DNA of 64,000 nt, from the NCBI GenBank assembly GCA_036496605.1, contig DASXKV010000062.1, positions 1 to 64,000 on the forward strand. Reading direction: 5' to 3'. Positions 1 through 64,000 of this stretch are shown in pieces. A program made the translations under genes and the position numbers. This DNA comes from Gemmatimonadaceae bacterium. GTDB lineage: Bacteria; Gemmatimonadota; Gemmatimonadetes; Gemmatimonadales; Gemmatimonadaceae. The notes under the pieces are model-generated. The model was not told the DNA's origin. It was given only the letters and a program-made list of their open reading frames with translations, and did not search any database. Positions within the stretch are counted from its first letter, which is position 1. Each line of letters begins with the position of its first letter.

Positions 1-573
1 TCGCTCGAGGCCACCACTGCCCCAAGGAACCCCAGCAGCGGAGCTCGCGGCGTTCTACTCGAAGATTGCCGTTGCGTACACGCAGATCGTGACAATCGCG
101 ACCGACGGGGATGCCCATCGACCGTCGACCTCTGGCATGACTTGCGGCCGGTCTCGAGCAGGGTTCGCCCAGACGAGGATCTGAGCACGCCCGGCCTGCG
201 CGAGCGCTGGGATGCGGGCGACTACACGCCCTTCCACGGGTGGAACAAGCAGGCGGCCCAGGAACATACCGCAGTTTGAGGATGGCGGGACCAATACTGC
301 ATTTGGTCATCGCGTAGCGACGTCGCGCCCCGTGACGTTCGTCCACCGAGGCGCGACAGAAAACAGCGCGCGCCCACCAATCCCAGCGATCGGACGTGGT
401 ATCGCGACACATTCGTGTCACGCTCAGCGACAAACTCTTGTGTCGTCGTCGAGACGGCTTCTCTGGCACAGTCTTGAAACGATGAAACGAGGAGTGGTTA
501 TCTCCATCAGGAGAGTCCATCTTCCAACACCGACGGCGGCGAGGCACGGTTCCATCGTTGCGCGAGGTCCTGT
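1..573. other. Window edge without a firm gene
   Basis: The first ~280 bases keep two forward frames open. One carries a helical-looking stretch (AAFYSKIAVAYTQI) and the other ends in HGWNKQAA...TAV at a stop near 280. Together they could be the frameshifted 3' end of a gene that begins before the window, but no family is recognisable. Bases 281-573 hold the upstream region of the MEDS gene, and I see no clear promoter or hairpin there. Confidence 0.2.
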
Positions 574-1200
574 ATGAGCACGGCGGTATCCCCAGCTCGC
601 CTTGGCGGCTCGCACCTTGGTGCGATACGGCACGTATGCGCCTTCTTCGCCAGCGACGACGAAGCCTACCGCGTGCTTGTCCCATTCATCGTTGATGGCT
701 TCGTTCGCGGTGACAAGGCGGTGCACGTCGTTCGCGCGGGCCACGAGCGCGAGCACCTGGAGCGGCTCGCCGCCGCGGGCCTCGACGTGGACGAGAAACA
801 AGCCGCGGGTCAACTCGAGCTTCGTTTGGACTCCGAGACCTATCTGCGCAACGGCAAGTTCGACCAGGATCGGATGCTTGCCGCCTTCGAGGGCATGGCG
901 AGTGGCGCCAACAGCGATTTCCCCCTCAGCCGTATCGTCTGCGACATGGACTGGGTGGCGGAAACGCCAGTGATGCATAACGACATCATCGAGTTCGAGT
1001 CACGGGTCAACGACGTGTGGAACCGCCACGATGACATCGTCATCTGCGTCTACGATTTGAAGAAGATGAGCGGTGACATGGCCATCGACATCATGCGCAC
1101 GCATCCAATCGTGCTCATTGGCGACGTTCTGCACGAGAATCCATTCTTCGTTCCGCCCGACCAGTTCCTGCGCGAACGGCGGAGCAAAGCGGGGAGGTGA
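574..1200 (+). CDS. MEDS-domain (DcmR-like) sensory protein
   Basis: A 208-residue soluble protein that fills a single MEDS (methanogen/methylotroph, DcmR sensory) domain. After a short leader it has the HVCAFFASDDEAYRVLVPFI start, a GDKAVHVV strand, and a C-terminal IVICVYDLKKMS segment followed by a THPIVLIGD strand, all typical of the family. Known MEDS proteins are small-ligand sensors that often accompany histidine kinases. Its stop overlaps the GTG start of the next gene (GTGA at 1197-1200), so the two are probably translationally coupled and this protein likely feeds the kinase. The ligand cannot be read from the sequence. Confidence 0.8.
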   Translation: MSTAVSPARLGGSHLGAIRHVCAFFASDDEAYRVLVPFIVDGFVRGDKAVHVVRAGHEREHLERLAAAGLDVDEKQAAGQLELRLDSETYLRNGKFDQDRMLAAFEGMASGANSDFPLSRIVCDMDWVAETPVMHNDIIEFESRVNDVWNRHDDIVICVYDLKKMSGDMAIDIMRTHPIVLIGDVLHENPFFVPPDQFLRERRSKAGR

Positions 1201-3710
1201 TCGTGACGGCTGCGGAGACAATCGATCTGCGAGACGCGGAGGTCCAGAGCCTTCGCCGATCGATGAACGACCTTCTCAGCGTCGTCGCGTTGCCCGCGAT
1301 GTGGAGCGGCAACGGGGCGAACGAAATCGTTCACACGCTCACCGAAGCGCTGCGCGGCATGCTCGCGCTCGATCTTATCTACATCTCGCTCGCGTCGACG
1401 AGCGACGGCTCGGCGATCGAAGAAGCACTCGCGTCGCCGAGTCTTGAGCTGCGCAGCGGCGCCTCGAACGTCGGCGCGCAGCTGCGTTATCTGTTGGGCG
1501 AGCGGCGAGACCAGTGGCCGGCGACCGCCCGCGGCTCCTTTTTCTCGAAGGACCTGGCGTTCTCGATCGTGCGTCTTGGCCTCGGCTCGGACGTCGGCGT
1601 GATCGTTGCCGGCGCCGCGCGAGCTGATTTTCCAAGCGCGCAGGACAGGCTCTTGTTGAACGTGTGCGCGAGCCAAGCCGCGGTTGCGCTGCACGAGGCG
1701 AGACTCCGCTCGGAACAGAAAGAAGCACTGCGCGAAATGGCGTTCGATGCGCGCGCTGCCATTGACGGCATTCCCGGGCTGGTCGCCGTCTTGAGCCCGG
1801 ACGGCGCAGTGGAGACTGTGAATCGCCAAATCCTCGACTATTGCGGCGCGACGCTCGAGGAACTGCGAAACTGGGGCACGAACGGAATCGTCCACCCGGA
1901 AGACCTTTCGCAGGTAGTGGGAATCTTCGGGCGGTCGATCGCTGCCGGTGTTCCCTACCAAATCGAGCAGCGTCTCAAGCGCTATGATGGAGTTTATCGA
2001 TGGTTCGACAACCGCGGCGTTCCCCTTCGCGATAGCAGAGGCCGTGTTAGTCGTTGGTATGTCCTGCTGACGGACGTCGATGACCGCAAGCTCGCCGAGA
2101 CGCTGCTCGCGGGAGAGAAGCAACTCCTCGAATTGATTGCATCGGGCCGATCGTTGCCGGACGTCCTCAGCGCGTTGTGCAAGGTTGTCGAAGGCGCCGC
2201 TCCCGATTGCTACTGCGACATTCATCCGATCGACTGGAGCGGCCCAACCATCGCGTACGCGGTTGCACCGTCTCTTCCGCGGAGCTACACCGATCCGATT
2301 GCTGGGACGCCGTTGCGTGGCGACGTCGTCCCCTGCGGCATCGCGGCGAATGAGAATACTCAAGTAATCTCGGAGGATTTCGATACCGATCCACGCTGGT
2401 GCACGGCGCCCGTTCGAAATCACGTGCTCGATCATGGACTGCGGTCGGTGTGGAGCACGCCGATCCGCTCGAAGACGGGAAGTGTGCTTGGAACGCTATG
2501 TATTTATCAGCGCAAGCGTGCGGTCCCCTCACTCCATCATCAGGACATCATCGCACGCGCTACCCACATCGCGAGCATCGCCATCGAGCGCCTCGAGGCC
2601 GAGGACGAGCTGCGTCGGAGCCAGGCGTCGCTCGCGGACGCGCAGCACCTCAGCCTGACCGGTTCCTTCTCGTGGCTGGTGGACAACGACATTCACTCGT
2701 TCTCCGAGCAGCTCTGTCGGATATTCGAGTTCGAGGACGACATCAAACTGACATTCGCGCGCCTCGTCGAGAGGATCCATCCGGACGACGTTCCGATTTT
2801 CTTCGAAAAGAGTGCGGCAGTGCGCGGTGGAAGCGACAGTCCCGACTATGAAATTCGGCTGCTCATGCCCGATGGGCGTCTTAAACATATTCTCGTATTC
2901 GGGCGCACGATCCGTCACGCGGACGGACGGCTGGAGTGCATCGGGGCAGCGCAGGACGTCACCGCGCAGCGACACGCCGAAGATGCGCTCAACAAGGTCA
3001 GATCGGATCTCGCGCACGTCGCGCGAGTGATGACGCTTGGCACATTGGCGGCATCGATCGCGCACGAAGTCAACCAGCCATTATCCGGCATCATCACGAA
3101 CGCCAGTACGTGCCTCCGGATGCTCGACGCAGATCCGCCTAACGTGACCGGCGCGCGGGAGACGGCACGGCGGACGATCAGAGACGGCAATCGCGCCGCG
3201 GAGGTGATCACGCGACTGCGCGGACTCTTTCGGAAGACCGAGATCGTCGCGGAAGAGTTCGACATCCACGAAGCGGCGCGCGAAGTCATCGCGCTCACTC
3301 ACCAGGAGCTGCGGCGCCAACGCGTCACATTGCAGACGGATTTTGCCGACGGCATTCCCATCATCACTGGCGATCGAGTCCAGCTTCAGCAAGTGATCCT
3401 CAATTTTCTGCTCAATGCAGTGGATTCGCTGAGAGCAGTCGAGCGGGATGACCGGCGAATCGTCATCAAGACAGTGGTGCGCGACGGCGTACAGCTATCA
3501 GTGCTGGATAATGGTGTCGGCCTCGCTCCCGAACATGCCGCCAAGGTCTTCGACGCCTTTTTCACGACGAAGGCCAACGGCATGGGCATCGGCCTGTCCG
3601 TCAGTCAATCGATCATCGAGCGCCACGGCGGCCGGTTGTGGGCGGCGCCGAACGACAGCGGCGGCGCGACGTTCTCGTTTTCGATTCCGTTGCCAGAACC
3701 GCGCGCGTAG
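1197..3710 (+). CDS. Multi-sensor histidine kinase (GAF-PAS-GAF-PAS-HisKA-HATPase)
   Basis: A 837-residue soluble kinase with no membrane segment. Approximate order: GAF 40-165, PAS 180-300, GAF 306-465, PAS 484-595, HisKA 605-670, HATPase 715-830. The phospho-acceptor is His623 in IAHEVNQP, the H-box style of FixL/NtrB-like kinases. The N box is NFLLNAVDSL, the G1 box DNGVGL, and the F/G2 boxes FDAFFTTKANGMGIGLS. The GTG start at 1197 overlaps the stop of the MEDS gene; another GTG lies at 1203. Two FixJ-like response regulators on the opposite strand at 6305-7368 are plausible partners, although three hydrolase genes lie between. The signal sensed is unknown; GAF and PAS domains fit a cytoplasmic redox or small-molecule cue. 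Confidence 0.9.
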   Translation: MIVTAAETIDLRDAEVQSLRRSMNDLLSVVALPAMWSGNGANEIVHTLTEALRGMLALDLIYISLASTSDGSAIEEALASPSLELRSGASNVGAQLRYLLGERRDQWPATARGSFFSKDLAFSIVRLGLGSDVGVIVAGAARADFPSAQDRLLLNVCASQAAVALHEARLRSEQKEALREMAFDARAAIDGIPGLVAVLSPDGAVETVNRQILDYCGATLEELRNWGTNGIVHPEDLSQVVGIFGRSIAAGVPYQIEQRLKRYDGVYRWFDNRGVPLRDSRGRVSRWYVLLTDVDDRKLAETLLAGEKQLLELIASGRSLPDVLSALCKVVEGAAPDCYCDIHPIDWSGPTIAYAVAPSLPRSYTDPIAGTPLRGDVVPCGIAANENTQVISEDFDTDPRWCTAPVRNHVLDHGLRSVWSTPIRSKTGSVLGTLCIYQRKRAVPSLHHQDIIARATHIASIAIERLEAEDELRRSQASLADAQHLSLTGSFSWLVDNDIHSFSEQLCRIFEFEDDIKLTFARLVERIHPDDVPIFFEKSAAVRGGSDSPDYEIRLLMPDGRLKHILVFGRTIRHADGRLECIGAAQDVTAQRHAEDALNKVRSDLAHVARVMTLGTLAASIAHEVNQPLSGIITNASTCLRMLDADPPNVTGARETARRTIRDGNRAAEVITRLRGLFRKTEIVAEEFDIHEAAREVIALTHQELRRQRVTLQTDFADGIPIITGDRVQLQQVILNFLLNAVDSLRAVERDDRRIVIKTVVRDGVQLSVLDNGVGLAPEHAAKVFDAFFTTKANGMGIGLSVSQSIIERHGGRLWAAPNDSGGATFSFSIPLPEPRA

Positions 3711-3716
3711 CCAATA

Positions 3717-3740
3717 CGAAGGTATCAATCGATACCTTCG
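3717..3740. promoter_or_regulatory. Perfect palindrome, likely operator
   Basis: Arms CGAAGGTATC and GATACCTTCG pair perfectly around a 4-base centre. They are flanked by direct copies of CCAATACG (3711-3718 and 3742-3749). The site lies 7 bases after the kinase stop and ~110 bases before the epoxide hydrolase start. There is no T-run on either side, so a repressor operator fits better than a terminator. No regulator gene adjoins it. Confidence 0.5.
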
Positions 3741-3851
3741 TCCAATACGTGGCCTTTCGCACAACCAATGAGATTGCTCCCGCGTCGATTGCACGCAATC
3801 GCATACGCGGACGGGGCGCATTTTCACCTTGGTGGGCCGGAGGCCAATCGT

Positions 3852-5219
3852 ATGCCAGAAGTGCCCGACCTCAATCGCCGCCGCTTTGTTGCTGCTGCCG
3901 CGGCAAGCGTTGCTGCGAGTCAGCTTGGTCTTCCCGGTTTCTCCAGGAGAGTTAACGCCATGACCAGTGTGATGACCGAAGTTGAAGCGGCTAGTGAGAA
4001 GAACACGGACATTCGTCCATTTCGGGTCAAGTTCTCGGACGAGGAGCTGGCCGATTTGCGCCGGCGTATCAAAGCGACGAGGTGGCCCGAGCGCGAGACA
4101 GTCTCGGATACAACTCAGGGCGTCCAGTTCGCGACCACGCAAGCGCTCGCGCGGTATTGGGCAACAGAGCACGATTGGCGCAAGTGCGAAGCGAAGCTCA
4201 ACTCTTTCCCGCAATTCCTCACCGAGATCGACGGGCTCGACATCCATTTCATTCACGTGCGCTCCAAGCACGAGAACGCGCTTCCCCTAATCGTCACGCA
4301 TGGATGGCCGGGCTCGGTCATCGAGCAGTTGAAAATCATCGAGCCGCTCACGAATCCCACGGCGCATGGTGGCAGTGCCGCGGATGCGTTTCATGTCGTG
4401 ATTCCATCGCTGCCCGGCTACGGCTTTTCGGCCAAGCCGACGGCGCCCGGCTGGAATCCACCGCGCATCGCGAAGGCATGGACGACGCTCATGCACCGGC
4501 TCGGCTACACTCAGTTCGTAGCTCAAGGCGGCGATTGGGGAAACGCCGTCTCGGAGGTCATGGCGCTCCAAGCACCGCCGGGGTTGCTCGGCATTTCTAC
4601 GAACATGGCGGCAACGGTTCCCGCGGAGATCAGCAAGGCGATGGCGACGGGCGAAGCACCGCCGGCCAGTCTTTCACCAGACGAGCGAAACGCGTGGAAT
4701 CAGCTCGACTTCTTCTATAAAAAGGGACTGGGTTACGCCAACGAAATGGCACTCCGTCCGCAAACGCTGTACGGAATCGCGGATTCGCCAGTCGGTCTCG
4801 CGGCCTGGATTCTCGATCATGACGCACGCAGCTACGACCTCATCGCGCGGGTTTTCGCTGGCGAGAAGGAAGGCCTAACGCGAGACGACATTCTCGACAA
4901 CATCACGATGTACTGGTTGACCAACACCGCGATCTCCTCCGCGCGTCTCTACTGGGACACGGCCCAGCTACCGGCGACGGGAGGATTCTTCGATGTGCGA
5001 GGAGTGGCCCTGCCGGTGGTCGTGACCGTCTTTCCAGACGAGATCTACGCCGCACCACGAAGCTGGGCCGAACGCGCGTATCCGAAGATGATCTACTACG
5101 CCAAACATGACAAAGGTGGCCACTTCGCGGCGTGGGAGCAGCCGCACCTGCTTACCGAGGACCTTCGCGCTGGATTCCGAACCTTGCGTAACCCAGCGGT
5201 GGGGCAGAGAACGTCTTAA
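3852..5219 (+). CDS. Tat-exported epoxide hydrolase (EPHX1/EHN family)
   Basis: A 455-residue alpha/beta hydrolase with the N-terminal EHN domain of microsomal-type epoxide hydrolases (IRPFRVKFSDEELADLRRRI) followed by the hydrolase fold. HGWPGS carries the HGxP oxyanion motif. The nucleophile elbow QGGDWG puts Asp228 as nucleophile. The acid region is near VTVFPDE and the catalytic His lies in KGGHFAAWEQP. The family opens epoxides to diols through an alkyl-enzyme ester. I chose the ATG at 3852 because the twin-arginine signal NRRRFVAAAAASVAAS follows within ten residues; the 28 codons upstream look non-coding. Export to the periplasm is inferred from this signal. A second hydrolase follows 42 bases downstream, so co-transcription is likely. 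Confidence 0.88.
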   Translation: MPEVPDLNRRRFVAAAAASVAASQLGLPGFSRRVNAMTSVMTEVEAASEKNTDIRPFRVKFSDEELADLRRRIKATRWPERETVSDTTQGVQFATTQALARYWATEHDWRKCEAKLNSFPQFLTEIDGLDIHFIHVRSKHENALPLIVTHGWPGSVIEQLKIIEPLTNPTAHGGSAADAFHVVIPSLPGYGFSAKPTAPGWNPPRIAKAWTTLMHRLGYTQFVAQGGDWGNAVSEVMALQAPPGLLGISTNMAATVPAEISKAMATGEAPPASLSPDERNAWNQLDFFYKKGLGYANEMALRPQTLYGIADSPVGLAAWILDHDARSYDLIARVFAGEKEGLTRDDILDNITMYWLTNTAISSARLYWDTAQLPATGGFFDVRGVALPVVVTVFPDEIYAAPRSWAERAYPKMIYYAKHDKGGHFAAWEQPHLLTEDLRAGFRTLRNPAVGQRTS

Positions 5220-5261
5220 TGACTCCTGCGATCGGCCCAGTGCCTTTTCGGAGATAAAAAC

Positions 5262-6308
5262 ATGATCGATGGCGCAGAGATGGATCGCCGAGAATTCTTG
5301 GGTGCGGCGGCGATGACGCTTGCGGCGATTCGTGCGCCAGTCGCCGGCGACAGCGGTCTATCTCACTCGAATCAAGGCGTCGTGCAAGCAGACGCGCCGA
5401 TATCATCGAAATGGTTCGAGGTCGTAAAGCAGATCGATGCGGGAACGCTCAACGTCGGTTACGCCGAAGCCGGGCCGGCAAACGGCCCGGCTGTGATGCT
5501 ATTGCATGGCTGGCCGTACGACATTCAGAGCTACGCAGACGTTGCGCCGCTGCTTACCGCCAAAGGTTATCGAGTGATCGTGCCCTTTTTGCGGGGCTAC
5601 GGCACGACAAGATTCCGTTCGAACGACACACCGCGAAACGGCCAGCAGTCCGCCTTGGCCGTTGACATGATCGATCTGATGGATGCGCTCCAGATAGATA
5701 AGGCAATCGTCGGAGGCTTCGATTGGGGATCGAGAACGGCCGCCATTATGGGCGCGCTCTGGCCCGAGCGATGCAAAGCGCTCGTGCTCGTGAGCGGCTA
5801 TCTCGTCGTCAATCGCGAGGCGAACCAGCAGCCGCTGCCTCCGCGCGCGGAGCTCGGCTGGTGGTATCAGTATTACTTCGCAACGGAGCGCGGCCGACGT
5901 GGCTACGACAAGAATCGTTATGAGTTCAATAGACTCATCTGGCAGCTTGCGTCGCCGACGTGGAAGTTCGCTGACGCCACTTACGATCGCTCCGCCGCCT
6001 CATTCAACAATCCGGATCACGTTGCCATCGTCATCGACAACTATCGTTGGCGACTGAGTCTCACGAACGGGGAGGCGCGGTACGATGATCTCGAGCAGCG
6101 GCTCGCGGCGGCGCCCCTCATCAAGCTCCCGACGATCACGATCGCGAGCGATTTCGATGGTGCGGCGGCGGATGGAGCCACCTATGCCAAACAGTTCGGT
6201 GGTCACTACTCACACCGTGTGCTGCAAGGGGTTGGGCACAATGTGCCCCAGGAAGCGCCCGAGGCATTTGCGCAGGCGATCATCGATGCGGATCGCGCCG
6301 AGCGTTAG
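5262..6308 (+). CDS. Tat-exported alpha/beta hydrolase (Asp nucleophile)
   Basis: A 348-residue hydrolase with a twin-arginine signal (DRREFLGAAAMTLAA) near the N-terminus. The start at 5262 is supported by CGGAGA about 8 bases upstream; an internal ATG at 5280 would also keep the signal. The HGWP oxyanion motif is present. The nucleophile elbow GGFDWGS carries Asp, as in epoxide hydrolases and haloalkane dehalogenases, not Ser. The catalytic His is in GVGHNVPQE. Sequence alone does not separate epoxide hydrolase from dehalogenase activity. Its TAG stop lies inside CGTTAGGC, and the convergent regulator gene uses the same bases for its TAA stop. Confidence 0.85.
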   Translation: MIDGAEMDRREFLGAAAMTLAAIRAPVAGDSGLSHSNQGVVQADAPISSKWFEVVKQIDAGTLNVGYAEAGPANGPAVMLLHGWPYDIQSYADVAPLLTAKGYRVIVPFLRGYGTTRFRSNDTPRNGQQSALAVDMIDLMDALQIDKAIVGGFDWGSRTAAIMGALWPERCKALVLVSGYLVVNREANQQPLPPRAELGWWYQYYFATERGRRGYDKNRYEFNRLIWQLASPTWKFADATYDRSAASFNNPDHVAIVIDNYRWRLSLTNGEARYDDLEQRLAAAPLIKLPTITIASDFDGAAADGATYAKQFGGHYSHRVLQGVGHNVPQEAPEAFAQAIIDADRAER

Positions 6309-6970
6309 GCCCCAGGCGGTCGAAGCAATGCCGCGATCGTCACGAGCTGCGCCAATGATTCGGCGTGCATCTTTCGCATCATACGCCCGCGATGCGCCTT
6401 CACCGTGATCTCACTGATGCCGAGTGACGCGGCCACCTGCTTATTCAACTGGCCGGTCACGACCAGTGTCATCACCTCGCGCTCGCGTGGGCTGAGCGAC
6501 GCAAGGCAATTCTCGAGTGCTAGCAGTTCCTCCTCACGCACGAGCGCTTTGGTGCTGCGCTCCAGCGAGCTCTGAATCGCGCCGAGCAATGCGTCGTCGC
6601 CGAAAGGCTTCGTGAGAAACTCGGCAGCCCCTGCCTTCATCGCCCTGACCGTCATCGGTACGTCACCGTAGCCGGTGATGAAGATGATCGGCATCTCGAG
6701 ACGATCACCGGCGAGTCGCTGCTGCAGCTCGAGGCCGTTCAAGTCTGGCAGATGAACGTCGAGCACGAGGCAGCTCGGCCTGCGGGCGCGCGGGCGAGCC
6801 AGGAATTCCGTCGCCGAGGCGAACGTTTCGCACGGCCAGCCACTGTGCCCGATGAGCAGCTCCAATGACTCGCGCACCGAAACGTCGTCGTCGACGACGA
6901 AGACGACTGGCTTGCTCTCTGTCTCTAGCGGCGTTGTTCGCGGCGCCTGCAACGCTTGGGCGACTACCAT
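6305..6970 (-). CDS. FixJ-family response regulator (receiver + LuxR HTH)
   Basis: A 221-residue two-domain regulator. The receiver spans ~20-140 with acidic pocket VVDDD, phospho-acceptor Asp71 (LVLDVHLPDL) and the conserved Lys in LTKPF. A GerE-type helix-turn-helix spans ~155-215 (LSPREREVMTLVVTGQLNKQVAASLGISEITVKAH). The arrangement is typical of FixJ/NodW/TodT regulators that partner PAS-containing kinases. I chose the ATG at 6970, two bases after the upstream regulator's stop, over an upstream in-frame start that would overlap that gene. The stop shares CGTTAGG with the convergent hydrolase. Its likely kinase is the one at 1197-3710. Confidence 0.9.
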   Translation of the reverse strand: MVVAQALQAPRTTPLETESKPVVFVVDDDVSVRESLELLIGHSGWPCETFASATEFLARPRARRPSCLVLDVHLPDLNGLELQQRLAGDRLEMPIIFITGYGDVPMTVRAMKAGAAEFLTKPFGDDALLGAIQSSLERSTKALVREEELLALENCLASLSPREREVMTLVVTGQLNKQVAASLGISEITVKAHRGRMMRKMHAESLAQLVTIAALLRPPGA

Positions 6971-6972
6971 AA

Positions 6973-7368
6973 TCACCGTGGCGGTGAGGAGGTCGACTGG
7001 CTCTGTCCGAGGGCCAGGGTCACGGCCGTGAGCAGCGCCGACTCCGTGAACGGCTTGAACAAACAATCAACAGCACCCGTCGCGAGCAAGCGCGAACGCG
7101 TGCTCTCCTGGGCGTTGGCGGTGATGAAGACGATCCCGATTGAATGACCCTGACGCGCCAACTCCTTCTGCAGCTCGGGTCCGGTCATCCCGGGCATGGC
7201 AATGTCCAATAGCAAACACTGTGTCTCGTCCAGCGACGCCGATGCCAGAAATGCCGCCGCCGACGCGAACGTCTGCGGGCGGAACCCGAACTCACGCAGC
7301 AGGTCGGGAAGCGACTCTCGTACCGATTCATCGTCGTCGACGACGGCAACGAGTGGTCGATTGATCAT
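6973..7368 (-). CDS. Single-domain response regulator (receiver only)
   Basis: A 131-residue receiver: acidic pair VVDDDES, phospho-acceptor Asp55 in LLLDIAMPG, conserved Thr/Ala in FITANAQ, and Lys in CLFKPF. There is no output domain. It is the first gene of a two-gene unit with the FixJ-like regulator, whose ATG follows this stop by two bases. Such single receivers next to FixJ proteins usually act as phosphate sinks or tune the kinase. That role is inferred from context. Confidence 0.88.
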   Translation of the reverse strand: MINRPLVAVVDDDESVRESLPDLLREFGFRPQTFASAAAFLASASLDETQCLLLDIAMPGMTGPELQKELARQGHSIGIVFITANAQESTRSRLLATGAVDCLFKPFTESALLTAVTLALGQSQSTSSPPR

Positions 7369-7594
7369 TTTAGGGAGTGCTCACGTCTTGCACCGGGCGG
7401 CAGTAAAGTGCCACAGAACCAAGTGATGGTACACCGTCGCCAGGGCCGATCTCCATCATACCTTGGTGTTGCCTCGAGGGCGATGGGTGCCACGCGCGCC
7501 CTGTCGATACCATGGTACAATGGAACCAACGGGGCGCTCATCCCATCTCTTGTGCCCTGGAAGCGGTGAGCTAGCGGCTTGCATCCCAGCCCGC
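7369..7594. promoter_or_regulatory. Divergent promoter region
   Basis: These 226 bases separate the response-regulator pair (left, minus) from the redoxin gene (right, plus) and must hold promoters for both. A TACAAT box at 7514-7519 (forward) overlaps the 10-base palindrome TACCATGGTA at 7508-7517. No convincing -35 element sits at the right distance, so the forward promoter is only tentative. Confidence 0.3.
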
Positions 7595-8677
7595 ATGAGA
7601 CCGATGCCCGATCGTCGCACCTTTCTCGAGATAACAGCAATCACGCTTGCCGGCGGGAGGTTGAACATGTTGCGCTCGTGGCAGCAGCCTTCAACCCCAA
7701 CAGAGCGATCGGTAGCTTCGGACGAGCTCTCCGCGCTCGGGATGGCGACTGCCTGGATCAACTCGTCGGCGCTTTCTCGGGGCGATCTCGAGGGCAAAGT
7801 TGTCCTCGTTCAGTTCTGGACGTTTACCTGCATCAATTGGCTTCGCACACTTCCATACTTTCGGGCATGGGCCGAGAGGTACAGGAGCGCCGGGCTGGTG
7901 TCGATCGGAGTCCACACCCCGGAATTCACGTTCGAGCACGACCTAGACAACATAAGGAGAGCGGTCGCTGCGCTGAAGGTCGACTATCCGATCGCTGTTG
8001 ATAGCGACTACGCAATCTGGCGCGGCTTCAACAACCAGTACTGGCCGGCCCTGTATCTACTCGACGGTCGAGGACGCGTTCGCTACCACCAGTTCGGTGA
8101 AGGTGAGTACGCCGCGTCCGAACGAATGGTTCAGCAGCTGCTCACGGAAGCGGGTTCGCGCGACGTTACCGGGGGACTGAGCTCAGTGGAGGGACGGGGC
8201 CTCGAGGCGGCTGCCGACTGGCGTGACCTCCGGTCCCCCGAGAATTATCTCGGTTACGAGCGGACGGAGCGGTTCGCGTCTCCTGGCGACATCGCGCCTC
8301 GACGCCGGCGAACCTACGCGTTGCCTGCCGAGCTGCGACAGAATGAATGGGCGCTGCAGGGGGATTGGACGATCGACAAGGACCGCATTTCGCCCAATCA
8401 GCCTAACGCGCGGCTAGCCTACTGCTTTCATGGCCGCGATCTCCATCTCGTCATGGGCCCGCCGAGCGGATCGCGTCCGGTGCGATTTCGTGTCTTGCTC
8501 GATGGTAATCCACCCAATGGCGCTCGTGGACTCGACGTGGACTCGCAAGGGAAGGGTGTCGCGAGCGAGCAGCGGCTGTACCAGCTCATTCGTCAGCCGA
8601 AGCCGGTCGTCGATCGCGTGATGCAGGTCGAGTTTCTAGATCCGGGGATCGAGCTCTTCTCCTTCACGTTTGGCTAG
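7595..8677 (+). CDS. Tat-exported redoxin (thioredoxin-fold) protein
   Basis: A 360-residue protein. The Tat-like signal DRRTFLEITAITLAGG supports a start at 7595 or 7604. A thioredoxin-like AhpC/TlpA domain spans ~65-190, with FWTFTCINWLRTLPYFRAW at the active site, then VSIGVHTPEF and the cis-Pro region NNQYWPALYLLDGRG. A C-terminal ~150-residue beta-rich extension (AYCFHGRDLHLVMGP, VRFRVLLDG) resembles the redoxin homologues related to DipZ. The usual CxxC is CINW here, so the resolving Cys is missing and a simple disulfide exchange role is doubtful. No RBS decides between the two ATGs. Confidence 0.8.
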   Translation: MRPMPDRRTFLEITAITLAGGRLNMLRSWQQPSTPTERSVASDELSALGMATAWINSSALSRGDLEGKVVLVQFWTFTCINWLRTLPYFRAWAERYRSAGLVSIGVHTPEFTFEHDLDNIRRAVAALKVDYPIAVDSDYAIWRGFNNQYWPALYLLDGRGRVRYHQFGEGEYAASERMVQQLLTEAGSRDVTGGLSSVEGRGLEAAADWRDLRSPENYLGYERTERFASPGDIAPRRRRTYALPAELRQNEWALQGDWTIDKDRISPNQPNARLAYCFHGRDLHLVMGPPSGSRPVRFRVLLDGNPPNGARGLDVDSQGKGVASEQRLYQLIRQPKPVVDRVMQVEFLDPGIELFSFTFG

Positions 8678-8697
8678 GAACGCCATCCCACACATCG

Positions 8698-9228
8698 ATG
8701 CGAGAATCAGCACTGGCAAACGTGACCGGCAGCGAACGCGTGGCGGAAAGTGTCAGGCCAGCGCCGCCTAACGCCGAGGAACGACTACGCGCACTGAGTC
8801 TCCAGCTTCCGCGCTCTCCGGAACCCTTCGGCCGGTACGTCGAGGCGGTGCAAACGGGTAATCTGCTCTTCCTCAGCGGCGTGCTCGCCACGGAGGGTCG
8901 GACAGCGAAGTTCCAGGGGCGCGTTGGTGGCGAGCTCGATGTCGAGGCAGGGTGGGCGGCGGCTCGCCTCGCCGCGATCAATGTGCTCGCCGTGGCGCGC
9001 GCGCATCTCGGATCGCTGGACCGGGTGACGCGCATCGTTAGGCTGACGGTGATGATCGCCACGTCGGGCGATGTGCGCGACCAGCCCAGGGTCGCCGACG
9101 GCGCGTCCGAACTGCTGGAGGAGATTTTCGGCAGGGACAAGAACCCCTGCCGCTCCGTCTATGGAGTCGCGAGCCTTCCGCTCGGCGTGCCCGTCGAATT
9201 GGAAGTAACGCTCGAGGTCTCGGTGTAA
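8698..9228 (+). CDS. RidA/YjgF-family protein
   Basis: A 176-residue protein of the RidA (YjgF/YER057c/UK114) superfamily: VQTGNLLFLSGVLATEGR, the strand-helix region VAARAHLGSLDRVTRIVRLTV, and the C-terminal VYGVASLPLGVPVELEVTL. Family members form trimers, and the best-known ones deaminate reactive enamine/imine intermediates. The Arg that binds the carboxylate in RidA proper (usually before the C-terminal VE segment) is not obvious, as the equivalent stretch reads NPCRSVYGVASLPL. This may be a non-deaminase subgroup. It lies 20 bases after the redoxin gene and 14 before the next hydrolase, suggesting an operon. Confidence 0.82.
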   Translation: MRESALANVTGSERVAESVRPAPPNAEERLRALSLQLPRSPEPFGRYVEAVQTGNLLFLSGVLATEGRTAKFQGRVGGELDVEAGWAAARLAAINVLAVARAHLGSLDRVTRIVRLTVMIATSGDVRDQPRVADGASELLEEIFGRDKNPCRSVYGVASLPLGVPVELEVTLEVSV

Positions 9229-9242
9229 TCGGCGCCGACGGG

Positions 9243-10220
9243 ATGCGCTGCCGCGGCCTATTGAGTTGGATTCTATTCCTGCGACTCGCGGGAGTAACCC
9301 TGATTCCCATGACCATCGCACCGACACAGTCGTTGTCGCAATCCGACGGCGCTTCCGCTGCTCGGGACAAGCCGACCGCCTATCGCACCGTCCGGATCGA
9401 TGGGCTTTCCATCTTTTATCGAGAGGCGGGCCGGAAGGACGCGCCGACGATTCTCCTGCTGCACGGACTGCCGTCGTCGTCGCGCATGTTCGAGCCGCTC
9501 TTTGCTCGACTTGCCGACCGGTATCATCTGGTAGCGCCAGACTATCCTGGCTTCGGCCACAGCGACTGGCCGGATCCAAAACAGTTTGCTTATACCTTCG
9601 ATCGGATCGCCGACATCATGAATCATTTCACCGAGGCACTCGATCTCGCGCACTACACGCTCTACATGCAGGACTATGGCGGGCCGGTCGGATTTCGCAT
9701 GGCGCTCGCGCATTCCGAGCGCGTCGACGCTTTGATTGTTCAGGATGCGGTAGCGCATAACGAGGGTTTGGGTGCGAACTGGGGCCCTCGCCGCGCGTTC
9801 TGGGGCGATCGTGCCAATAACGAAAGCGCGCTGCGCAAGAATCTCCTGTCCCTTGCTACGACACGCACACGCCATGTCGGCGATGATCCGAACGTCGAGC
9901 GGTATGATCCCGATCTCTGGACGGACGAATTCGCGTTCCTGAGCCAACCGGGCCAGGCGGAGATTCAAAGCGATCTTTTCTACGACTATCGCACAAACGT
10001 CGAGGCTTATCCCAGATGGCAGGCTTGGATGCGCGATCGTCAGCCGCATCTTCTCGTGATCTGGGGGAAGCACGACCTCTCTTTCGAGCGCTCGGAGCCG
10101 GAGGCCTATCGGCACGACGTGCCTAACGCGCGCGTTCACGTGCTCGACGCAGGCCACTTCGCGCTCGATACGGCGGCTGATGAAATCGCCGATTTGATCC
10201 GGGACTTTATCCCGCGGTGA
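9243..10220 (+). CDS. Exported alpha/beta hydrolase, haloalkane-dehalogenase-like
   Basis: A 325-residue hydrolase with a hydrophobic N-terminal signal. The oxyanion motif is LLHGLPSSS. The nucleophile elbow MQDYGGPVG carries Asp near residue 145, the cap lies roughly at 165-235, the acid region is VIWGKHDLSF, and the catalytic His is in DAGHFALD. Asp as nucleophile together with DYGGPVG is typical of the haloalkane dehalogenase / epoxide hydrolase branch; the substrate cannot be told. It is the third Asp-nucleophile hydrolase within 7 kb. An internal ATG at 9309 is possible but would remove the signal. Confidence 0.84.
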   Translation: MRCRGLLSWILFLRLAGVTLIPMTIAPTQSLSQSDGASAARDKPTAYRTVRIDGLSIFYREAGRKDAPTILLLHGLPSSSRMFEPLFARLADRYHLVAPDYPGFGHSDWPDPKQFAYTFDRIADIMNHFTEALDLAHYTLYMQDYGGPVGFRMALAHSERVDALIVQDAVAHNEGLGANWGPRRAFWGDRANNESALRKNLLSLATTRTRHVGDDPNVERYDPDLWTDEFAFLSQPGQAEIQSDLFYDYRTNVEAYPRWQAWMRDRQPHLLVIWGKHDLSFERSEPEAYRHDVPNARVHVLDAGHFALDTAADEIADLIRDFIPR

Positions 10221-10276
10221 GCTCTCTGATTGCCACCTGCCAGTTACAGTCGGTGGTGTATGCTGGTGTATGTTTT

Positions 10277-10292
10277 GCGCCTCAAAAGGCGC
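10277..10292. terminator. Hairpin after hydrolase gene
   Basis: GCGCCT and AGGCGC form a 6-bp stem with loop CAAA, 57 bases after the hydrolase stop. TTTT precedes and CAAAA follows, so a T-run exists only when read on the minus strand. Just upstream GGTGTATG is repeated twice. This is a weak terminator candidate. Confidence 0.3.
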
Positions 10293-10391
10293 CAAAACGT
10301 TCGCGACTTTCGAGGTAGTCAGGTGCGGTAACGTGCGAATTCTAGCGACTTTGCACGCGTCGACCACGCTGTTCAACCATAATGGGGTTCA

Positions 10392-10423
10392 GGGGGTCGC
10401 GGGTTCAAATCCCGCCGTCCCGA
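10392..10423 (+). other. tRNA 3'-end fragment (probable att relic)
   Basis: The T-arm is complete: stem GCGGG (10399-10403), loop TTCAAAT, stem CCCGC (10411-10415). It is followed by a 7-base acceptor strand CGTCCCG and discriminator A. No matching 5' acceptor strand (CGGGACG), D-arm or anticodon arm precedes it, and no CCA follows. It is therefore a tRNA 3' end only, the segment many integrases use as a crossover site and carry at an element end. No integrase gene is present in the window. Confidence 0.6.
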
Positions 10424-10448
10424 TTAAGTCAGTAATTGCTAACCACTT

Positions 10449-10468
10449 ACGGCGGCTGCGGCCGCCGT
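10449..10468 (+). terminator. Rho-independent terminator-like hairpin
   Basis: ACGGCGGC and GCCGCCGT form an 8-bp GC-rich stem around TGCG, followed by TTTGTC. It lies 26 bases after the tRNA 3' fragment, the usual position of a tRNA terminator, which suggests it was copied together with that fragment. Confidence 0.5.
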
Positions 10469-10490
10469 TTGTCATTCAGGGGGTCTCCAG

Positions 10491-10616
10491 AACTCATACC
10501 CCAAACCACTCGCGCGTATGTCTCGACCCGGCAAGGGCTTTTGGCGCGGGGATCGACGGTCGGGCAATCGACTTCGTTAGGCGTGGGGTATGAGTTTCTG
10601 AATCGGGGTATGAGTT
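10491..10616. repeat. Three copies of GGGGTATGAGTT
   Basis: The 12-mer occurs inverted at 10491-10502 (AACTCATACCCC) and twice direct at 10585-10596 and 10605-10616, the direct pair with a 20-base period. The region 10221-10765 has no convincing gene. With the neighbouring tRNA fragment this looks like binding sites or ends left by an excised or decayed integrated element. A CGTTAGGC copy sits at 10575. Confidence 0.5.
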
Positions 10617-10765
10617 GCGCCACACCATTCATGGTGGCGGCCGGAGTAGAAGCCGAACCGCTTGGCGTCAACTCTCGAATCAATAGGAGTGTCTCATCCA
10701 CCTGAACGCTTCGACTGAGCAGGCCGATCGCCTTGCACCGTCGGAGATCTCGAACCCCGTCCGCC

Positions 10766-13267
10766 ATGCGCAATCTCAAACTCTCACTCCGCGCGCTGTT
10801 CAGGACTCCGTTCGTGACAGTCGTCGCAATCCTGTCACTGGCGCTGGGGATCGGCGCAAACGCCGCCATCTACTCGCTGTTCAACGAAATGTTGCTGCAG
10901 CCGCTGCCGGTTCCACATTCCGACCGGCTGGTCAATCTCGCCACCACGGGCCCGCAGGTGGGATTCTATAACTGCGGCCGAGCGGGGGATTGTTCCGAGG
11001 TCTTCAGTTACCCGATGTTCCGCGACCTTGAGAAAGCGAAGACTGCGTTCAGTGGGATCGCTGGCCACATGCCGTTTGCGGTCAGCCTCTCGATGCCCGG
11101 ACAGACCCCCATCAATGCCGACGGCGTCCTGGTATCGGGGTCTTATTTCCCGGTGCTCGGCATTCAGCCGGCGATCGGCCGCCTGTTCGACCGCACTGAC
11201 GACCAGGCCGTCCGCGTGAATAACGCGACGGTGCTCAGCTATGCCTTCTGGGAGAACAGCCTCGGTGCAGACCCGGCCGTGCTCGGGAAAGAGATCACGG
11301 TGAATGGCCAGCACCTAACGATCATCGGCGTCGCGCCGCGCGCCTTCGACGGCACGACCCTCGGCGCGCGTCCGGACGTGTTCGTTCCGATCAGCAATGT
11401 CGGTGTCATGACGGGGGGAGAACAGAGTACCGCCCGCAACGACCATTGGGTCTATCTCTTTGGTCGCCTCGCGCCTGGCGCCACCGTCGACCAGGCGAGT
11501 GCCTCGATCAACTCCGTCTACCACGCGATCATCACCGACGTGGAGTGGCCGATGCAACAGGGCCTGAGCGCCACGACTGCGGCACAATTCCGGGCCGCAG
11601 TCATCAAGCTCACCGACGGGCGCAAAGGACAAAGCTCGGCGATCAAGGACTCACGAACGCCCCTTACGCTGCTCTTGGTGGTCACAGGCATCGTGCTGCT
11701 CATCGCGTGCGCCAACATCGCGAATCTGCTCCTGGCACGTGCCGCGAACCGCACCATGGAGATGGCTGTGCGGCTCTCGCTCGGCGCCACGCGTCGCCAG
11801 CTCATCGCGCAGCTCCTCACCGAGTCGTTGCTGCTCGCCGCGCTCGGTGGGATCGTGAGCGTCGCCGTCGCCCACTGGACGTTGGCCGGCATCACCGCGC
11901 TGTTGTCGAGGGAGGCCGCTCGTGTATACGAGTTTCACCTGAGCACGCCGGTATTCGCGTTCACCGCCGTGCTATCACTGGCGACCGGGGTCCTGTTCGG
12001 ACTCGCCCCTGCTGTCTCGAGCACACGGCCTGACCTGGTTACGGAGTTGCGCAACAATTCCGGCAAGCTCTCCGGCGGTCGGCGGGCCGCACGCTTCCGC
12101 ACGTCGCTCGTGACCGTCCAAATCGCGCTCTCGATGGCGCTCCTGATCTCGGCGGGACTGTTCCTCAAGAGCCTCCAGAACATCGCCCGCGTCGATCTCG
12201 GCATACACATCGAGAACGTCGTTCAGTTCGGCGTCTCGCCGGGGCGCAGCGGATACGACGATATCCGCACTACAGCGCTCTACGACCGAATCGAGCAGGC
12301 GCTCGCGGCGCTTCCCGGCGTCAGGGGAGTCACCTCGTCTACCGTTGCACTGTTCGGGGGCAACAACCGGGGCCGAGACGTGTCGGTCCAGGGATTCAAG
12401 AAAGATCCGGATACCGACGCGGGGTCTCTCTACACCGTCGTGGGGCCGAACTATTTCCATGTACTCGGTGTGCCGCTCATTGCGGGACGCGACTTCACCG
12501 CTGCGGACAACGCGGGCGCCGCGAGAGTCGCAATCGTGAATGAGACGTTCGCGAAGAAGTTCAATCTTGGCCGCAATGCCGTCGGCAAGCGCATGTCCGT
12601 ATACAACGACTCGCTAAACATCGAGATCGTTGGATTGGCCAAGGATTCGAAATACTCGAAGGTGAAGGACAAGATTCCTCCGGTGTTCGTGATTCCCAGG
12701 CGGCAGGCCGGCCGCAACTACGACGTGGGCGACAACACCTTCTACGTGCGAACAGCGTTGCCCACGGACCAGAGCATCCGCGCCATCCGAGCGGCGATGA
12801 AGAACATCGATCCCAATCTGCCGCTCGACGGACTCAAGACCTTGCCGCAGCAAGTCCACGAGAACGTCTACCTCGACCGGATGACCAGCACGCTGACATT
12901 GGCGTTCGCGCTCCTCGCTACGGTCCTTGCGGCGATCGGCTTGTATGGAGTGGTGGCCTACTCCGTAACGCAACGCACGCGAGAGATCGGTGTGCGCATG
13001 GCGCTCGGTGCCGACATGAGCAACGTGCGAGGGCTTGTCTTACGTCAGGTGGGCGCAATGACGCTGGTCGGCGGCGCCATCGGGATCGCCGCGGCGATCG
13101 GGCTCGGCCGAGCCGCGCAGTCGCTACTATATCAGCTCAACGGATATGACCCAGTAGTGATCGCCGCGGCGGCAGTTGCGCTCGCGACGGTCGCCTTCCT
13201 GGCGGGATTCTTCCCGGCGCTCAAAGCATCGCGGATCGATCCGATGCAAGCACTGCGGTACGAGTAA
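10766..13267 (+). CDS. ADOP-type ABC transporter permease (no prefix domain)
   Basis: An 833-residue permease with the duplicated MacB-like layout of the acidobacterial duplicated orphan permease (ADOP) family. TM1 is near residues 12-34 (VAILSLALGIGANAAIYSLF), then a large periplasmic MacB_PCD domain, an FtsX triple-TM block at ~300-430 (LLVVTGIVLLIACANIANLLLARAANR), a second periplasmic domain at ~470-690, and a final FtsX block at ~715-833 (LGLYGVVAYSVTQRTREIGVRMALGA). The start at 10766 is set by alignment to the family N-terminus (MRNLKLSLRALFR). Unlike the permeases at 17445, 35060 and 37823 it lacks the ~80-residue N-terminal prefix domain and has no PadR gene. No ATPase gene adjoins it. 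The substrate is unknown. Confidence 0.9.
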   Translation: MRNLKLSLRALFRTPFVTVVAILSLALGIGANAAIYSLFNEMLLQPLPVPHSDRLVNLATTGPQVGFYNCGRAGDCSEVFSYPMFRDLEKAKTAFSGIAGHMPFAVSLSMPGQTPINADGVLVSGSYFPVLGIQPAIGRLFDRTDDQAVRVNNATVLSYAFWENSLGADPAVLGKEITVNGQHLTIIGVAPRAFDGTTLGARPDVFVPISNVGVMTGGEQSTARNDHWVYLFGRLAPGATVDQASASINSVYHAIITDVEWPMQQGLSATTAAQFRAAVIKLTDGRKGQSSAIKDSRTPLTLLLVVTGIVLLIACANIANLLLARAANRTMEMAVRLSLGATRRQLIAQLLTESLLLAALGGIVSVAVAHWTLAGITALLSREAARVYEFHLSTPVFAFTAVLSLATGVLFGLAPAVSSTRPDLVTELRNNSGKLSGGRRAARFRTSLVTVQIALSMALLISAGLFLKSLQNIARVDLGIHIENVVQFGVSPGRSGYDDIRTTALYDRIEQALAALPGVRGVTSSTVALFGGNNRGRDVSVQGFKKDPDTDAGSLYTVVGPNYFHVLGVPLIAGRDFTAADNAGAARVAIVNETFAKKFNLGRNAVGKRMSVYNDSLNIEIVGLAKDSKYSKVKDKIPPVFVIPRRQAGRNYDVGDNTFYVRTALPTDQSIRAIRAAMKNIDPNLPLDGLKTLPQQVHENVYLDRMTSTLTLAFALLATVLAAIGLYGVVAYSVTQRTREIGVRMALGADMSNVRGLVLRQVGAMTLVGGAIGIAAAIGLGRAAQSLLYQLNGYDPVVIAAAAVALATVAFLAGFFPALKASRIDPMQALRYE

Positions 13268-13529
13268 GGGAAGCATGGAGGAACCCGGGAGCCTAACGAG
13301 CCAATGAACTTATGCCCTGGCTCCGTTTCGGGGAGGACGTCACGCCAGCTACCGATTCTCATGATTGCCTCGCAATGGTCAGGGTAGTCAGTCGGTCTTG
13401 ATCTAACGGCTCGCCGCAGCAGTTGCGATCGAACATCCTGACTGCGCCTCGTCGCGTTCGTATCGGCACTTACATTCGCGAACTGATTGCTCATCGAAGT
13501 GCGCTCGAAGGCTATCGAGCAGGAAGTTC

Positions 13530-13562
13530 TTCGGCGCGCGTGAGAACATCGCGCGCGCCGAA
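13530..13562. terminator. Inverted repeat between convergent permease genes
   Basis: TTCGGCGCGCG (13530-13540) and CGCGCGCCGAA (13552-13562) pair perfectly around an 11-base loop. It lies between the stop of the forward permease at 13267 and the stop of the minus-strand permease at 13600. Its position fits a shared terminator, but there is no T-run. The rest of 13268-13599 holds no gene; a GCCTAACG copy is at 13291. Confidence 0.4.
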
Positions 13563-13599
13563 CGGCGAGGGTCATCGATCGGGTCACTCTCGAAATGTC

Positions 13600-16041
<2,442 letters not shown>

Positions 16042-16199
16042 GGGGGATGCCTTGGACCGGTTGAAGGGGAAGCCTGTAGGCCGTCGCCAACGGAGTAGCC
16101 GTGGCTTCATGCTAACGTCGAACGGGCGGACGGAATTCGACAAAATGGAGCAAAAAAAGCATCTGAGCGACCGATCGCCATCGGATCGTGCGCATTTGC

Positions 16200-16277
16200 G
16201 AGAGGCAGGTCAGGTGTTGATGCTCCAGCCCGGCTGCTACGCCACCGGGTGCATGATGCAGCCTCTCCCTGACCTGC
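16200..16277. repeat. Overlapping inverted repeats, mutually exclusive hairpins
   Basis: GCAGGTCAGG (16205-16214) pairs perfectly with CCTGACCTGC (16268-16277). GAGAGGC (16200-16206) pairs with GCCTCTC (16261-16267). The 5' arms overlap and the order of the 3' arms is not nested, so the two stems are alternatives or a pseudoknot. The element lies between a permease start (16041, minus) and a small secreted-protein gene (16586). Apart from it, 16042-16585 shows no gene. Confidence 0.4.
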
Positions 16278-16585
16278 AGGATGAAGGCATGGCTCGCGAG
16301 ACCGAGGGAGGCTTGATCAACTGGCTAGCTAGTGAGTCTTCTGCCTCCCTGTTCCGGCGGTCGCGCCCGTAAGAATCGCGAGGGAAGCATTCACTCACTG
16401 CATGTCAGAATTACCATCTCAGCTACGGACGAGGAGACGAAATTACGGTAGCCTCAGCGAGGACAACACGGCATACATGGTAGCAGAACACCTGCAAAGG
16501 GTAGTCGCGATTTCCAAGGATTCGGTTTCCGCGGCCGTGCCACACGGTCCGATCGTAACTTGTCCGAAATGACACGGGAGTTCAC

Positions 16586-16993
16586 GTGAGCAATTTCTCA
16601 ATGGCGCGAGGAGGCGAGCGCGGGGCTGTTCTCGCGAAGCTGTGCCCGGGGTTCATCCTCGTGTTGTTACTTGCGTCGCCTGTGAACGCGCAAGCCGCGC
16701 AAAAGGACTCGAGCACGCGGCACAGCACGGCAGCTTCTGCGGCGGTGCCCAGGCCCGGACAGTTGGTACATCCCTCGCTGGGGGCGCCGAAGGATAGCCT
16801 TCAGGCGGTGAGGATCGCCGAGCGTGTACTGCGCGGCAACTCCGCAAGGGGTCTGTTCAGCGTGACTGTATTCACAGCTGTTGACGGCGGGTATTTGATC
16901 AAGTTGAGACCTGAACCAGTGACCCCGGGCGGCGGCGGACTCGTTTGGGTCGAGTCCGACGGCAGCGTGCGGATACTCAGACGCTATCGATGA
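16586..16993 (+). CDS. Small secreted protein of unknown function
   Basis: A 135-residue protein. The GTG start at 16586 is favoured because CGGGAG lies 5 bases upstream; an ATG at 16601 would also work. A signal peptide (LCPGFILVLLLASPVNAQA) covers roughly residues 19-38, followed by a low-complexity Ser/Thr/Ala region. A mixed alpha/beta C-terminal part (DSLQAVRIAERVLRGNSARGLFSVTVF...GGYLIKLRPEP...GGGGLVWVESDGSVRILRRYR) resembles a small PepSY-like fold, but I do not recognise the family. It is probably periplasmic and precedes a PadR-permease operon by 115 bases. Confidence 0.6.
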   Translation: MSNFSMARGGERGAVLAKLCPGFILVLLLASPVNAQAAQKDSSTRHSTAASAAVPRPGQLVHPSLGAPKDSLQAVRIAERVLRGNSARGLFSVTVFTAVDGGYLIKLRPEPVTPGGGGLVWVESDGSVRILRRYR

Positions 16994-17046
16994 ATCTGAA
17001 AGCTTGAAAGCGTGCCGACTGGTGTTGTGCACGCGCATCTCTCCCT

Positions 17047-17099
17047 CCCTTGACCATTCGACAGAAGCGCGTTACCCTCTCCCTTGTCCATTCGACAAG
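17047..17099. promoter_or_regulatory. Promoter and repeated operator upstream of PadR
   Basis: Two copies of CCCTTGWCCATTCGACAR lie at 17047-17064 and 17081-17098 with a 34-base period. The second contains the perfect inverted repeat CTTGTC-N5-GACAAG (17083-17099). A sigma70-like TTGACC (17050) spaced 17 bases from TACCCT (17073) overlaps the first copy. The layout suits autoregulation of the PadR gene starting at 17109. Confidence 0.5.
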
Positions 17100-17108
17100 A
17101 GAGACCGC

Positions 17109-17441
17109 ATGGCCGCCTCGTCCGACGTCCTTCAGGGAACCCTCGACCTCCTGGTGCTGAAGGCGCTGGCGCTCGCGCCGATGCACGGGTGGGGCATCAG
17201 CCAGCGCATCCAGCAGCTCTCTCGCGACGCGCTACGGATCGGCCAGGGATCGCTCTACCCCGCGCTCTATCGGCTCGAGCGAAAGGGATTCGTCAAGAGC
17301 GACTGGTCGACCACCGAGAACAATCGCGAAGCCAAGTACTACCAGCTCACCGCGGCGGGCCGCCGAGCCCTCAGCAGCGAGCAGCGCGAATGGCGCCGCT
17401 TCGCCGATGCCGTGGATCTCGTTCTCGTCGCGGAGGGCTGA
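17109..17441 (+). CDS. PadR-family transcriptional regulator
   Basis: A 110-residue winged-helix regulator of the short PadR-s2 type: LQGTLDLLVLKALALAPMHGWGISQRIQQLS, the recognition region RIGQGSLYPALYRLERKGFVKS, the wing NREAKYYQLTAAGRRAL, and a short C-terminal dimerisation helix. The ATG at 17109 matches the family start; an upstream in-frame extension would run through the operator repeats. Its stop is 3 bases before the ADOP permease start at 17445, so both are one operon and it probably represses itself and the permease. The inducer is unknown. Confidence 0.92.
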   Translation: MAASSDVLQGTLDLLVLKALALAPMHGWGISQRIQQLSRDALRIGQGSLYPALYRLERKGFVKSDWSTTENNREAKYYQLTAAGRRALSSEQREWRRFADAVDLVLVAEG

Positions 17442-17444
17442 CCG

Positions 17445-20183
17445 ATGCCCAGCGTTACGTCGGTGCGAATGTGGCTGCGCGCGCTCTTTCATCGCGACCG
17501 CATCGAACGGGATATGTCGAAGGAGATGCAGTTCCACTTGGAGCGAGAGACCGAGCTCAATATCCGGCGCGGCCTGTCGCTCGACGAGGCGCAGCGGGCG
17601 GCCCGCGTTGCATTCGGAGGAGTCGAGCAAATGAAAGATGCGAGTCGCGACACGCGCGGCACCGCGCACATCGAGTCCATCGCGCGCGACATACGCTACG
17701 CGATTCGATCGCTCAAGAACCGACCCGCCTTCACACTCACCGTGATCGCGACGCTTGCCCTCGGCATCGGCGCCAACGCGGCCATCTTCACGCTCGTTGA
17801 CGCGCTGCTCCTGCGCCCGCTGCCGGTGGCGCATCCCGAGCAACTCGTGATCGTGAGCGATCCCGCTCAGGTGAACAACAACAACGTTGGCTCTCCGGTC
17901 ACCGACTTCGTGTCGTTCCTGCTCTATCGGGACGTGCGCGCACACAACGCCTTGTTCACCGACATGTACGCGAGTGGGGGGTCCGGTCCGATCGACGTGA
18001 AGATGGGTGCGGGCACCGATGCAACCGCGGAACAGCCGCGCGCACGATTCGTGACCGGCAATTTCTTTTCCGTGCTCGGCGTGCCCGCGTACGCGGGCCG
18101 CACCTTCACCGCGGCCGAAGACGAGGCGCCGGGCGAAGATCCCGTCGCCGTCCTCACGTACGACTATTGGCAGCGTCGCTTCTCGGGGTCGTTCGCCGCG
18201 ATCGGCAGCGTCATGCGCGTGAACGACGTCGCGATCACGATCGTCGGCGTCACGTCGCCGGGGTTCCGTGGCGACATCGTCGGCCAGCCGTTGGACTTCT
18301 GGCTCCCAATGATGATGGACCCCGTGATTCAGCCGCGTATGAATCTGCTGAACGACCGCGGGTGGTCGTGGCTCATGATGATGGGCCGGCTCAAGCCGGG
18401 TGTCACGCTCGAGAAGGCACGTCAGGAGATCAGCGCGATCGAGGCGAACGCGATTCGCGAACATCTGTCCGGCCTCGAGTTGTCGCAGTTCGACGAGAAT
18501 CTCGAGCAAACTCCGATTCATGTCGTGTCGGGTGCCCGCGGGTTCTCCGAGCGGCGCGCCGAGTATGGAAAGGCCCTGTGGGTGCTCATGGCGGCGGTCG
18601 GTTTGGTCATTCTCGTCGTCTGCGCGAATGTGTCGAGTCTCATGCTCGCGCGCACCGTCGCGCGTAGCCGCGAGATGACGGTCCGCATGACGCTCGGCGC
18701 GGGCCGCGGGCGGTTGATTCAGCAAATGCTCATCGAAGGCACCGTGCTCGCGATCGTGTCGAGCGTGCTCGGGCTGCTCGCGGCGACCTGGGGCACTCGG
18801 GTGTTGCTCGCGAACGTGAGTAGCGCCTCGAACCCGATCGCCATCGATACGACGCCCGATGCGCGGGTGCTCGCCTTCACCGCGACGATGGCGCTTGCGT
18901 CGGTGCTTCTGTTCGGGCTTTTGCCTGCCTTCCGCGCGACGCATGTCGATCTCGCGACGTCGTTGCGCTCGCAGGGGCGCAACCTGATGGGCGCGGCGCG
19001 AGTCGGGGGGGGCCGCCTTCCGTTCGGGCGCGCGCTCGTCGTGGCGCAGATCGCCTTGTCGATGTGGATGCTCATCGGCGGCGGCTTGCTCGTGCGCAGC
19101 ATGCAACAGCTCCTGCATAGCGACCTCGGAATGGATCGCGATCACGTGGTCGCGGTGCGCGTGCGGACAGCGCGCTCGCAGTATGTCGGCGCGCGGCTGG
19201 CGCAATTCAGGCGCGACCTCGTCGACCGCGTCGCCCGATTACCCGGTGTGGATGCGGCCGCCTTCGCCGATCACGGATTGTTCAGCGGGGGCGCGTGCGG
19301 CCGTCACGTCGATGTGTCGGGTTTCATTCCGCAAGCGGATTCGGAACGCCAGGTCGCATGCGACAACGTCGGCCCGAACTTTTTCCATGCGATCGGCGCG
19401 CGCTTGATTCGCGGCCGCGACATCGAGGCGCGCGATCTCGAGACCGGGCCGCCTGCCACGGTGATCAACGAGACGATGGCGAAGCGGTATTTCGCTGCTC
19501 GCGATCCACTCGGTGCTACAGTGACGGTCGACAGCGTCCGGTACACCATCGTCGGGGTCGTGCGGGATTTTCAAAGCAGCGACGTCCGCGGCAAACCGCG
19601 TCGCGAGATGTACCTCGTGTTCAACGATCCGACCATGGGCGAGACTGGGCAAGCCAAACTCTCGGTGCACGTTCGCGGGAATCCGTCGCGCTTTGTAGGA
19701 CCAATTCGTCGTGCGATCGAAGAGGTCGATCGGACGCTGCCGATCGCCGTCGATCCGGTGAACGACCTCGTGCGCGACACCCTCTCGGAGGACGTGCTGC
19801 TCGTGCAGGTGACAACCTTCTTCGGCATCGTCACGTTGGTGCTCGCGGCACTCGGTCTGTACGGGGTCACGGCGTATTCGGCCAGCCAGCGCACCAGCGA
19901 GTTCGGATTGCGCGCGGCGCTCGGCGCGGAGCCGGGCGATGTGACGAGAATGGTTCTCGGCGAGGCGGTGCGCCTAGCGATTGTAGGAGTTGTAATCGGC
20001 GTGCCGGCCGGTCTTGCGGCAACGCGGCTGATTCGGGCGCAGCTCTTTGGCGTCGGCACGATCGACTTGCCGTCGCTCAGCATGGCGATCCTCGTGCTCG
20101 TGGCCACGGCCGTCGTCGCGAGCTACTTGCCGGCGAGACGAGCGGCGAACGTCGGCCCGTTGGAAGCGCTGCGGCTGGAGTAG
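17445..20183 (+). CDS. ADOP-type permease with prefix domain, PadR-linked
   Basis: A 912-residue permease. The N-terminal ~85 residues form the cytoplasmic prefix domain (RDMSKEMQFHLERETELNIRRGLSLDEAQRAARVAFGG). The duplicated MacB_PCD/FtsX body follows: TM1 at ~100 (VIATLALGIGANAAIFTLVDALLLRPLP), a middle block at ~385-500 (VLMAAVGLVILVVCANVSSLMLARTVARSREMTVRMTLGAG), and a last block at ~790-912 (LGLYGVTAYSASQRTSEFGLRAALGAEPGDV). It sits 3 bases after the PadR stop. It lacks the dispersed 8-mer although the neighbours on both sides of the window carry it. No ATPase gene is nearby. Confidence 0.9.
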   Translation: MPSVTSVRMWLRALFHRDRIERDMSKEMQFHLERETELNIRRGLSLDEAQRAARVAFGGVEQMKDASRDTRGTAHIESIARDIRYAIRSLKNRPAFTLTVIATLALGIGANAAIFTLVDALLLRPLPVAHPEQLVIVSDPAQVNNNNVGSPVTDFVSFLLYRDVRAHNALFTDMYASGGSGPIDVKMGAGTDATAEQPRARFVTGNFFSVLGVPAYAGRTFTAAEDEAPGEDPVAVLTYDYWQRRFSGSFAAIGSVMRVNDVAITIVGVTSPGFRGDIVGQPLDFWLPMMMDPVIQPRMNLLNDRGWSWLMMMGRLKPGVTLEKARQEISAIEANAIREHLSGLELSQFDENLEQTPIHVVSGARGFSERRAEYGKALWVLMAAVGLVILVVCANVSSLMLARTVARSREMTVRMTLGAGRGRLIQQMLIEGTVLAIVSSVLGLLAATWGTRVLLANVSSASNPIAIDTTPDARVLAFTATMALASVLLFGLLPAFRATHVDLATSLRSQGRNLMGAARVGGGRLPFGRALVVAQIALSMWMLIGGGLLVRSMQQLLHSDLGMDRDHVVAVRVRTARSQYVGARLAQFRRDLVDRVARLPGVDAAAFADHGLFSGGACGRHVDVSGFIPQADSERQVACDNVGPNFFHAIGARLIRGRDIEARDLETGPPATVINETMAKRYFAARDPLGATVTVDSVRYTIVGVVRDFQSSDVRGKPRREMYLVFNDPTMGETGQAKLSVHVRGNPSRFVGPIRRAIEEVDRTLPIAVDPVNDLVRDTLSEDVLLVQVTTFFGIVTLVLAALGLYGVTAYSASQRTSEFGLRAALGAEPGDVTRMVLGEAVRLAIVGVVIGVPAGLAATRLIRAQLFGVGTIDLPSLSMAILVLVATAVVASYLPARRAANVGPLEALRLE

Positions 20184-20203
20184 CGAGCCATGAGCCGCGC
20201 TCG

Positions 20204-20413
20204 CTACTCCGCTCGTATCGCGACGAGAGGACTGAGCCGCCGCGCGCGAAGCACCGCCGGATAGGTCGACGCGATCGACGCGAGCGCGAGGACGAGCGCG
20301 GCGACGACGTACACTTTGACGTCCAGTGCATCGACGCCGTAGAGCTGGTGGCCGAGCAATCTACCTGCGACGAGACCGCCCGCGAGACCAGTCGCGATGC
20401 CGGCCAGCCCCAC
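20204..20413 (-). pseudogene. C-terminal fragment of an ADOP permease
   Basis: 69 residues that match only the last two membrane segments of an ADOP permease: GIATGLAGGLVAGRLLGHQLYGVDALD, then VYVVAALVLALASIASTYPAVLRARRLSPLVAIRAE. The upstream ~750 residues are absent, and the break coincides with the 5' break of the truncated forward gene at ~20410. Both therefore probably arose from one deletion or rearrangement. Confidence 0.8.
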
Positions 20414-20950
20414 TCATCCTTGACGGTCGGCGCCTCGCCGGCGTCATTGCGTTCCTCGCGCTGTTCGCCGTGCCTAACGCCGCATCCGCGCAGCACGAAC
20501 GTCACCCGGCAGCAAAACCCGACTCGACGCACGGCGACTCTCTGGCCAAGCGAGCCGCGGCGCGCGATACCACGCCTTCAATGCCGGGCATGCCAGGCGG
20601 CGGCCACAGCATGGGGGACATGATCAACGGCCCACTCGGGATCTCGCACGTCCGCATGGGATCGGGTACCTCCTGGTTGCCCGATTCCTCGCCCATGCAC
20701 GCCAACCATAAGATGTGGGGCGACTGGACGGTGATGCTCCACGGCGTCGCCTTCGGACAATACGATGACCAGGGCTCCAAGCGCGGCGACAAGCAGCTCG
20801 GCATCGTCGACTGGGAGATGGTGATGGCGATGCGCCGCGTGGGGACCGGCGCATGGTAACCGAGGCGATGCCGGCAATGCAGCACATGCCGGAATGAAGA
20901 TGCCCAACGACTCCGCGCGAACGAATCCCGAGCTCGGTGGCGAACGATGA
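20413..20950 (+). pseudogene. Truncated secreted protein upstream of copB
   Basis: The frame from ~20413 gives a signal-peptide-like segment (LAGVIAFLALFAVPNAASAQ), then a Met/His-rich stretch (SMPGMPGGGHSMGDM) and HANHKMWGDWTVMLHGVAFGQYDDQ, which looks like the start of a secreted protein met beside copper-export genes. Coding breaks off after VMAMRRVGTGAW. A different frame then carries a plausible tail (NAAHAGMKMPNDSARTNPELGGER) whose stop overlaps the copB start as ATGA. I infer an internal deletion with frameshift near 20840-20870. The 5' end is also missing. Confidence 0.6.
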
Positions 20951-23031
20951 CCCACGATTCTCCCGAACAGCACGAGCACCACACGCCTTCCGGCGACCAT
21001 TTGTCAGAGAAGAGTCACGAGTCGCACGGAATGGCAGACCACGCGCACGGGCACGAGGGACATGATCGACATGCCGGTCATAGCGTGGCGATGTTCCGCG
21101 ACAAGTTCTGGATCTCACTTGCCCTAACGATTCCCACGCTCCTCTGGGGCCACATGCTCCAGCGCGCGTTCGGTTATCAGGCGCCGATGTTTCCAGGCGC
21201 GATGTGGATTGCGCCAGTGTTCGGCACAGCGGTGTTTCTCTATGGCGGGAGCGTCTTCATTCAGGGAGCGATCAGCGAGCTGAAAGATCGAGTGCCGGGG
21301 ATGATGACGCTCATTGCCCTGGCGATCTCGGTCGCGTTCGTGTTCAGCGCGGTGGTCACGATCGGCTTTCCTGGCATGCCGCTCTGGGAGGAGCTCTCGA
21401 CCCTCGTGACGATCATGCTCCTCGGCCACTGGATCGAGATGCGCTCGATCTCTCAGGCACAGGGCGCCTTGAAGGAGCTCGCCAAACTGCTTCCGAACAC
21501 CGCCACGCGCGTCGTTGGCGACCGCACTCAGGAAGTGCCCATCAGTGAGCTGAAAGACGGAGACGTCGTCCTCGTTAGGCCCGGCGCGAGCGTCCCAGCC
21601 GACGGCATCGTGCAACAGGGCGCGACTGGCGTCAATGAGTCGATGATCACGGGCGAATCGCGTCCCGTCGAAAAGAAGGAAGGGGACAAGGTCATCGCCG
21701 GAACCGTCAACGGCTCTGGTTCGCTGCGCGTCGAAGTCACCGGCACCGGCGACCGTACTGCGCTCGCCGGCATCATGCGACTGGTCGAGCACGCGCAGAG
21801 CTCGCGATCGCGAGCGCAGACGCTCGCCGACCGTGCGGCGTTCGCGCTTACCCTCATCGCGTTAGGCGCTGGCGTCGTCACGCTGATTGTGTGGCGTGCC
21901 ATCCGGCCCGGCGACCCGGCCTTCGCGATCGAACGCGTCGTGACGGTGCTCGTCATCGCGTGCCCGCATGCGCTCGGTCTCGCGATTCCGCTCGTCATTG
22001 CGATCTCGACCACGCTTGGCGCCCGGAGCGGGCTCCTCGTTCGCGATCGGCGCGGTCTGGAAGCGGCGCGAAATCTGAACGCGGTGGTATTCGACAAAAC
22101 AGGCACTCTTACCAAGGGTGAATTCGGCGTCGCCAATATCGCCACGGCCGACGGCATCGAGCCTAACGAGGCATTGCGTCTCGCGGCCTCCGTCGAGGCC
22201 GACTCGGAGCATTCGATCGCGCAGGGCATCGTGAAGACAGCGCGAGAGCGCGGGCTCGATGTGCGTTCGCCGGAAGGATTCGAGGCGATTCCGGGAAAGG
22301 GAGCAAAAGCGCGCGTGGAGGGCCGTGAGCTCTATATAGGTGGTCCGGCGTTGCTTCGAGCGCTTGGCTTGACCGTCCCCGAGAAGCTCGCGTCCGCGCC
22401 GAAACGGGCCGAGGAGGAAGGCAAGGCTTCGATCTACCTCGCTGACCGCACGTCGGTGTTGGCAGCATTCACTCTTGCCGACGTCGTGCGGCCCGAGTCG
22501 CATGAAGCCGTTCGCGCGCTGCATGACATGCGGATCGAGGTCGTCATGATGACGGGCGACGCTGGCCCAGTCGCGCAAGCAGTGGCTTCGGAGTTGGGGA
22601 TCGATCACGTGTTCGCCGAGGTGCTGCCGGATCAGAAGGCGTCGAAGATCGAAGAGCTGAAGCACGGTGGGAAGCGCGTGGCCATGGTCGGAGACGGAGT
22701 GAACGATGCGCCCGCACTCGTGACCGCCGATGTCGGCATAGCCATCGGCGCGGGGACGGATGTCGCGGTGGAAGCAGGCGACATCGTGCTCGTGCGCAGC
22801 GATCCGCGGGACGTGCCACGTATCGTTGCCTTGAGCCGCGCGAGCTATCGCAAGATGATTCAGAATCTGTGGTGGGCCGCTGGCTACAACATCGTCGCTA
22901 TTCCACTCGCCGCCGGTGTCCTCGCGTCGCGGGGCATCGTTCTCTCACCGGCCGTGGGTGCGGTGTTGATGTCAGCGAGCACGGTGATCGTCGCCGTCAA
23001 CGCACAGCTGCTGCGCCGGGCGAAACTATAG
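20947..23031 (+). CDS. copB: CopB-type copper-translocating P-type ATPase
   Basis: A 694-residue P1B ATPase. A His-rich N-terminus (residues 1-46, many HEHH/HGHEGHDRHAGH clusters) replaces Cys-type metal-binding domains. Membrane segments lead to the actuator motif TGES (~235), the intramembrane ACPHALG (CPH, ~338), the phosphorylation site DKTGT (Asp ~383), the nucleotide domain, the hinge GDGVNDAP, and C-terminal YN and MSxST metal-site motifs (AGYNIVAIP, LMSASTVIV). The CPH motif and His-rich tail mark the CopB (P1B-3) branch, which exports Cu(II)/Cu(I) or Ag. The start overlaps the tail of a broken upstream gene (ATGA). No copper regulator lies beside it. Confidence 0.93.
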   Translation: MTHDSPEQHEHHTPSGDHLSEKSHESHGMADHAHGHEGHDRHAGHSVAMFRDKFWISLALTIPTLLWGHMLQRAFGYQAPMFPGAMWIAPVFGTAVFLYGGSVFIQGAISELKDRVPGMMTLIALAISVAFVFSAVVTIGFPGMPLWEELSTLVTIMLLGHWIEMRSISQAQGALKELAKLLPNTATRVVGDRTQEVPISELKDGDVVLVRPGASVPADGIVQQGATGVNESMITGESRPVEKKEGDKVIAGTVNGSGSLRVEVTGTGDRTALAGIMRLVEHAQSSRSRAQTLADRAAFALTLIALGAGVVTLIVWRAIRPGDPAFAIERVVTVLVIACPHALGLAIPLVIAISTTLGARSGLLVRDRRGLEAARNLNAVVFDKTGTLTKGEFGVANIATADGIEPNEALRLAASVEADSEHSIAQGIVKTARERGLDVRSPEGFEAIPGKGAKARVEGRELYIGGPALLRALGLTVPEKLASAPKRAEEEGKASIYLADRTSVLAAFTLADVVRPESHEAVRALHDMRIEVVMMTGDAGPVAQAVASELGIDHVFAEVLPDQKASKIEELKHGGKRVAMVGDGVNDAPALVTADVGIAIGAGTDVAVEAGDIVLVRSDPRDVPRIVALSRASYRKMIQNLWWAAGYNIVAIPLAAGVLASRGIVLSPAVGAVLMSASTVIVAVNAQLLRRAKL

Positions 23032-23202
23032 CGCGGCGGATGCCGCCGTCGCCTCTCGTCGCGCGATATGCCACCGACGCGCCGCGACAAGCGCCCAAAT
23101 TGCCTCGATGACTCCGAACGGCCATGCGCCCTGCAGGAATCCGTACGCCGATCCGAGGCAACAGGCGACAGCGAAGCCGAGCGTGAACCAGCGAGGTCGA
23201 GG
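23026..23202 (-). CDS. Small two-segment membrane protein (probable)
   Basis: The frame from about 23202 encodes RPRWFTLGFAVACCLGSAYGFLQGAWPFGVIEAIWALVAARRWH, two hydrophobic segments with conserved-looking Gly/Trp. This is typical of a small stand-alone bacterial membrane protein of unknown function. No proper start codon precedes the conserved part. The first in-frame ATG lies at 23265, and the residues between look non-coding. The 5' end seems fused by frameshift to the truncated gene upstream. It converges with copB, overlapping its stop by a few bases. Confidence 0.45.
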   Translation of the reverse strand, partial: PRPRWFTLGFAVACCLGSAYGFLQGAWPFGVIEAIWALVAARRWHIARREATAASAAL

Positions 23203-23516
23203 TAGTGGCCAGCGCTGTGTGGCTGGCCCCACCCCATTCCGGGCAGAAGCCGCACGCTTTCGCACAGATGCGCACCAACGACAAGGAGCAATCCGAACGC
23301 GCCGATGGCCTGCAAAGCAGGTCCGGAGTGAACGCCATACCTTAGGCGCAGCATGCTCCAGCCGAACAACGGCCCGACAAACGCGAAAGCGATCAGAACC
23401 CTCAGCAATGTCCGATTACACCAACGCGGTTGCAATGCCGAATAGTGATCCGGTGACGAGCCACACGTGACACCGGCTACGGCGGTGATCACGGCGAGCG
23501 CAAATACCGCAGGCAC
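23193..23516 (-). pseudogene. Truncated membrane protein
   Basis: The frame encodes a hydrophobic protein: LLRVLIAFAFVGPLFGWSMLRLRYG, LQAIGAFGLLLVVGAHLCESVRLLP, and then WGQPHSAGHYLDL. After GHYLDL the frame turns into Arg/Ser-rich nonsense and runs open into copB, while the coding signal continues in the next frame with the RPRWFTLGFA membrane segment. A deletion or frameshift at ~23195-23203 explains both halves. The function is unknown. Confidence 0.5.
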
Positions 23517-23612
23517 TCACTCCGAATGATTAAGAAGGCTAGCCTTCGCGACGGTACCAGTGGGCACTCCGATCACGGCCGCTATGCGCCCGACGGAGCT
23601 CGCAGTCTCGGC

Positions 23613-24175
23613 TCAGTCGCCCTGAGCCAGATGGAAGGACATCCCGAATCGAATTTCTTTTGAACGAGTAGGCTTGGGGCGCGCCGTCGGAAGGACGAAC
23701 CTCGACATGCGCCAACGCCACTCGGCAAATAGATCGACAGAGGCAGCGAGTGGGACCATGCTCCCAACTCCATAACTCCAGTTCTTGGTGGTCGCACGCA
23801 CGTTCGCCGTATCCATCGCCGACTTCCCCATGCCGACGAATCCGTACGAAGCGGCGGTTCGGTTCCGACTGCCTAACGGCCGTCCAACCAGCGCGAAGAC
23901 TGCGTCAACATCTGCGGTCCAGGGGCGCAACCACATCGTAGCGCCCAACGTGCTCGCCGATGTGTTCCTGAGTGCGACGTGTCCCGACGCGCGAAGGGCG
24001 AACCTCGGGCTGCTTGCGAGCGTCAGTGCCAGACCACCCAACGCGCCCGTGCCGGTCTTGGCGGGCATCGAAAGCGCGGGCTGATCGAGGCGTCGGACTG
24101 CTGCGCCATCACAGGGAAGGCGTTGCCCGCGATCATAGCGGACAACAAGACGCTGCTGAGGCGATAATGGCGCAA
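23613..24175 (-). pseudogene. Frameshifted outer-membrane barrel protein
   Basis: A signal-peptide segment (LLSAMIAGNAFPVMAQQSDASIS, from ~24160 down) is followed, in a frame shifted near 24066, by a 150-residue beta-barrel-like stretch (GALGGLALTLASSPRFALRASGHVALRN ... SYGFVGMGKSAMDTANVRATTKNWSYGVGSMV ... DLFAEWRWRMSRFV ... KEIRFGMSFHLAQGD). Alternating polar and hydrophobic residues and a terminal aromatic-rich strand fit an outer-membrane protein. The shift leaves no intact product unless it is a sequencing error. The nature of any ligand is unknown. Confidence 0.55.
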
Positions 24176-24329
24176 GTGGCTCCCGGTACGGCTCGTCCGA
24201 GAACCATTCCCGGCGATTACCCGCTTCTCAGACTGGCTGGGAAGACTCCGGTAACCATGATTCCTAGCGCCCCCCGACGATATCAATCGTTGCTCGGATG
24301 AGGTCGCGAGAGAGTCCCAGCCCGGCCGC

Positions 24330-24557
24330 GTGCTCATGTCGATCGACTGGGGTGGTCAGTACGCGCAATTGCGGTACGGGCTCACATTGGAAACGGCGGC
24401 GGGGAAGCTGAGGCTCTCGCGCGGTTTTGAGGGCGCGATCGGCGTGGGACACGGTGACTGGGATTTTCTCACGGAAGAAAATGCGGTAGAATCGATCGCT
24501 CTGCTCGGGGAGCTGATCGAGGATGTCGCGCAGTGGCCGTCGCGTCTCACGATGTGA
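24330..24557 (+). CDS. Small acidic hypothetical protein
   Basis: A 75-residue ORF, MLMSIDWGGQYAQLRYGLTLETAAGKLRL..., with an acidic helical C-terminal half (DFLTEENAVESIALLGELIEDVAQWP). Composition and lack of rare codons suggest real coding, but I recognise no family and see no strong RBS. It could be the surviving piece of a longer gene, since its neighbours are broken. Confidence 0.35.
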   Translation: MLMSIDWGGQYAQLRYGLTLETAAGKLRLSRGFEGAIGVGHGDWDFLTEENAVESIALLGELIEDVAQWPSRLTM

Positions 24558-24653
24558 TGTCGCTACTGCTGCTCCAACGAGAGCCGCACGGTAGCCGGCA
24601 GTATCTGCGCGACGACATCTGAAGGCGTGCGCGCAGCCTAACGGCGGCAGCCG

Positions 24654-25547
24654 CTATTTCAGCAGCGACGAGATCGTAACGATCGCGACACTCAGGGCGA
24701 TCGCGATCGGAATTCCGAGCCATCCATCGCTCGACGGAGCCTTCAGCTCGGCGCGCAGTTGTCGACCGCGCCGAAGGTAGGCCCACACACCGCCGATGCC
24801 TGCGGCATAGAAGACCCAGCCGTAAAGGGTGCGGAGCAAGACGAATCCAATGAATCCGATGTACGTCAGCGGAAAGAAACTGAGGAGCAGGAGATACAGC
24901 GCGCCCGCCGTGCCGATGCCCGACGCGAGCGCGGCCGCGAACCGCGTCGGTCGGCGAGTCGTTAGGTGCAACACAATCGCGAGAAAGACGAACAGCCCAA
25001 TGAGCGGGCGTCGCGAAGCGCCGTTCGAATGCTGGCCGAAAATGCGGAACAGAACCGCGTAGGCGATCGCGTAGAGCGCCGTGCCGATCCATATGAGATC
25101 ATTGTTGCCGGACGCCAGGAGCGTCTCGAGGCGGACCAATGACGGTCGGTATGCGGAAGCGATCGTCACGATGCAGCTGCAGTACGGCAGCGCATTCGCC
25201 ATGATACCACCGAACTCGCCGAAAATTCGGTATTCGGTGAGGAAGGCCCCGAGCGCGACGAGCGACGCCAGGATTACCAGTCGCGTCGCCCTCGCGGTCC
25301 GTCGCCAGTACACGGCGCTCGCGCCGAGCGCTATCGCAACGATGAAGCTGCAGACGGTGATGCCGCGCCACATCCGCTCCGCCGCGCTGCCGGGTGCGAT
25401 CACTTGGAACACCGCGTCGTTCAGTCGCGTGTCGCGGTAGAGATGTCTGGCGACGAACAGCAGCATCACGCCGAGCAGGCCGAGTGTCGTCCGCGCGAGG
25501 CCAGTCTGGTCTTGGACGCCGGTGGCGCCTGATTGTGGTTGTGCCAT
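24654..25547 (-). CDS. Polytopic membrane protein of unknown function
   Basis: A 297-residue protein with about eight hydrophobic segments: TLGLLGVMLLFVARHLY, ITVCSFIVAIALGASAVYW, LVILASLVALGAFL, IMANALPYCSCIVTIASAY, GTALYAIAYAVLFRIF, PLIGLFVFLAIVLHL, GALYLLLLSFFPLTYIGFIGFVLL and GIPIAIALSVAIVTISSLL. It starts with a short polar tail (MAQPQSGATG). No catalytic or transport motif stands out. It is the only apparently intact gene between copB and the PAP2 gene, and contains a CGTTAGG copy at 24960. GCCTAACG follows its stop at 24636. Confidence 0.65.
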   Translation of the reverse strand: MAQPQSGATGVQDQTGLARTTLGLLGVMLLFVARHLYRDTRLNDAVFQVIAPGSAAERMWRGITVCSFIVAIALGASAVYWRRTARATRLVILASLVALGAFLTEYRIFGEFGGIMANALPYCSCIVTIASAYRPSLVRLETLLASGNNDLIWIGTALYAIAYAVLFRIFGQHSNGASRRPLIGLFVFLAIVLHLTTRRPTRFAAALASGIGTAGALYLLLLSFFPLTYIGFIGFVLLRTLYGWVFYAAGIGGVWAYLRRGRQLRAELKAPSSDGWLGIPIAIALSVAIVTISSLLK

Positions 25548-25586
25548 GTGGTTGGGTCTCGGCGCACGTACCGTCTGGTAAACGCT

Positions 25587-25973
25587 TCACCGAGGCATGG
25601 CGTAACGGTGACGCACGTCCCGCTCAACGAGTCCCCAGCGGCGCGCGAACGCTACTGACGGCGTGCCACCAATGCTCACCACCACACCGCCGGGTTTCAC
25701 ACACTGGAAACTCCTCACGAGTGTGTCACCGCCCGCACTGTCCAGCACCACGTCACACTCTTTGGCCACGTCTTCAAACCGTGAACGCCGGTGATCAATC
25801 GCGACATCGGCGCCCAAGCGCGCAACCAACGGAAGCGACGCCGCTTGTTCGAACGTCAGGTTGGTGGGTTTGAGGGCCGCGGCGCCTTCGCGTACAGCGG
25901 CAAATTCGGCAAAGGTTCCAATGCGGTCCTTGTCCACACGCGCATAGACCGCATCGCCCTCCCTCACCGTCAC
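25587..25973 (-). pseudogene. Deleted zinc-type alcohol dehydrogenase / quinone oxidoreductase
   Basis: 128 residues carry two separated pieces of an MDR-superfamily NADP-dependent oxidoreductase. The catalytic-domain part GDAVYARVDKDRIGTFAEFAAV...LKPTNLTFEQAASLPL is joined directly to the late Rossmann part RLGADVAIDHR...CDVVLDSAGGDTLVRSFQCVKPGGVVVSIGG. The intervening ~40-60 residues with the AxGGVG nucleotide-binding loop are missing, as are the first ~80 residues and the C-terminal ~100. It cannot be active. Confidence 0.75.
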
Positions 25974-26007
25974 CGAGTCATTGTTCCCATAATCTTGCCG
26001 GCGGGGA

Positions 26008-26440
26008 GCCTAACGCCTAACGATGGCGGAGAGATGGTCGTCGGCGGATTGCCCAACACGGGCGACCATATCAGCAAGACGGTCGTTGTCGACGACCGCC
26101 GCCTGTTCGTGAACATCGGTTCGGCCTCGAACTCCTGTCAGGTGGCGAACCGCGTCGCCCAATCGCCGGGCGTGTTCCCCTGCCCGGAGCTCCCAGTACG
26201 CGCGGGCGTGTGGCTCTTCGATGCGCGCGGTACGAATCAGACCGAGGCCTCGGGAACGCATTACGCCACTGGCTATCGCAACCTCGTGGCACCGGCGATG
26301 AATCCGGCGAATCGCGAGCTGTACACCGTGCAGCAAGGCCGGGACATGCTCTTCGAGAACTGGCCGCAGTTCTATACGCAGGATCGGACTGCAAATCTTC
26401 CGGCTGAAGAGCTGGCGCGGGTCTTCAAACGAGGAGAATG
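26008..26440 (+). pseudogene. Fragment of a sorbosone-dehydrogenase-like PQQ protein
   Basis: ~140 residues match the middle of an L-sorbosone dehydrogenase / soluble glucose dehydrogenase-type beta-propeller: VGGLPNTGDHISKTVVVDD, LFVNIGSASNSCQVANRVAQSPGVFPCPEL, GVWLFDARGTNQTEASGTHYATGYRNLVAPAMNP, QQGRDMLFENWPQFYTQD. Both ends of the propeller are lost. The recognisable part begins exactly at a tandem overlapping pair of GCCTAACG (26008-26022), next to the broken oxidoreductase on the other strand. Confidence 0.75.
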
Positions 26441-26510
26441 GCGTTGCAGCAGCTCTCGACGAGGTGGGCGAGAGTCTCGTGCATCGGTGGATGCGTGGTA
26501 GCGTGTCCGG

Positions 26511-27353
26511 CTACCAGCCGACCGTCTCGACCACCATCACGCCACCCTCTCCCGTCGGCATGACTATCGCCCCCAGCAGCGCGCGGTCGAGCTTCGTGCG
26601 CTTGTGCGTATGGGCGTAGTGCACGACGCGGGTGCCGAAGAAGGTGCCAAGGAAGGCGCCAGCGACGACGTCGCTCGCCCAGTGCTGGTTCAGGTACATG
26701 CGCGAAACGCCGGGTAGGAGCGCGAAACCGTAGAGTAGCGGCGCCGCGATGGCCTGGCCGCCGGCGTTCCGCTCGCGCATTTCCTGCAGGATCCCGGAGG
26801 CCACGACGAAGCCCGCGGCCGAGTGGAGGGAAGGGAAGGCGCGGTAGTCGTACTTTGTGAACCCCTTTCCCCAGTGGAACGAGTATGCAGAGTCGACGTT
26901 CACGCTCGGCCGTGCGCGGCCCAGGATACCCCGCACCACCTGGCCCATCACGCTCGCGAGCGCCTGCGCCTCGATCAGGTGCAGCGACACGTCCGCGAAC
27001 GTCGAGTCGTGCGCGAGGCGCCCATAGCCGTAGGTCGCCACCGTCGCCCAAGTGAGGGTCGTCGCGCCGGTGAGATTGCTGACGTCCTGCACGAAGCGAT
27101 GACGTGACGAGGTGCCCTGGACGTCTGGCTGCTGCATCCACCGGGCGATGCGCGTGTCGAAGAGCGAGACCGCCGCGCTGCTCGCGACGCCGATGCCCGC
27201 CGTGACGAGGTCGCGGCGCGTGAAGAAGGTCTTGGGCACGTGCGCCGAATCGGCGGCCATCGTGGGCGATCCAACACTGGCGTCCGCCAACTGCGCCGCG
27301 AGCGAAGTCGCCGGAGCGGCAAGGGCGAGGGCGAGGAGGACGCGGAGCAACAT
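26511..27353 (-). CDS. PAP2-family phosphatase, exported/membrane
   Basis: A 280-residue protein; the ATG at 27353 gives a clean signal peptide (LLRVLLALALAAPATSLAAQ). The type-2 phosphatidic acid phosphatase motifs are in order: GILGRARPS (motif 1 with RP), PSLHSAAGF (motif 2, the SGH-type His), and SRMYLNQHWASD (motif 3, SRxxxxxHxxxD). Family members dephosphorylate lipid phosphates such as undecaprenyl pyrophosphate or phosphatidate at the membrane surface. The C-terminus (VHYAHTHKRTKLDRALLGAIVMPTGEGGVMVVETVGW) is longer than the minimal domain. It is intact although the genes on both sides are broken. Confidence 0.88.
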   Translation of the reverse strand: MLLRVLLALALAAPATSLAAQLADASVGSPTMAADSAHVPKTFFTRRDLVTAGIGVASSAAVSLFDTRIARWMQQPDVQGTSSRHRFVQDVSNLTGATTLTWATVATYGYGRLAHDSTFADVSLHLIEAQALASVMGQVVRGILGRARPSVNVDSAYSFHWGKGFTKYDYRAFPSLHSAAGFVVASGILQEMRERNAGGQAIAAPLLYGFALLPGVSRMYLNQHWASDVVAGAFLGTFFGTRVVHYAHTHKRTKLDRALLGAIVMPTGEGGVMVVETVGW

Positions 27354-27573
27354 GGCGGAGGAGAGATTGAGCGAGCTAGTCCTTGTCTCCGCGGTCGACA
27401 GCGGCGCGCACCCATGGCGCACGCACTTCGCTAGAATGAATGCCGGCTCTACCCAGCAGGGGCCGAACGGGATGGCGGAGCGGACTCGCATCTCTCGCAA
27501 AATAGGAGTTCGAGGTTACGGGACGGCTACAATGCCGCACTCGAGCTGGCCAACTGCAGCACCTAGACGGCGT

Positions 27574-27696
27574 ACCTTGGTCTGGTACGACCTGCTTGAT
27601 CAGATCGAGCGATAACCGCGCCTCGGGCTGATACCAGCTGACCGACGTCGCCCCTTTGGCGCGATAGGCCTGCTCCCAATGCGATTTCGCGTCCAC
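27574..27696 (-). pseudogene. N-terminal fragment of a class I SAM methyltransferase
   Basis: The first ~41 residues (DAKSHWEQAYRAKGATSVSWYQPEARLSLDLIKQVVPD) match the start of small SAM-dependent methyltransferases of the thiopurine/tellurite-resistance type (HWEQVY...WYQ...SL.LI). The frame then turns to nonsense before the first glycine-rich SAM motif, so only a remnant is left. It lies between the PAP2 start and the sulfatase end. Confidence 0.55.
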
Positions 27697-27825
27697 CTCA
27701 TAAATATGCGCGACGGAGATGCCGTCGGTGAGCTGACGTCTGGGCGCGGGCGTTTCGGGTCGCCGCCACCCTCATGATGTTAGGCGCGTGGCTGCATGGC
27801 GTCATGGCGCCGTCGTCAAGCGGCG

Positions 27826-29619
27826 CTACCGCTGTTTCCGCTTGGTGTCCTTCTCTTTGCCATTGCCATTGTGATTCTCGTTCGCGTTCTCGGCCTGTTT
27901 CTTCTCGAGCTTTGGCGCGAGATCGTAGATCGGCGGATTGTTCGAGGCGAATCCGATCTTGAACTGTGGCGGATATTTCATCAGTTCCTTCATGTACCAG
28001 CCCGCCTCACCCATTACCGGGACCGCCATCGGAATGTGACGCACACCGATGCTCACGTCCTCTTGCGGGTTGGAATAGAGATTGACCAGGACGGCGCCGC
28101 CGGTTTCGGTCGCGATGGGCCCACTGAATCCGCCGACGTCGCCTTTTGCGAAGAAGCCACCCTGAATCTCCGCGGTGAAGATGTACTTGAACTCGTCGAC
28201 ACGCATCATCGCGAAATACTGATTCAACGTGTACGGCCGGCTCTTTCGCGCCGACTCGCCGCTGTCCGCAAGCAGAAGACCCGTTTGATCGATGCCATCG
28301 ATGTACGTCGTCTTCGGCACGAACTCCGCCACTTGCGCGCCCGGTTTCCCAGCAATGCTGATCGCTGTGTTGAACAGATCGGCCAGATCGAATAGGCCTT
28401 CCGATCGGCGCGGCTTGATCATCCCCTTCCAGTAGGCGAACGTCGGGACGCGCACGCCGCCCTCCCAGCTCGATCCCTTGCATCCGCGGAATGGCGTCCG
28501 CCCGTGCGGCGGAATCTCGCACTCGGGACCATTGTCAGATGTCAGGAAGATGAGCGTATTCTCGAGCTGGCCCGTTTCCTCGAGCGTCTTCACGAGCTGG
28601 CCGAGGATGTAGTCCATGTGCACCATACAGTCGCTGAACACGGTGCGCGCACGTGATTTCCCGGCCCACTCGTCCGAGGGATAGTTGTCGAAGTGACACC
28701 CTCGTGTCGCGTGATACAAGAAGAAAGGCTGCTTGCTGTCCTTCATTCGACGGAGGAACGACACACTGTAGTCCATCCAGTGCTTGTCGAGATCCTTGAT
28801 GTACGTGAGGTCGATCGTTCGCACGCTTTCACACTTCTCATGATTCGCCGTCGAACAGTGCACCTCGTCGTGATTGAACGGATCCTCCTCCATCATGCGA
28901 AACCGGGAGGGGCTCAACGCGACTTCAGGATTGAAGTACGTATCGCGCCATTCGGTGTACATGTCCGATACGCCCAAGAATCCCATGTAGTCGTCGTAGC
29001 CGACGTTCTGGGGAAGTGATCCCTTGTTTTCACCCATGTGCCACTTGCCGACACCCTGCGTGACGTAACCGAGCTGCTTGAGCACACTCGCAACGGTGAC
29101 CGCGCCGTCGAGTCCGCCCGGCTCACCGTACATCGGCGGCCGGAGGATGCCGTGGTGCAACGGGTTCTGACCAGTGTGAATAGTCGCGCGTGTCGGAGAG
29201 CATGACGGCGTCGAGTACGCCGACGTGAGCACCAGGCCCTCATTGGCGAGCTTGTCCATCACCGGCGTCTCATTGCCGACGGCGATTCCGCCGCCATTGA
29301 AGCCGGGATCCATCCAGCCGACATCATCCAGCAGGAAGATCAGGATGTTCGGCTTCCGTCCGGTTCGCGACGCGAGCGCGGCGAGCTTCGCTCGCGCTTG
29401 TTGCTCCTGATCGGGATGCCGGATGACCGGATACATGTTGTCCACCAGCTTCACGTCTTTGAGATGCATGAACTGGTCGGGGTGATCGAATCCTCTCGCT
29501 CTCGTTGGTCCTTCGGCGCTGCCACGTGCGTTCTGCGCCACGGCGCCCTGCGACGACGCCAACAGCGCGGGGACGACGATGGCGAGCATCGTCGCGGATT
29601 TGGACTTGTGCATCTTCAT
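27826..29619 (-). CDS. Secreted arylsulfatase
   Basis: A 597-residue type I sulfatase with signal peptide (MLAIVVPALLASSQGAVAQ). Metal-ligand Asp pair ILIFLLDDVGW (~98-99). The formylglycine-forming Cys140 sits in STPSCSPTRATIHTG (CxPxR). The second signature VGKWHMG and the distal metal site LTSDNGPE follow. The C-terminal tail after ~570 is a low-complexity Lys/Asn/Glu-rich stretch. The enzyme cleaves sulfate esters, probably in the periplasm, and needs a formylglycine-generating enzyme that is not in this window. It may be monocistronic, since ~120 bases separate it from the antiporter. The substrate cannot be read. Confidence 0.92.
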   Translation of the reverse strand: MKMHKSKSATMLAIVVPALLASSQGAVAQNARGSAEGPTRARGFDHPDQFMHLKDVKLVDNMYPVIRHPDQEQQARAKLAALASRTGRKPNILIFLLDDVGWMDPGFNGGGIAVGNETPVMDKLANEGLVLTSAYSTPSCSPTRATIHTGQNPLHHGILRPPMYGEPGGLDGAVTVASVLKQLGYVTQGVGKWHMGENKGSLPQNVGYDDYMGFLGVSDMYTEWRDTYFNPEVALSPSRFRMMEEDPFNHDEVHCSTANHEKCESVRTIDLTYIKDLDKHWMDYSVSFLRRMKDSKQPFFLYHATRGCHFDNYPSDEWAGKSRARTVFSDCMVHMDYILGQLVKTLEETGQLENTLIFLTSDNGPECEIPPHGRTPFRGCKGSSWEGGVRVPTFAYWKGMIKPRRSEGLFDLADLFNTAISIAGKPGAQVAEFVPKTTYIDGIDQTGLLLADSGESARKSRPYTLNQYFAMMRVDEFKYIFTAEIQGGFFAKGDVGGFSGPIATETGGAVLVNLYSNPQEDVSIGVRHIPMAVPVMGEAGWYMKELMKYPPQFKIGFASNNPPIYDLAPKLEKKQAENANENHNGNGKEKDTKRKQR

Positions 29620-29736
29620 CGCTCTCCTCGGGTAATCGAATGGAAATGGCCCGAGCGCGGTAGTTAGCGAAGAGCAAATGTGTCGAGTATCGGACCTAAG
29701 GCCATTACCTGTCGCGACGGCCTGAAGCTTGTCTCG

Positions 29737-30981
29737 TTAGGCAGCGCGCTTCGTGCGATCCGCCGGCGCTCGCGATGTGAGTCGCGGCGCGAAGCATTCG
29801 GTCAGGATCGGCCCGAGAATCGATGTGAACAGCATCAGCGCGAGCACCACATTCAGCATCCGATTGTCGAGCAATCGCTGACGCCTGGCATCGAAGGTGG
29901 CGAAGGCCACGAGCGTCGCTGCCAGCGTTGCCGCAACCTGGGGCAGGGTCAACGACCAGATCGTCAGCCGCTCGTCGCGCGTGTAGCGAAAGCGGCGGCC
30001 AGCGATCTCGGCGGCCAGGTACTTCCCGATCACTAGCGCGCCGACGATCGCGACGACGAGGCCCAGGTCGTTTCGAAGACTGTGCGCGAGCGAGCGCGGG
30101 TCGATCAGGAACCCAGTCGTGACGAAGAAGATCGGGATGAAGAGGGCATTGGCGACGAATCGCAGCTCGTTCTTCGCGCGCTTCCCCTGCGTGGCGGCGT
30201 TGAGCGCGAGGCCGGAGAGAAATGCACCGACGATCCCGGGCAGTTGAATCGCTTGCGCGAGCACGGCCGCGACCGCGAGGATCGCGACCATGACCGCGAA
30301 ATACGCACTGTCGTCGTTCTCGACTCTCTTCAGCACCGCCGCGCCAACACGGCTCAGGCCGAAGAGAACGAAGAGAATGAAGCCCGCGATCTCGAGTATC
30401 TGTATCGCGATGCCGGAGACCGAGAAACCGCGCTGAAAGATGGACAGGCAGATCGCGAACACGATCAATGAGCACGTATCCGAGAAAACGGTCGCTCCGT
30501 AGACGACCGTGATCGGCTCGAGCTTCGTCAGGCCCAGTCGCGAGACGACCGACGAGGCGAGAAGTGTGTGCGACGCCAGCAGCGAGCCGATCACCGTCGC
30601 GGCAATCGCGTCGTATCCGTACGCGAGACCAACGGCCGTGCCGAGCAACAGCGGCATAAAGGTGGTGATGGCGCCAAACGAGATCGAGCGCGCTCGCACT
30701 CGCCGAAACAACTCCAGATCCACCTCGAGGCCCGCCATGAACATGAGCAACAGCTTGCCTAGCTCGCCGAAGAAATCGGCGATCGGTCTGTTCGTGCCGA
30801 TGACGTCGAGACCGTGTGGTCCGAACAAAACCCCGGCCAGCAGAAATCCGACGACGGCGGGGATGCGAGCCCGACGCGAGAGCGCTGGGACGACGACGAT
30901 CACCGCCAATCCCACCGCAAACTTCGCGAGGAGCGGCAGTGACAGCGCGTATGCGCGCAACCATTCCCATGAAGAAGTCAT
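29737..30981 (-). CDS. CPA2-family cation:proton antiporter
   Basis: A 414-residue protein with about 12 membrane segments and no C-terminal RCK/TrkA domain: a Kef/NapA-like antiporter core. Typical features are RARIPAVVGFLLAGVLFGPHGL near the N-terminus, the conserved GLEVDLELF loop, SLLASHTLLASSVVSRLGL, and LPGIVGAFLSGLALN. The usual paired Asp of TM5 (ND or DD) is not evident here; FSDTCSLIVFAI may supply the ion site. Its ATG overlaps the stop of the eight-heme cytochrome gene (30978-30981), so the two are coupled. The name does not tell Na+ from K+. Confidence 0.87.
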   Translation of the reverse strand: MTSSWEWLRAYALSLPLLAKFAVGLAVIVVVPALSRRARIPAVVGFLLAGVLFGPHGLDVIGTNRPIADFFGELGKLLLMFMAGLEVDLELFRRVRARSISFGAITTFMPLLLGTAVGLAYGYDAIAATVIGSLLASHTLLASSVVSRLGLTKLEPITVVYGATVFSDTCSLIVFAICLSIFQRGFSVSGIAIQILEIAGFILFVLFGLSRVGAAVLKRVENDDSAYFAVMVAILAVAAVLAQAIQLPGIVGAFLSGLALNAATQGKRAKNELRFVANALFIPIFFVTTGFLIDPRSLAHSLRNDLGLVVAIVGALVIGKYLAAEIAGRRFRYTRDERLTIWSLTLPQVAATLAATLVAFATFDARRQRLLDNRMLNVVLALMLFTSILGPILTECFAPRLTSRAPADRTKRAA

Positions 30982-33236
30982 GGCCGGCGCGCCTCGTAAC
31001 TGTGTCGTTCCGACAGTCGGCCGGCGAGAATCCGCATCGACATGTTCGACGGCTCTATCGCGGCGAGACGACGCACGTACTCGATGGCGCTGGTCGTGTC
31101 GCCGTGCTCGAGGAGCCGCGAGATGAGCAATGACAGCGCATCGCGGTCGAACGGGTGTCGCGACAGCACGCCGATCAATACCGCGCGCGCTTCGGCGCGT
31201 CGATTCGCGGCGCCGAGCGCAATCGCGTATACGTTTGCGTAACGCGCGACGTCGGGCGCGAGCCGCGCGGCACGAGCGAGCTCGGACAATGCTTCGTCAC
31301 CGCGTTTGGCACGAACGAAGTACAGGGCCAAGGCATGGTGCGCCGCGGCGCTGGTTGGATCGATCGTCACGGCGGAGCGCAAGACGCGCCCGGCGTCGGC
31401 ATCGCGATCGGTCGCGCGATACACGTCGGCGAGGTTCACCAACGCCGGCACGGAACGCGGGTCGATCGTCAATGCTTCGCGCAGCTCGCGCTCCGCATCG
31501 ACGTACTGCCGTCTGCTCGCGTAGAGCAGGGCGAGTTTGACGTGCGACTCCGGTCGGTCGGCGTTGAAGCGCTCTCCGGCGAGGTATTCATCGAGCGGAA
31601 TGCTCGCCACGGACGCGAGCGCGCGTGCCGCCTCGACGCGTACGGCGCGCACGTTATCGCCGAGCAATGGCGACAGCATGCGAACCCTCACGCTCGCGTC
31701 GGCTTCGGCCAAGCTCAGAACAGCCGCGCGCCGAACGAGCGCGCTGCTGTCCGACAGGCCCGCCCGGATGACGTCGAACGCGCCGTTGAACGACGGATCG
31801 AGTCGTGACGCCAGTCGCTGGAGCGCGCTGGCGCGCGCGATCGCCGGCTCTCCAGAGTCGCCGGCGATGCCGATCAGCAATCGCGTTGCACCGGAGTCGT
31901 CGCGCGTGCTCGCGGCAAACGCTTCGGCATAGCGTTGATAGCCACGAGGCACGTGTCCGTACCACGCTTTCACCTGCCGGGCTGCCCACGACGCGCTACG
32001 GTCCGCGTGACAGCTCGTGCACGCGTTAGGTACGCCGAGCGAGACGGAGAGATCCGGGCGAGGAACGCGAATGCTGTGATCATGTCGCTCATGAATCACC
32101 ATATACGTCCGCGTCGGCATGTGGCAGCCGACGCAATCAGCGCCCTTCGACCCGGGCTGATGAAAGTGATGTTGCGAGGATTGATATGCCGCCGGCAAAT
32201 GACAGCGGACACAGACCTGACTTCCAGGCGCACGCAGTGTGGCCGCGTGAGGCTCGTGGCAATCGGAGCAGACGACGCCGCGCGCGTACATCCGGCTCTG
32301 GACGAATGAGCCGTACTCGAAGACTTCGTCCTCGATCTGACCGTCGGCATGGTAGAGCTGATCGTCGAGCATGGCGACGCGATGCGTGTCGCCGAGGGGA
32401 CGACCATGGACATAATCCTCGCTGAACTCTTCGCGACGCGAGTGGCAACGAGCGCATCGCTCCACTTCGTTGGCGCGCGTCAGTGGCGCGAACGCGACCT
32501 TCCCCCTCGACGAAGCGTGCAGCGAACCGGGTCCATGACACGCCTCGCACCCAACGTTGGGCGCCGCAAAGGTCGTGGCAAAGCTCCGCGTCGCCGGATC
32601 GTAACTCTTCTCTACCCCAGTCGAGTGACACTCGGCGCACATATAGTTCCAGTTCTGCCGGATTCCGGTCCAATGGAGCTCGTCGCCATGAGCGATGCGC
32701 TGATTCGGGTAGAGATGAAACCAGCGTTGGCCGCCGTCCGCGCGCGGTCGCGTGTCCCAGGCGACGCCGAGCGCCTGGAGGCGGCCGCCACCGAGCGCAA
32801 TGAGATATTGCTGAAGTGGCGCCGTCCCGAGGGTGTAACGCACCGGATAGTCGCGCAGTACGCCGTCGGGTCCATCAGTGTTGACGACGAATTGGCCATC
32901 GCGGCGCGAGAACGTCGTCGTGACGCCTGCGTACCGATAGCGCGCATTCGCGAAGTCGCCGGCAACGGTCGAATCGTTCGGAGCGCGCATGGCGAGGTCG
33001 TGATGCGACCCGCGCCAGCGTGCGGTGACGCCAGCGTGACAGCTCGCGCACGTCTCCGTCCCGACGTAGGTCGCGGTCGGCGCATCGCGGTGGGCGAGAC
33101 TTCGCGCGCAGCCATCCCAGAAGAGCACGAGCAGTGACGCTGCAATCGAGACGGCGGCGCTCGCGATGACGACGACCCGTCTGAGACGGCGATGCCGCGC
33201 AGGTGCAGGGCAATGCTGATTCCTCGCAGCCGGCAA
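30978..33236 (-). CDS. Octaheme c-type cytochrome with HEAT and TPR repeats
   Basis: A ~752-residue protein. The N-terminal anchor VVVIASAAVSIAASLLVLFW (~22-41) is followed by eight CxxCH motifs: CASCH, CAECH, CEACH, CARCH, CSDCH, CVRCH, CVGCH, CTSCH. The spacing resembles the cytochrome c554 / multiheme families. Residues ~400-520 hold HEAT-like repeats (ALQRLASRLD, RRAAVLSLAEADASVR), and ~530-740 hold TPRs (VPALVNLADVYRATDRDADAGRVL). The open frame extends to 33821, but that part shadows the upstream gene. I chose TTG at 33236, with AGGTGG 6 bases before it and 8 bases after the previous stop. It probably carries periplasmic electrons; the redox partner is unknown. Confidence 0.85.
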   Translation of the reverse strand: MPAARNQHCPAPARHRRLRRVVVIASAAVSIAASLLVLFWDGCARSLAHRDAPTATYVGTETCASCHAGVTARWRGSHHDLAMRAPNDSTVAGDFANARYRYAGVTTTFSRRDGQFVVNTDGPDGVLRDYPVRYTLGTAPLQQYLIALGGGRLQALGVAWDTRPRADGGQRWFHLYPNQRIAHGDELHWTGIRQNWNYMCAECHSTGVEKSYDPATRSFATTFAAPNVGCEACHGPGSLHASSRGKVAFAPLTRANEVERCARCHSRREEFSEDYVHGRPLGDTHRVAMLDDQLYHADGQIEDEVFEYGSFVQSRMYARGVVCSDCHEPHAATLRAPGSQVCVRCHLPAAYQSSQHHFHQPGSKGADCVGCHMPTRTYMVIHERHDHSIRVPRPDLSVSLGVPNACTSCHADRSASWAARQVKAWYGHVPRGYQRYAEAFAASTRDDSGATRLLIGIAGDSGEPAIARASALQRLASRLDPSFNGAFDVIRAGLSDSSALVRRAAVLSLAEADASVRVRMLSPLLGDNVRAVRVEAARALASVASIPLDEYLAGERFNADRPESHVKLALLYASRRQYVDAERELREALTIDPRSVPALVNLADVYRATDRDADAGRVLRSAVTIDPTSAAAHHALALYFVRAKRGDEALSELARAARLAPDVARYANVYAIALGAANRRAEARAVLIGVLSRHPFDRDALSLLISRLLEHGDTTSAIEYVRRLAAIEPSNMSMRILAGRLSERHSYEARRP

Positions 33237-33244
33237 GACGCCAC

Positions 33245-34054
33245 CTAACGACGCTCGATCGGGTAAAGCAGGGCGAATATGAATCGCCACTGGTCGCCGC
33301 CGGCCGTGTCGGGACGCTTGCCATTGTGATAGTACTGCATGCCCAGGCTCACCGCCTGCCGGCCGATCTCCGTAACCTTTCCGAGTCCGATCCCGACCGG
33401 CAGTGTCCATCGCTGTCCTTCCGGCGCGCTCCAATCGGCGGTGATGATGGGAGCGGTCGTGATCGACCAGCCTGGCGGGATGTTGAAGCTTATAAAAGGC
33501 TGAACGGTGAGTGCGTTGATATCGGGGCCACTGTTCAGACCAGTAATTCTCCAGAGGTTGTTGGCGAGAACGCCGACAACCCATCGCCCCTCGGAGACGA
33601 GGCCCACTCCCGTCGGTCCCAGAGCCCACTGTCCGGTTCGCAACGCGTCGTTCGTGGCGGTCGGGATCGAGAGGATCGGTCCGATGCCCCAGACGAATCG
33701 CCCCGGTTGGCGCGGTGTGAAATAGACCTGCTCCTGAATGTCGCCGATGCCGGTCTCGCGTGTGTTGCCGGGCATGGGGACGTTGCCATACGGAATTATC
33801 GTGCGTGCGATGACGATCCACTCCTTATTGATCGGGAGCGGCATCACCGGCTGCACGTTGAGCAGCAAGGTTCGCGATTCGAATGCTCCCGCGGAGTAGT
33901 AATTGAACTGCAGCGGGAACGACGTCAGGTTCGCGACTGGATTCTGAGATGCTTTCGCCAAGTCAGACTCGTTCTGCGCGCTCCCAGCGCGCGACGCCAG
34001 CGCCGTTAGGCACGCAGCGAGCACCCGCGCCACGAGCCATCGTGATCGTCTCAT
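33245..34054 (-). CDS. Outer-membrane barrel-like protein, precedes octaheme cytochrome
   Basis: A 269-residue protein from ATG 34054 with a signal peptide (RWLVARVLAACLTALASRAGSAQ). It has regularly alternating strands (FPLQFNYYSAGAFESRTLLLNVQPVMPLP, EWIVIARTIIPYG, GIGDIQEQVYFTP, GRFVWGIGPILSIPTA) and ends in WRFIFALLYPIERR. It resembles the proteins annotated as neuromedin-U-like or transporter-like barrels that bacteria often place beside oxidoreductases; the exact role is unknown. Its TAG stop lies in a CGTTAGG motif, and the cytochrome start follows after 8 bases. The three genes 34054-29737 thus form one tightly packed unit. Confidence 0.75.
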   Translation of the reverse strand: MRRSRWLVARVLAACLTALASRAGSAQNESDLAKASQNPVANLTSFPLQFNYYSAGAFESRTLLLNVQPVMPLPINKEWIVIARTIIPYGNVPMPGNTRETGIGDIQEQVYFTPRQPGRFVWGIGPILSIPTATNDALRTGQWALGPTGVGLVSEGRWVVGVLANNLWRITGLNSGPDINALTVQPFISFNIPPGWSITTAPIITADWSAPEGQRWTLPVGIGLGKVTEIGRQAVSLGMQYYHNGKRPDTAGGDQWRFIFALLYPIERR

Positions 34055-34269
34055 GTCGCTTCTCGCGGTCGGATGGGACGTTGGGCAAGGTGAGCGGTTG
34101 AGCGGCGGCGAGGCATTGGACCAAGGCCGTACGTGGATCCGGCAATGTGCGTCCAGGGTCGCATGAGACTTCGCAAGGCCGAGCGCCAACTTTCGCGCGA
34201 CACCTCAGCGGGGTTGAGCAAGTCTCGTGTCACGAAACACATCGCGCTGCTGGCAAGCGGCGCGGCCGC

Positions 34270-34361
34270 GCTGGCTGTCGGTCGACTACGATCACGACAA
34301 TTTCCTGTACGACACGGACATGAAGGGCTTCATCCTCGGCGCCACGTATCGCTTCAAGTAA
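34270..34361 (+). pseudogene. C-terminal strand remnant of an outer-membrane barrel
   Basis: About 30 codons end at TAA 34359-34361 with DYDHDNFLYDTDMKGFILGATYRFK, the typical last strands of an outer-membrane barrel. Upstream the frame is not coding. It is divergent to the barrel-gene start and may be debris of a related gene. The stretch 34362-34658 contains no gene that I can support; a weak CGAGACG/CGTCTCG hairpin lies at 34388-34418. Confidence 0.45.
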
Positions 34362-34658
34362 CTTTCCTCGTTCTTTGCAACAAATTCGAGACGGCAGGGC
34401 ACATCGCTGCGTCTCGAGATGCACCCAATTGGAGGCAATTCCCCCATTGACCCACGGCCATGCTTGCCATGATGACACATTACTTTCTTCGCCGAGTTGC
34501 TCTTTCTCTCTTCGGACCTGCGTCCATTCTCGGCGTGGTGACGACATCGTCAGTGAAGCTGGGCGGTGCACAAGTGAATCAGCCGCGCGCTCGTAGCGAT
34601 CAGGATTCGGCGGTTCTGGTCAACTGCCTTCGCGCTTTGGTGGCGAGCCTCAGTCCTC

Positions 34659-34708
34659 TTGACATTCGGGAGGAAAGACACAACCTTCCTCCTGACATCC
34701 GGGAGGAA
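34659..34708 (+). promoter_or_regulatory. Tandem repeat with Shine-Dalgarno before PadR
   Basis: YTGACATYCGGGAGGAA occurs twice, at 34659-34675 and 34692-34708, with a 33-base period (about three helical turns). The second copy supplies the strong ribosome-binding site GGGAGGAA 5 bases before the TTG start of the PadR gene. The repeat could be the PadR operator, placing the regulator over its own translation start region. Confidence 0.45.
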
Positions 34709-34713
34709 CGCCC

Positions 34714-35055
34714 TTGGCCAAACCCACCGCCAACGAACAGGTCCTGCAGGGCACGCTCGACCTGCTCATCCTCAAGACGCTCTCGCTCACGCCGATGCAC
34801 GGATGGGGGCTCACCCACCGCATCGAGCAGCTCTCCCGGAACGCGCTCCAGGTCGGCCAGGGCTCCATCTACCCGGCTCTCGTTAGGCTCGAGCAAAGAG
34901 GCTGGATCGACACGGAGTGGCGCATCACCGAGAACAGCCGGCGCGCGAAGTACTACCGGCTCACCGCCGCCGGACGCCGCGCGCTCGGTCAGGAGCTCGC
35001 GTCCTGGAATCGTTTCGTCAGCGCCGTCGGTCTCGTCCTCGCCGCGGAGAGCTGA
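34714..35055 (+). CDS. PadR-family transcriptional regulator (TTG start)
   Basis: A 113-residue PadR-s2 regulator: VLQGTLDLLILKTLSLTPMHGWGLTHRIEQLS, recognition part VGQGSIYPALVRLEQRGWIDTEW, wing SRRAKYYRLTAAGRRALG. It is about as similar to the 17109 PadR as paralogues would be. The start is TTG at 34714, decided by GGGAGGAA just upstream and by the family N-terminus. A long in-frame upstream extension from 34460 crosses the repeat region in another frame and is not coding. The CGTTAGGC copy at 34881 uses AGG for Arg in VRLEQ. It precedes the ADOP permease by 4 bases. Confidence 0.92.
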   Translation: MAKPTANEQVLQGTLDLLILKTLSLTPMHGWGLTHRIEQLSRNALQVGQGSIYPALVRLEQRGWIDTEWRITENSRRAKYYRLTAAGRRALGQELASWNRFVSAVGLVLAAES

Positions 35056-35059
35056 ACCG

Positions 35060-37762
35060 ATGCGGTACCACGTCCGTGCTACACTCACTCGCGTCCGGGA
35101 ATTGTTCCGCCGCCGCTCACGCGCCGCCGCCGAGCAAGATGAGGAGTTCGCGTTCCATCTGGAAATGGAAACGACGGAGAATATCCGACGGGGAATGAGC
35201 GAAGCCGAAGCTCGGCGCGCCGCCCTTCTTCGCTTTGGCGGCATGCAGCGCTTCCGCGAGGAGACGAGCGCTGCGCGCGGCGTGGTCGCGCTCGACAATC
35301 TGGCGCGTGATACGCGCTTCGCCGTTCGCCGCCTGCGCCGCGCGCCAGGATTCGCTATCGGCGTCATCGCAACCCTCGGCATCGGGATCGGCGCCTGGGC
35401 CGGCATCGGCTCGATCGTCTACGGCGTTCTCCTGCGCGATCTCCCGTACGACAAGCCCGATCAGCTGGTGCGCGTGGGCTTCATCACCGATGGAGTCGCG
35501 ACGACGGGCGACCTACACTCTGCAGCCAGCTACTTCCACTTCGCGAAGAGCGCGCGGTCCTTCACAGAGCTCGGGGCGTATTCAATCAACGACGGATTCA
35601 ATATCACCGACGGCGACGCGCCCGAGCGCGTGACCGTCGCCCTGATGACGCCGAGTACGCTCACTCTGCTCGGTGTTCGCCCGCTTTTCGGCCAGCTCTT
35701 AGAGCCTAACGACACTGCGTGGTCCAACCCCCGTGCAGCGATCCTCATCTCGGAGAACCTCTGGAGGCGGCGGTACGGAGCCGATTCGTCGATCATCGGC
35801 CGCCGCGTCTACTTCGACCACGGCTCCCGCGTCGTCGTCGGGATTCTTCCGCGTTCGTTCGCTTTTCCGTCACCGTCGGTGGACGTCTTCTATCCCGCGG
35901 CGATATCGGTCACCCCGCCGCAGATCACCTCGCGTTACTTCAGCGTCATCGGCCGTCTGCGCGACGGCGTCAACCCAGCAAGCGCCGCGGCTGAACTGAA
36001 CGAGCTGATTCCGTCACTTTCGGAGCGCTTTCCCGCGATCACACCCGACATGCTGCGGCACAGCCGCGCGCGGATATCGGTGGAGTCACTCAAGGCCGCC
36101 ACGGTGGCTTCGGTACGTCCCCAGCTCGTGCTGCTCGGCGTCATGGTCGCGGTCGTGCTGCTCATCGCGACGACCAACGTCATCAACCTGTTCGTGCTCC
36201 GCACGGAGCGCGCGAGTCAGGAGATCTCCATAGCGCTGTCGCTCGGCGCGACGCGCGTTGCGGTTGCGCAGCGCTTCGTCATGGAAGGGATCGTGCTGGG
36301 CACGGCCTCGGCGATCGTGGCGCTTCCTGCCGCCGCGCTCGCGTTGTCCACGAAATTCGGCTTCACGGAGCGCGAGATCCCACGTCTTCATGAAGTGTCG
36401 TTCACCTGGCACACCGTTGCGCTGGTGCTCGGGTGCGCGGTGCTGATCGGCGCCTGCGTGGGGCTCATCGCGCTGACGCGCGTGGAAATGGCGGCGCTGT
36501 TCGACCGACTCCGCGCGCCGCGCTCCACCTCGACCGGCACCTGGCGTCGCGCGCAGAACGGCCTCGTCGTCTTCCAGGTGGCGGTGGCGCTCGTGTTGCT
36601 CGTCGCGGCGGGACTGCTGGGCCGCAGCTTCTGGAATCTCCGCCACGCGAAGCTCGGGTTCGCGCCGGAGAACGCCATGGCCTTTCAGGTGTCGCTGCCA
36701 TGGGGCCCTGACGGCTACGTGTCATACGGCAAGGCTGCGGCGTTCCACGCGAAAGTGCTCGATCGAGTGGCAGCGCTCCCCGGTGTCAGTTCCGTCGGCG
36801 TCGCGCTACGACTTCCTCTGGCGAGTCGCGGCGCGCCGATTCTCGACGTGCAACTCCATGCCAACGGTGACCCGGGGCGGCCGACGGTCGCGGCGGCGTT
36901 CAACGTCGCGAGCGCCGGCTACTTCCACACGATGGGGATCCCGCTGCGTGCCGGCCGCAGCTTCCAGTCGGGCGACCTGCGCGACACGCCGGCAGTGGTG
37001 GTGAGCCAACGCCTCGCGATGAATCTGTTCGGGACGACGGACGTCATCGGACGACACATCAACAGAACGCAGGAAGGGAGCCCGCCGACGGCATTGCGCA
37101 TCGCCGGCGTGGTTGGCGACGTGCACTGGGACCGTATCGAGGACGGTTACGTGCCGATGGTGTACTCTCCGCTCCTGCGCGACGGTGACGGGCTGCCTGC
37201 CGACAGCAACCCACTGCGGTACCAGCCGATGAGCATGCAGTACTCGATACGTGGGACGCAACTGCCTTCGTTGGCGACGATTCAGGCAATTGTGAAGGAG
37301 CTCGATCCTCGTGTGCCTGCTACGAGATTCCGCACGCTCCGAGGTCTGGTGGACGAAGCGACGGCCCGCGTGCGCCTAACGATGCTGCTGATCGCGATCG
37401 CCGGCATCGCCGCCCTGTTGCTTGGCGTGATCGGTGTGTACAGCGTCGTTGCTTACGCGGCAAAGGGACGGGTGCGAGAGTTCGGAATCCGCCTCGCACT
37501 CGGCGCCGCGCCGACGCGCGTCGGCAGTATGGTACTCGGCGACGGACTCAGGCTGGTCGGGCTCGGCACCTTCGCGGGCCTCGTCGCAGCCCTCGGCGCC
37601 GCGAGATTTCTCCGCGCCCTTCTCTATGAGGTGAAGCCGACCAGCCTCGCGGAGTTCGCGGTCGCGACGGTACTGCTCGTCGTCGTATCGGTGTTCGCGA
37701 CGCTTCTCCCCGCGCGCCGAGCAGCGCGCACCCACCCGGCTGTGGTGCTCCGCGGCGAGTAG
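35060..37762 (+). CDS. ADOP-type permease with prefix domain, PadR-linked
   Basis: 900 residues from ATG 35060. The prefix domain covers ~1-85 (RSRAAAEQDEEFAFHLEMETTENIRRGMSEAEARRAALLRFGG). TM1 is at ~100-125 (GVIATLGIGIGAWAGIGSIVYGVLLRDLPY); GIGAWAG replaces the usual GIGANAA. A middle block (VLLGVMVAVVLLIATTNVINLFVLRTERASQEISIALSLGATR) and a last block (LGVIGVYSVVAYAAKGRVREFGIRLALGAAPTR) follow. The open frame continues upstream to 34460 but runs through the PadR gene in another frame. It carries two GCCTAACG copies (35704, read Pro-Asn; 37374, read Leu-Thr with CTA). It converges on the permease at 37823. Confidence 0.9.
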   Translation: MRYHVRATLTRVRELFRRRSRAAAEQDEEFAFHLEMETTENIRRGMSEAEARRAALLRFGGMQRFREETSAARGVVALDNLARDTRFAVRRLRRAPGFAIGVIATLGIGIGAWAGIGSIVYGVLLRDLPYDKPDQLVRVGFITDGVATTGDLHSAASYFHFAKSARSFTELGAYSINDGFNITDGDAPERVTVALMTPSTLTLLGVRPLFGQLLEPNDTAWSNPRAAILISENLWRRRYGADSSIIGRRVYFDHGSRVVVGILPRSFAFPSPSVDVFYPAAISVTPPQITSRYFSVIGRLRDGVNPASAAAELNELIPSLSERFPAITPDMLRHSRARISVESLKAATVASVRPQLVLLGVMVAVVLLIATTNVINLFVLRTERASQEISIALSLGATRVAVAQRFVMEGIVLGTASAIVALPAAALALSTKFGFTEREIPRLHEVSFTWHTVALVLGCAVLIGACVGLIALTRVEMAALFDRLRAPRSTSTGTWRRAQNGLVVFQVAVALVLLVAAGLLGRSFWNLRHAKLGFAPENAMAFQVSLPWGPDGYVSYGKAAAFHAKVLDRVAALPGVSSVGVALRLPLASRGAPILDVQLHANGDPGRPTVAAAFNVASAGYFHTMGIPLRAGRSFQSGDLRDTPAVVVSQRLAMNLFGTTDVIGRHINRTQEGSPPTALRIAGVVGDVHWDRIEDGYVPMVYSPLLRDGDGLPADSNPLRYQPMSMQYSIRGTQLPSLATIQAIVKELDPRVPATRFRTLRGLVDEATARVRLTMLLIAIAGIAALLLGVIGVYSVVAYAAKGRVREFGIRLALGAAPTRVGSMVLGDGLRLVGLGTFAGLVAALGAARFLRALLYEVKPTSLAEFAVATVLLVVVSVFATLLPARRAARTHPAVVLRGE

Positions 37763-37822
37763 CGATCCGACAAGACTCGCCGACGATCCGCGAGCCAGCT
37801 CTTTCTTGAGACCATCGTACTC

Positions 37823-40504
37823 TTACTCCAATCGGAGCGCCTCGACCGGCTCGATCCGCGTTGCCGCGCGCGCCGGAACTGCGCACGCGGCCAACCCCAC
37901 CGCGACCGCAATCACGCCCGCGACGATATACGAGGCGGGATCGTGCGCCGTCACTCCCACGAGAAGCGACGCAGCGAACTGCGAAAGTCCCGCGGCGAGC
38001 AGCAGCCCCGCGATCAGCCCGACCGCTGTTGTCGTCAGTCCATCACGCAGCACCAGACCGAGCACTGCTCGGCGTGATGCGCCCAGCGCGGAGCGAATAC
38101 CGAATTCGCGCGTGCGCGCGAACACATTGTAGGCCATCACCCCGTAGATCCCCAACCCCGCAAGCAGCAGCGCGAGCACGGCGAACAGCGCCGTGAGCGT
38201 CATCGCGACGTTCTGACGACGTACGATGTCGGAACGGACCTCGCGCAATGTCATCGGTAATAGCACCGGCACCTTCGGATCGAGCATGCGCGCGGCATCG
38301 GCGATCAACGGCTGCAGCGACGCGGCGTCTCCAGTGGTGCGCACTACCACCGAGCCGCCAGCAATCTGCGTCTGCTCGGCCGGGAGATATACGGTTTGCC
38401 GCGCCGGGGACATCGCGTCGTCCCTGACGTCATTCACGACGCCCACCACTTCACGCATCAGCAGCGTGTCGCCGGCGCTCCGCGCATAGAAATCGGTGAG
38501 CCGAATGCGAGCGCCGAGGGGACTCTCGTTAGGCCAGTAGCGCTTGGCCAATGACTCGCTGATCACGAGCACCGGAGCGTTGCCGGGCGTGTCGCCGGCG
38601 TTGAATCCGCGCCCCGCACGCACTCGGATTCCCATCGCCGCGAAATACTCCGTTGACGCCGTCGCCAGGATGGCGCTCGGATGCTCGCCGGGCTCCGATG
38701 GCCGTCCCTCGATCTCGAAGTGCGGCGAGATCCAGGAGCCATTCCATGGATTCGTAACGGTATAGCCGACCGCGGTAACGTTGGGCAGCGTGTGCACGCG
38801 GTGCACGAAGGACTCGACGAAGGCGCTCTGCGCGGCCGGGTCGCGATAGCGCGGGCCCGCGACGAGGAAGAACGACGTCTGGTGATTAGACATCTCGTAA
38901 CCGAGATCGGTGCCGAGCAGCGTTCTGAAGGTGCGCACGAAGAGACTCGCGCCCACCACGAGCGCGACGGCAAGCGCCACCTGCGCCGAGACGAGGAAGC
39001 TCGAGGTGTGCGCTGACGAGGCGCCACGCGACGATCCGCGCGCCGCGCTGTCACCGAGCGTCTGACGCACGTCGACGCGCGTGGCGGCGAGGGCCGGGAG
39101 CGCGCCGAAGATGACTCCGCAGACGATCGACGCGGCGAGCGCGAAGAGCAGCACCCCGGCATCGATGCGAATATCACCGAGCCTCGGCAGCATCGGTCCG
39201 GCTATGCGCAGGAGCGACGCCTTGAGCGCGGCGCCCAGCACCAATCCGATCGATCCGCCAAGGATACCATAGAGAATCGTCTCGGCGAGCGTCTGCCGGA
39301 TGAGGCGTCCGCGTCCGGCGCCGAGCGCCGTTCGGATCCCCAGCTCGCGGCGGTGCGCGGCGGCGCGCGACAGAAAGAGGCCGGCGATGTTCACACAGGC
39401 AGCGAGCAGCACGATGAGCGCGCCGCCCATCACCAGGCGCAGCACCGGTCCCGCGCTGCCGACGATGGCTTCATGGAGCGGCGTGGGCAGCACCACCCCC
39501 GCGTTCCTGATCTCCGGATGCGCCGCCTGAATACGCGAGCGCAGCACCGCTAGTTCGGAACGCCAGTTCTGGAGCGACACATTCGGTTTGAGTCGCACGA
39601 CGGAACGCCATTCGCGAGACCTTGCGGACGACTGTCGGCCTAACGCCGCGTCGACGTTGAATGGGAGCAGCACGTCGGCATTGAACGTCGGGCCGACAAA
39701 ATGCTCGGGCAGCACGCCGATGACCGTGAACGGCCTTGCGTTGACCTGTATGACGTGGCCGACGACGCCGCGATCCCCGCCAAACACGCGCTGCCACACC
39801 TGATACGTGATGACCAACACGCTCGGCGCGCCGCGCAGGAAGTCGTCGCTCCGAAACGCGCGGCCGAGCACGGGCTGGATGCCAAGGACGGGGAAGAAGC
39901 TCGGCGCGACGGACACCGCCTGCCACGCATCGCTCGTGCGATCGTCGGAGTACATGACGCCCTGATACGCACCGAACAGCGTGAGCCCCGCGAGGGATTT
40001 GCTCTCTCTAGCCAGCTCCGTCAGTTCGACGAGTGAGAGTTTGTCGTTGTCTCCGTCCGTGGCCGCGGGCGTGGTGTATAGTCGGTAGAGCTGCTCCGGA
40101 TGACGGAAGGGCAGGGGAGCGATGAGCACGCGCCTGACGACGGAGAAGACGGCCGTGTTGGCGCCGATACCGAGGGCGAGCGTGAGTAGCACGACAGCGG
40201 CGAACACCGGCGCGCGGCGCATGCCGCGCAGCGCGATCGTGAGGTCGGCGCGCAAGTCCTCGAGCAAATGACCGCGACGCGTCTCGGCTTCGATCTGCAT
40301 GTCGGTGTCCTCCAGATAACGGCGGGTCGCGTCGAGATCGCCGAATTCACGCACGGCGCGCTCGTGTGCCTCACGAGCGTCCATGCCCTGTGCGACGAGG
40401 TCGCGGGCGCGCATGTCGATGTCGAACGCGATCTCGTCCTGGACGTCGGTGCGAATACGCGCCGCGGAGCGCGGCAGCCGAGGGAACCAGGGTATGCGTC
40501 GCAT
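37823..40504 (-). CDS. ADOP-type permease with prefix domain, PadR-linked
   Basis: 893 residues; AGGAG sits 7 bases before the ATG at 40504. Prefix domain ~15-75 (RTDVQDEIAFDIDMRARDLVAQGMDAREAHERAVREFGD), TM1 VVLLTLALGIGANTAVFSVVRRVLIAPLP, periplasmic domain with SFFPVLGIQPVLGRAF, middle block RLVMGGALIVLLAACVNIAGLFLSRAAAHRRELGIRTALGAGRGR, second periplasmic domain EYFAAMGIRVRAGRGF, last block LLLAGLGIYGVMAYNVFARTREFGIRSALGAS. It lies 18 bases after the stop of its PadR gene and converges with the permease ending at 37762. CGTTAGGC at 38527 and GCCTAACG at 39638 are internal. No ATPase is linked. Confidence 0.9.
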   Translation of the reverse strand: MRRIPWFPRLPRSAARIRTDVQDEIAFDIDMRARDLVAQGMDAREAHERAVREFGDLDATRRYLEDTDMQIEAETRRGHLLEDLRADLTIALRGMRRAPVFAAVVLLTLALGIGANTAVFSVVRRVLIAPLPFRHPEQLYRLYTTPAATDGDNDKLSLVELTELARESKSLAGLTLFGAYQGVMYSDDRTSDAWQAVSVAPSFFPVLGIQPVLGRAFRSDDFLRGAPSVLVITYQVWQRVFGGDRGVVGHVIQVNARPFTVIGVLPEHFVGPTFNADVLLPFNVDAALGRQSSARSREWRSVVRLKPNVSLQNWRSELAVLRSRIQAAHPEIRNAGVVLPTPLHEAIVGSAGPVLRLVMGGALIVLLAACVNIAGLFLSRAAAHRRELGIRTALGAGRGRLIRQTLAETILYGILGGSIGLVLGAALKASLLRIAGPMLPRLGDIRIDAGVLLFALAASIVCGVIFGALPALAATRVDVRQTLGDSAARGSSRGASSAHTSSFLVSAQVALAVALVVGASLFVRTFRTLLGTDLGYEMSNHQTSFFLVAGPRYRDPAAQSAFVESFVHRVHTLPNVTAVGYTVTNPWNGSWISPHFEIEGRPSEPGEHPSAILATASTEYFAAMGIRVRAGRGFNAGDTPGNAPVLVISESLAKRYWPNESPLGARIRLTDFYARSAGDTLLMREVVGVVNDVRDDAMSPARQTVYLPAEQTQIAGGSVVVRTTGDAASLQPLIADAARMLDPKVPVLLPMTLREVRSDIVRRQNVAMTLTALFAVLALLLAGLGIYGVMAYNVFARTREFGIRSALGASRRAVLGLVLRDGLTTTAVGLIAGLLLAAGLSQFAASLLVGVTAHDPASYIVAGVIAVAVGLAACAVPARAATRIEPVEALRLE

Positions 40505-40522
40505 GGAGCGTCTCCTCGCGAG

Positions 40523-40855
40523 CTACCGAGTGTCGAGCACGCGGTAGATCGCTGTCACGTACGCGCGCAGGTCGGTTGACTGCGCCTTGAGCGCCGCGCG
40601 GCCGGCGGCGGTGAGCTCATAGAATCGGGCGCGCCGGTTCGTCTCGCTCAGTCCCCACTTCGCGCGCAGCAGCTTGCGCTTCTCGAGGCGGTGAAGTGCC
40701 TGGTACAGTGCCGCGCTCTCGATGGCGATAGCGCCGTCGGTGCGCGCCTTCACGAACTGGGCGATACCGTACCCATGCATCGGTTCCCAGGCGAGCGTGC
40801 GCAGCACGAGAAGGTCGAGTGTGCCGTGCAGGAGGTCGAGCGAAGGTCGCGTCAT
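40523..40855 (-). CDS. PadR-family transcriptional regulator
   Basis: A 110-residue PadR-s2 regulator: LHGTLDLLVLRTLAWEPMHGYGIAQFVKARTDG, recognition part AIESAALYQALHRLEKRKLLRAKW, wing NRRARFYELTAAGRAALK, and a C-terminal helix. It diverges more from the two other PadR proteins (17109, 34714) than they do from each other: GYGIAQFV against GWGxxxRI, and ESAALYQAL against GQGSxYPAL. Its operator candidate at 40868-40889 is a different sequence from the other two. It is the first gene of the operon with the permease at 37823. Confidence 0.92.
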   Translation of the reverse strand: MTRPSLDLLHGTLDLLVLRTLAWEPMHGYGIAQFVKARTDGAIAIESAALYQALHRLEKRKLLRAKWGLSETNRRARFYELTAAGRAALKAQSTDLRAYVTAIYRVLDTR

Positions 40856-40867
40856 GGCTGATAAGTA

Positions 40868-40889
40868 AGCGTCTTACCTATAAGACACT
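40868..40889. promoter_or_regulatory. Palindromic operator upstream of PadR
   Basis: GTCTTA-N4-TAAGAC is a perfect inverted repeat (40871-40886); with one mismatch the arms extend to 9 bases (40868-40889). It lies 13-34 bases upstream of the minus-strand PadR ATG at 40855, where a repressor would block both promoter and ribosome access. This fits PadR autoregulation. Confidence 0.6.
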
Positions 40890-40992
40890 ACTGCCTCCCC
40901 GATAGTTTGCAAGCACCGATCGTGTCAGGCGCGCCGTGTACGTCGCACTTCCTTAACGAAGTAGTCTCGATTGAGCGAGCACGGGCAAATGA

Positions 40993-41420
40993 CCCGATGT
41001 CACCTCGAACGGCCCGCTTGCGGGCATCGGCTGCAGCGGAGTGACCGAGCCGCACAAGGTGCCCGCCTCGCTTCAGGTCGTCGCCGGTCTGGGCCAAACA
41101 GATACGATTAGCGTGTGGCTGAGTATTCCGCTCACCATCAGCGTGCACGACACGAAGGGCAAGCCGGCAATTCAAACGCCCGTCACGTTCACTGTGCTGT
41201 CAATGCCGGGAGTCAGCACGGCGTCAGCGCTGGTGAATCCCACGACATACGTCTACTTCGCTGGCCCTCAGACCGCGATGAAAGAGTGGACCGACAGCTC
41301 CGGGCGGACGGCCGTGACGGTGCAATTCGGCACCGTCGCTGGCAATTTCAAAATCGCGATCGACGGAAATGACCTACCCGTTCATGACACAGTGCCACCC
41401 TCCCCAGGCGAGCCGCCACT
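40993..41420 (+). CDS. Ig-like-domain lipoprotein remnant
   Basis: The frame open from 40993 reads PLAGIGCSGVTEPHKVPASLQVVAGLGQTDTISVWLSIPLTISVHDTKGKPAIQTPVTFTVL..., ending its recognisable part near VHDTVPPSPGEPPLHVSLI. The LAGIGC box suggests a lipoprotein signal, but the signal-peptide start is missing. The body is one bacterial Ig-like (Big1-type) domain: a strand with VxVxDxKGxPA, then WTDSSGRTAVTVQFGTVAGNFKI. GTG at 41041 is the only useful start and would lose the lipobox. It is probably a decayed surface-lipoprotein gene. Confidence 0.4.
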
Positions 41421-41431
41421 CCACGTGTCGC

Positions 41432-41659
41432 TCATCGTTGCAGCTCGCGCCACACCCACGCGTCCGTCCCCTCGCGCTCCGTGCGCACGTAGCGATCGCA
41501 CCTAACGTGCATGCCGCCCGCGCCATCGGGGCCGATGACGCCGCCCATCGGCAGATCGCAGACCGAGAGCATCTCGCCGTCCTTCGGTCCGCCGATGCAG
41601 GGCAGCCTCGGATGCTCAACTGGCGGTCCGCGGAGATCACGCGGCTTCTTTCGAGCCAT
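41432..41659 (-). CDS. Small GGPxDG-type hypothetical protein
   Basis: A 75-residue protein. The ATG at 41659 has GAGGAG 6 bases upstream. Basic N-terminus (ARKKPRDLRGPP), then LPCIGGPKDGEMLSV and HVRCDRYVRTEREGTDAWVWRELQR. Small proteins starting around a GGPxDG motif and ending in a Tyr/Val/Trp-rich strand are common in phages and genomic islands; their function is unknown. The ORF at 44863 carries a similar LIGGPLDSV start. CCTAACG at 41501 falls inside. Confidence 0.55.
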   Translation of the reverse strand: MARKKPRDLRGPPVEHPRLPCIGGPKDGEMLSVCDLPMGGVIGPDGAGGMHVRCDRYVRTEREGTDAWVWRELQR

Positions 41660-41790
41660 CAACGGCTCCTCGAGTTGGTCCGGATCAGCCGGAAACGTGA
41701 TCGCCAGCCCGTCTGATCTGAAATTCGACTGCTAACAGTCGACGTTAGGCGACCGGTGCTTGCTCGTCGCGACTCTTCGATTCGACACGA

Positions 41791-42414
41791 TTATCGGCGC
41801 GGCGTGGGCGGAATCACCGCGCCCTCCGATGGGGGCGACCCTGCTAAGGCGTATTCTGTCGTGACGAGCCCACTGGGATAGGATCGCGTCTCGAGGTGCT
41901 CGAGACGCACATCTCGGTGCGTCGGGCCAAAGAGCGGAATTCCCTCGCCGATGACGACGGGCGCACGGGTAATCGTCATTGTGTGCACCAACCCTGCGCC
42001 AAGAAAGCGTTGAATCGTAAGGCCGCCGTCGACGTAGAGGTGCCTGTATCCGCGCGCAGAAAGACGTGCCACGATCTCGGTCGGCTCGCCCGACATGAAC
42101 TCGATTCGCGCGCCCGGCGGGAGCGTCGGCATGTACGGGCGCGTGGTCAGGACGAAGACGGGCTGTCGGAAGGGCCAGTGGCCGAGTCCCACAACGACAT
42201 CGAAGGTGCCTCGGCCCATCACGATGGCGTCAACGGTGGCGATGAACGCCTTATATCCGTGCTCCTCTCCGCCGTCTGGCGGCAGAAAGTCAAATCGGCC
42301 GTCGCGTCGAGCGATGAAGCCGTCGACACTCGTACCCACGAAGACAGAGCACTTCGCCATAGGCGTCCGTCGGCCAACTGATAGATCACTACTAAACTGA
42401 TTCTGATCGCCCAT
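41791..42414 (-). CDS. Dihydrofolate-reductase-fold (RibD C-terminal) protein
   Basis: A 207-residue protein of the DHFR/RibD-C superfamily: SVFVGTSVDGFIARRDG (residues ~20-36), AIVMGRGTFDVV, PVFVLTTRP, LYVDGGLTIQRFLGAGLVHTMTITRAPVVIGEGIPLFG, and a C-terminal strand pair. Such stand-alone proteins bind NADPH, and the substrates are mostly unknown. I chose the ATG at 42414 because CAGGAG lies 5 bases before it; a later ATG at 42360 fits the core domain but has no RBS. The two TTGACCA palindromes lie ~180 bases upstream and may control it. Confidence 0.85.
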   Translation of the reverse strand: MGDQNQFSSDLSVGRRTPMAKCSVFVGTSVDGFIARRDGRFDFLPPDGGEEHGYKAFIATVDAIVMGRGTFDVVVGLGHWPFRQPVFVLTTRPYMPTLPPGARIEFMSGEPTEIVARLSARGYRHLYVDGGLTIQRFLGAGLVHTMTITRAPVVIGEGIPLFGPTHRDVRLEHLETRSYPSGLVTTEYALAGSPPSEGAVIPPTPRR

Positions 42415-42592
42415 GTGGCTCCTGACGATGTGATGTCCGGATGTTCGTTTCTTCGATGTCACTTCAGCCAACGTCCAGCGCTCTAATGACAACGCGGTCA
42501 GCGGGGGGAGCGACTCTCACGGATGTGATCTGCTTGGTGGCCATGCAAGTGCCTCGCGGAAGGAGAACACAGGGCAAGCGTCACGCCGCGTA

Positions 42593-42642
42593 TTGACCAG
42601 TTGGTCAAGATCGAAGGTAGTAGTTATTGACCACATGGTCAA
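42593..42642. promoter_or_regulatory. Paired TetR-type operators
   Basis: TTGACCA-GT-TGGTCAA (42593-42608) and TTGACCA-CA-TGGTCAA (42627-42642) are two perfect 16-base palindromes with a 34-base spacing. This is the classical form of operators bound by TetR/AcrR repressors that auto-regulate. No tetR gene is present on either side. The nearest gene transcribed away from them is the DHFR-like gene (start 42414). The forward region downstream has only remnants. Confidence 0.75.
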
Positions 42643-42854
42643 CGCGGCGGTGCCAGAACCTGGCAGCGCCTAGGAATCACCGAGCCCGAGGAGTAGCTTT
42701 CGAGAACGACGTCGCGGCACGATCGCCCGCTGCCTTCGCCGACCGACAGTCGTTCGATGCGTCGCCCATGCTCGAGCTTCGGTTCGTGTGCCGCACTCTC
42801 GACGGATGGTCACGTCCCACTCCGCCCGGCGACGCTCCGCCATTGAGGTCTCAC

Positions 42855-43046
42855 GTGTACAAGACCGCTCGCTGGAACGGCCGGAAGTCGTTCGTGGTCG
42901 TCGCCTTCATTCTCATCATCGTCGCGCTCCTCCTGGCCGGCTGCGTGAGCGCCGGCCATTGAGAGAAGGGCGCCATCGGTGCCCTCACGGGGGCGGCGGG
43001 CGCCATTGGTCCGTCGTCGGCGACAACGCTGGCTCAGCCTCGTTAG
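42855..43046 (+). pseudogene. Glycine-zipper lipoprotein with internal stop
   Basis: GTG at 42855, with GAGG 6 bases upstream, starts YKTARWNGRKSF and a hydrophobic stretch ending in the lipobox LLAGC (VVVAFILIIVALLLAGCVSAGH), then TGA at 42960-42962. The same frame continues past the stop with EKGAIGALTGAAGAIGPSS, a glycine-zipper motif normally found right after such a lipobox. It ends at TAG within CGTTAGG (43044-43046). A single nonsense change in a small glycine-zipper lipoprotein is the simplest reading. Confidence 0.5.
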
Positions 43047-43260
43047 GGAGCTCCTATCCGCGCCCGCGCGCGCCGCTCGCGGAATCCCGAATGCGCTTGC
43101 GCCGACTCTCCCTCGGCTGTGGCCGCCACCGAATAGGGCAGCCGCAACGTGAACGTGCTGCCGCAACCGGGACGGCTCTCGGCGGTGACGTCGCCGCCCA
43201 TCAAGCGTGCGAGCTGCCGGCTGATCGCGAGCCCCAAGGGGCCGGCGCGGAGAACGATTC
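43043..43260 (-). pseudogene. C-terminal fragment of a histidine kinase ATPase domain
   Basis: The frame encodes [38 protein letters not shown], the G2 box and last strands of a HATPase_c domain from a (hybrid) sensor kinase. Everything upstream, including N, G1 and HisKA boxes, is missing. Its TAA stop lies in the CGTTAGG at 43041 and overlaps the TAG stop of the convergent glycine-zipper remnant. Confidence 0.7.
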
Positions 43261-43670
43261 GTTGAGATCGCATGACGCGCCTCGGGACAAGGAGGCGTCG
43301 CCAGAAGCGCCAAGCGCAAGGAATCACTGCGCGGGCTGGTGTGAACGTCCCGCTGCGCAACGAGGAAGTTATGTCCGGTTCACGCTGAACGATAGTGTGA
43401 CGCAGGAGGCCGGCTGAGCCGCCCGAAGATCGTTAGGCGCCAGCTCCCCGAGAATCACGACGACGGATCGACGCGGGCCGAGGCTGTTCGAACCGTGGTG
43501 GCGCCTCTGAATGAGCTTCGCGCGAGCGCGATCGCGGTCCGCCGATTAGATTATTCTCACAGCTGGTGAGTGGCACCGCGCCCCTTACTTTGGCGGTCTT
43601 TTTCGCGCGTTCGCGCATCGACACCCGAGCCGTTCCGGTCAGCCCGCAGAGTATTCGTGAGGAGGACACC

Positions 43671-44051
43671 GTGGATCGGCATCGCGTTGGTTCGAGAGCG
43701 TTGAGTCTGGAAGAGGTCGAGGACGCGCTGGATCTTCGATCGGTGATTGCGGCGTCGCTCGCGACGACACCGGTGGATGACCACGCACTCCGCCGCGGCG
43801 TATGGACGTACGTGTGTGCGGAGCGCGACCTGGGGACGCGGCCTGGCAGCGTCATCATCACGCTCACCGAGATGGTGGAATCGTCCACGATTGCACCGCG
43901 ATCCGTGCGCGACGTCGTGATGCGACGCGTGATTCTCTGGTGCGTGGAAGCGTACTTTGGTCATCTTGGCGGTGAGGGTGTGGGGCTTTGTGCCACCGCT
44001 GATACCGGTGAGGTGCCGCTGGCGCCGCCAATGATCGTGTCAAACCGATGA
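43671..44051 (+). CDS. Hypothetical protein, 126 aa
   Basis: The GTG at 43671 is preceded by GAGGAGG with 5-6 bases spacing, a better start than the in-frame codon at 43566. The product (DRHRVGSRALSLEEVEDALDLRSVIAASLATTPVDDHALRRGVWTYVCAERDLGTRPGSVIITLTEMVE...VRDVVMRRVILWCVEAYFGHLGGEG) is helical and soluble. Similar small proteins with VWTYV.AERD.G and RRVILWCVEAYFG occur in soil Gemmatimonadota as far as I recall; the function is unknown. Its TGA overlaps an ATG (44048) that opens a further 60-codon frame of doubtful reality. Confidence 0.65.
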   Translation: MDRHRVGSRALSLEEVEDALDLRSVIAASLATTPVDDHALRRGVWTYVCAERDLGTRPGSVIITLTEMVESSTIAPRSVRDVVMRRVILWCVEAYFGHLGGEGVGLCATADTGEVPLAPPMIVSNR

Positions 44052-44232
44052 GTGGCGTCCTCTGGGGGCGGCGTTCGCCCGTCCACGGTCCGTTGGCCAC
44101 GCCGGAGGCAATCGCGCGCGAGCCGGTGCCCTTTAGGCACGGGAGCGTTCGCGACGGGCACCTCGGTGCGCTCGCGACTCTTGCCGACCGGCGCCAGGCT
44201 TTCGAGACCGGCGCACCAATTTCAGAATAGAA

Positions 44233-44264
44233 GAACGACCCCAACCTAGTCGGTGGGGCCGTTC
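44233..44264. terminator. Long imperfect hairpin
   Basis: GAACGACCCCAAC and GGTGGGGCCGTTC form a stem with 11 of 13 pairs around CTAGTC. Read on the minus strand it is followed by TTCTTCTATT, which resembles a terminator for leftward transcription. Read forward no T-run follows. The gene at 44051 ends 182 bases upstream. Confidence 0.4.
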
Positions 44265-44318
44265 ACAGCGGCAAGGGTGAGCTCGTGGGTCCGGCCGGAA
44301 TTGGGCTGTGGCGCTGGG

Positions 44319-44360
44319 CTCTGGTCGCTGGCCCGAAGGCGTTTGACTCTGGTCGCTGGC
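44319..44360. repeat. 14-base direct repeat CTCTGGTCGCTGGC
   Basis: Two exact copies lie at 44319-44332 and 44347-44360 with a 28-base period, followed by a degenerate CTCTGGCTC. The whole stretch 44265-44580 has no gene that I can support, and the repeat is of unknown meaning. Confidence 0.4.
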
Positions 44361-44580
44361 TCTTGCTCTGGCTCCCGGATGCCGCTTCTCGGTACCCGCC
44401 CCTACCCTGCTGTTTTAAACTTGCTCAACGGGAGTCAAAAGCGCAAGCCCATCGGTCGTCGTGAGGGCGGCGGAGTTCCAGGCCGGGTGCGGGCTTGAGG
44501 CCGGTGTCGCTCATACGAGGCGCCCCTATCGCACAGGTGCGTGACCAGCGAGGTTTCAAAGATTGAAAACCGGGAGCACC

Positions 44581-44787
44581 GTGGCTGATGCCAAGGGCGT
44601 AGTTTCTCATCACCGAGCGCAGCAGTGCACGGTGACACTTGAGGATTCCCCAACTGCGCTTGCGCGTGCGCACGCACTCCGCAGCATTGCTCGTGCAGAG
44701 ATCGGGGTTCACCGACGGCTCTCGAAGTTGCCTGTGATAGACCGGCGCCGTGCCCTTGCGCAATGGCTGCAAGGGAAGCACCCCTAA
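44581..44787 (+). CDS. Small basic hypothetical protein
   Basis: 68 residues. GTG at 44581 with CGGGAG 5 bases upstream. The product ADAKGVVSHHRAQQCTVTLEDSPTALARAHALRSIARAEIGVHRRLSKLPVIDRRRALAQWLQGKHP is helical, soluble and rich in Arg/Ala. Its TAA stop is supplied by a CCTAACG motif (44783-44789). I recognise no family. It precedes another small ORF by 75 bases. Confidence 0.4.
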   Translation: MADAKGVVSHHRAQQCTVTLEDSPTALARAHALRSIARAEIGVHRRLSKLPVIDRRRALAQWLQGKHP

Positions 44788-44862
44788 CGATTCGCGCGGG
44801 ATCGGCGCCACTACCGGTCACGCCGTGGATAGCCTCGAGCACCGCTTGAGAGAGCGCGGCAT

Positions 44863-45102
44863 ATGCAACGTGAGACCATAATGCTGATCGGTGGTCCACT
44901 CGACAGTGTGTCGGTCGTGGTCAGCGACCACGTAGAGGTGATCGACGTTGAGTCGCTCCTTTACGCCATCCATCCATTGACCTCGGCGCGCATCTACTCA
45001 GAGCCAGAAAAGGGGCCAGCCCAACGCATCGTGATCGGCACGAATCCGCCCATTGTCTACGTGCGAGACGTCGATAGCACGATGAAATACCGGCGGACTT
45101 GA
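44863..45102 (+). CDS. Small GGPxD-type hypothetical protein
   Basis: 79 residues: MQRETIMLIGGPLDSVSVVVSDHVEVIDVESLLYAIHPLTSARIYSEPEKGPAQRIVIGTNPPIVYVRDVDSTMKYRRT. The beta-rich layout with LIGGPLD at the start and a YVRD strand resembles the 41432-41659 gene and small phage or island proteins. The start may also be the ATG at 44881. No strong RBS is seen for either; GAGAGA lies 9 bases before 44863. The function is unknown. Confidence 0.5.
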   Translation: MQRETIMLIGGPLDSVSVVVSDHVEVIDVESLLYAIHPLTSARIYSEPEKGPAQRIVIGTNPPIVYVRDVDSTMKYRRT

Positions 45103-45151
45103 TGTGGGGCGTTGAGTGTGTGGGCTGTGACCGAGCAATGCTTTTAACGTT

Positions 45152-45769
45152 TCAACCATGAACTAGCAGCTCACCCTTCTCTTCAGCGCGGTCTGGTCCT
45201 CTCCCTTCGCGCCCCAAGGCGTCCACGATCTGCCGCGACCCCTTGGCGATGTAGCTCAGCAGTTGAGTCGCCCATTCCGGGTTTGGCGTTAGGTCGCTCC
45301 GATGAAACCCGCGAAGGGCTGCGCTTGTGGCGACCGTGATGATGACATCCACTCGCATGATCGCAGTCAGCGATTCGGATCTTGGCATCGGCGCCTTGAT
45401 CAGGTGGCGCCACAACGCCGTGCGGAGGGCATGGTACTCGCGGAGGACGGCGTCGTCAGTCACGCCCTGGAGCCGCCGCTGGTCGCCGTGCGAGGCCGCT
45501 GCGCGCACGAGACGCTCCGACGCGTCCTCGTCGCCACCGGCGCCCAGCGCCACGTCGAGCACACCGCGTATCGTCTCGTGCAGGCTGTCGAGCCCATAGT
45601 GTTCGGGGTGGACGTGCCATGGCTCGTCGCGGCTGATCGCATCCCACTCCGCAATCACGAGAGCGAGGTCCTCACGCAGCTCAGCGTTGCGGGGATTGGG
45701 ACCAGACAGGCGCCTGGGAGCGTCAGGCGCGGTCGTTGTTGCCGAGTCGCTTTCGGTTGTGGGCATCAT
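45152..45769 (-). CDS. RsbRD-N-terminal-like sensory protein
   Basis: 205 residues, ATG 45769 with GGAGGG just upstream. It is all-helical: LREDLALVIAEWDAISRDEPW, GLDSLHETIRGVLDVALGAGGDEDASERLVRAAASHGDQRRLQGVTDDAVLREYHALRTALWRHLI, LTAIMRVDVIITVATSAALRGFHR. The LREY..LR core with an upstream His (ASHGDQRR) is the pattern of the N-terminal globin-like sensory domain found in RsbRD-type and some histidine kinases. Here it stands alone with no kinase domain, so it may be a stand-alone sensor or antagonist. No partner gene is adjacent. Confidence 0.6.
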   Translation of the reverse strand: MMPTTESDSATTTAPDAPRRLSGPNPRNAELREDLALVIAEWDAISRDEPWHVHPEHYGLDSLHETIRGVLDVALGAGGDEDASERLVRAAASHGDQRRLQGVTDDAVLREYHALRTALWRHLIKAPMPRSESLTAIMRVDVIITVATSAALRGFHRSDLTPNPEWATQLLSYIAKGSRQIVDALGREGRGPDRAEEKGELLVHG

Positions 45770-46195
45770 GATGCCCTCCGGCTAGATAGTTGAGCGGTAC
45801 CAATCGGACAGATCTTCGTTAGGCAGTTTAACGGTCGTCTGCCTCGAGTATCATTCTGATCTCCCGAAGACCAACTGGGAGGGCAGAGTACAGAAACTAT
45901 TGACGCCGTCCATTGGACTAACGTCTATCATGCCCGGGCATCCATTGCCGGGCAATGATCGCGTACACAGTCACCCTCCGAACGCCCAGTGGCTGCCGTT
46001 ATGGGTTCGGCGCTGTTGGCGAGCGCCGAGCGGCACGATTGGACCCGGCCGTTGCGCTTCGGACCGAGTAAGTCGCGGTCAGGAACAGTCCGCCGGTTGC
46101 TCGGCGACTGGCAACTCGCCCCGGATGTGAGGAGAAGATACGGAAGCTCCTCGTCTTTTCATGGGCCACCCATATAAATTGGCGATGGGACGGCG
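45770..46195. other. Intergenic stretch before ClC gene
   Basis: About 425 bases with no supportable gene. They hold a CGTTAGGC copy at 45817 and, close to the ClC start, a TATAAAT-like box around 46172-46178 that could be a -10 element, with no clear -35. A short open frame at 45989-46177 looks like a chance reading frame. Confidence 0.3.
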
Positions 46196-48184
46196 ATGGC
46201 CGTGCCCACTTTGTCGGGAGGACGCACGAGGATCGCGCGCAAGTCGCACACGCGGCGAGCTCGATCGGAGAAAGTCTTCCGAGACACCACCGTGGCTGGA
46301 CCGCTGCCGGCCGGTTCCCGGCTCGGGGACTTCACCGCTGATCTGCGGTTGGTCCGTCTTACGCTCATGGCGCTCGTCATCGGCGCCATTGGCGCCGCCG
46401 TTGCCTACGCCTTGGTCTGGTTGATCGGCGGCATCACCAACCTCGTCTACTATCATCGACTCGCCGCGACGCTCGTTTCGCCCGCGAGCAACACCCTTGG
46501 CGGATGGGCGATTTTGGTGCCCATGGCGGGTGGCCTCGTCATCGGTCTGATGGCGCGGTACGGCTCGGAGAAGATTCGCGGTCACGGGATTCCCGAGGCG
46601 ATGGAGGCGATCCTCATCGGTCGCAGCCGGATGGACGCCAAGGTCGCGCTCCTCAAGCCGATCTCCTCCGCGATCTCGATTGGGACGGGCGGGCCCTTTG
46701 GCGCGGAAGGGCCGATCATCATGACCGGCGGCGCCTTCGGCTCCCTCTTCGCCCAGGCATTCCATCTCTCCACTGCCGAGCGCAAAACGCTGCTGGTCGC
46801 CGGCGCGGCCGCTGGCATGTCCGCCATCTTCGCGACGCCGCTCGCCGCCGTGCTTCTCGCCGTCGAGCTACTCCTGTTCGAATGGAAGCCGCGAAGCTTC
46901 GTGCCCGTCGCCGCCGCGGCTGCCGTCGCCGCCGCCTTACGAGTGCCGCTGCTCGGTGCCGGACCGATCTTCCCCGTTCTGCCGCATGGCGCGGTGACGT
47001 CGCCGGAGCTGGTGGTCGCGTTAGGCGTCGGCGTCGCGGCGGGCCTCGTCTCCGCGCTGCTCACGGCGCTCGTCTACGGAGCCGAAGATCTGTTCGGCAC
47101 GCTGCCGATGCACTTCATGTGGTGGCCCGTGCTTGGCGGACTGGTCGTCGGCGTCGGGGGCATCATCGAGCCGAGGTCGCTCGGCGTCGGCTACGATACC
47201 ATTCGTGACCTGCTCGCCGGCCACTTGTTAGGCACCGCCGTCATCGGTCTCCTTCTGATCAAAGCGACGATCTGGAGCATCGCGTTAGGCTCCGGGACCT
47301 CCGGCGGTGTGCTCGCGCCATTGCTGATCATCGGCGGAGCGCTCGGCGCCGTCGAGGCGCCGATGATACACACCGGCGACGCCGCGCTCTGGACGATGGT
47401 GAGCATGGCGGCGATGATGGGCGGGACGATGCGATCGCCGCTGACATCGATTGCGTTTCTTGTCGAGCTCACACACGACCTGAATACGCTCCCGGCATTG
47501 ATCGTCGGCTGCGTTGCGGCGCATGCGGTCACGGTGCTGCTCATGAGACGCTCGATCCTGACGGAGAAGGTCGCGCGGCGCGGCTACCATGTCGTGCGTG
47601 AGTACTCGGTGAGCCCGTTCGCGCGCTTTCGCGTCGAGGAGGTGATGGAGCGCGACGTGCCCACGATTCCCGCCGATACCCGAGCGAATCAACTCCTTCA
47701 GCGCCTGTTGCAACATGACCCCGTGCTGGGGCGCCGACACGCGTGGCCGCTGGTCGACGACACGGGCGCACTCGTCGGCATACTGACCCGCGGTGATCTG
47801 GTCGCGGCGATCGATCGCGACGGCGACAGCGAACCGAGCGTGCTCGAGATCGGGAACGCCGATCCGATCATTGCCTACGGCGATGACCTGTTGGAGGACG
47901 CGCTCGACACGATGGTGCGCGCGTCCGTCGCGCGGCTGCCCGTCGTCAGCCGCGAGAACCCGGCGCGGCTGGTCGGCATGGTGGGCCGCGACGGGCTCGC
48001 CGCCGCCTACCGCGCTGTCTTCGAGGAGGAATGCGTGCGACAGCGCGGCGACAAGACGATGACCGTGGAACGCACAGTCGTTAGGCTGAGTTGCGTGACG
48101 CCACCCCATAGTCGCGCGGTAGTCCAACGCGCCGACGGAGGTGCGCCGGCGAGCGAACCGTCCAAGCAGGAGCTGCGCACATGA
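46196..48184 (+). CDS. ClC-family chloride channel/antiporter with CBS pair
   Basis: A 662-residue ClC protein. A basic cytoplasmic N-terminus precedes the membrane core at ~50-460. The selectivity motifs are in order: GTGGPFGAEGP (GxFxxEGP type, with the gating Glu), then GSGTSGGVLAPLLIIGGALG. Two CBS domains follow at ~480-610 (VEEVMERDVPTIPADTRANQLLQRL ... PLVDDTGALVGILTRGDLV ... VVSRENPARLVGMVGRDGL). Whether it is a channel or a 2Cl-/H+ exchanger depends on a second Glu that I cannot place reliably. Three TTA codons fall in GTTAGGC motifs (47019, 47227, 47283). Its stop overlaps the next start as ATGA. Confidence 0.9.
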   Translation: MAVPTLSGGRTRIARKSHTRRARSEKVFRDTTVAGPLPAGSRLGDFTADLRLVRLTLMALVIGAIGAAVAYALVWLIGGITNLVYYHRLAATLVSPASNTLGGWAILVPMAGGLVIGLMARYGSEKIRGHGIPEAMEAILIGRSRMDAKVALLKPISSAISIGTGGPFGAEGPIIMTGGAFGSLFAQAFHLSTAERKTLLVAGAAAGMSAIFATPLAAVLLAVELLLFEWKPRSFVPVAAAAAVAAALRVPLLGAGPIFPVLPHGAVTSPELVVALGVGVAAGLVSALLTALVYGAEDLFGTLPMHFMWWPVLGGLVVGVGGIIEPRSLGVGYDTIRDLLAGHLLGTAVIGLLLIKATIWSIALGSGTSGGVLAPLLIIGGALGAVEAPMIHTGDAALWTMVSMAAMMGGTMRSPLTSIAFLVELTHDLNTLPALIVGCVAAHAVTVLLMRRSILTEKVARRGYHVVREYSVSPFARFRVEEVMERDVPTIPADTRANQLLQRLLQHDPVLGRRHAWPLVDDTGALVGILTRGDLVAAIDRDGDSEPSVLEIGNADPIIAYGDDLLEDALDTMVRASVARLPVVSRENPARLVGMVGRDGLAAAYRAVFEEECVRQRGDKTMTVERTVVRLSCVTPPHSRAVVQRADGGAPASEPSKQELRT

Positions 48185-49395
48185 CCGAGCCCCGCGTCGC
48201 ATTGAACATCGCTGAGGAGTTCGTGCCCCATCGGCGGCACGTCCGCTACGGACCGGAGCTGCGCGTCTTGATTGTCGGCGGAGGAGTGGCCGGCCTAACG
48301 CTGGCCGCCTTGCTCGAGCAGCGGGGGTTTGCACCTGTGGTCGTCGAGAAAAGACCCGAATCCGCTGACCCTGGATACGTGATCGGCCTCTGGCCCTCCG
48401 GAAGCCGAATACTGAAGGGCCTCGGGCTGTTCCCGTTGTTCTGCTCGATGGGAGTCGAGTGCTCGCACTACATCGTCGCCAACGCGAGCGGCGACACCCT
48501 GAACTCCTTTTCGTTCGAGCCACTCCAAAGGCAACACGGGCCGCTCGTCGATGTCAGCCGTGTTCAGCTGATCGATTTGCTCCGCTCGGCGATCGATCCG
48601 CGCCGCATCCATGTTGGCGTAACCGTCCGAGAGATCGCCGAGAAGCCGGACGGCGTCGTCGCGGTCTTCGATGACGGAACGTCGGCGGAATTCGACGTTC
48701 TCGTCGCCTGCGACGGCATTCATTCGAGTATTCGCCACCTCGTCTTCGGCGACGTCGGGCTCGAGTACAGTGGGGTCGCGGGTTGGATCGTCTGGTTGCC
48801 GCCGGATTTCGTACCGCCGCCGGAGATCATGGAATACTGGGGCACCGGCAAGTTCCTCGGCCTGCACCCCACGCGCAATCGGTTTTGTGCAGTCGCCGCG
48901 GTACATGCGGCGCCTAACGCCGCTGACCCGGTCGAGACGCGCAACGACCGCTTACGAAGCGCCTTCAGCGGGTTTGGAGGCATCGTACCCTGGGTGTTGC
49001 GCGAGCTACCGGCGCCCGAGCTCGTGCAGCCCATCGACTTCAGCGGGGTGCACCTCGAGAGGTGGGTTGAAGGACACGTCGTTCTCATCGGAGACGCCGC
49101 GCACGCAATCCTGCCCACGATGGGGATGGGCGCTTCACTGGCGATGGAATCGGCCGCGGTGCTCGCCGAGGAGCTGTGTCGCACCGATTCGCAGTTTCTC
49201 ATTCACAGTCTGGGGCAATATGAAGCGCGACGGCGCGGTCGGGTCGATAGGATTCAGGCGATGTCGCGCCGATTGTGCCGGCTGATGTTCGCCGACAATG
49301 GCCTCGTCACTCGTCTTCGCGACGGCGCCGTGCGCATCCTGGCCGATGAGCCAATTCTCAACACGGTCGACGACATGCTCGCGGAGCGAATCTGA
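48181..49395 (+). CDS. FAD-dependent monooxygenase (PHBH/UbiH type)
   Basis: 404 residues. An unusual ~25-residue N-terminal lead (MTEPRVALNIAEEFVPHRRHV) precedes the dinucleotide fold LRVLIVGGGVAGLTLAALLEQRG. The DG motif FDVLVACDGIHSSIRHLVFG and the flavin-ribityl motif VVLIGDAAHAILPTMGMGASLAMESA complete the PF01494 signature. Such enzymes hydroxylate or epoxidise aromatic or isoprenoid substrates with NAD(P)H and O2. The ATG overlaps the ClC stop, so the genes are coupled, an odd pairing that gives no clue to the substrate. GCCTAACG copies fall at 48293 and 48912. Confidence 0.88.
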   Translation: MTEPRVALNIAEEFVPHRRHVRYGPELRVLIVGGGVAGLTLAALLEQRGFAPVVVEKRPESADPGYVIGLWPSGSRILKGLGLFPLFCSMGVECSHYIVANASGDTLNSFSFEPLQRQHGPLVDVSRVQLIDLLRSAIDPRRIHVGVTVREIAEKPDGVVAVFDDGTSAEFDVLVACDGIHSSIRHLVFGDVGLEYSGVAGWIVWLPPDFVPPPEIMEYWGTGKFLGLHPTRNRFCAVAAVHAAPNAADPVETRNDRLRSAFSGFGGIVPWVLRELPAPELVQPIDFSGVHLERWVEGHVVLIGDAAHAILPTMGMGASLAMESAAVLAEELCRTDSQFLIHSLGQYEARRRGRVDRIQAMSRRLCRLMFADNGLVTRLRDGAVRILADEPILNTVDDMLAERI

Positions 49396-49464
49396 CCGCG
49401 GCGTGTCTCCGCCCCTCCCTTCGCGCGGCGATTATTCCGGCGGCGGCGCGGACCGGTCGTTTGC

Positions 49465-50055
49465 TCAGCGGCGCTCCGGGTGAAGCTCACGGTACAGCCA
49501 GGCCTTCGCGAGCTGCCACTCTCGTTTGACGGTGCGAGGTGAGCGTCGTACGATGGTCGCCGTCTCTTCGACGGTGAGTCCGGCGAAGAAGCGCAGCTCG
49601 ATGATGCGTACCTGATCGGCGTCGATTGCGGCGAGCCGCTCGAGGGCATCGTCGATCACGACGACATCCTCCGCCGGTGAATCGTTAGGCGTGTCGCCCG
49701 CGGCCTCGAGTGAGACGAGGAGCGCCGCACCGCCGCGCTTCTGCGCCCGCCGCGCGCGCGCGTAGTCGACGAGAATCCGGCGCATGAGATGGGCGGCGAT
49801 CGCGAAGAAGTGCGCTCGGTTTTCCCACGTCGCCCGGCGTTGATCGATCAGCCGCAAGTACAACTCGTGGACGACGGCGGTCGGATCGAGCGTATGGTCG
49901 CGATGCTCGCGCCGGATCTGTTGCGCGGCAATGCGCCGGCACTCCTCGTAAATCACGGGCATCAAGCGGTCGAGTGCGTCGGCATCGCCGCGCGACCATT
50001 GGAGCAAGAGAGCGGTGATGTCGTCGGACCGTCGTTTGCTCGGCGCCCGTGTCAT
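49465..50055 (-). CDS. ECF-like sigma factor (Sig-70_X6 type)
   Basis: 196 residues: region 2 (ALDRLMPVIYEECRRIAAQQIRREHRDHTLDPTAVVHELYLRLIDQRRATWENRAHFFAIAAHLMRRILVDYARARRAQKRGG) and region 4 (LERLAAIDADQVRIIELRFFAGLTVEETATIVRRSPRTVKREWQLAKAWLYREL). The LDPTAVVHELYLRL and HFFAIAAHLMRRILVDYAR signatures mark the ECF subgroup that is usually linked to Ser/Thr kinases instead of an anti-sigma factor. Here its gene overlaps the downstream kinase's stop by 4 bases (ATGA at 50052). The kinase gene comes first in the operon, so this sigma factor is translated downstream of it and is likely controlled by it. Confidence 0.92.
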   Translation of the reverse strand: MTRAPSKRRSDDITALLLQWSRGDADALDRLMPVIYEECRRIAAQQIRREHRDHTLDPTAVVHELYLRLIDQRRATWENRAHFFAIAAHLMRRILVDYARARRAQKRGGAALLVSLEAAGDTPNDSPAEDVVVIDDALERLAAIDADQVRIIELRFFAGLTVEETATIVRRSPRTVKREWQLAKAWLYRELHPERR

Positions 50056-52685
50056 TTGAGCCCCGCGCGATCGAGCAGCAACTCGAAGCGCGGATTACCG
50101 CGCAGAGGTGCCCACGTCGGCTCGACCGCGAGGTATGCAATCGCATTCGATCGCTCGGCGAATGCCTTCTCCAACCAGATCAAGGCAGTATCGACGTCGC
50201 CGAGTTGCGCCATCCGGAGTGCGATCGAAACGGGGGGAATGTATTGGTGTGACGCACGCGAGATCAATTCGCGCAGCAACACGCGGGCGCTGTCCCGCCG
50301 ACCGGCATACGCCTCCAACGCCGCGACCATCGCCAGATCCTGTGGAGACGAATCACGCAGGACGAGGACGCGCTGTACCTGCTCACGTGCCTCCGTCAGG
50401 CGCCCGGCCGCGAGCAGTGCATCCGCGAGACGCGAGTGTGCCTGAACGTAGGTCGAGTCGAGGGCAAGGGTCTGCTCGAGCTGGGCAATGGCGTCGGCAT
50501 AGCGGCCCGAGTAGTAGAGTACCCATCCCACGTTCGTGTTGATGACCGGTGAAAATGGATCGAGGTCGCGCGCGGCGTACACCTGTTCCGTCGCCTCCTT
50601 CATGCGCCGCCTCGACATTAGCAAATTTGCATACCAGATGCGCGCGAGCGCGAAATTGGGATTCAACTCGATGGCGCGACGAAGCTCGCGCTCGGCGTCC
50701 GCCCAGCGCAAATCGTAATGCCACACGTAGCCCAGTGCCGCATGTGCCTCGGCGGAATACGGATCGATCTGGAGCGCCTTGATTGCTTCGGCGGCAGCGA
50801 GGGGGCGAAATTCATTCGGCGAGCCGCCTCCGACCATCACCGTGCCGAGCTGGTTGTAGCAGTCGGCGAGCCCAGCGTGCGCCGGGGCGTACGTGGGATC
50901 GAGCTCCACCGCCTCCTTGAAGTGCCCGATGGCGCGCTGCAGCGAGCCAGGGGTCCTGCGACTCCATTCGTATCGCCCCTTCAGGTACGCCTCGTAGACC
51001 TCTGGGGTAACGGCGCGAATGTTCAGGAGGCGTTCGCGCGCCGCGGCGGGAAGGCTAGCGCGAATCGCGCTCGCTATTCCACGGACGACATCGGCCTCGA
51101 CCCCGAGCACTTCCCTCGCGCCGCGCTGATAGCTCGCGGACCAGAGCATGCGTCCGTCGGCGGAACGCACGATGTTCACGTCCACGGCGATCGAATCGTT
51201 AGGCCGCCGGAGTCGTCCACGCACGAGGACGTCGGCCCCGAGCCGAGAACCAATCTCCGCCGATGACGTCGTGGTGCCCGCGACGCGCATCGCCGACGCG
51301 CGCGAAAAAATGCGGAGGTCGCTGGCGGCGCCCAGTTGCGCGATGATTGCGTCGGTGACGCCGTCGGCGTAGTACGTGGCGGTCGGATCGCCGGTCGCAT
51401 TCTCCAGCGGAAGAACGGCGAGTGCACCGAGCCGCTGCGCCGCCAAGGCCGCTCGAAGCCGTGGTCCTTCAGTCGCGAAGGCGATGATGCCGAGCGCGGC
51501 GACGACAGCGGCGTAGAGGGTCCGTCGTCGCGTCGAGATGAGCAGCGGTCCGATGAGCAGCCACGTTCGTTGGCGCCTAACGGCGTCGATTGCTTCACGT
51601 ACTTCGTGCGCCGATCCGTAGCGTCCGCGCCGGTCCTTGATGAGACATCGCTCGACAATCAGCCGGAGGGCGAGTGGAACGCGAGCACTCAGTGGTTTCG
51701 GCGGATCACCCAGGATCGCGGAGCTTGTCTCGAACTGCGTGCCACCAGAGAAGGGGAGCTCACCCGTGAGCAACTCGTAGAGCAGCACTCCAAACGACCA
51801 CACATCGGACCGCGCATCGGCGCGTTCGCCGCGGAGCAGTTCCGGCGCCATATGGCTGAGCGTGCCGGCGAACGTGTCGATCGTCAGTGTCGACTCCGAG
51901 CGCGGCGAGCCGCCAGCCTCGGCAAGATGGCGTGCAAGGCCAAAGTCGAGAACGACGGCCCTGTCCTCGGCATTGACGACAACGTTGGCGCTCTTCAGGT
52001 CCCGATGGATGATGCCACGCTGATGCGCGTGCTCGAGTGCGGCGGCGACGTCAGCCGCATACTTCAGTGCCGTGGGCACTGGCGGCAGGGAACCGCGGAT
52101 GATCTCGCCTAACGGCTTGCCGTTGACGTACTCCATGACGATGAACGGCAGTCCCTCGGCCTCGCCGACGTCATAGATCGCGCAGATGTTGGGGTGCGTC
52201 AGAAGAGAGGCATGCCTCGCTTCTCGTATCAGCCGCCGCTTGACTTGCGCGCCGAGGATGGCGCTGGCGCCGACGGTCTTGATGGCCACGTCGCGGCCGA
52301 GTACCGCGTGTTGCGCCCGATACACCGCCCCCATGCCGCCGGCGGCAATGAAGTTAGTAATCTCGTACGGCCCAAGACGCGTACCGGGCACAAGTCGCGC
52401 CGGCGGCTCCTCGGGCTCGAGGGTCCCGAGCAAGGCCGCGGCGGGGACCTCGCAAAAGCTTCCCGCGGCGGCGTCGCTGGCGAGGAGCGCATCGACTTCC
52501 TTTCTCAACTCCGCATCGTCGCCCGCAGCGCGCATGACGAAGGCGCTGCGCTCCGTCTCGGCGTACTGCAGTGCTTCGAGGAATAGCGCTTTGACGCGAG
52601 CCCACCGCCCGGGCTGGCCATGGCTTGCGGCAGGCCCGATACCCCGACCGTCGTCGGCTCGGTGGGATTGCTCGACCAGTGACAT
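50052..52685 (-). CDS. Ser/Thr protein kinase with TPR sensor domain
   Basis: 877 residues. After an N-terminal ~100-residue helical part (VKALFLEALQYAETERSAFV), the Hanks kinase domain spans ~105-370: ITNFIAAGGMGAVYRA (Gly loop), VAIKTV (Lys), HRDLKSANVVV (catalytic Asp ~223), DFGLAR, MAPELL. One membrane segment follows at ~390 (AAVVAALGIIAF). The periplasmic part has a FlgO/TolB-like domain (LAVLPLENATGDPTATYYADGVTDAIIAQLG ... RLGADVLVRGRLRR) and then TPRs at ~560-860. The arrangement is typical of soil-bacterial kinases coupled to ECF sigma factors, with the sigma gene overlapping downstream. What the TPRs sense is unknown. The start has a weak RBS. Confidence 0.92.
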   Translation of the reverse strand: MSLVEQSHRADDGRGIGPAASHGQPGRWARVKALFLEALQYAETERSAFVMRAAGDDAELRKEVDALLASDAAAGSFCEVPAAALLGTLEPEEPPARLVPGTRLGPYEITNFIAAGGMGAVYRAQHAVLGRDVAIKTVGASAILGAQVKRRLIREARHASLLTHPNICAIYDVGEAEGLPFIVMEYVNGKPLGEIIRGSLPPVPTALKYAADVAAALEHAHQRGIIHRDLKSANVVVNAEDRAVVLDFGLARHLAEAGGSPRSESTLTIDTFAGTLSHMAPELLRGERADARSDVWSFGVLLYELLTGELPFSGGTQFETSSAILGDPPKPLSARVPLALRLIVERCLIKDRRGRYGSAHEVREAIDAVRRQRTWLLIGPLLISTRRRTLYAAVVAALGIIAFATEGPRLRAALAAQRLGALAVLPLENATGDPTATYYADGVTDAIIAQLGAASDLRIFSRASAMRVAGTTTSSAEIGSRLGADVLVRGRLRRPNDSIAVDVNIVRSADGRMLWSASYQRGAREVLGVEADVVRGIASAIRASLPAAARERLLNIRAVTPEVYEAYLKGRYEWSRRTPGSLQRAIGHFKEAVELDPTYAPAHAGLADCYNQLGTVMVGGGSPNEFRPLAAAEAIKALQIDPYSAEAHAALGYVWHYDLRWADAERELRRAIELNPNFALARIWYANLLMSRRRMKEATEQVYAARDLDPFSPVINTNVGWVLYYSGRYADAIAQLEQTLALDSTYVQAHSRLADALLAAGRLTEAREQVQRVLVLRDSSPQDLAMVAALEAYAGRRDSARVLLRELISRASHQYIPPVSIALRMAQLGDVDTALIWLEKAFAERSNAIAYLAVEPTWAPLRGNPRFELLLDRAGLK

Positions 52686-52825
52686 CGAGAGCCTACCATA
52701 CGTTCGGCGGCTGGAGGCAGCAACCCTCGATGCCCTGGATCGTGGGTGTTTTGGCCCCTCTGAGACCTCTTCTTCCGCGAAGATAGATAGACAGGACGCC
52801 TCTTCCTTCTACACAGGGGTACGCC

Positions 52826-53881
52826 ATGAAAGCCGTCCGTACCGCACCCGCCATTCTCTTTGCGATATCGCTCATCAGCTGCGAGGGCCGGCGGCCGAGC
52901 GAGCCCGGAGCAATCGTCGACCAGTCATCCGCGCCGGCGTTTTCGAGAGAAGTCGGTCGCACCGAGGAATCTGCCGCCATCGTGGTGTTCCACAGCGCTC
53001 GTGGTGGTAATCCCAGGATTTACACAATGACGCCTGGCGGTCGTGACCAGGACCCACTGACTGGAACCAACACCGCGAACGTCGGCAACGACCTCTGGCC
53101 AGATATTTCACCGAACGGCCGGTTGGTTGCGTTCACGTCCAATCGTTCGGGCAACAACGAGATCTACGTCTTCGATCGGCGTACTGGAACGCTCACCAAC
53201 GTGAGTAATAGCCCGGCCGACGACAACTGGCCGAGATGGTCGCCTAACGGCGAACGCATCGCTTTTCACAGCAACCGCGATGGCAATTACAACATCTTCA
53301 CCGTGAAGGCCGATGGAAGTGATCTCCATCGCGTAACGAATAGCGCGGTGCTCGACCAGTGGCCGGACTGGTCGCCGGATGGAAAGCGCATCGTTTTCCG
53401 CCGTGGGAACAACCTCTCTGTCGCTGACGCCAATGGCGAAGAGCAGAATGTTCAGCAGCTCACCTTCACGCCGGCCACGAGCTCTGCGATCAATCAGATG
53501 GCCTCATGGTCGCCGAATGGCCGTCGGATCGTCTTCATGAGCACGCGCGACGGTTATCCGTCCGTCTTTTTGATGAGCGCAAGGGGTGAAACTGTTGATC
53601 GTCCCGCGGCGAACCTCACGCCAAAGGCGACCGATCAAGCGTCGCAATGGCTCAGTCGAGCGCCGTCGTGGTCCAGCGCTGGTGGCAGGATTTACTTCAT
53701 GTCGTTCCGGCCGAGTACCAACGGCGATGTCGAGCTGTTCGTGGTGAACCCTGATGGCAAGGATCTCACGCGCCTAACGGAATCGGCTGGGGAGGATGGC
53801 GGGCCGCGCATGCCGCATCGCCCGAGAGACCGCGGCGTTGATCACGCTCGGGGCGACTCCGATGATGACCGTCGAGAGTGA
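52826..53881 (+). CDS. TolB-like beta-propeller lipoprotein
   Basis: 351 residues. A lipobox-type signal (APAILFAISLISCEG) is followed by a series of WD40/PD40-like repeats, each with PxxSPxGxxIAFxSNRxGxxxIYxxxxDG: DISPNGRLVAFTSNRSGNNEIYV, WSPNGERIAFHSNRDGNYNIFTV, WSPDGKRIVFRRGNNLSV, WSPNGRRIVFMSTRDGYPSVFLM, WSSAGGRIYFMSF. It is anchored in the membrane facing the periplasm, and its role is unknown, perhaps as a sensor or scaffold. The last ~25 residues (MPHRPRDRGVDHARGDSDDDRRE) are low complexity. It is divergent from the sigma-kinase operon, with ~140 bases between. Confidence 0.8.
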   Translation: MKAVRTAPAILFAISLISCEGRRPSEPGAIVDQSSAPAFSREVGRTEESAAIVVFHSARGGNPRIYTMTPGGRDQDPLTGTNTANVGNDLWPDISPNGRLVAFTSNRSGNNEIYVFDRRTGTLTNVSNSPADDNWPRWSPNGERIAFHSNRDGNYNIFTVKADGSDLHRVTNSAVLDQWPDWSPDGKRIVFRRGNNLSVADANGEEQNVQQLTFTPATSSAINQMASWSPNGRRIVFMSTRDGYPSVFLMSARGETVDRPAANLTPKATDQASQWLSRAPSWSSAGGRIYFMSFRPSTNGDVELFVVNPDGKDLTRLTESAGEDGGPRMPHRPRDRGVDHARGDSDDDRRE

Positions 53882-53887
53882 TGCCGA

Positions 53888-53915
53888 AATGGCCTGCCAC
53901 AAAAGGCAGGCCATT
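53888..53915. terminator. Bidirectional rho-independent terminator
   Basis: AATGGCCTGCC and GGCAGGCCATT pair perfectly (11 bp) around ACAAAA. It starts 6 bases after the beta-propeller gene's stop and ends 11 bases before the stop of the convergent diheme cytochrome gene. T-tracts are weak on both sides, but position and stem strength make a shared terminator likely. Confidence 0.75.
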
Positions 53916-53925
53916 GTCATCTCCG

Positions 53926-55185
53926 CTACAGGGTCTTGAGGTACGCCACGAGGTCGCTTTTCTGCTGCGTCGAGAGCGAAAGGTGGAAAACCGCGACATA
54001 GTGATCGACCACCTGCTCGAGCGTCGCGGCACTTCCGTCGTGAAAGTAGGGCCCACGCAGCTGCGGCGGATTCCAGAGACCGCGAAGCGGCGTTGTGCGA
54101 TAGAGCTTCGTCGCCGTCCGAAGCGCGTAGGCCGGATCCTGGCCGACTTCAGCGGGTGAATGGAGGACGCCGGCATTGATATCGCTCAGGGCAACTCCAT
54201 AGTGGCAGCTCGCGCAGCCGCCGACGCCCATGAAAACTTGCTTGCCACGCTTTGCAGCACTGGCGTCCACTTGTCCCGCCTGTGGCTCTGGCTTCTCGAT
54301 GCTGAACTGATACGCGCGCAGCGCCTCGAGCTTCGACGTCACCAGGTCCGGCGGGTTATTGATGTTCACACCGATGCGCTGATCCGAGAAGCTACCATGT
54401 CCGTGCATTTGTGTCACTGCGACGTAATCGTTCCAGTACGACACGACGCCATCGGCAGTGTACGTCTCGCGTGCGACGTGGCGCATGCCGAAAGCCGGCG
54501 GAATCACGAGCGGCGTGTTCTTGCCGTCGATGTTGATTCGTGGATCGTACTTGCCCGGTCCCCACGTGTTGAGAATCGCCTTGAGCGATGCCGGCACGTT
54601 AGGCGAGAGCGCAACGATCGCCCCGACGTTGAGATCGCGATTTGGCCACGCATCGAGCCGATGGCCGATACCGGGCGCGAACGCGTTGTCGACAGTCGAA
54701 TGGCACAGCGCGCACGTAATTCCGACGCTCGTCAGAGTGTTCGTCGCATCGACCGTCCCTTTGATCCCGACGACGGCACCTAACTTCAGCAGCGCGACCG
54801 TCGTTGCCGGCGAATTGAGATCGACTTTCCCCTGCTGAATCGCCTGAACGACAGCGGTCGGCAGCGCGTCCATGTCGACTTTGAGGCCCACGGCGAGCGC
54901 CGTTGCCGGACTCACCGATGAGGCGATCACCTCGTGCATTCGGAGCGTGTCGGTCCAGTAACTCTCGTCGCCGTACGAGTCGAAGCGAAAGATCTGCTGC
55001 CCGCTCGCGATCGTGGCTGGATTCATCGGCGTGTCGGACATCGACGGTGCCGTTGCGCTTGCCGGTACCGTTGGGCGGCGATCGACAGAGCAGCCAAGGG
55101 TCGTGACCCCGAGCAGCAATCCTGCCACCACGTTCTCGATCGCGCCTAACGAACCTCGGCATGGCTCCAACGCGAAGCACGGCAT
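53926..55185 (-). CDS. Diheme cytochrome c lipoprotein (peroxidase-like)
   Basis: 419 residues; AGGAGGT sits 7 bases before the ATG at 55185. A signal peptide ends in a lipobox (GLLLGVTTLGC). Two CxxCH hemes: ITCALCHSTVDNAF at ~155-168 and GGCASCHYGVAL at ~315-326. Between them lies a long domain with Met/His candidate axial ligands (FGMRHVARET, MHGHGSFSD). The second half, with TPLRGLWNPPQLRGPYFHDGSAATLEQVV, matches the MauG / cytochrome c peroxidase C-terminal pattern. The product is probably a periplasmic diheme peroxidase or a relative without known substrate. It shares the divergent region 55186-55428 with the lipoprotein gene. Confidence 0.85.
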   Translation of the reverse strand: MPCFALEPCRGSLGAIENVVAGLLLGVTTLGCSVDRRPTVPASATAPSMSDTPMNPATIASGQQIFRFDSYGDESYWTDTLRMHEVIASSVSPATALAVGLKVDMDALPTAVVQAIQQGKVDLNSPATTVALLKLGAVVGIKGTVDATNTLTSVGITCALCHSTVDNAFAPGIGHRLDAWPNRDLNVGAIVALSPNVPASLKAILNTWGPGKYDPRINIDGKNTPLVIPPAFGMRHVARETYTADGVVSYWNDYVAVTQMHGHGSFSDQRIGVNINNPPDLVTSKLEALRAYQFSIEKPEPQAGQVDASAAKRGKQVFMGVGGCASCHYGVALSDINAGVLHSPAEVGQDPAYALRTATKLYRTTPLRGLWNPPQLRGPYFHDGSAATLEQVVDHYVAVFHLSLSTQQKSDLVAYLKTL

Positions 55186-55428
55186 CTGTTACCTCCTGAA
55201 CGTCGTCGGCTCGACACTTCGGTGAGACAGCTTTGGTCGAGGCTGCCGAGCTCCCAAACGCGGAGCTCCGATGACGCCAAGTCCAAAAACGCTTCGCGAG
55301 TTCCCGCGCGCTAAGAAACGCGATAGAACCGACCACAACCCGGAACGAAGTGGTGCGTTCGTCGATTGGCCTCGATTACAAGCGACTCCAACGACGCTGA
55401 CACCGACTCGATTCCTCCCGGAGGCAAC

Positions 55429-56097
55429 ATGCGACTCACGCCGTGTTCACTCATCAGCGGACTGCTCCTTAGCGCATCGCTTGGCGCCTGCAGTGATCAG
55501 CACATGCAAAACATGGGTGCGCCAACCGCTCCATCGGATAACCAGAGCTTCAATGCGCATGATGGTGCCCCGTTCGGCTTCACTGACGGCTGGGAAAATG
55601 GGACGACGGTGAGCTTCTTTTACTCGAAGCCCTTCTTCTGCGCGCAACCACCGTCGAGCGCCGCGCCGAGTGGCTGCGAAGTCGGCGAGGACGGCACCGT
55701 CGATCCGCGCCCGGGAAAGATTCCATTTCTCTATGTGATGACGCCCGTCGGGTTCCGTCCCGCCGATGCAACGTTGCAATGTCCAGTCGTCGGGTTCTGT
55801 ATCAACCACCCGTCGACGCTCGATCTCTCGCGCGTGTTCGGCCCGAGCAAAGCCAACGTGCCGCTTCCTGCGCACAGCCACATCATCGACACGGATCTTC
55901 CCGAATCACAGGCAAGCGGCGGACAGGCAGGCTGGTGGGAGATCAAGGTCATCGGCGTGAGCGATCCCGCCGTCTGGGATCAGATCGTCGCGGGCAAGAG
56001 CCTAGCGACGGTGCGCGCGCTGCAAGCGAAGGGCGCCGGCATCACCGGTGATATTCGATCCAACGCGTATTTGTTCTTCGACGTACGTCCAAAATGA
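55429..56097 (+). CDS. Lipoprotein of unknown function
   Basis: 222 residues from ATG 55429, decided by GGAGG 5 bases upstream and by the lipobox CSLISGLLLSASLGAC. The mature part (TDGWENGTTVSFFYSKPFFCAQPPSSAAPSGCEVGEDGTVDPRPGKIPFLYVMTPVGF, then NVPLPAHSHIIDTD and GGQAGWWEIKVIGVSDPAVWDQIVAGKSLATVRALQA) has four Cys, possibly two disulfides, and a His-containing motif AHSHII. I recall similar proteins next to diheme cytochromes but cannot name the family. Its stop overlaps the next gene by 4 bases (ATGA). Confidence 0.6.
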   Translation: MRLTPCSLISGLLLSASLGACSDQHMQNMGAPTAPSDNQSFNAHDGAPFGFTDGWENGTTVSFFYSKPFFCAQPPSSAAPSGCEVGEDGTVDPRPGKIPFLYVMTPVGFRPADATLQCPVVGFCINHPSTLDLSRVFGPSKANVPLPAHSHIIDTDLPESQASGGQAGWWEIKVIGVSDPAVWDQIVAGKSLATVRALQAKGAGITGDIRSNAYLFFDVRPK

Positions 56098-56561
56098 TGA
56101 GTAATGAGACACGGGGTGTCGTTCTCGGCGTCTTCGCTGGTGGTACGCTGATCTGCGCAGGCACGGCGTTGCCCTGGATGTTCTTTTTTGCGGGACTCCA
56201 GTCTCTCTCCGGGCTCGTTGGCTTGTACGGACGCGTTCTCTTCGCGAGCGGAGCACTCGCCGTTCTTTCGGGAGCGGCGATGCTCCACTGCCCCTCGCGG
56301 TGGCTGCACACAGCCGCCGCGGTCCTCGGCGTCATGCAAACACTCTTCGTCACGTGGCTCCTCGTTGGGCTGCACTCAACGCTGCAGGAGCTCGGCATGC
56401 ACGCGATGCTGCTGGCGCGACCGGGGCCTGGCCTCTTCGTCGCCCTCGCCGGCGCCATGCTCATCTCCGCAGCGGTGATCCGCCCGGCGTGGTCGGACGT
56501 GCGGAGCCGCCGAAACGACGCCCGCATCACGCGCTACTGGAATGAGAAGATTCTGAACTAG
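56094..56561 (+). CDS. Four-segment membrane protein of unknown function
   Basis: 155 residues with four hydrophobic segments: GVVLGVFAGGTLICAGTALPWMFFF, VLFASGALAVLSGAAML, TAAAVLGVMQTLFVTWLLVGL and GLFVALAGAMLISAAVI. The ATG overlaps the stop of the lipoprotein gene at 56094-56097, so they are coupled. The C-terminus (RSRRNDARITRYWNEKILN) is polar. About 186 bases of its 3' end overlap the opposite-strand ECF sigma gene, unless that gene stops earlier by frameshift. No family recognised. Confidence 0.6.
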   Translation: MMSNETRGVVLGVFAGGTLICAGTALPWMFFFAGLQSLSGLVGLYGRVLFASGALAVLSGAAMLHCPSRWLHTAAAVLGVMQTLFVTWLLVGLHSTLQELGMHAMLLARPGPGLFVALAGAMLISAAVIRPAWSDVRSRRNDARITRYWNEKILN

Positions 56562-57089
56562 TCGTCGCGCCCGGTACAGTCGCGACCGCACGGTGCCGAC
56601 CGGTACGTCGAGCTGTGCGGCCGCGGCCTCGTACGTCTGATCCTGTACGAGCACGATTATCAGTGTGGAGCGATACGGCTCGGGCACCAGCGGCAAGGCA
56701 CTCTCGAGCGCGCTCGCGACATCCAATTTGGTTATGAGGTCGAATTCGTTCGACTCGTCGGCAGGCTCGAGATCCGACGCGTCCGTGTTCGAGCGCACCC
56801 CCTCGCGAACAGTGAGCACACGAAGACTCACCATGTCGTGTGCATCGCGCAGTTGCCGACGGTGCACGTTGCGACAGATCGTGAAGAGCCACCGGCGGCA
56901 GTCGGTGCCAAGCTCGAATGTGTCCCACGACTGATAGGCGCGGAGATAGGTTTCCTGCACGAGGTCGTCCGTATCGGTGGCGTTGTGACACAGTGATCGC
57001 GCAAAGCGCCGCACGCTCTCGATCCACGGAAGAGCCTCGCTCCGGAACGCGCATGTTGCGTCGCTGCCTAACTCGGCGCACGTCCCCAC
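56376..57089 (-). CDS. ECF sigma-70 factor
   Basis: 237 residues. Region 2 is at ~20-85 (ESVRRFARSLCHNATDTDDLVQETYLRAYQSWDTFELGTDCRRWLFTICRNVHRRQLRD) and region 4 at ~130-185 (ALPLVPEPYRSTLIIVLVQDQTYEAAAAQLDVPVGTVRSRLYRARRLVQ). After ~190 the sequence is Arg-rich and less convincing (HVRPRRADHRCGDEHG), in the part that overlaps the convergent membrane-protein gene. The functional protein may end near 56520. There is no anti-sigma gene next to it. A GGAAT...CGTC promoter candidate lies ~75 bases upstream, suggesting autoregulation. Confidence 0.85.
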   Translation of the reverse strand: MGTCAELGSDATCAFRSEALPWIESVRRFARSLCHNATDTDDLVQETYLRAYQSWDTFELGTDCRRWLFTICRNVHRRQLRDAHDMVSLRVLTVREGVRSNTDASDLEPADESNEFDLITKLDVASALESALPLVPEPYRSTLIIVLVQDQTYEAAAAQLDVPVGTVRSRLYRARRLVQNLLIPVARDAGVVSAAPHVRPRRADHRCGDEHGAGEGDEEARPRSRQQHRVHAELLQR

Positions 57090-57163
57090 CCTGGTTCCTC
57101 TCGGATGCCGGTCCCTTCACAGGCACGGCCTCGCACGCCCTCGCGCGCACCGCCCCCAACGCG

Positions 57164-57189
57164 GACGGCTCGAGTAAAGCAGTTATTCC
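57164..57189 (-). promoter_or_regulatory. ECF-type promoter candidate
   Basis: On the minus strand GGAAT (57189-57185) and CGTC (57167-57164) are spaced 17 bases apart, the form of many ECF promoters (GGAAC ... CGTC). It lies ~75 bases before the sigma gene start at 57089. The AT-rich stretch around 57186-57215 lies immediately upstream of it, as an UP-like element would. The rest of 57190-57373 holds no gene. Confidence 0.35.
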
Positions 57190-57373
57190 AAATTATCAAA
57201 TCTTTTTGTTGACTTACTGGCAGAGTCGGCTTTCCGACCCGGCTATGGCTGAGCTGCCTTCTGACGGAAATCGTGCGAATGACGCCGGCCTCGCACGGCA
57301 GTTGAAGCAACTCTCCACCTCCGCAAGTAAGACCATCGCACGCCGGAGGAGCCAATGCACGCGTTTCTACTGT

Positions 57374-58078
57374 TCATTGAAGCGCACTCCGTGGATCCGT
57401 TGACGTCGCGCGGTGCGCTGGAAGATAGGCCGAGAGCGCGGCGATGACGATCATGAACCCCGCCGCGCCGCCGAAGACGATCGGGTTGAGCGGGCTCACC
57501 TCGAACAGCATCGACCGCATGAAGCGTGAGAGTCCGGCCGCCAATGTCAGGCCGATCGCGATCCCGATGCCGCTCACGATCAAGCCCTGGCCGAGCACCA
57601 TCCCGCGAATGCTCGACCTCTGAGCGCCGAGCGCCATGCGAATGCCGAACTCTCGGCCGCGGAGGCGAACGCCGTACGACAACACCCCGAACAGGCCAAG
57701 CGCCGCGAGAATCAGCGCGACCACTGCCACCACCTGCGTGAGCGCCCAGTTGCGATCGCCCGCGAACTGCCGATGCGGGTGATAGACGAACATGCCCGGT
57801 GTGCCCTCGTTCGTGATCGAGGTTTCGCCGGCGATGCCGATGACCGTGCCCTTGCGACCGCCAGTCGTCAGGCTCTGGCCGATCGGATCGACGCCGGGAA
57901 AGATCTTGTCGGCGAGCGATTGCGTAATGATCATGGTCGGCTGCGCACCCGGCACGTCGCGGTCGTCGAACGCGCGGCCACGGACGATCGGGATGCCGAC
58001 GGTGCGGAAGTAGTCGCCCGACGCGACGCGATTCTCGTCGCTCGGCCAGAGCTTGTCATGCTCATATGCATCGGCTCC
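57374..58078 (-). pseudogene. ADOP permease C-terminal fragment with internal deletion
   Basis: ~235 residues. EHDKLWPSDENRVASGDYFRTVGIPIVRGRAFDDRD... is the second periplasmic domain of an ADOP permease. After FVYHPHRQFAGDRNWALT it jumps directly to the last membrane block (QVVAVVALILAALGLFGVLSYGVRLRGREFGIRMALGAQRSS ... IVIAALSAYLPAHRATSTDPRSALQ). Roughly 60-70 residues normally between them are missing, as is the whole first half. It is a remnant of a sixth or seventh ADOP gene. Confidence 0.8.
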
Positions 58079-58395
58079 TTCAGATGGTCTGAAGGTAGGA
58101 CAATCCCTCCGTCGGAATGGTTTGGATAGCCCCGATGGTTGCGAAAGTCTGGTCGGCGAGCGGTATGGCTGGCGAGATCCTGGCGCCTGGCGATTGTGAC
58201 CATGCGCTGCATCTGGCGACAGCGCTCGTGTTACGCGAAGCGGTTGCACGAGTGGGCATATGCGGCGCCAATGGGTGCACCGCGTTTCACGTCCTTGCGT
58301 TTCCCGAGAATCAGCCGGCTACGCCTGGCGGCTTCTGGTCGGTGGACCTGGGCGAGGTCACGACCGTATCCGCGTGCCTGACGATTCTCGAGCAA
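58079..58395. other. Stretch without a firm gene
   Basis: Between the permease fragment and the histidine kinase end. A forward frame with a helix-like stretch (DHALHLATALVLREAVA) resembles a PIN-domain motif only superficially, and the antisense frames look no better. I see no promoter or repeat worth naming. Confidence 0.3.
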
Positions 58396-59607
58396 CTAGC
58401 CGGACGCCTGAGGCAGTGTGAGTGTAAACGTACTTCCACGCCCCAATTCACTCTCGACGGTGAGATCTCCCCCCATGCCCCGCGCGAGATCGCGACTGAT
58501 CGCGAGTCCAAGGCCTGTCCCCTCCGCGCGTGGCGCGCCTGACGAGGGCACCTGCACGAACGGCTCAAAAACATCCGCGAGCTTGTCGCGCGGGATACCG
58601 ATACCGGTATCGCTCACCCGCACCACCACGCGCTGAGGATCGCTCGCGTCGCGCGCGCTCTCGACGCGAACCTGTCCGCCCGGCGGCGTGAACTTGCTCG
58701 CATTCGAGAGCAGGTTGAGCAGCACCTGACCTGCCTTCTCGCGGTCCGCGCGAGCCACCAGGTCGCTCCCAACGTCGGCGGACCACTTGAGCGAGCGCGC
58801 CGCGAGCTGTGGCTCGATCATCGGCAGCACGCCCTCCACGAGTTGAGAGACCGCGAATGCTTCGAGACGGTAGTCGAGCCGTCCCGCCTCGATCTTCGCC
58901 AGGTTGAGCACATCGTTAATCAAACGCAGCAGGTGTCGCTGGCTGCGGTACACGCGGTTCAACGTCTGGAGCTGCTGATCGGTGAGGGGACCGTAGATGC
59001 CTTCCTCGAGGAGCTGCACGTACCCGGCGATCGCGTTGAGCGGTGTGCGGAGCTCGTGACTCATTTTCGCCAGGAATTCGCTCTTCGCTCGATTGGCCTG
59101 CTCAGCGGCCTCTCGTGCGCGCTCGAGCTGCGCCTGCTGCATCTCGAGCTCCAGCGCCTGAGTCTCCAGTACCTGGTTTGCTTCGGCCAGCTCGAGGCGG
59201 GCTGCTTCGGCTTCGCGCTTGGCACGGAGCAGCGCGTCCTCGTACTTCTGCCGTTCGACGATGCGGAACAGGACGCAGTCGGTTACCCAGACGGCGTCGC
59301 GCTCGCGGCGGGCGGAGTTCACCAACGCGGCCACGTCGCTGCCGTCCTTCGCGCGAAGCGTTAGAAAAATCTCATCGGCGTGATCCTGGAGCCGGAGCAG
59401 GGGAAAAAGATGCGTCTCGTAGAAGATGCGGCTGCCGACCGTGAGCAGGCTCTCAACTCGGCGTCCCACGATCTCCTCTCGCCCATAGCCGAGAAGACCG
59501 AGGAGCGTCTGATTGCACAGCTGAATCGTGCCGTCGTCGGTGAAGCTCAACCAGCCACACGGCGCCGCGTCGAGCAAAGGCCCCGGGCCACCAGCCGGAG
59601 CGCTCAC
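58396..59607 (-). CDS. PAS histidine kinase coupled to RsbQ-like hydrolase
   Basis: 403 residues from GTG 59607, whose bases overlap the TGA of the hydrolase gene (GTGA). A PAS domain covers ~10-120 ([34 protein letters not shown]...[13 protein letters not shown]), typical of the PAS linked to RsbQ homologues. A coiled coil follows at ~125-170 ([47 protein letters not shown]). Next come HisKA with His184 in SHELRTPLN and the HATPase domain ([28 protein letters not shown]). The open frame extends upstream to 59964 but only as a shadow of the hydrolase gene. The cognate response regulator is not adjacent. Confidence 0.9.
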
Positions 59608-60428
59608 GCGGCGGCGGGTTGGTGCTGCTCGAGGTAGTCCCGTATCGCCGCAATTGTCTCCTCGGGATGACTCATGTGCGGGCAATGTCCGGTCGCGCGG
59701 AGCTTGTGCAGAGTGCTGCCCGGCAGGTGTTGACGCAGGTAGTCGCCCACCGCGTCGGGCGCGATCGCGTCTTCGCTGCACTGGAGGATGAGCGACGGCA
59801 CACGCACGCTGGCGAGATCCGAGCGATTGTCCGCGAAGAACGTGGCTTCGGCGAAGCGACGGGCGATGATCGGGTCGGTCGAGCAGAAGCTCGCCTCCAG
59901 CTCCTGAGTCAGCTCGGGATGGTCGGGGTTCTTCATGATCACGGGGGCAAGAAAGTTCGCCCAACCGATGAAGTTCCTGTCCATCGTCTCGAGCAGACCC
60001 TCGATCTCGTCGCGGTCGAACCCGCCGACGTACGGCGGATCGTTGACATAACGTGGCGACGGCCCAACGAGGACGAGCCGATCGAAGCGGTCCGGCTCGC
60101 GATTCGCCGCGAGCACGCCGATCATCGAGCTCACCGAGTGGCCGACGAAGATGACGTCGCGCAGATCGAGCGCGTTGACGATGTCGAGCACGTCCTGCGC
60201 ATACCCGTCGAGCGATGCATAACGCTCCGGGTCATACGCCGAGAGGTCGGAGCGCCCGGACCCGACGTAGTCGAAGAGGACGACGCGATAGTCGTTCTCG
60301 AAAGCGGGCGCGACGAAGCGCCACATGTTCTGATCGCAACCGAACCCGTGCGCGAAGAGCAGCGGCTGAGTGCCTCGGCCACGCACGACGACGTGGTTGC
60401 GGCGAAGGATGACGTCGTTGGAGGACAT
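59604..60428 (-). CDS. RsbQ/KAI2-like alpha/beta hydrolase
   Basis: 274 residues, about the length of Rsb[32 protein letters not shown] holds the family FAHGFGxDQxxW signature, the nucleophile Ser98 is in [10 protein letters not shown], the acid Asp is in [10 protein letters not shown], and the His is in [13 protein letters not shown]. RsbQ of Bacillus works with the PAS phosphatase RsbP by producing or handling a hydrophobic PAS ligand, and plant KAI2/D14 receptors share this fold. Here the stop overlaps the start of a PAS histidine kinase, so hydrolase and PAS sensor form one signalling pair. The N-terminus is direct, with no signal peptide, so the protein is cytoplasmic. The ligand is unknown. 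Confidence 0.88.
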
Positions 60429-60621
60429 GGAAGGTGGGGGAAAGCAGGTCTAATGATTGCACCCACGTCACTACTCAATTTTCATGCGACCGGACCCAAC
60501 ACCATTCAGACTCGACCGTGAGCGCACCCGTCCCGCTGGTTGCAGCGGCGACCGACGATACAGTAGCGGGCGGACGGACGTGGATGCGCCGAAGGCAAAG
60601 AGGGCGATGCCGAGCCACGCC

Positions 60622-60736
60622 TACGTCGAGGAATGGTCCATACTCCAAGCACTGCCCCGGCCGCGCCAAAGGCGAGCGGGAGGGCGAGGTAGCGGAGCAT
60701 TTTGCGGCCCGACGTCCGGATGACGATTGGTTGCAT
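60622..60736 (-). pseudogene. N-terminal remnant of a small membrane protein
   Basis: QPIVIRTSGRKMLRYLALPLAFGAAGAVLGVWTIPR resembles the start of STM3941-like proteins (a beta strand, then a membrane hairpin). The following residues turn to Arg/Ser-rich nonsense, while a neighbouring frame briefly looks coding (FLDVGVARHRPL). The gene is broken or frameshifted. The rest of 60429-60992 shows no feature that I can support. Confidence 0.35.
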
Positions 60737-60992
60737 GGTCTCGTTGAGTATTCGTGAATCAACGCGTGGCATCGCTCACTGCCCGTGTCGACCATGACGT
60801 TCTCGACTTGCATCGTCGCGCCTGGGCGCGCGGGATGCTTGACGGCGATTGTCGTGCGGAAGATGCCCATGTCGTCGATCATATGTTGTCTCCGCCTGAG
60901 GCATTCATCGATTTCGTTTGCACGGTGCCCGATAGCCCCGGCCAGTGTGAGCCGGGACTATCGGACGACCGACCGCGAGATCCACGTCTCTG

Positions 60993-61511
60993 TTACTGTC
61001 CCGAGCTCTCACCCAGGGCGACGAGAAGCTCGTCCAGCTGATCGAACGTCTCGACCATTGCATCGGCTGCTCCGGTGCCGGCAGCGTCGAGCGCTTCCTT
61101 CGAAGGGTAGCTCTCGCGCAGTATCACCAGCGTCTTGCCGCCCTTTTCCTCGAAGGTCACCGTGGTGACAGGCCCGCTCTCGCCACCTTCGTCATTGGTC
61201 CACGCGAGGCGCGAATACGGCTTCACTTCGACATACGTGCCGAAAAACGCGGCAGGCTCGGGGCCACCGTGGTCGAATACCAATCGGTACTTGCCTCCGA
61301 CACGAGCATCCACCTCGCAGGACAGCAGGGTCATTCCCATCGACTGGGGCACCCACCAACGCTTGAGCAGCTCGGCCTTGGAAAACGCCTCGAACACGAT
61401 GCGCGCCGGGCCGTTGATGGTCCGCGTGACAACCACCTCGCGGTCCGACTTCCGTTCCACCGTGGTGCGGTTCTTCACGGGGCCGGGCTTACTTTCGATT
61501 CTTGCGTTCAT
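60993..61511 (-). CDS. SRPBCC / AHSA1-domain protein
   Basis: 172 residues from ATG 61511, with AGGAG 7 bases upstream. The START-like AHSA1 fold: REVVVTRTINGPARIVFEAFSKAELLKRWWVP, CEVDARVGGKYRLVFDHGGPEPAAFFGTYVEVKPYSRLAWTND, VTTVTFEEKGGKTLVILRESYPSKEALDAA, and the C-terminal helix DAMVETFDQLDELLVAL. These small-ligand-binding proteins often form two-gene operons with an ArsR repressor, as here: the ArsR gene's end overlaps this start by 23 bases. The ligand is unknown. Confidence 0.92.
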   Translation of the reverse strand: MNARIESKPGPVKNRTTVERKSDREVVVTRTINGPARIVFEAFSKAELLKRWWVPQSMGMTLLSCEVDARVGGKYRLVFDHGGPEPAAFFGTYVEVKPYSRLAWTNDEGGESGPVTTVTFEEKGGKTLVILRESYPSKEALDAAGTGAADAMVETFDQLDELLVALGESSGQ

Positions 61512-61842
61512 CGCTCTTCTCCTTTCGTGTGAGTTCCTCGACAACCTTGTTCAACTCATCGAAGCGTTCGTCCCACCGCTGGCGGTATCTCTCGAGCCAC
61601 GCCGTCTCTTCCTCCAATCGGCGCGGGCCCAGCTGGCACGTCCGCACGCGCCCGATCTTCTTCGTGGTGACGAGCCCCGCCTGCTCCAGAACGCCGACGT
61701 GCTTCTTCATGCCCGTGAGCGTCATGTGGAATTTCTCGGCAAGGTCCGTGATCGAAGCGTCGGCTCGTCCGAGCTGCTCCAGAACGCCACGCCGCGTGGC
61801 GTCGGAGAGCGCGGCGAACGAAGTATCAAGTCGGGTCGTCAT
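61489..61842 (-). CDS. ArsR-family repressor
   Basis: 117 residues: FAALSDATRRGVLEQLGRADASITDLAEKFHMTLTGMKKHVGVLEQAGLVTTKKIGRVRTCQLGPRRLEEETAWLERYRQRWDERFDEL. It has the winged helix with TLTGMKKHVGVLEQAG as recognition helix and no Cys metal site, so this is the subgroup linked to SRPBCC proteins and not a metal sensor. The ATG at 61842 directly follows a perfect 24-base palindrome, leaving no room for a normal leader. It probably represses itself and the SRPBCC gene that overlaps its 3' end. Confidence 0.93.
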   Translation of the reverse strand: MTTRLDTSFAALSDATRRGVLEQLGRADASITDLAEKFHMTLTGMKKHVGVLEQAGLVTTKKIGRVRTCQLGPRRLEEETAWLERYRQRWDERFDELNKVVEELTRKEKSDERKNRK

Positions 61843-61866
61843 ATACTGAACCGTATGGTTCAGTAT
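61843..61866. promoter_or_regulatory. Perfect operator abutting the ArsR start
   Basis: ATACTGAACC-N4-GGTTCAGTAT is a perfect 10-bp inverted repeat that ends directly at the minus-strand ATG of the ArsR gene. It likely binds the ArsR dimer. Since no RBS fits between, either the transcript is leaderless or the palindrome overlaps the promoter and 5' end. Confidence 0.75.
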
Positions 61867-61937
61867 TTAAGGCAAGCGTTCGCGGCATGCAAGGGGTGGC
61901 CGCGAAGAACGATGCGTCCTACACTTGCCGACGACCC

Positions 61938-63405
61938 ATGCGACATCACACGCTCACGCTCCCGACGCTCGCCCTGCTGCTGGCGAGCGCTGCCCAGGGA
62001 CAGACCGAGTACTACCGTCACTCGGTCTTCGACAACAGCCTCCTGCGCGACTTCTACTTCTACAGCTTCGCGCAGGCCACCGCGCCGAGCACGCTCGAAG
62101 CCCAGAACGCACGGTTGCCGGTGGACACTGTCCACTTCCTCTCGCCGCCTAACGCGCTGCGCATCCACTGGCAGTCGATGCCCGGCGGCGGCTGGGACGC
62201 CGAAGTGCACCTCGACAATTTCCGGAACCGCTCGCCGGGACTGTCGGGGCGCACGCTCTCCTTCTGGATCTATTCGCCAACAGCGATCTCCGCTGCCGAC
62301 CTGCCCAACCTCATGCTGTCGCAGGCGCGCGAGGGACTTCAGGTCGCGAAGTTCACCGCGCCCGAGCCACTCGGCCGCTTCACCGGCGGCGATCTGCCGG
62401 CGAACAAGTGGGTCGAGGTACGCGTGCCTATGACACCCCTGAACAGTGCGTCCGTCTATCCATTCATCCCGGAGCAGCTGCAGAGCGTCGTGTTCCTTCA
62501 GGGTCGCGCCGACGGGGCCGAGCACAGGTTGTTCGTGGATCAGGTGCATGTTGGCGACGAGCCGAAGACACTCGCGGCGTCCGCCCCCGTGCGCGTGACG
62601 GCGAAGAGATATGAGCGCCACGTCGTCGTGGAATGGGACGCCGGACGCTCCGAGCCCGCGGCACACTACGTCATCTACCGGTCGCAGGATGGCGGCGCGT
62701 ACCGCCCCATCGGGATTCAGGTGCCGGGCGTCCATCGCTTCGTCGATTGGCTGGGACGCACGGGAGCGACCGCACGTTATCGCGTCGCCGCAGCCGACTG
62801 GAGCAACCGCGAATCCGCGCCGTCGGCGCCCGCGACTGCGTCCACGCGCGCGATGAGCGACGACGAGCTCCTCACGATGCTTCAGGAAGCCGCCTTTCAT
62901 TACTACTGGGAAGGCGCCGATTCGAGCTCCGGCATGGCGCACGAGAACATGCCTGGCGACGACCGCATCGTCGCAACGGGAGCGAGCGGATTCGGGATCA
63001 TGGCGCTGCTCGCCGGCGTCGACCGCGGCTTCATCACGCGGGCGCAGGGTCTCGAGCGTCTCACGAAGATCGTGAACTTCCTTGGGGCAGCCGACCGGTA
63101 CCACGGCGAGTGGTCGCACTACATGAACGGCGCGACCGGTCACACGATGGCCGTCTTCGGCATGCTCCATCAACGCATCACTCGCCTATGGGAATCCGTC
63201 GAGTGGGACTGGTACCGCGACGCGACGCAGCAGCAGGGGGGGCCTTCATCTACTGGCACTGGTCGCCGAAGTGGGGATTCCAGATCACCCGCTGATCGGC
63301 TTCAACGAAGTGCATGTCGTCTACCTGCTGGCCATCGCGTCGCCGACGCACGGCGTCCCCGCGAGCACGTACTACTCGGGGTGGGCGAGCCAGGCGGTTT
63401 ATTGA
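61938..63405 (+). pseudogene. Glycoamylase-domain protein, frameshifted and deleted
   Basis: ATG 61938 starts a secreted protein (signal HTLTLPTLALLLASAAQG). An N-terminal carbohydrate-binding-like region (SVFDNSLLRDFYFYS...LRIHWQSMPGGGWDAEVHL) and a fibronectin-like segment (RVTAKRYERHVVVEWDAG) precede the glycoamylase domain (DDELLTMLQEAAFHYYWEGADSSSGMAHENM, VATGASGFGIMALLAGVDRGFITRAQGLERL). After TGHTMAVFGM about 60 residues are missing, then WESVEWDWYRDA resumes. A frameshift near 63235-63295 follows, and the end HPLIGFNEVHVVYLLAIASPTHGVPASTYYSGWASQAVY is in another frame, stopping at 63405. The product is not functional if the sequence is right. Confidence 0.8.
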
Positions 63406-63583
63406 TCCGTATGGGGACACGGCCTTTAACCAAGCTCAGATTCCCGTGTTGCTGGAGGAACTGAAGGCGCTGCGCATTCGCGAGCCGGATCCTGAAGTGG
63501 CCTCGGTTCTCAACGAAGTGTCCGTATTCGTCGAACGTGCGGTCGATCAGATCCACACGTACGTTCGATTCGTTGGCGACTGA
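63398..63583 (+). pseudogene. 5'-truncated small protein (DPYGDTxFN family)
   Basis: FIDPYGDTAFNQAQIPVLLEELKALRIREPDPEVASVLNEVSVFVERAVDQIHTYVRFVGD resembles a family of ~70-residue cassette-type hypothetical proteins; only the first residues and the start codon are missing. The frame is joined to the broken glycoamylase, so translation signals are lost. It lies directly before the attC-like site, the place of an integron cassette gene. Confidence 0.55.
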
Positions 63584-63599
63584 CCTTCTCTTGGCTGCT

Positions 63600-63695
63600 G
63601 GCTAACGAACGCTGAAGCGGACAAAGGGTTTATTGAATTGTGAAGCATGGCTTCACTCTTATGTGCCCCTTTGCGGCTTAGCTGGGGCGTTATAT
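63600..63695 (+). other. Integron attC-like recombination site
   Basis: The 5' end GGCTAACGAACGCTGAAGCG and the 3' end GCGGCTTAGCTGGGGCGTTA match the R''-L'' and L'-R' halves of attC sites such as those of aadA cassettes: GCTAACG pairs with CGTTA, AAGCG with the GGCTT side, and AAAGGG with CCCTTT. The centre forms a perfect GTGAAGC-ATG-GCTTCAC hairpin. Each core box differs from RYYYAAC and GTTRRRY at one base (GGCTAAC, GTTATAT). It lies between a small truncated gene and a toxin-antitoxin pair. No intI gene is in the window. Confidence 0.7.
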
Positions 63696-63761
63696 GGCCA
63701 TAGAGATCACGACCAGCCGACTCGGCTTGCGACTTCGATCGCATCCGGGCACCTTTCGAGC

Positions 63762-63965
63762 ATGGCTGATCAGCCCAACATCAAACCCGACGCCCGATTG
63801 CTCGTCGAGAGCCTCCCCGAGTCAGCGACCTGGGATGATCTGGCGTACGAGGTCTACGTCCGCCAGGCGATCGAGATGGGCCTCGCCGATACAGACGCCG
63901 GGCGAACCGTTGGCCACGACGAAGCGATGGTCCGCATTCGCAGTCGGATTCGCCGCGCGTCGTGA
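63762..63965 (+). CDS. Antitoxin of a RelE/ParE-type toxin-antitoxin pair
   Basis: 67 residues: MADQPNIKPDARLLVESLPESATWDDLAYEVYVRQAIEMGLADTDAGRTVGHDEAMVRIRSRIRRAS. The pattern LPExATWDDLxYExYVRQxIExGLAD with GRxVxHDE is that of small antitoxins paired with RelE/ParE toxins. Such antitoxins mask the toxin and repress their own operon. The TGA overlaps a GTG start (63962-63965) of the toxin gene. The pair follows the attC-like site directly, as is common for cassette-borne toxin-antitoxin genes. Confidence 0.8.
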   Translation: MADQPNIKPDARLLVESLPESATWDDLAYEVYVRQAIEMGLADTDAGRTVGHDEAMVRIRSRIRRAS

Positions 63966-64000
63966 GCCTCGAGCTCCGCTGGACGGAGCACGCCGTCAAT
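63962..64000 (+). CDS. RelE/ParE-family toxin, cut by window end
   Basis: From GTG 63962 the first residues are VSLELRWTEHAVN, the usual start of RelE/ParE-superfamily toxins (LRWTxxAxxDL). Only 13 codons are in the window. The identification rests on this start and on the overlapping antitoxin gene. Whether it is a ParE gyrase poison or an RelE mRNA interferase cannot be told. Confidence 0.7.
   Translation, partial: MSLELRWTEHAVN

Follow-up and report, generated by a model that had tools for sequence, protein, structure and literature searches.

The window, which is the whole 64,000-base stretch of DNA that we analysed, comprises bases 1-64000 of contig C62 (77,436 bases) in a 5.97-Mb draft genome of the Gemmatimonadaceae. 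The family assignment rests on relatives, one of which (G018) is a 99.7% match to a replicon of Gemmatirosa kalamazoonensis. At its right end, the 5' two-thirds of a secreted-protein gene, now a pseudogene, are followed by the remnant of a cassette ORF, an integron attC site (attC1), an antitoxin-like gene and the first 13 codons of a ParE-family toxin gene, the only toxin codons inside the window. The toxin gene runs on past the window end and is followed by a second site, attC2 (Table 1).

Table 1. Features of the C62 cluster and its left flank, and the integron integrase genes on other contigs of the same genome (positions without a contig name are those of the window)
Feature	Position	Strand	Basis
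Glucoamylase-like secreted protein gene, 5' two-thirds, pseudogene	61936-63396	+	DNA comparison with G006
Cassette ORF remnant, last 62 codons (FIDPYGDTAFNQ...HTYVRFVGD)	63397-63583	+	G091 homology; G006 junction comparison
attC1	63601-63694	+	Leave-out covariance model and bottom-strand fold
Antitoxin-like protein, 67 aa	63762-63965	+	ORF; first gene of the cassette
ParE-family toxin, 97 aa	63962 to C62:64255 (63962-64000 within the window)	+	PF05016
attC2	C62:64278-64368 (outside the window)		91.1 bits; covariance model includes this site
intI on C50	C50:76280-77215		TIGR02249, 361 bits
intI on C31	C31:12830-13738		TIGR02249, 343 bits

The attC site and its neighbouring gene pair

The layout of attC1 could be read directly from the sequence as TAACG(AAC)GCT-G-AAGC ... 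GCTTAGC(TGGGG)CGTTA, with an R'' box (TAACG, 63603-63607), an L'' box (GCT(G)AAGC, 63611-63618), an L' box (GCTTAGC) and an R' box (CGTTA) that ends at 63694. The R''-L'' and L'-R' arms pair, the R boxes carry AAC/GTT, and the variable stem includes a hairpin at 63640-63656. On the R''-L'' arm, the extrahelical positions, 63614 and about 63621, are unpaired (criterion: PMC2727003); the first of these is the top-strand G of L'', which is a C on the bottom strand.

An earlier note on this DNA, made by reading the letters, had claimed an attC layout with a foldable centre at 63600-63695 and had proposed a covariance-model search. To this end, we left attC1 out and built a model from seven further candidate sites in this genome, of which C62 contributes one and C50 and C31 three each. 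The search gave a strong match to attC1 along the whole model (62.6 bits), with an E-value of 3.5e-13 over 170 kb and of 1.2e-11 over the whole genome; these E-values are rough, reflecting a short calibration, yet the error is not large enough to overturn the match. The stems of the seven model sites carry a change on both sides in 8 of 19 pairs, with 12 compensatory cells compared to a shuffled mean of 4.7, and 89.5% of their cells are paired, compared to 81.1% after shuffling and 23-44% when the partner was slid. The foldable centre was borne out as well: folded as DNA, the bottom strand of attC1 reached -16.4 kcal/mol against a shuffled mean of -8.5 (z -3.5), and none of 200 shuffles was equally stable. 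In a two-half matrix search, using a matrix that included attC1, the site scored 55.4, whereas 1 Mb of random Markov sequence yielded no score above 21.8. An Rfam scan of the window returned nothing above threshold, which is uninformative about attC.

Might the palindrome nevertheless have arisen by chance, or be another kind of hairpin, such as a terminator or a repeat element? The hairpin at its centre, followed by a T-rich stretch, does score as terminator-like too, but we regard this explanation as extremely improbable: a model that had never seen attC1 finds it, the R and L boxes are present, as are two extrahelical positions, a second site follows with a correctly oriented gene pair between the two, and the attC-TA-attC unit recurs in a complete integron elsewhere. 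As for a palindrome of pure chance, the matrix search, the leave-out model and the comparison of the fold with its shuffles rule it out. Together, these data confirm attC1 as a genuine integron attC, which an integron integrase is predicted to recombine.

The stop of the antitoxin-like gene overlaps the start of the toxin gene, and both lie on the attC strand. That the next genes would be a RelE/ParE-type antitoxin and toxin had been suggested before, and the toxin could now be assigned to a family: it matches PF05016 (ParE_toxin) at 52.3 bits, with a cut-off of 23, and reaches 18.6 bits against TIGR02385 (RelE_StbE), under the cut-off of 27.9. The 67-aa protein has no Pfam or NCBIfam match, although membership in a known antitoxin family is not strictly defining, as antitoxins vary; its putative role follows from its position and size. 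The two genes between attC1 and attC2 form one complete cassette, with predicted toxin-antitoxin activity. A sigma-70 consensus scan, using a consensus that is uninformative for this phylum, found no promoter for the cassette.

We found the same unit in a relative of another genus (G016), where homologues of the 67-aa protein (79% identical) and of the toxin (67% identical) sit between two attC sites on contig C36, within an array that numbers about 15 sites and adjoins an intI gene. Over the whole attC-TA-attC unit, the two contigs share 70% DNA identity. For the 67-aa protein, identity with its G016 and G011 homologues is 79-82%; G011, which has this gene, has no toxin match at E 1e-12. With the same E-value as the limit, the toxin is matched in 23 of 179 family genomes, counting the present one; among the relatives' loci that were tested in addition to that of G016, a nearby attC was seen at only a few.

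Like the toxin-antitoxin cassettes of Vibrio superintegrons (PMC8618304, PMC11023631), the C62 pair is a two-gene unit that forms one cassette on the attC strand. Unlike them, it is not part of a large array, its antitoxin is of no known family, and the sigma-70 scan assigns it no promoter. By analogy with the Vibrio work, the pair may stabilise the array, as the earlier note had proposed. Collectively, these data support the interpretation of attC1 and its toxin-antitoxin neighbourhood as part of an integron cassette array.

Extent of the cluster and its left boundary

An array that continued past the window had been expected, with an intI gene and more attC sites to be sought downstream of 64000. 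This expectation held in part: attC2 lies 584 bases downstream of attC1, but the covariance-model search found no further attC between attC2 and the contig end at 77436, and a TIGR02249 (integron integrase) profile search with its cut-off of 265 bits found no integron integrase on C62. Both a significant covariance-model match and a further attC on the contig, whose absence the earlier note had named as speaking against its reading, were present. Elsewhere on C62, the same covariance-model search found no strong attC in the 63 kb upstream or the 13 kb downstream. Genome-wide, there are nine strong sites (at least 59.8 bits), two on C62, four on C31 and three on C50, with weaker ones below that score. 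We also noticed degenerate attC-like sequences at C62:64655-64800 and C18:48595-48720 (CCTAACGTCGGTTGCTGCTGCC... and GCCTAACGGGAGTTGCAGCAGACG...), perhaps decayed cassettes.

In the IntegronFinder definition, a cluster of attC sites lacking an integron integrase is a CALIN (PMC9024848). The C62 cluster fits this class, as it has two clustered attC sites and no TIGR02249 match on its contig; no intI gene adjoins the array, as one would in a complete integron, and the intI genes of this genome lie on other contigs. It shares with CALINs the presence of at least two sites, a low number of sites and the absence of a nearby intI, and differs in having a truncated leading cassette and in sharing its genome with two complete integrons, located on other contigs. 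We assign a probability of about 0.9 to the reading that the C62 cluster is a CALIN consisting of a truncated leading cassette with attC1 and a complete toxin-antitoxin cassette with attC2, served by an integrase in trans. The cluster may be inert, given the fused remnant at its left end and the broken leading cassette. It may also be distantly linked to an integron past the contig end, 13 kb downstream.

The left flank was compared with G006, which has an intact copy of the disrupted gene. The name glucoamylase-like is a tentative one; the tested part of the protein had no Pfam match. From 61936 to exactly 63396, the C62 copy is 88-94% identical to the intact gene at the DNA level, and the similarity then stops. 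The copy has also lost about 100 internal bases near 63168 and carries frameshifts of +5 and -4 near 63235-63285; these indels were read from a draft assembly and could be either real or assembly errors. The small cassette-like ORF that the earlier note had placed before attC1 proved to be the 3' portion of one: it is 37% identical to the C-terminal region of a G091 protein of 103 aa, but its 5' end was lost at 63396/63397, where it is fused to the pseudogene. The missing 3' third of the glucoamylase-like gene had no match in the genome, in a search run without a positive control, which points to a deletion, and not to insertion alone, as the event that made the junction.

This bears on the idea that an integrase acting in trans inserted the cassettes at an attG-like site inside the glucoamylase-like gene. 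The cluster directly abuts the gene, a GTT follows the junction (GGCG/GTTTATTG, with the slash at the junction), and IntI genes are present in the genome. However, the GTTTATT at the junction does not fit GTTRRRY, the cassette ORF there lacks its 5' end, and the unmatched 3' third again implicates a deletion, not insertion alone, so that we consider such an origin unlikely. Insertion into an intact glucoamylase-like gene as the sole event is ruled out by the unmatched 3' third, as far as that uncontrolled search goes.

In G006, an attC lies about 280 bases before the start of the intact gene (L086 1530-1620, 55.6 bits), and the glucoamylase-like gene may for this reason itself have travelled with cassettes. 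The G006 genome, rated 98% complete, has 25 attC matches in several clusters and no integron integrase at E 1e-60. To the left of the pseudogene, an SRPBCC-like and ArsR-like gene pair (window 60931-61919) is 86-95% identical in DNA to its counterparts in relatives from other genera, and the copy in G017 has no significant attC near it. In G001, of the same genus, the contig that matches this region begins inside it.

Integrases on other contigs and a possible history of the cluster

Two integron integrase genes, on C50 and C31, lie elsewhere in the genome (Table 1). Both are intact: their frames are open, their catalytic motifs are conserved in an alignment with relatives, and each has its own attC array behind it. 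The C31 IntI lacks seven residues from what is taken to be the integron-specific insert. Judged by sequence, either enzyme could act in trans on attC1 and attC2.

Integrases bind the folded bottom strand of attC and cut it in R' (PMC2727003, PMC11023631). On C62, the bottom strand of an attC, once single-stranded, would fold into a hairpin, whose extrahelical bases the IntI from C50 or C31 would recognise before cutting the R' box. Recombination between attC1 and attC2 would then release the toxin-antitoxin cassette in circular form, and recombination of attC2 with an attI would insert it elsewhere. Pairing the ParE toxin with an antitoxin that is less stable would favour cells that keep the cassette. 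The cluster may have come to its present place through an integrase or a rearrangement, and a deletion may later have trimmed its left side.

The origins listed for CALINs are off-target insertion, loss of intI and rearrangement (reviewed in PMC8618304). One alternative reading is that the C62 cluster is the distal end of the C50 or C31 integron, split off by a rearrangement or an assembly break, and not the product of off-target insertion. In its variable stem, attC2 is nearly identical to the site at 14917-15008 on C31. A deletion junction, and no clean insertion of attC at a GTT, marks the left boundary, and an integron array of G029 ends with a near-identical copy of the SRPBCC-like gene that neighbours the C62 cluster (window 60993-61544). 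On the other hand, 63 kb upstream and 13 kb downstream on C62 are free of any strong attC or intI, and attC stems are similar across the whole family. We consider this origin possible, but less likely than not.

Site and integrase features across the family

As a CALIN with a toxin-antitoxin cassette, attC1 and its cassette are ordinary; the base in L'' is more interesting than the cassette, as it is swapped lineage-wide. In a covariance-model alignment, the L'' extrahelical base was a top-strand G (bottom C) in 62 of 64 distinct family sites. Because the model had been trained on such sites, we repeated the count with this base left free. Of 55 distinct sites, 53 again had a top G (bottom C) and two an A. 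A second unpaired base stood at the N6 position in 53 of the 55, as a top A (bottom T) in 42. Two controls were run: reversed sequences yielded no site, and the class 1 aadA site, which matches 1,965 plasmid records at 99% or above, had a top C, the usual bottom G.

The L-box extrahelical base has been described as "almost exclusively a G", and earlier work credited it with strand choice (PMC2727003). As of 2011, the natural C example named was a single cassette, blaVIM-2, besides the C of attC-dfrA1 (PMC3053210), and earlier C sites were mainly tested as engineered mutants. Sites bearing C recombine with IntI1 and with other integrases (PMC2727003, PMC3053210), and the Gemmatimonadaceae variant should for that reason work. 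It resembles the T-N6-C attC of engineered attC-dfrA1 variants and natural blaVIM-2 (PMC3053210) in having a bottom T and C six bases apart, but here the C is the rule of a family and not a mutant or a single cassette. The taxon-specific attC models published so far cover 11 taxa, with Gemmatimonadota absent (PMC8352920).

The family also differs from the textbook in the orientation of its integrase genes. In canonical integrons, intI is divergent from the cassettes, whereas in all 12 Gemmatimonadaceae loci (71 listed attC) it lies on the cassette strand, with the attC sites downstream of its 3' end. The 12 loci, all the family contigs with both an intI match and a listed attC, are those on C50 and C31 of the present genome (G000) and on contigs of G002, G011, G016, G017, G018, G022, G023, G026, G029 and G031; at least two of the intI matches are partial, and the link is less sure in G023, where 15 kb separate intI from attC. 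Reversed integrons are known from Treponema, with intI transcribed toward attI and the cassettes (PMC3607928). They likewise have intI on the cassette strand and the array past its 3' end, but belong to another phylum, and within the single family examined here the layout holds at all 12 loci.

We consider it probable that the Gemmatimonadaceae represent a distinct integron lineage, attC1 included, which combines a reversed intI with T-N6-C attC sites and in which integrase and site are co-adapted. If so, a natural all-C lineage with reversed intI would offer a ready test of mutual adaptation between integrase and site. In the searchable literature, where our search was thin on subscription journals, we found no report of reversed intI or of a bottom-strand C in Gemmatimonadota, whose integrons are listed there but not described.

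The two complete integrons of the present genome showed some further features. On C50, an apparent insertion element lies between intI and the first attC (C50:77600-79650; L007 5600-7650) and contains a second tyrosine recombinase beside an IS91-like transposase, the latter named from a reading of the sequence. An IS110-like transposase frame, likewise named, is apparently inserted just behind that first attC (C50:80650-81810; L007 8650-9810). On C31, to judge from its translation, an apparent signal-peptidase-I-like cassette (C31:15056-15868; L026) lies between the attC sites at 14917-15008 and 15902-16000.
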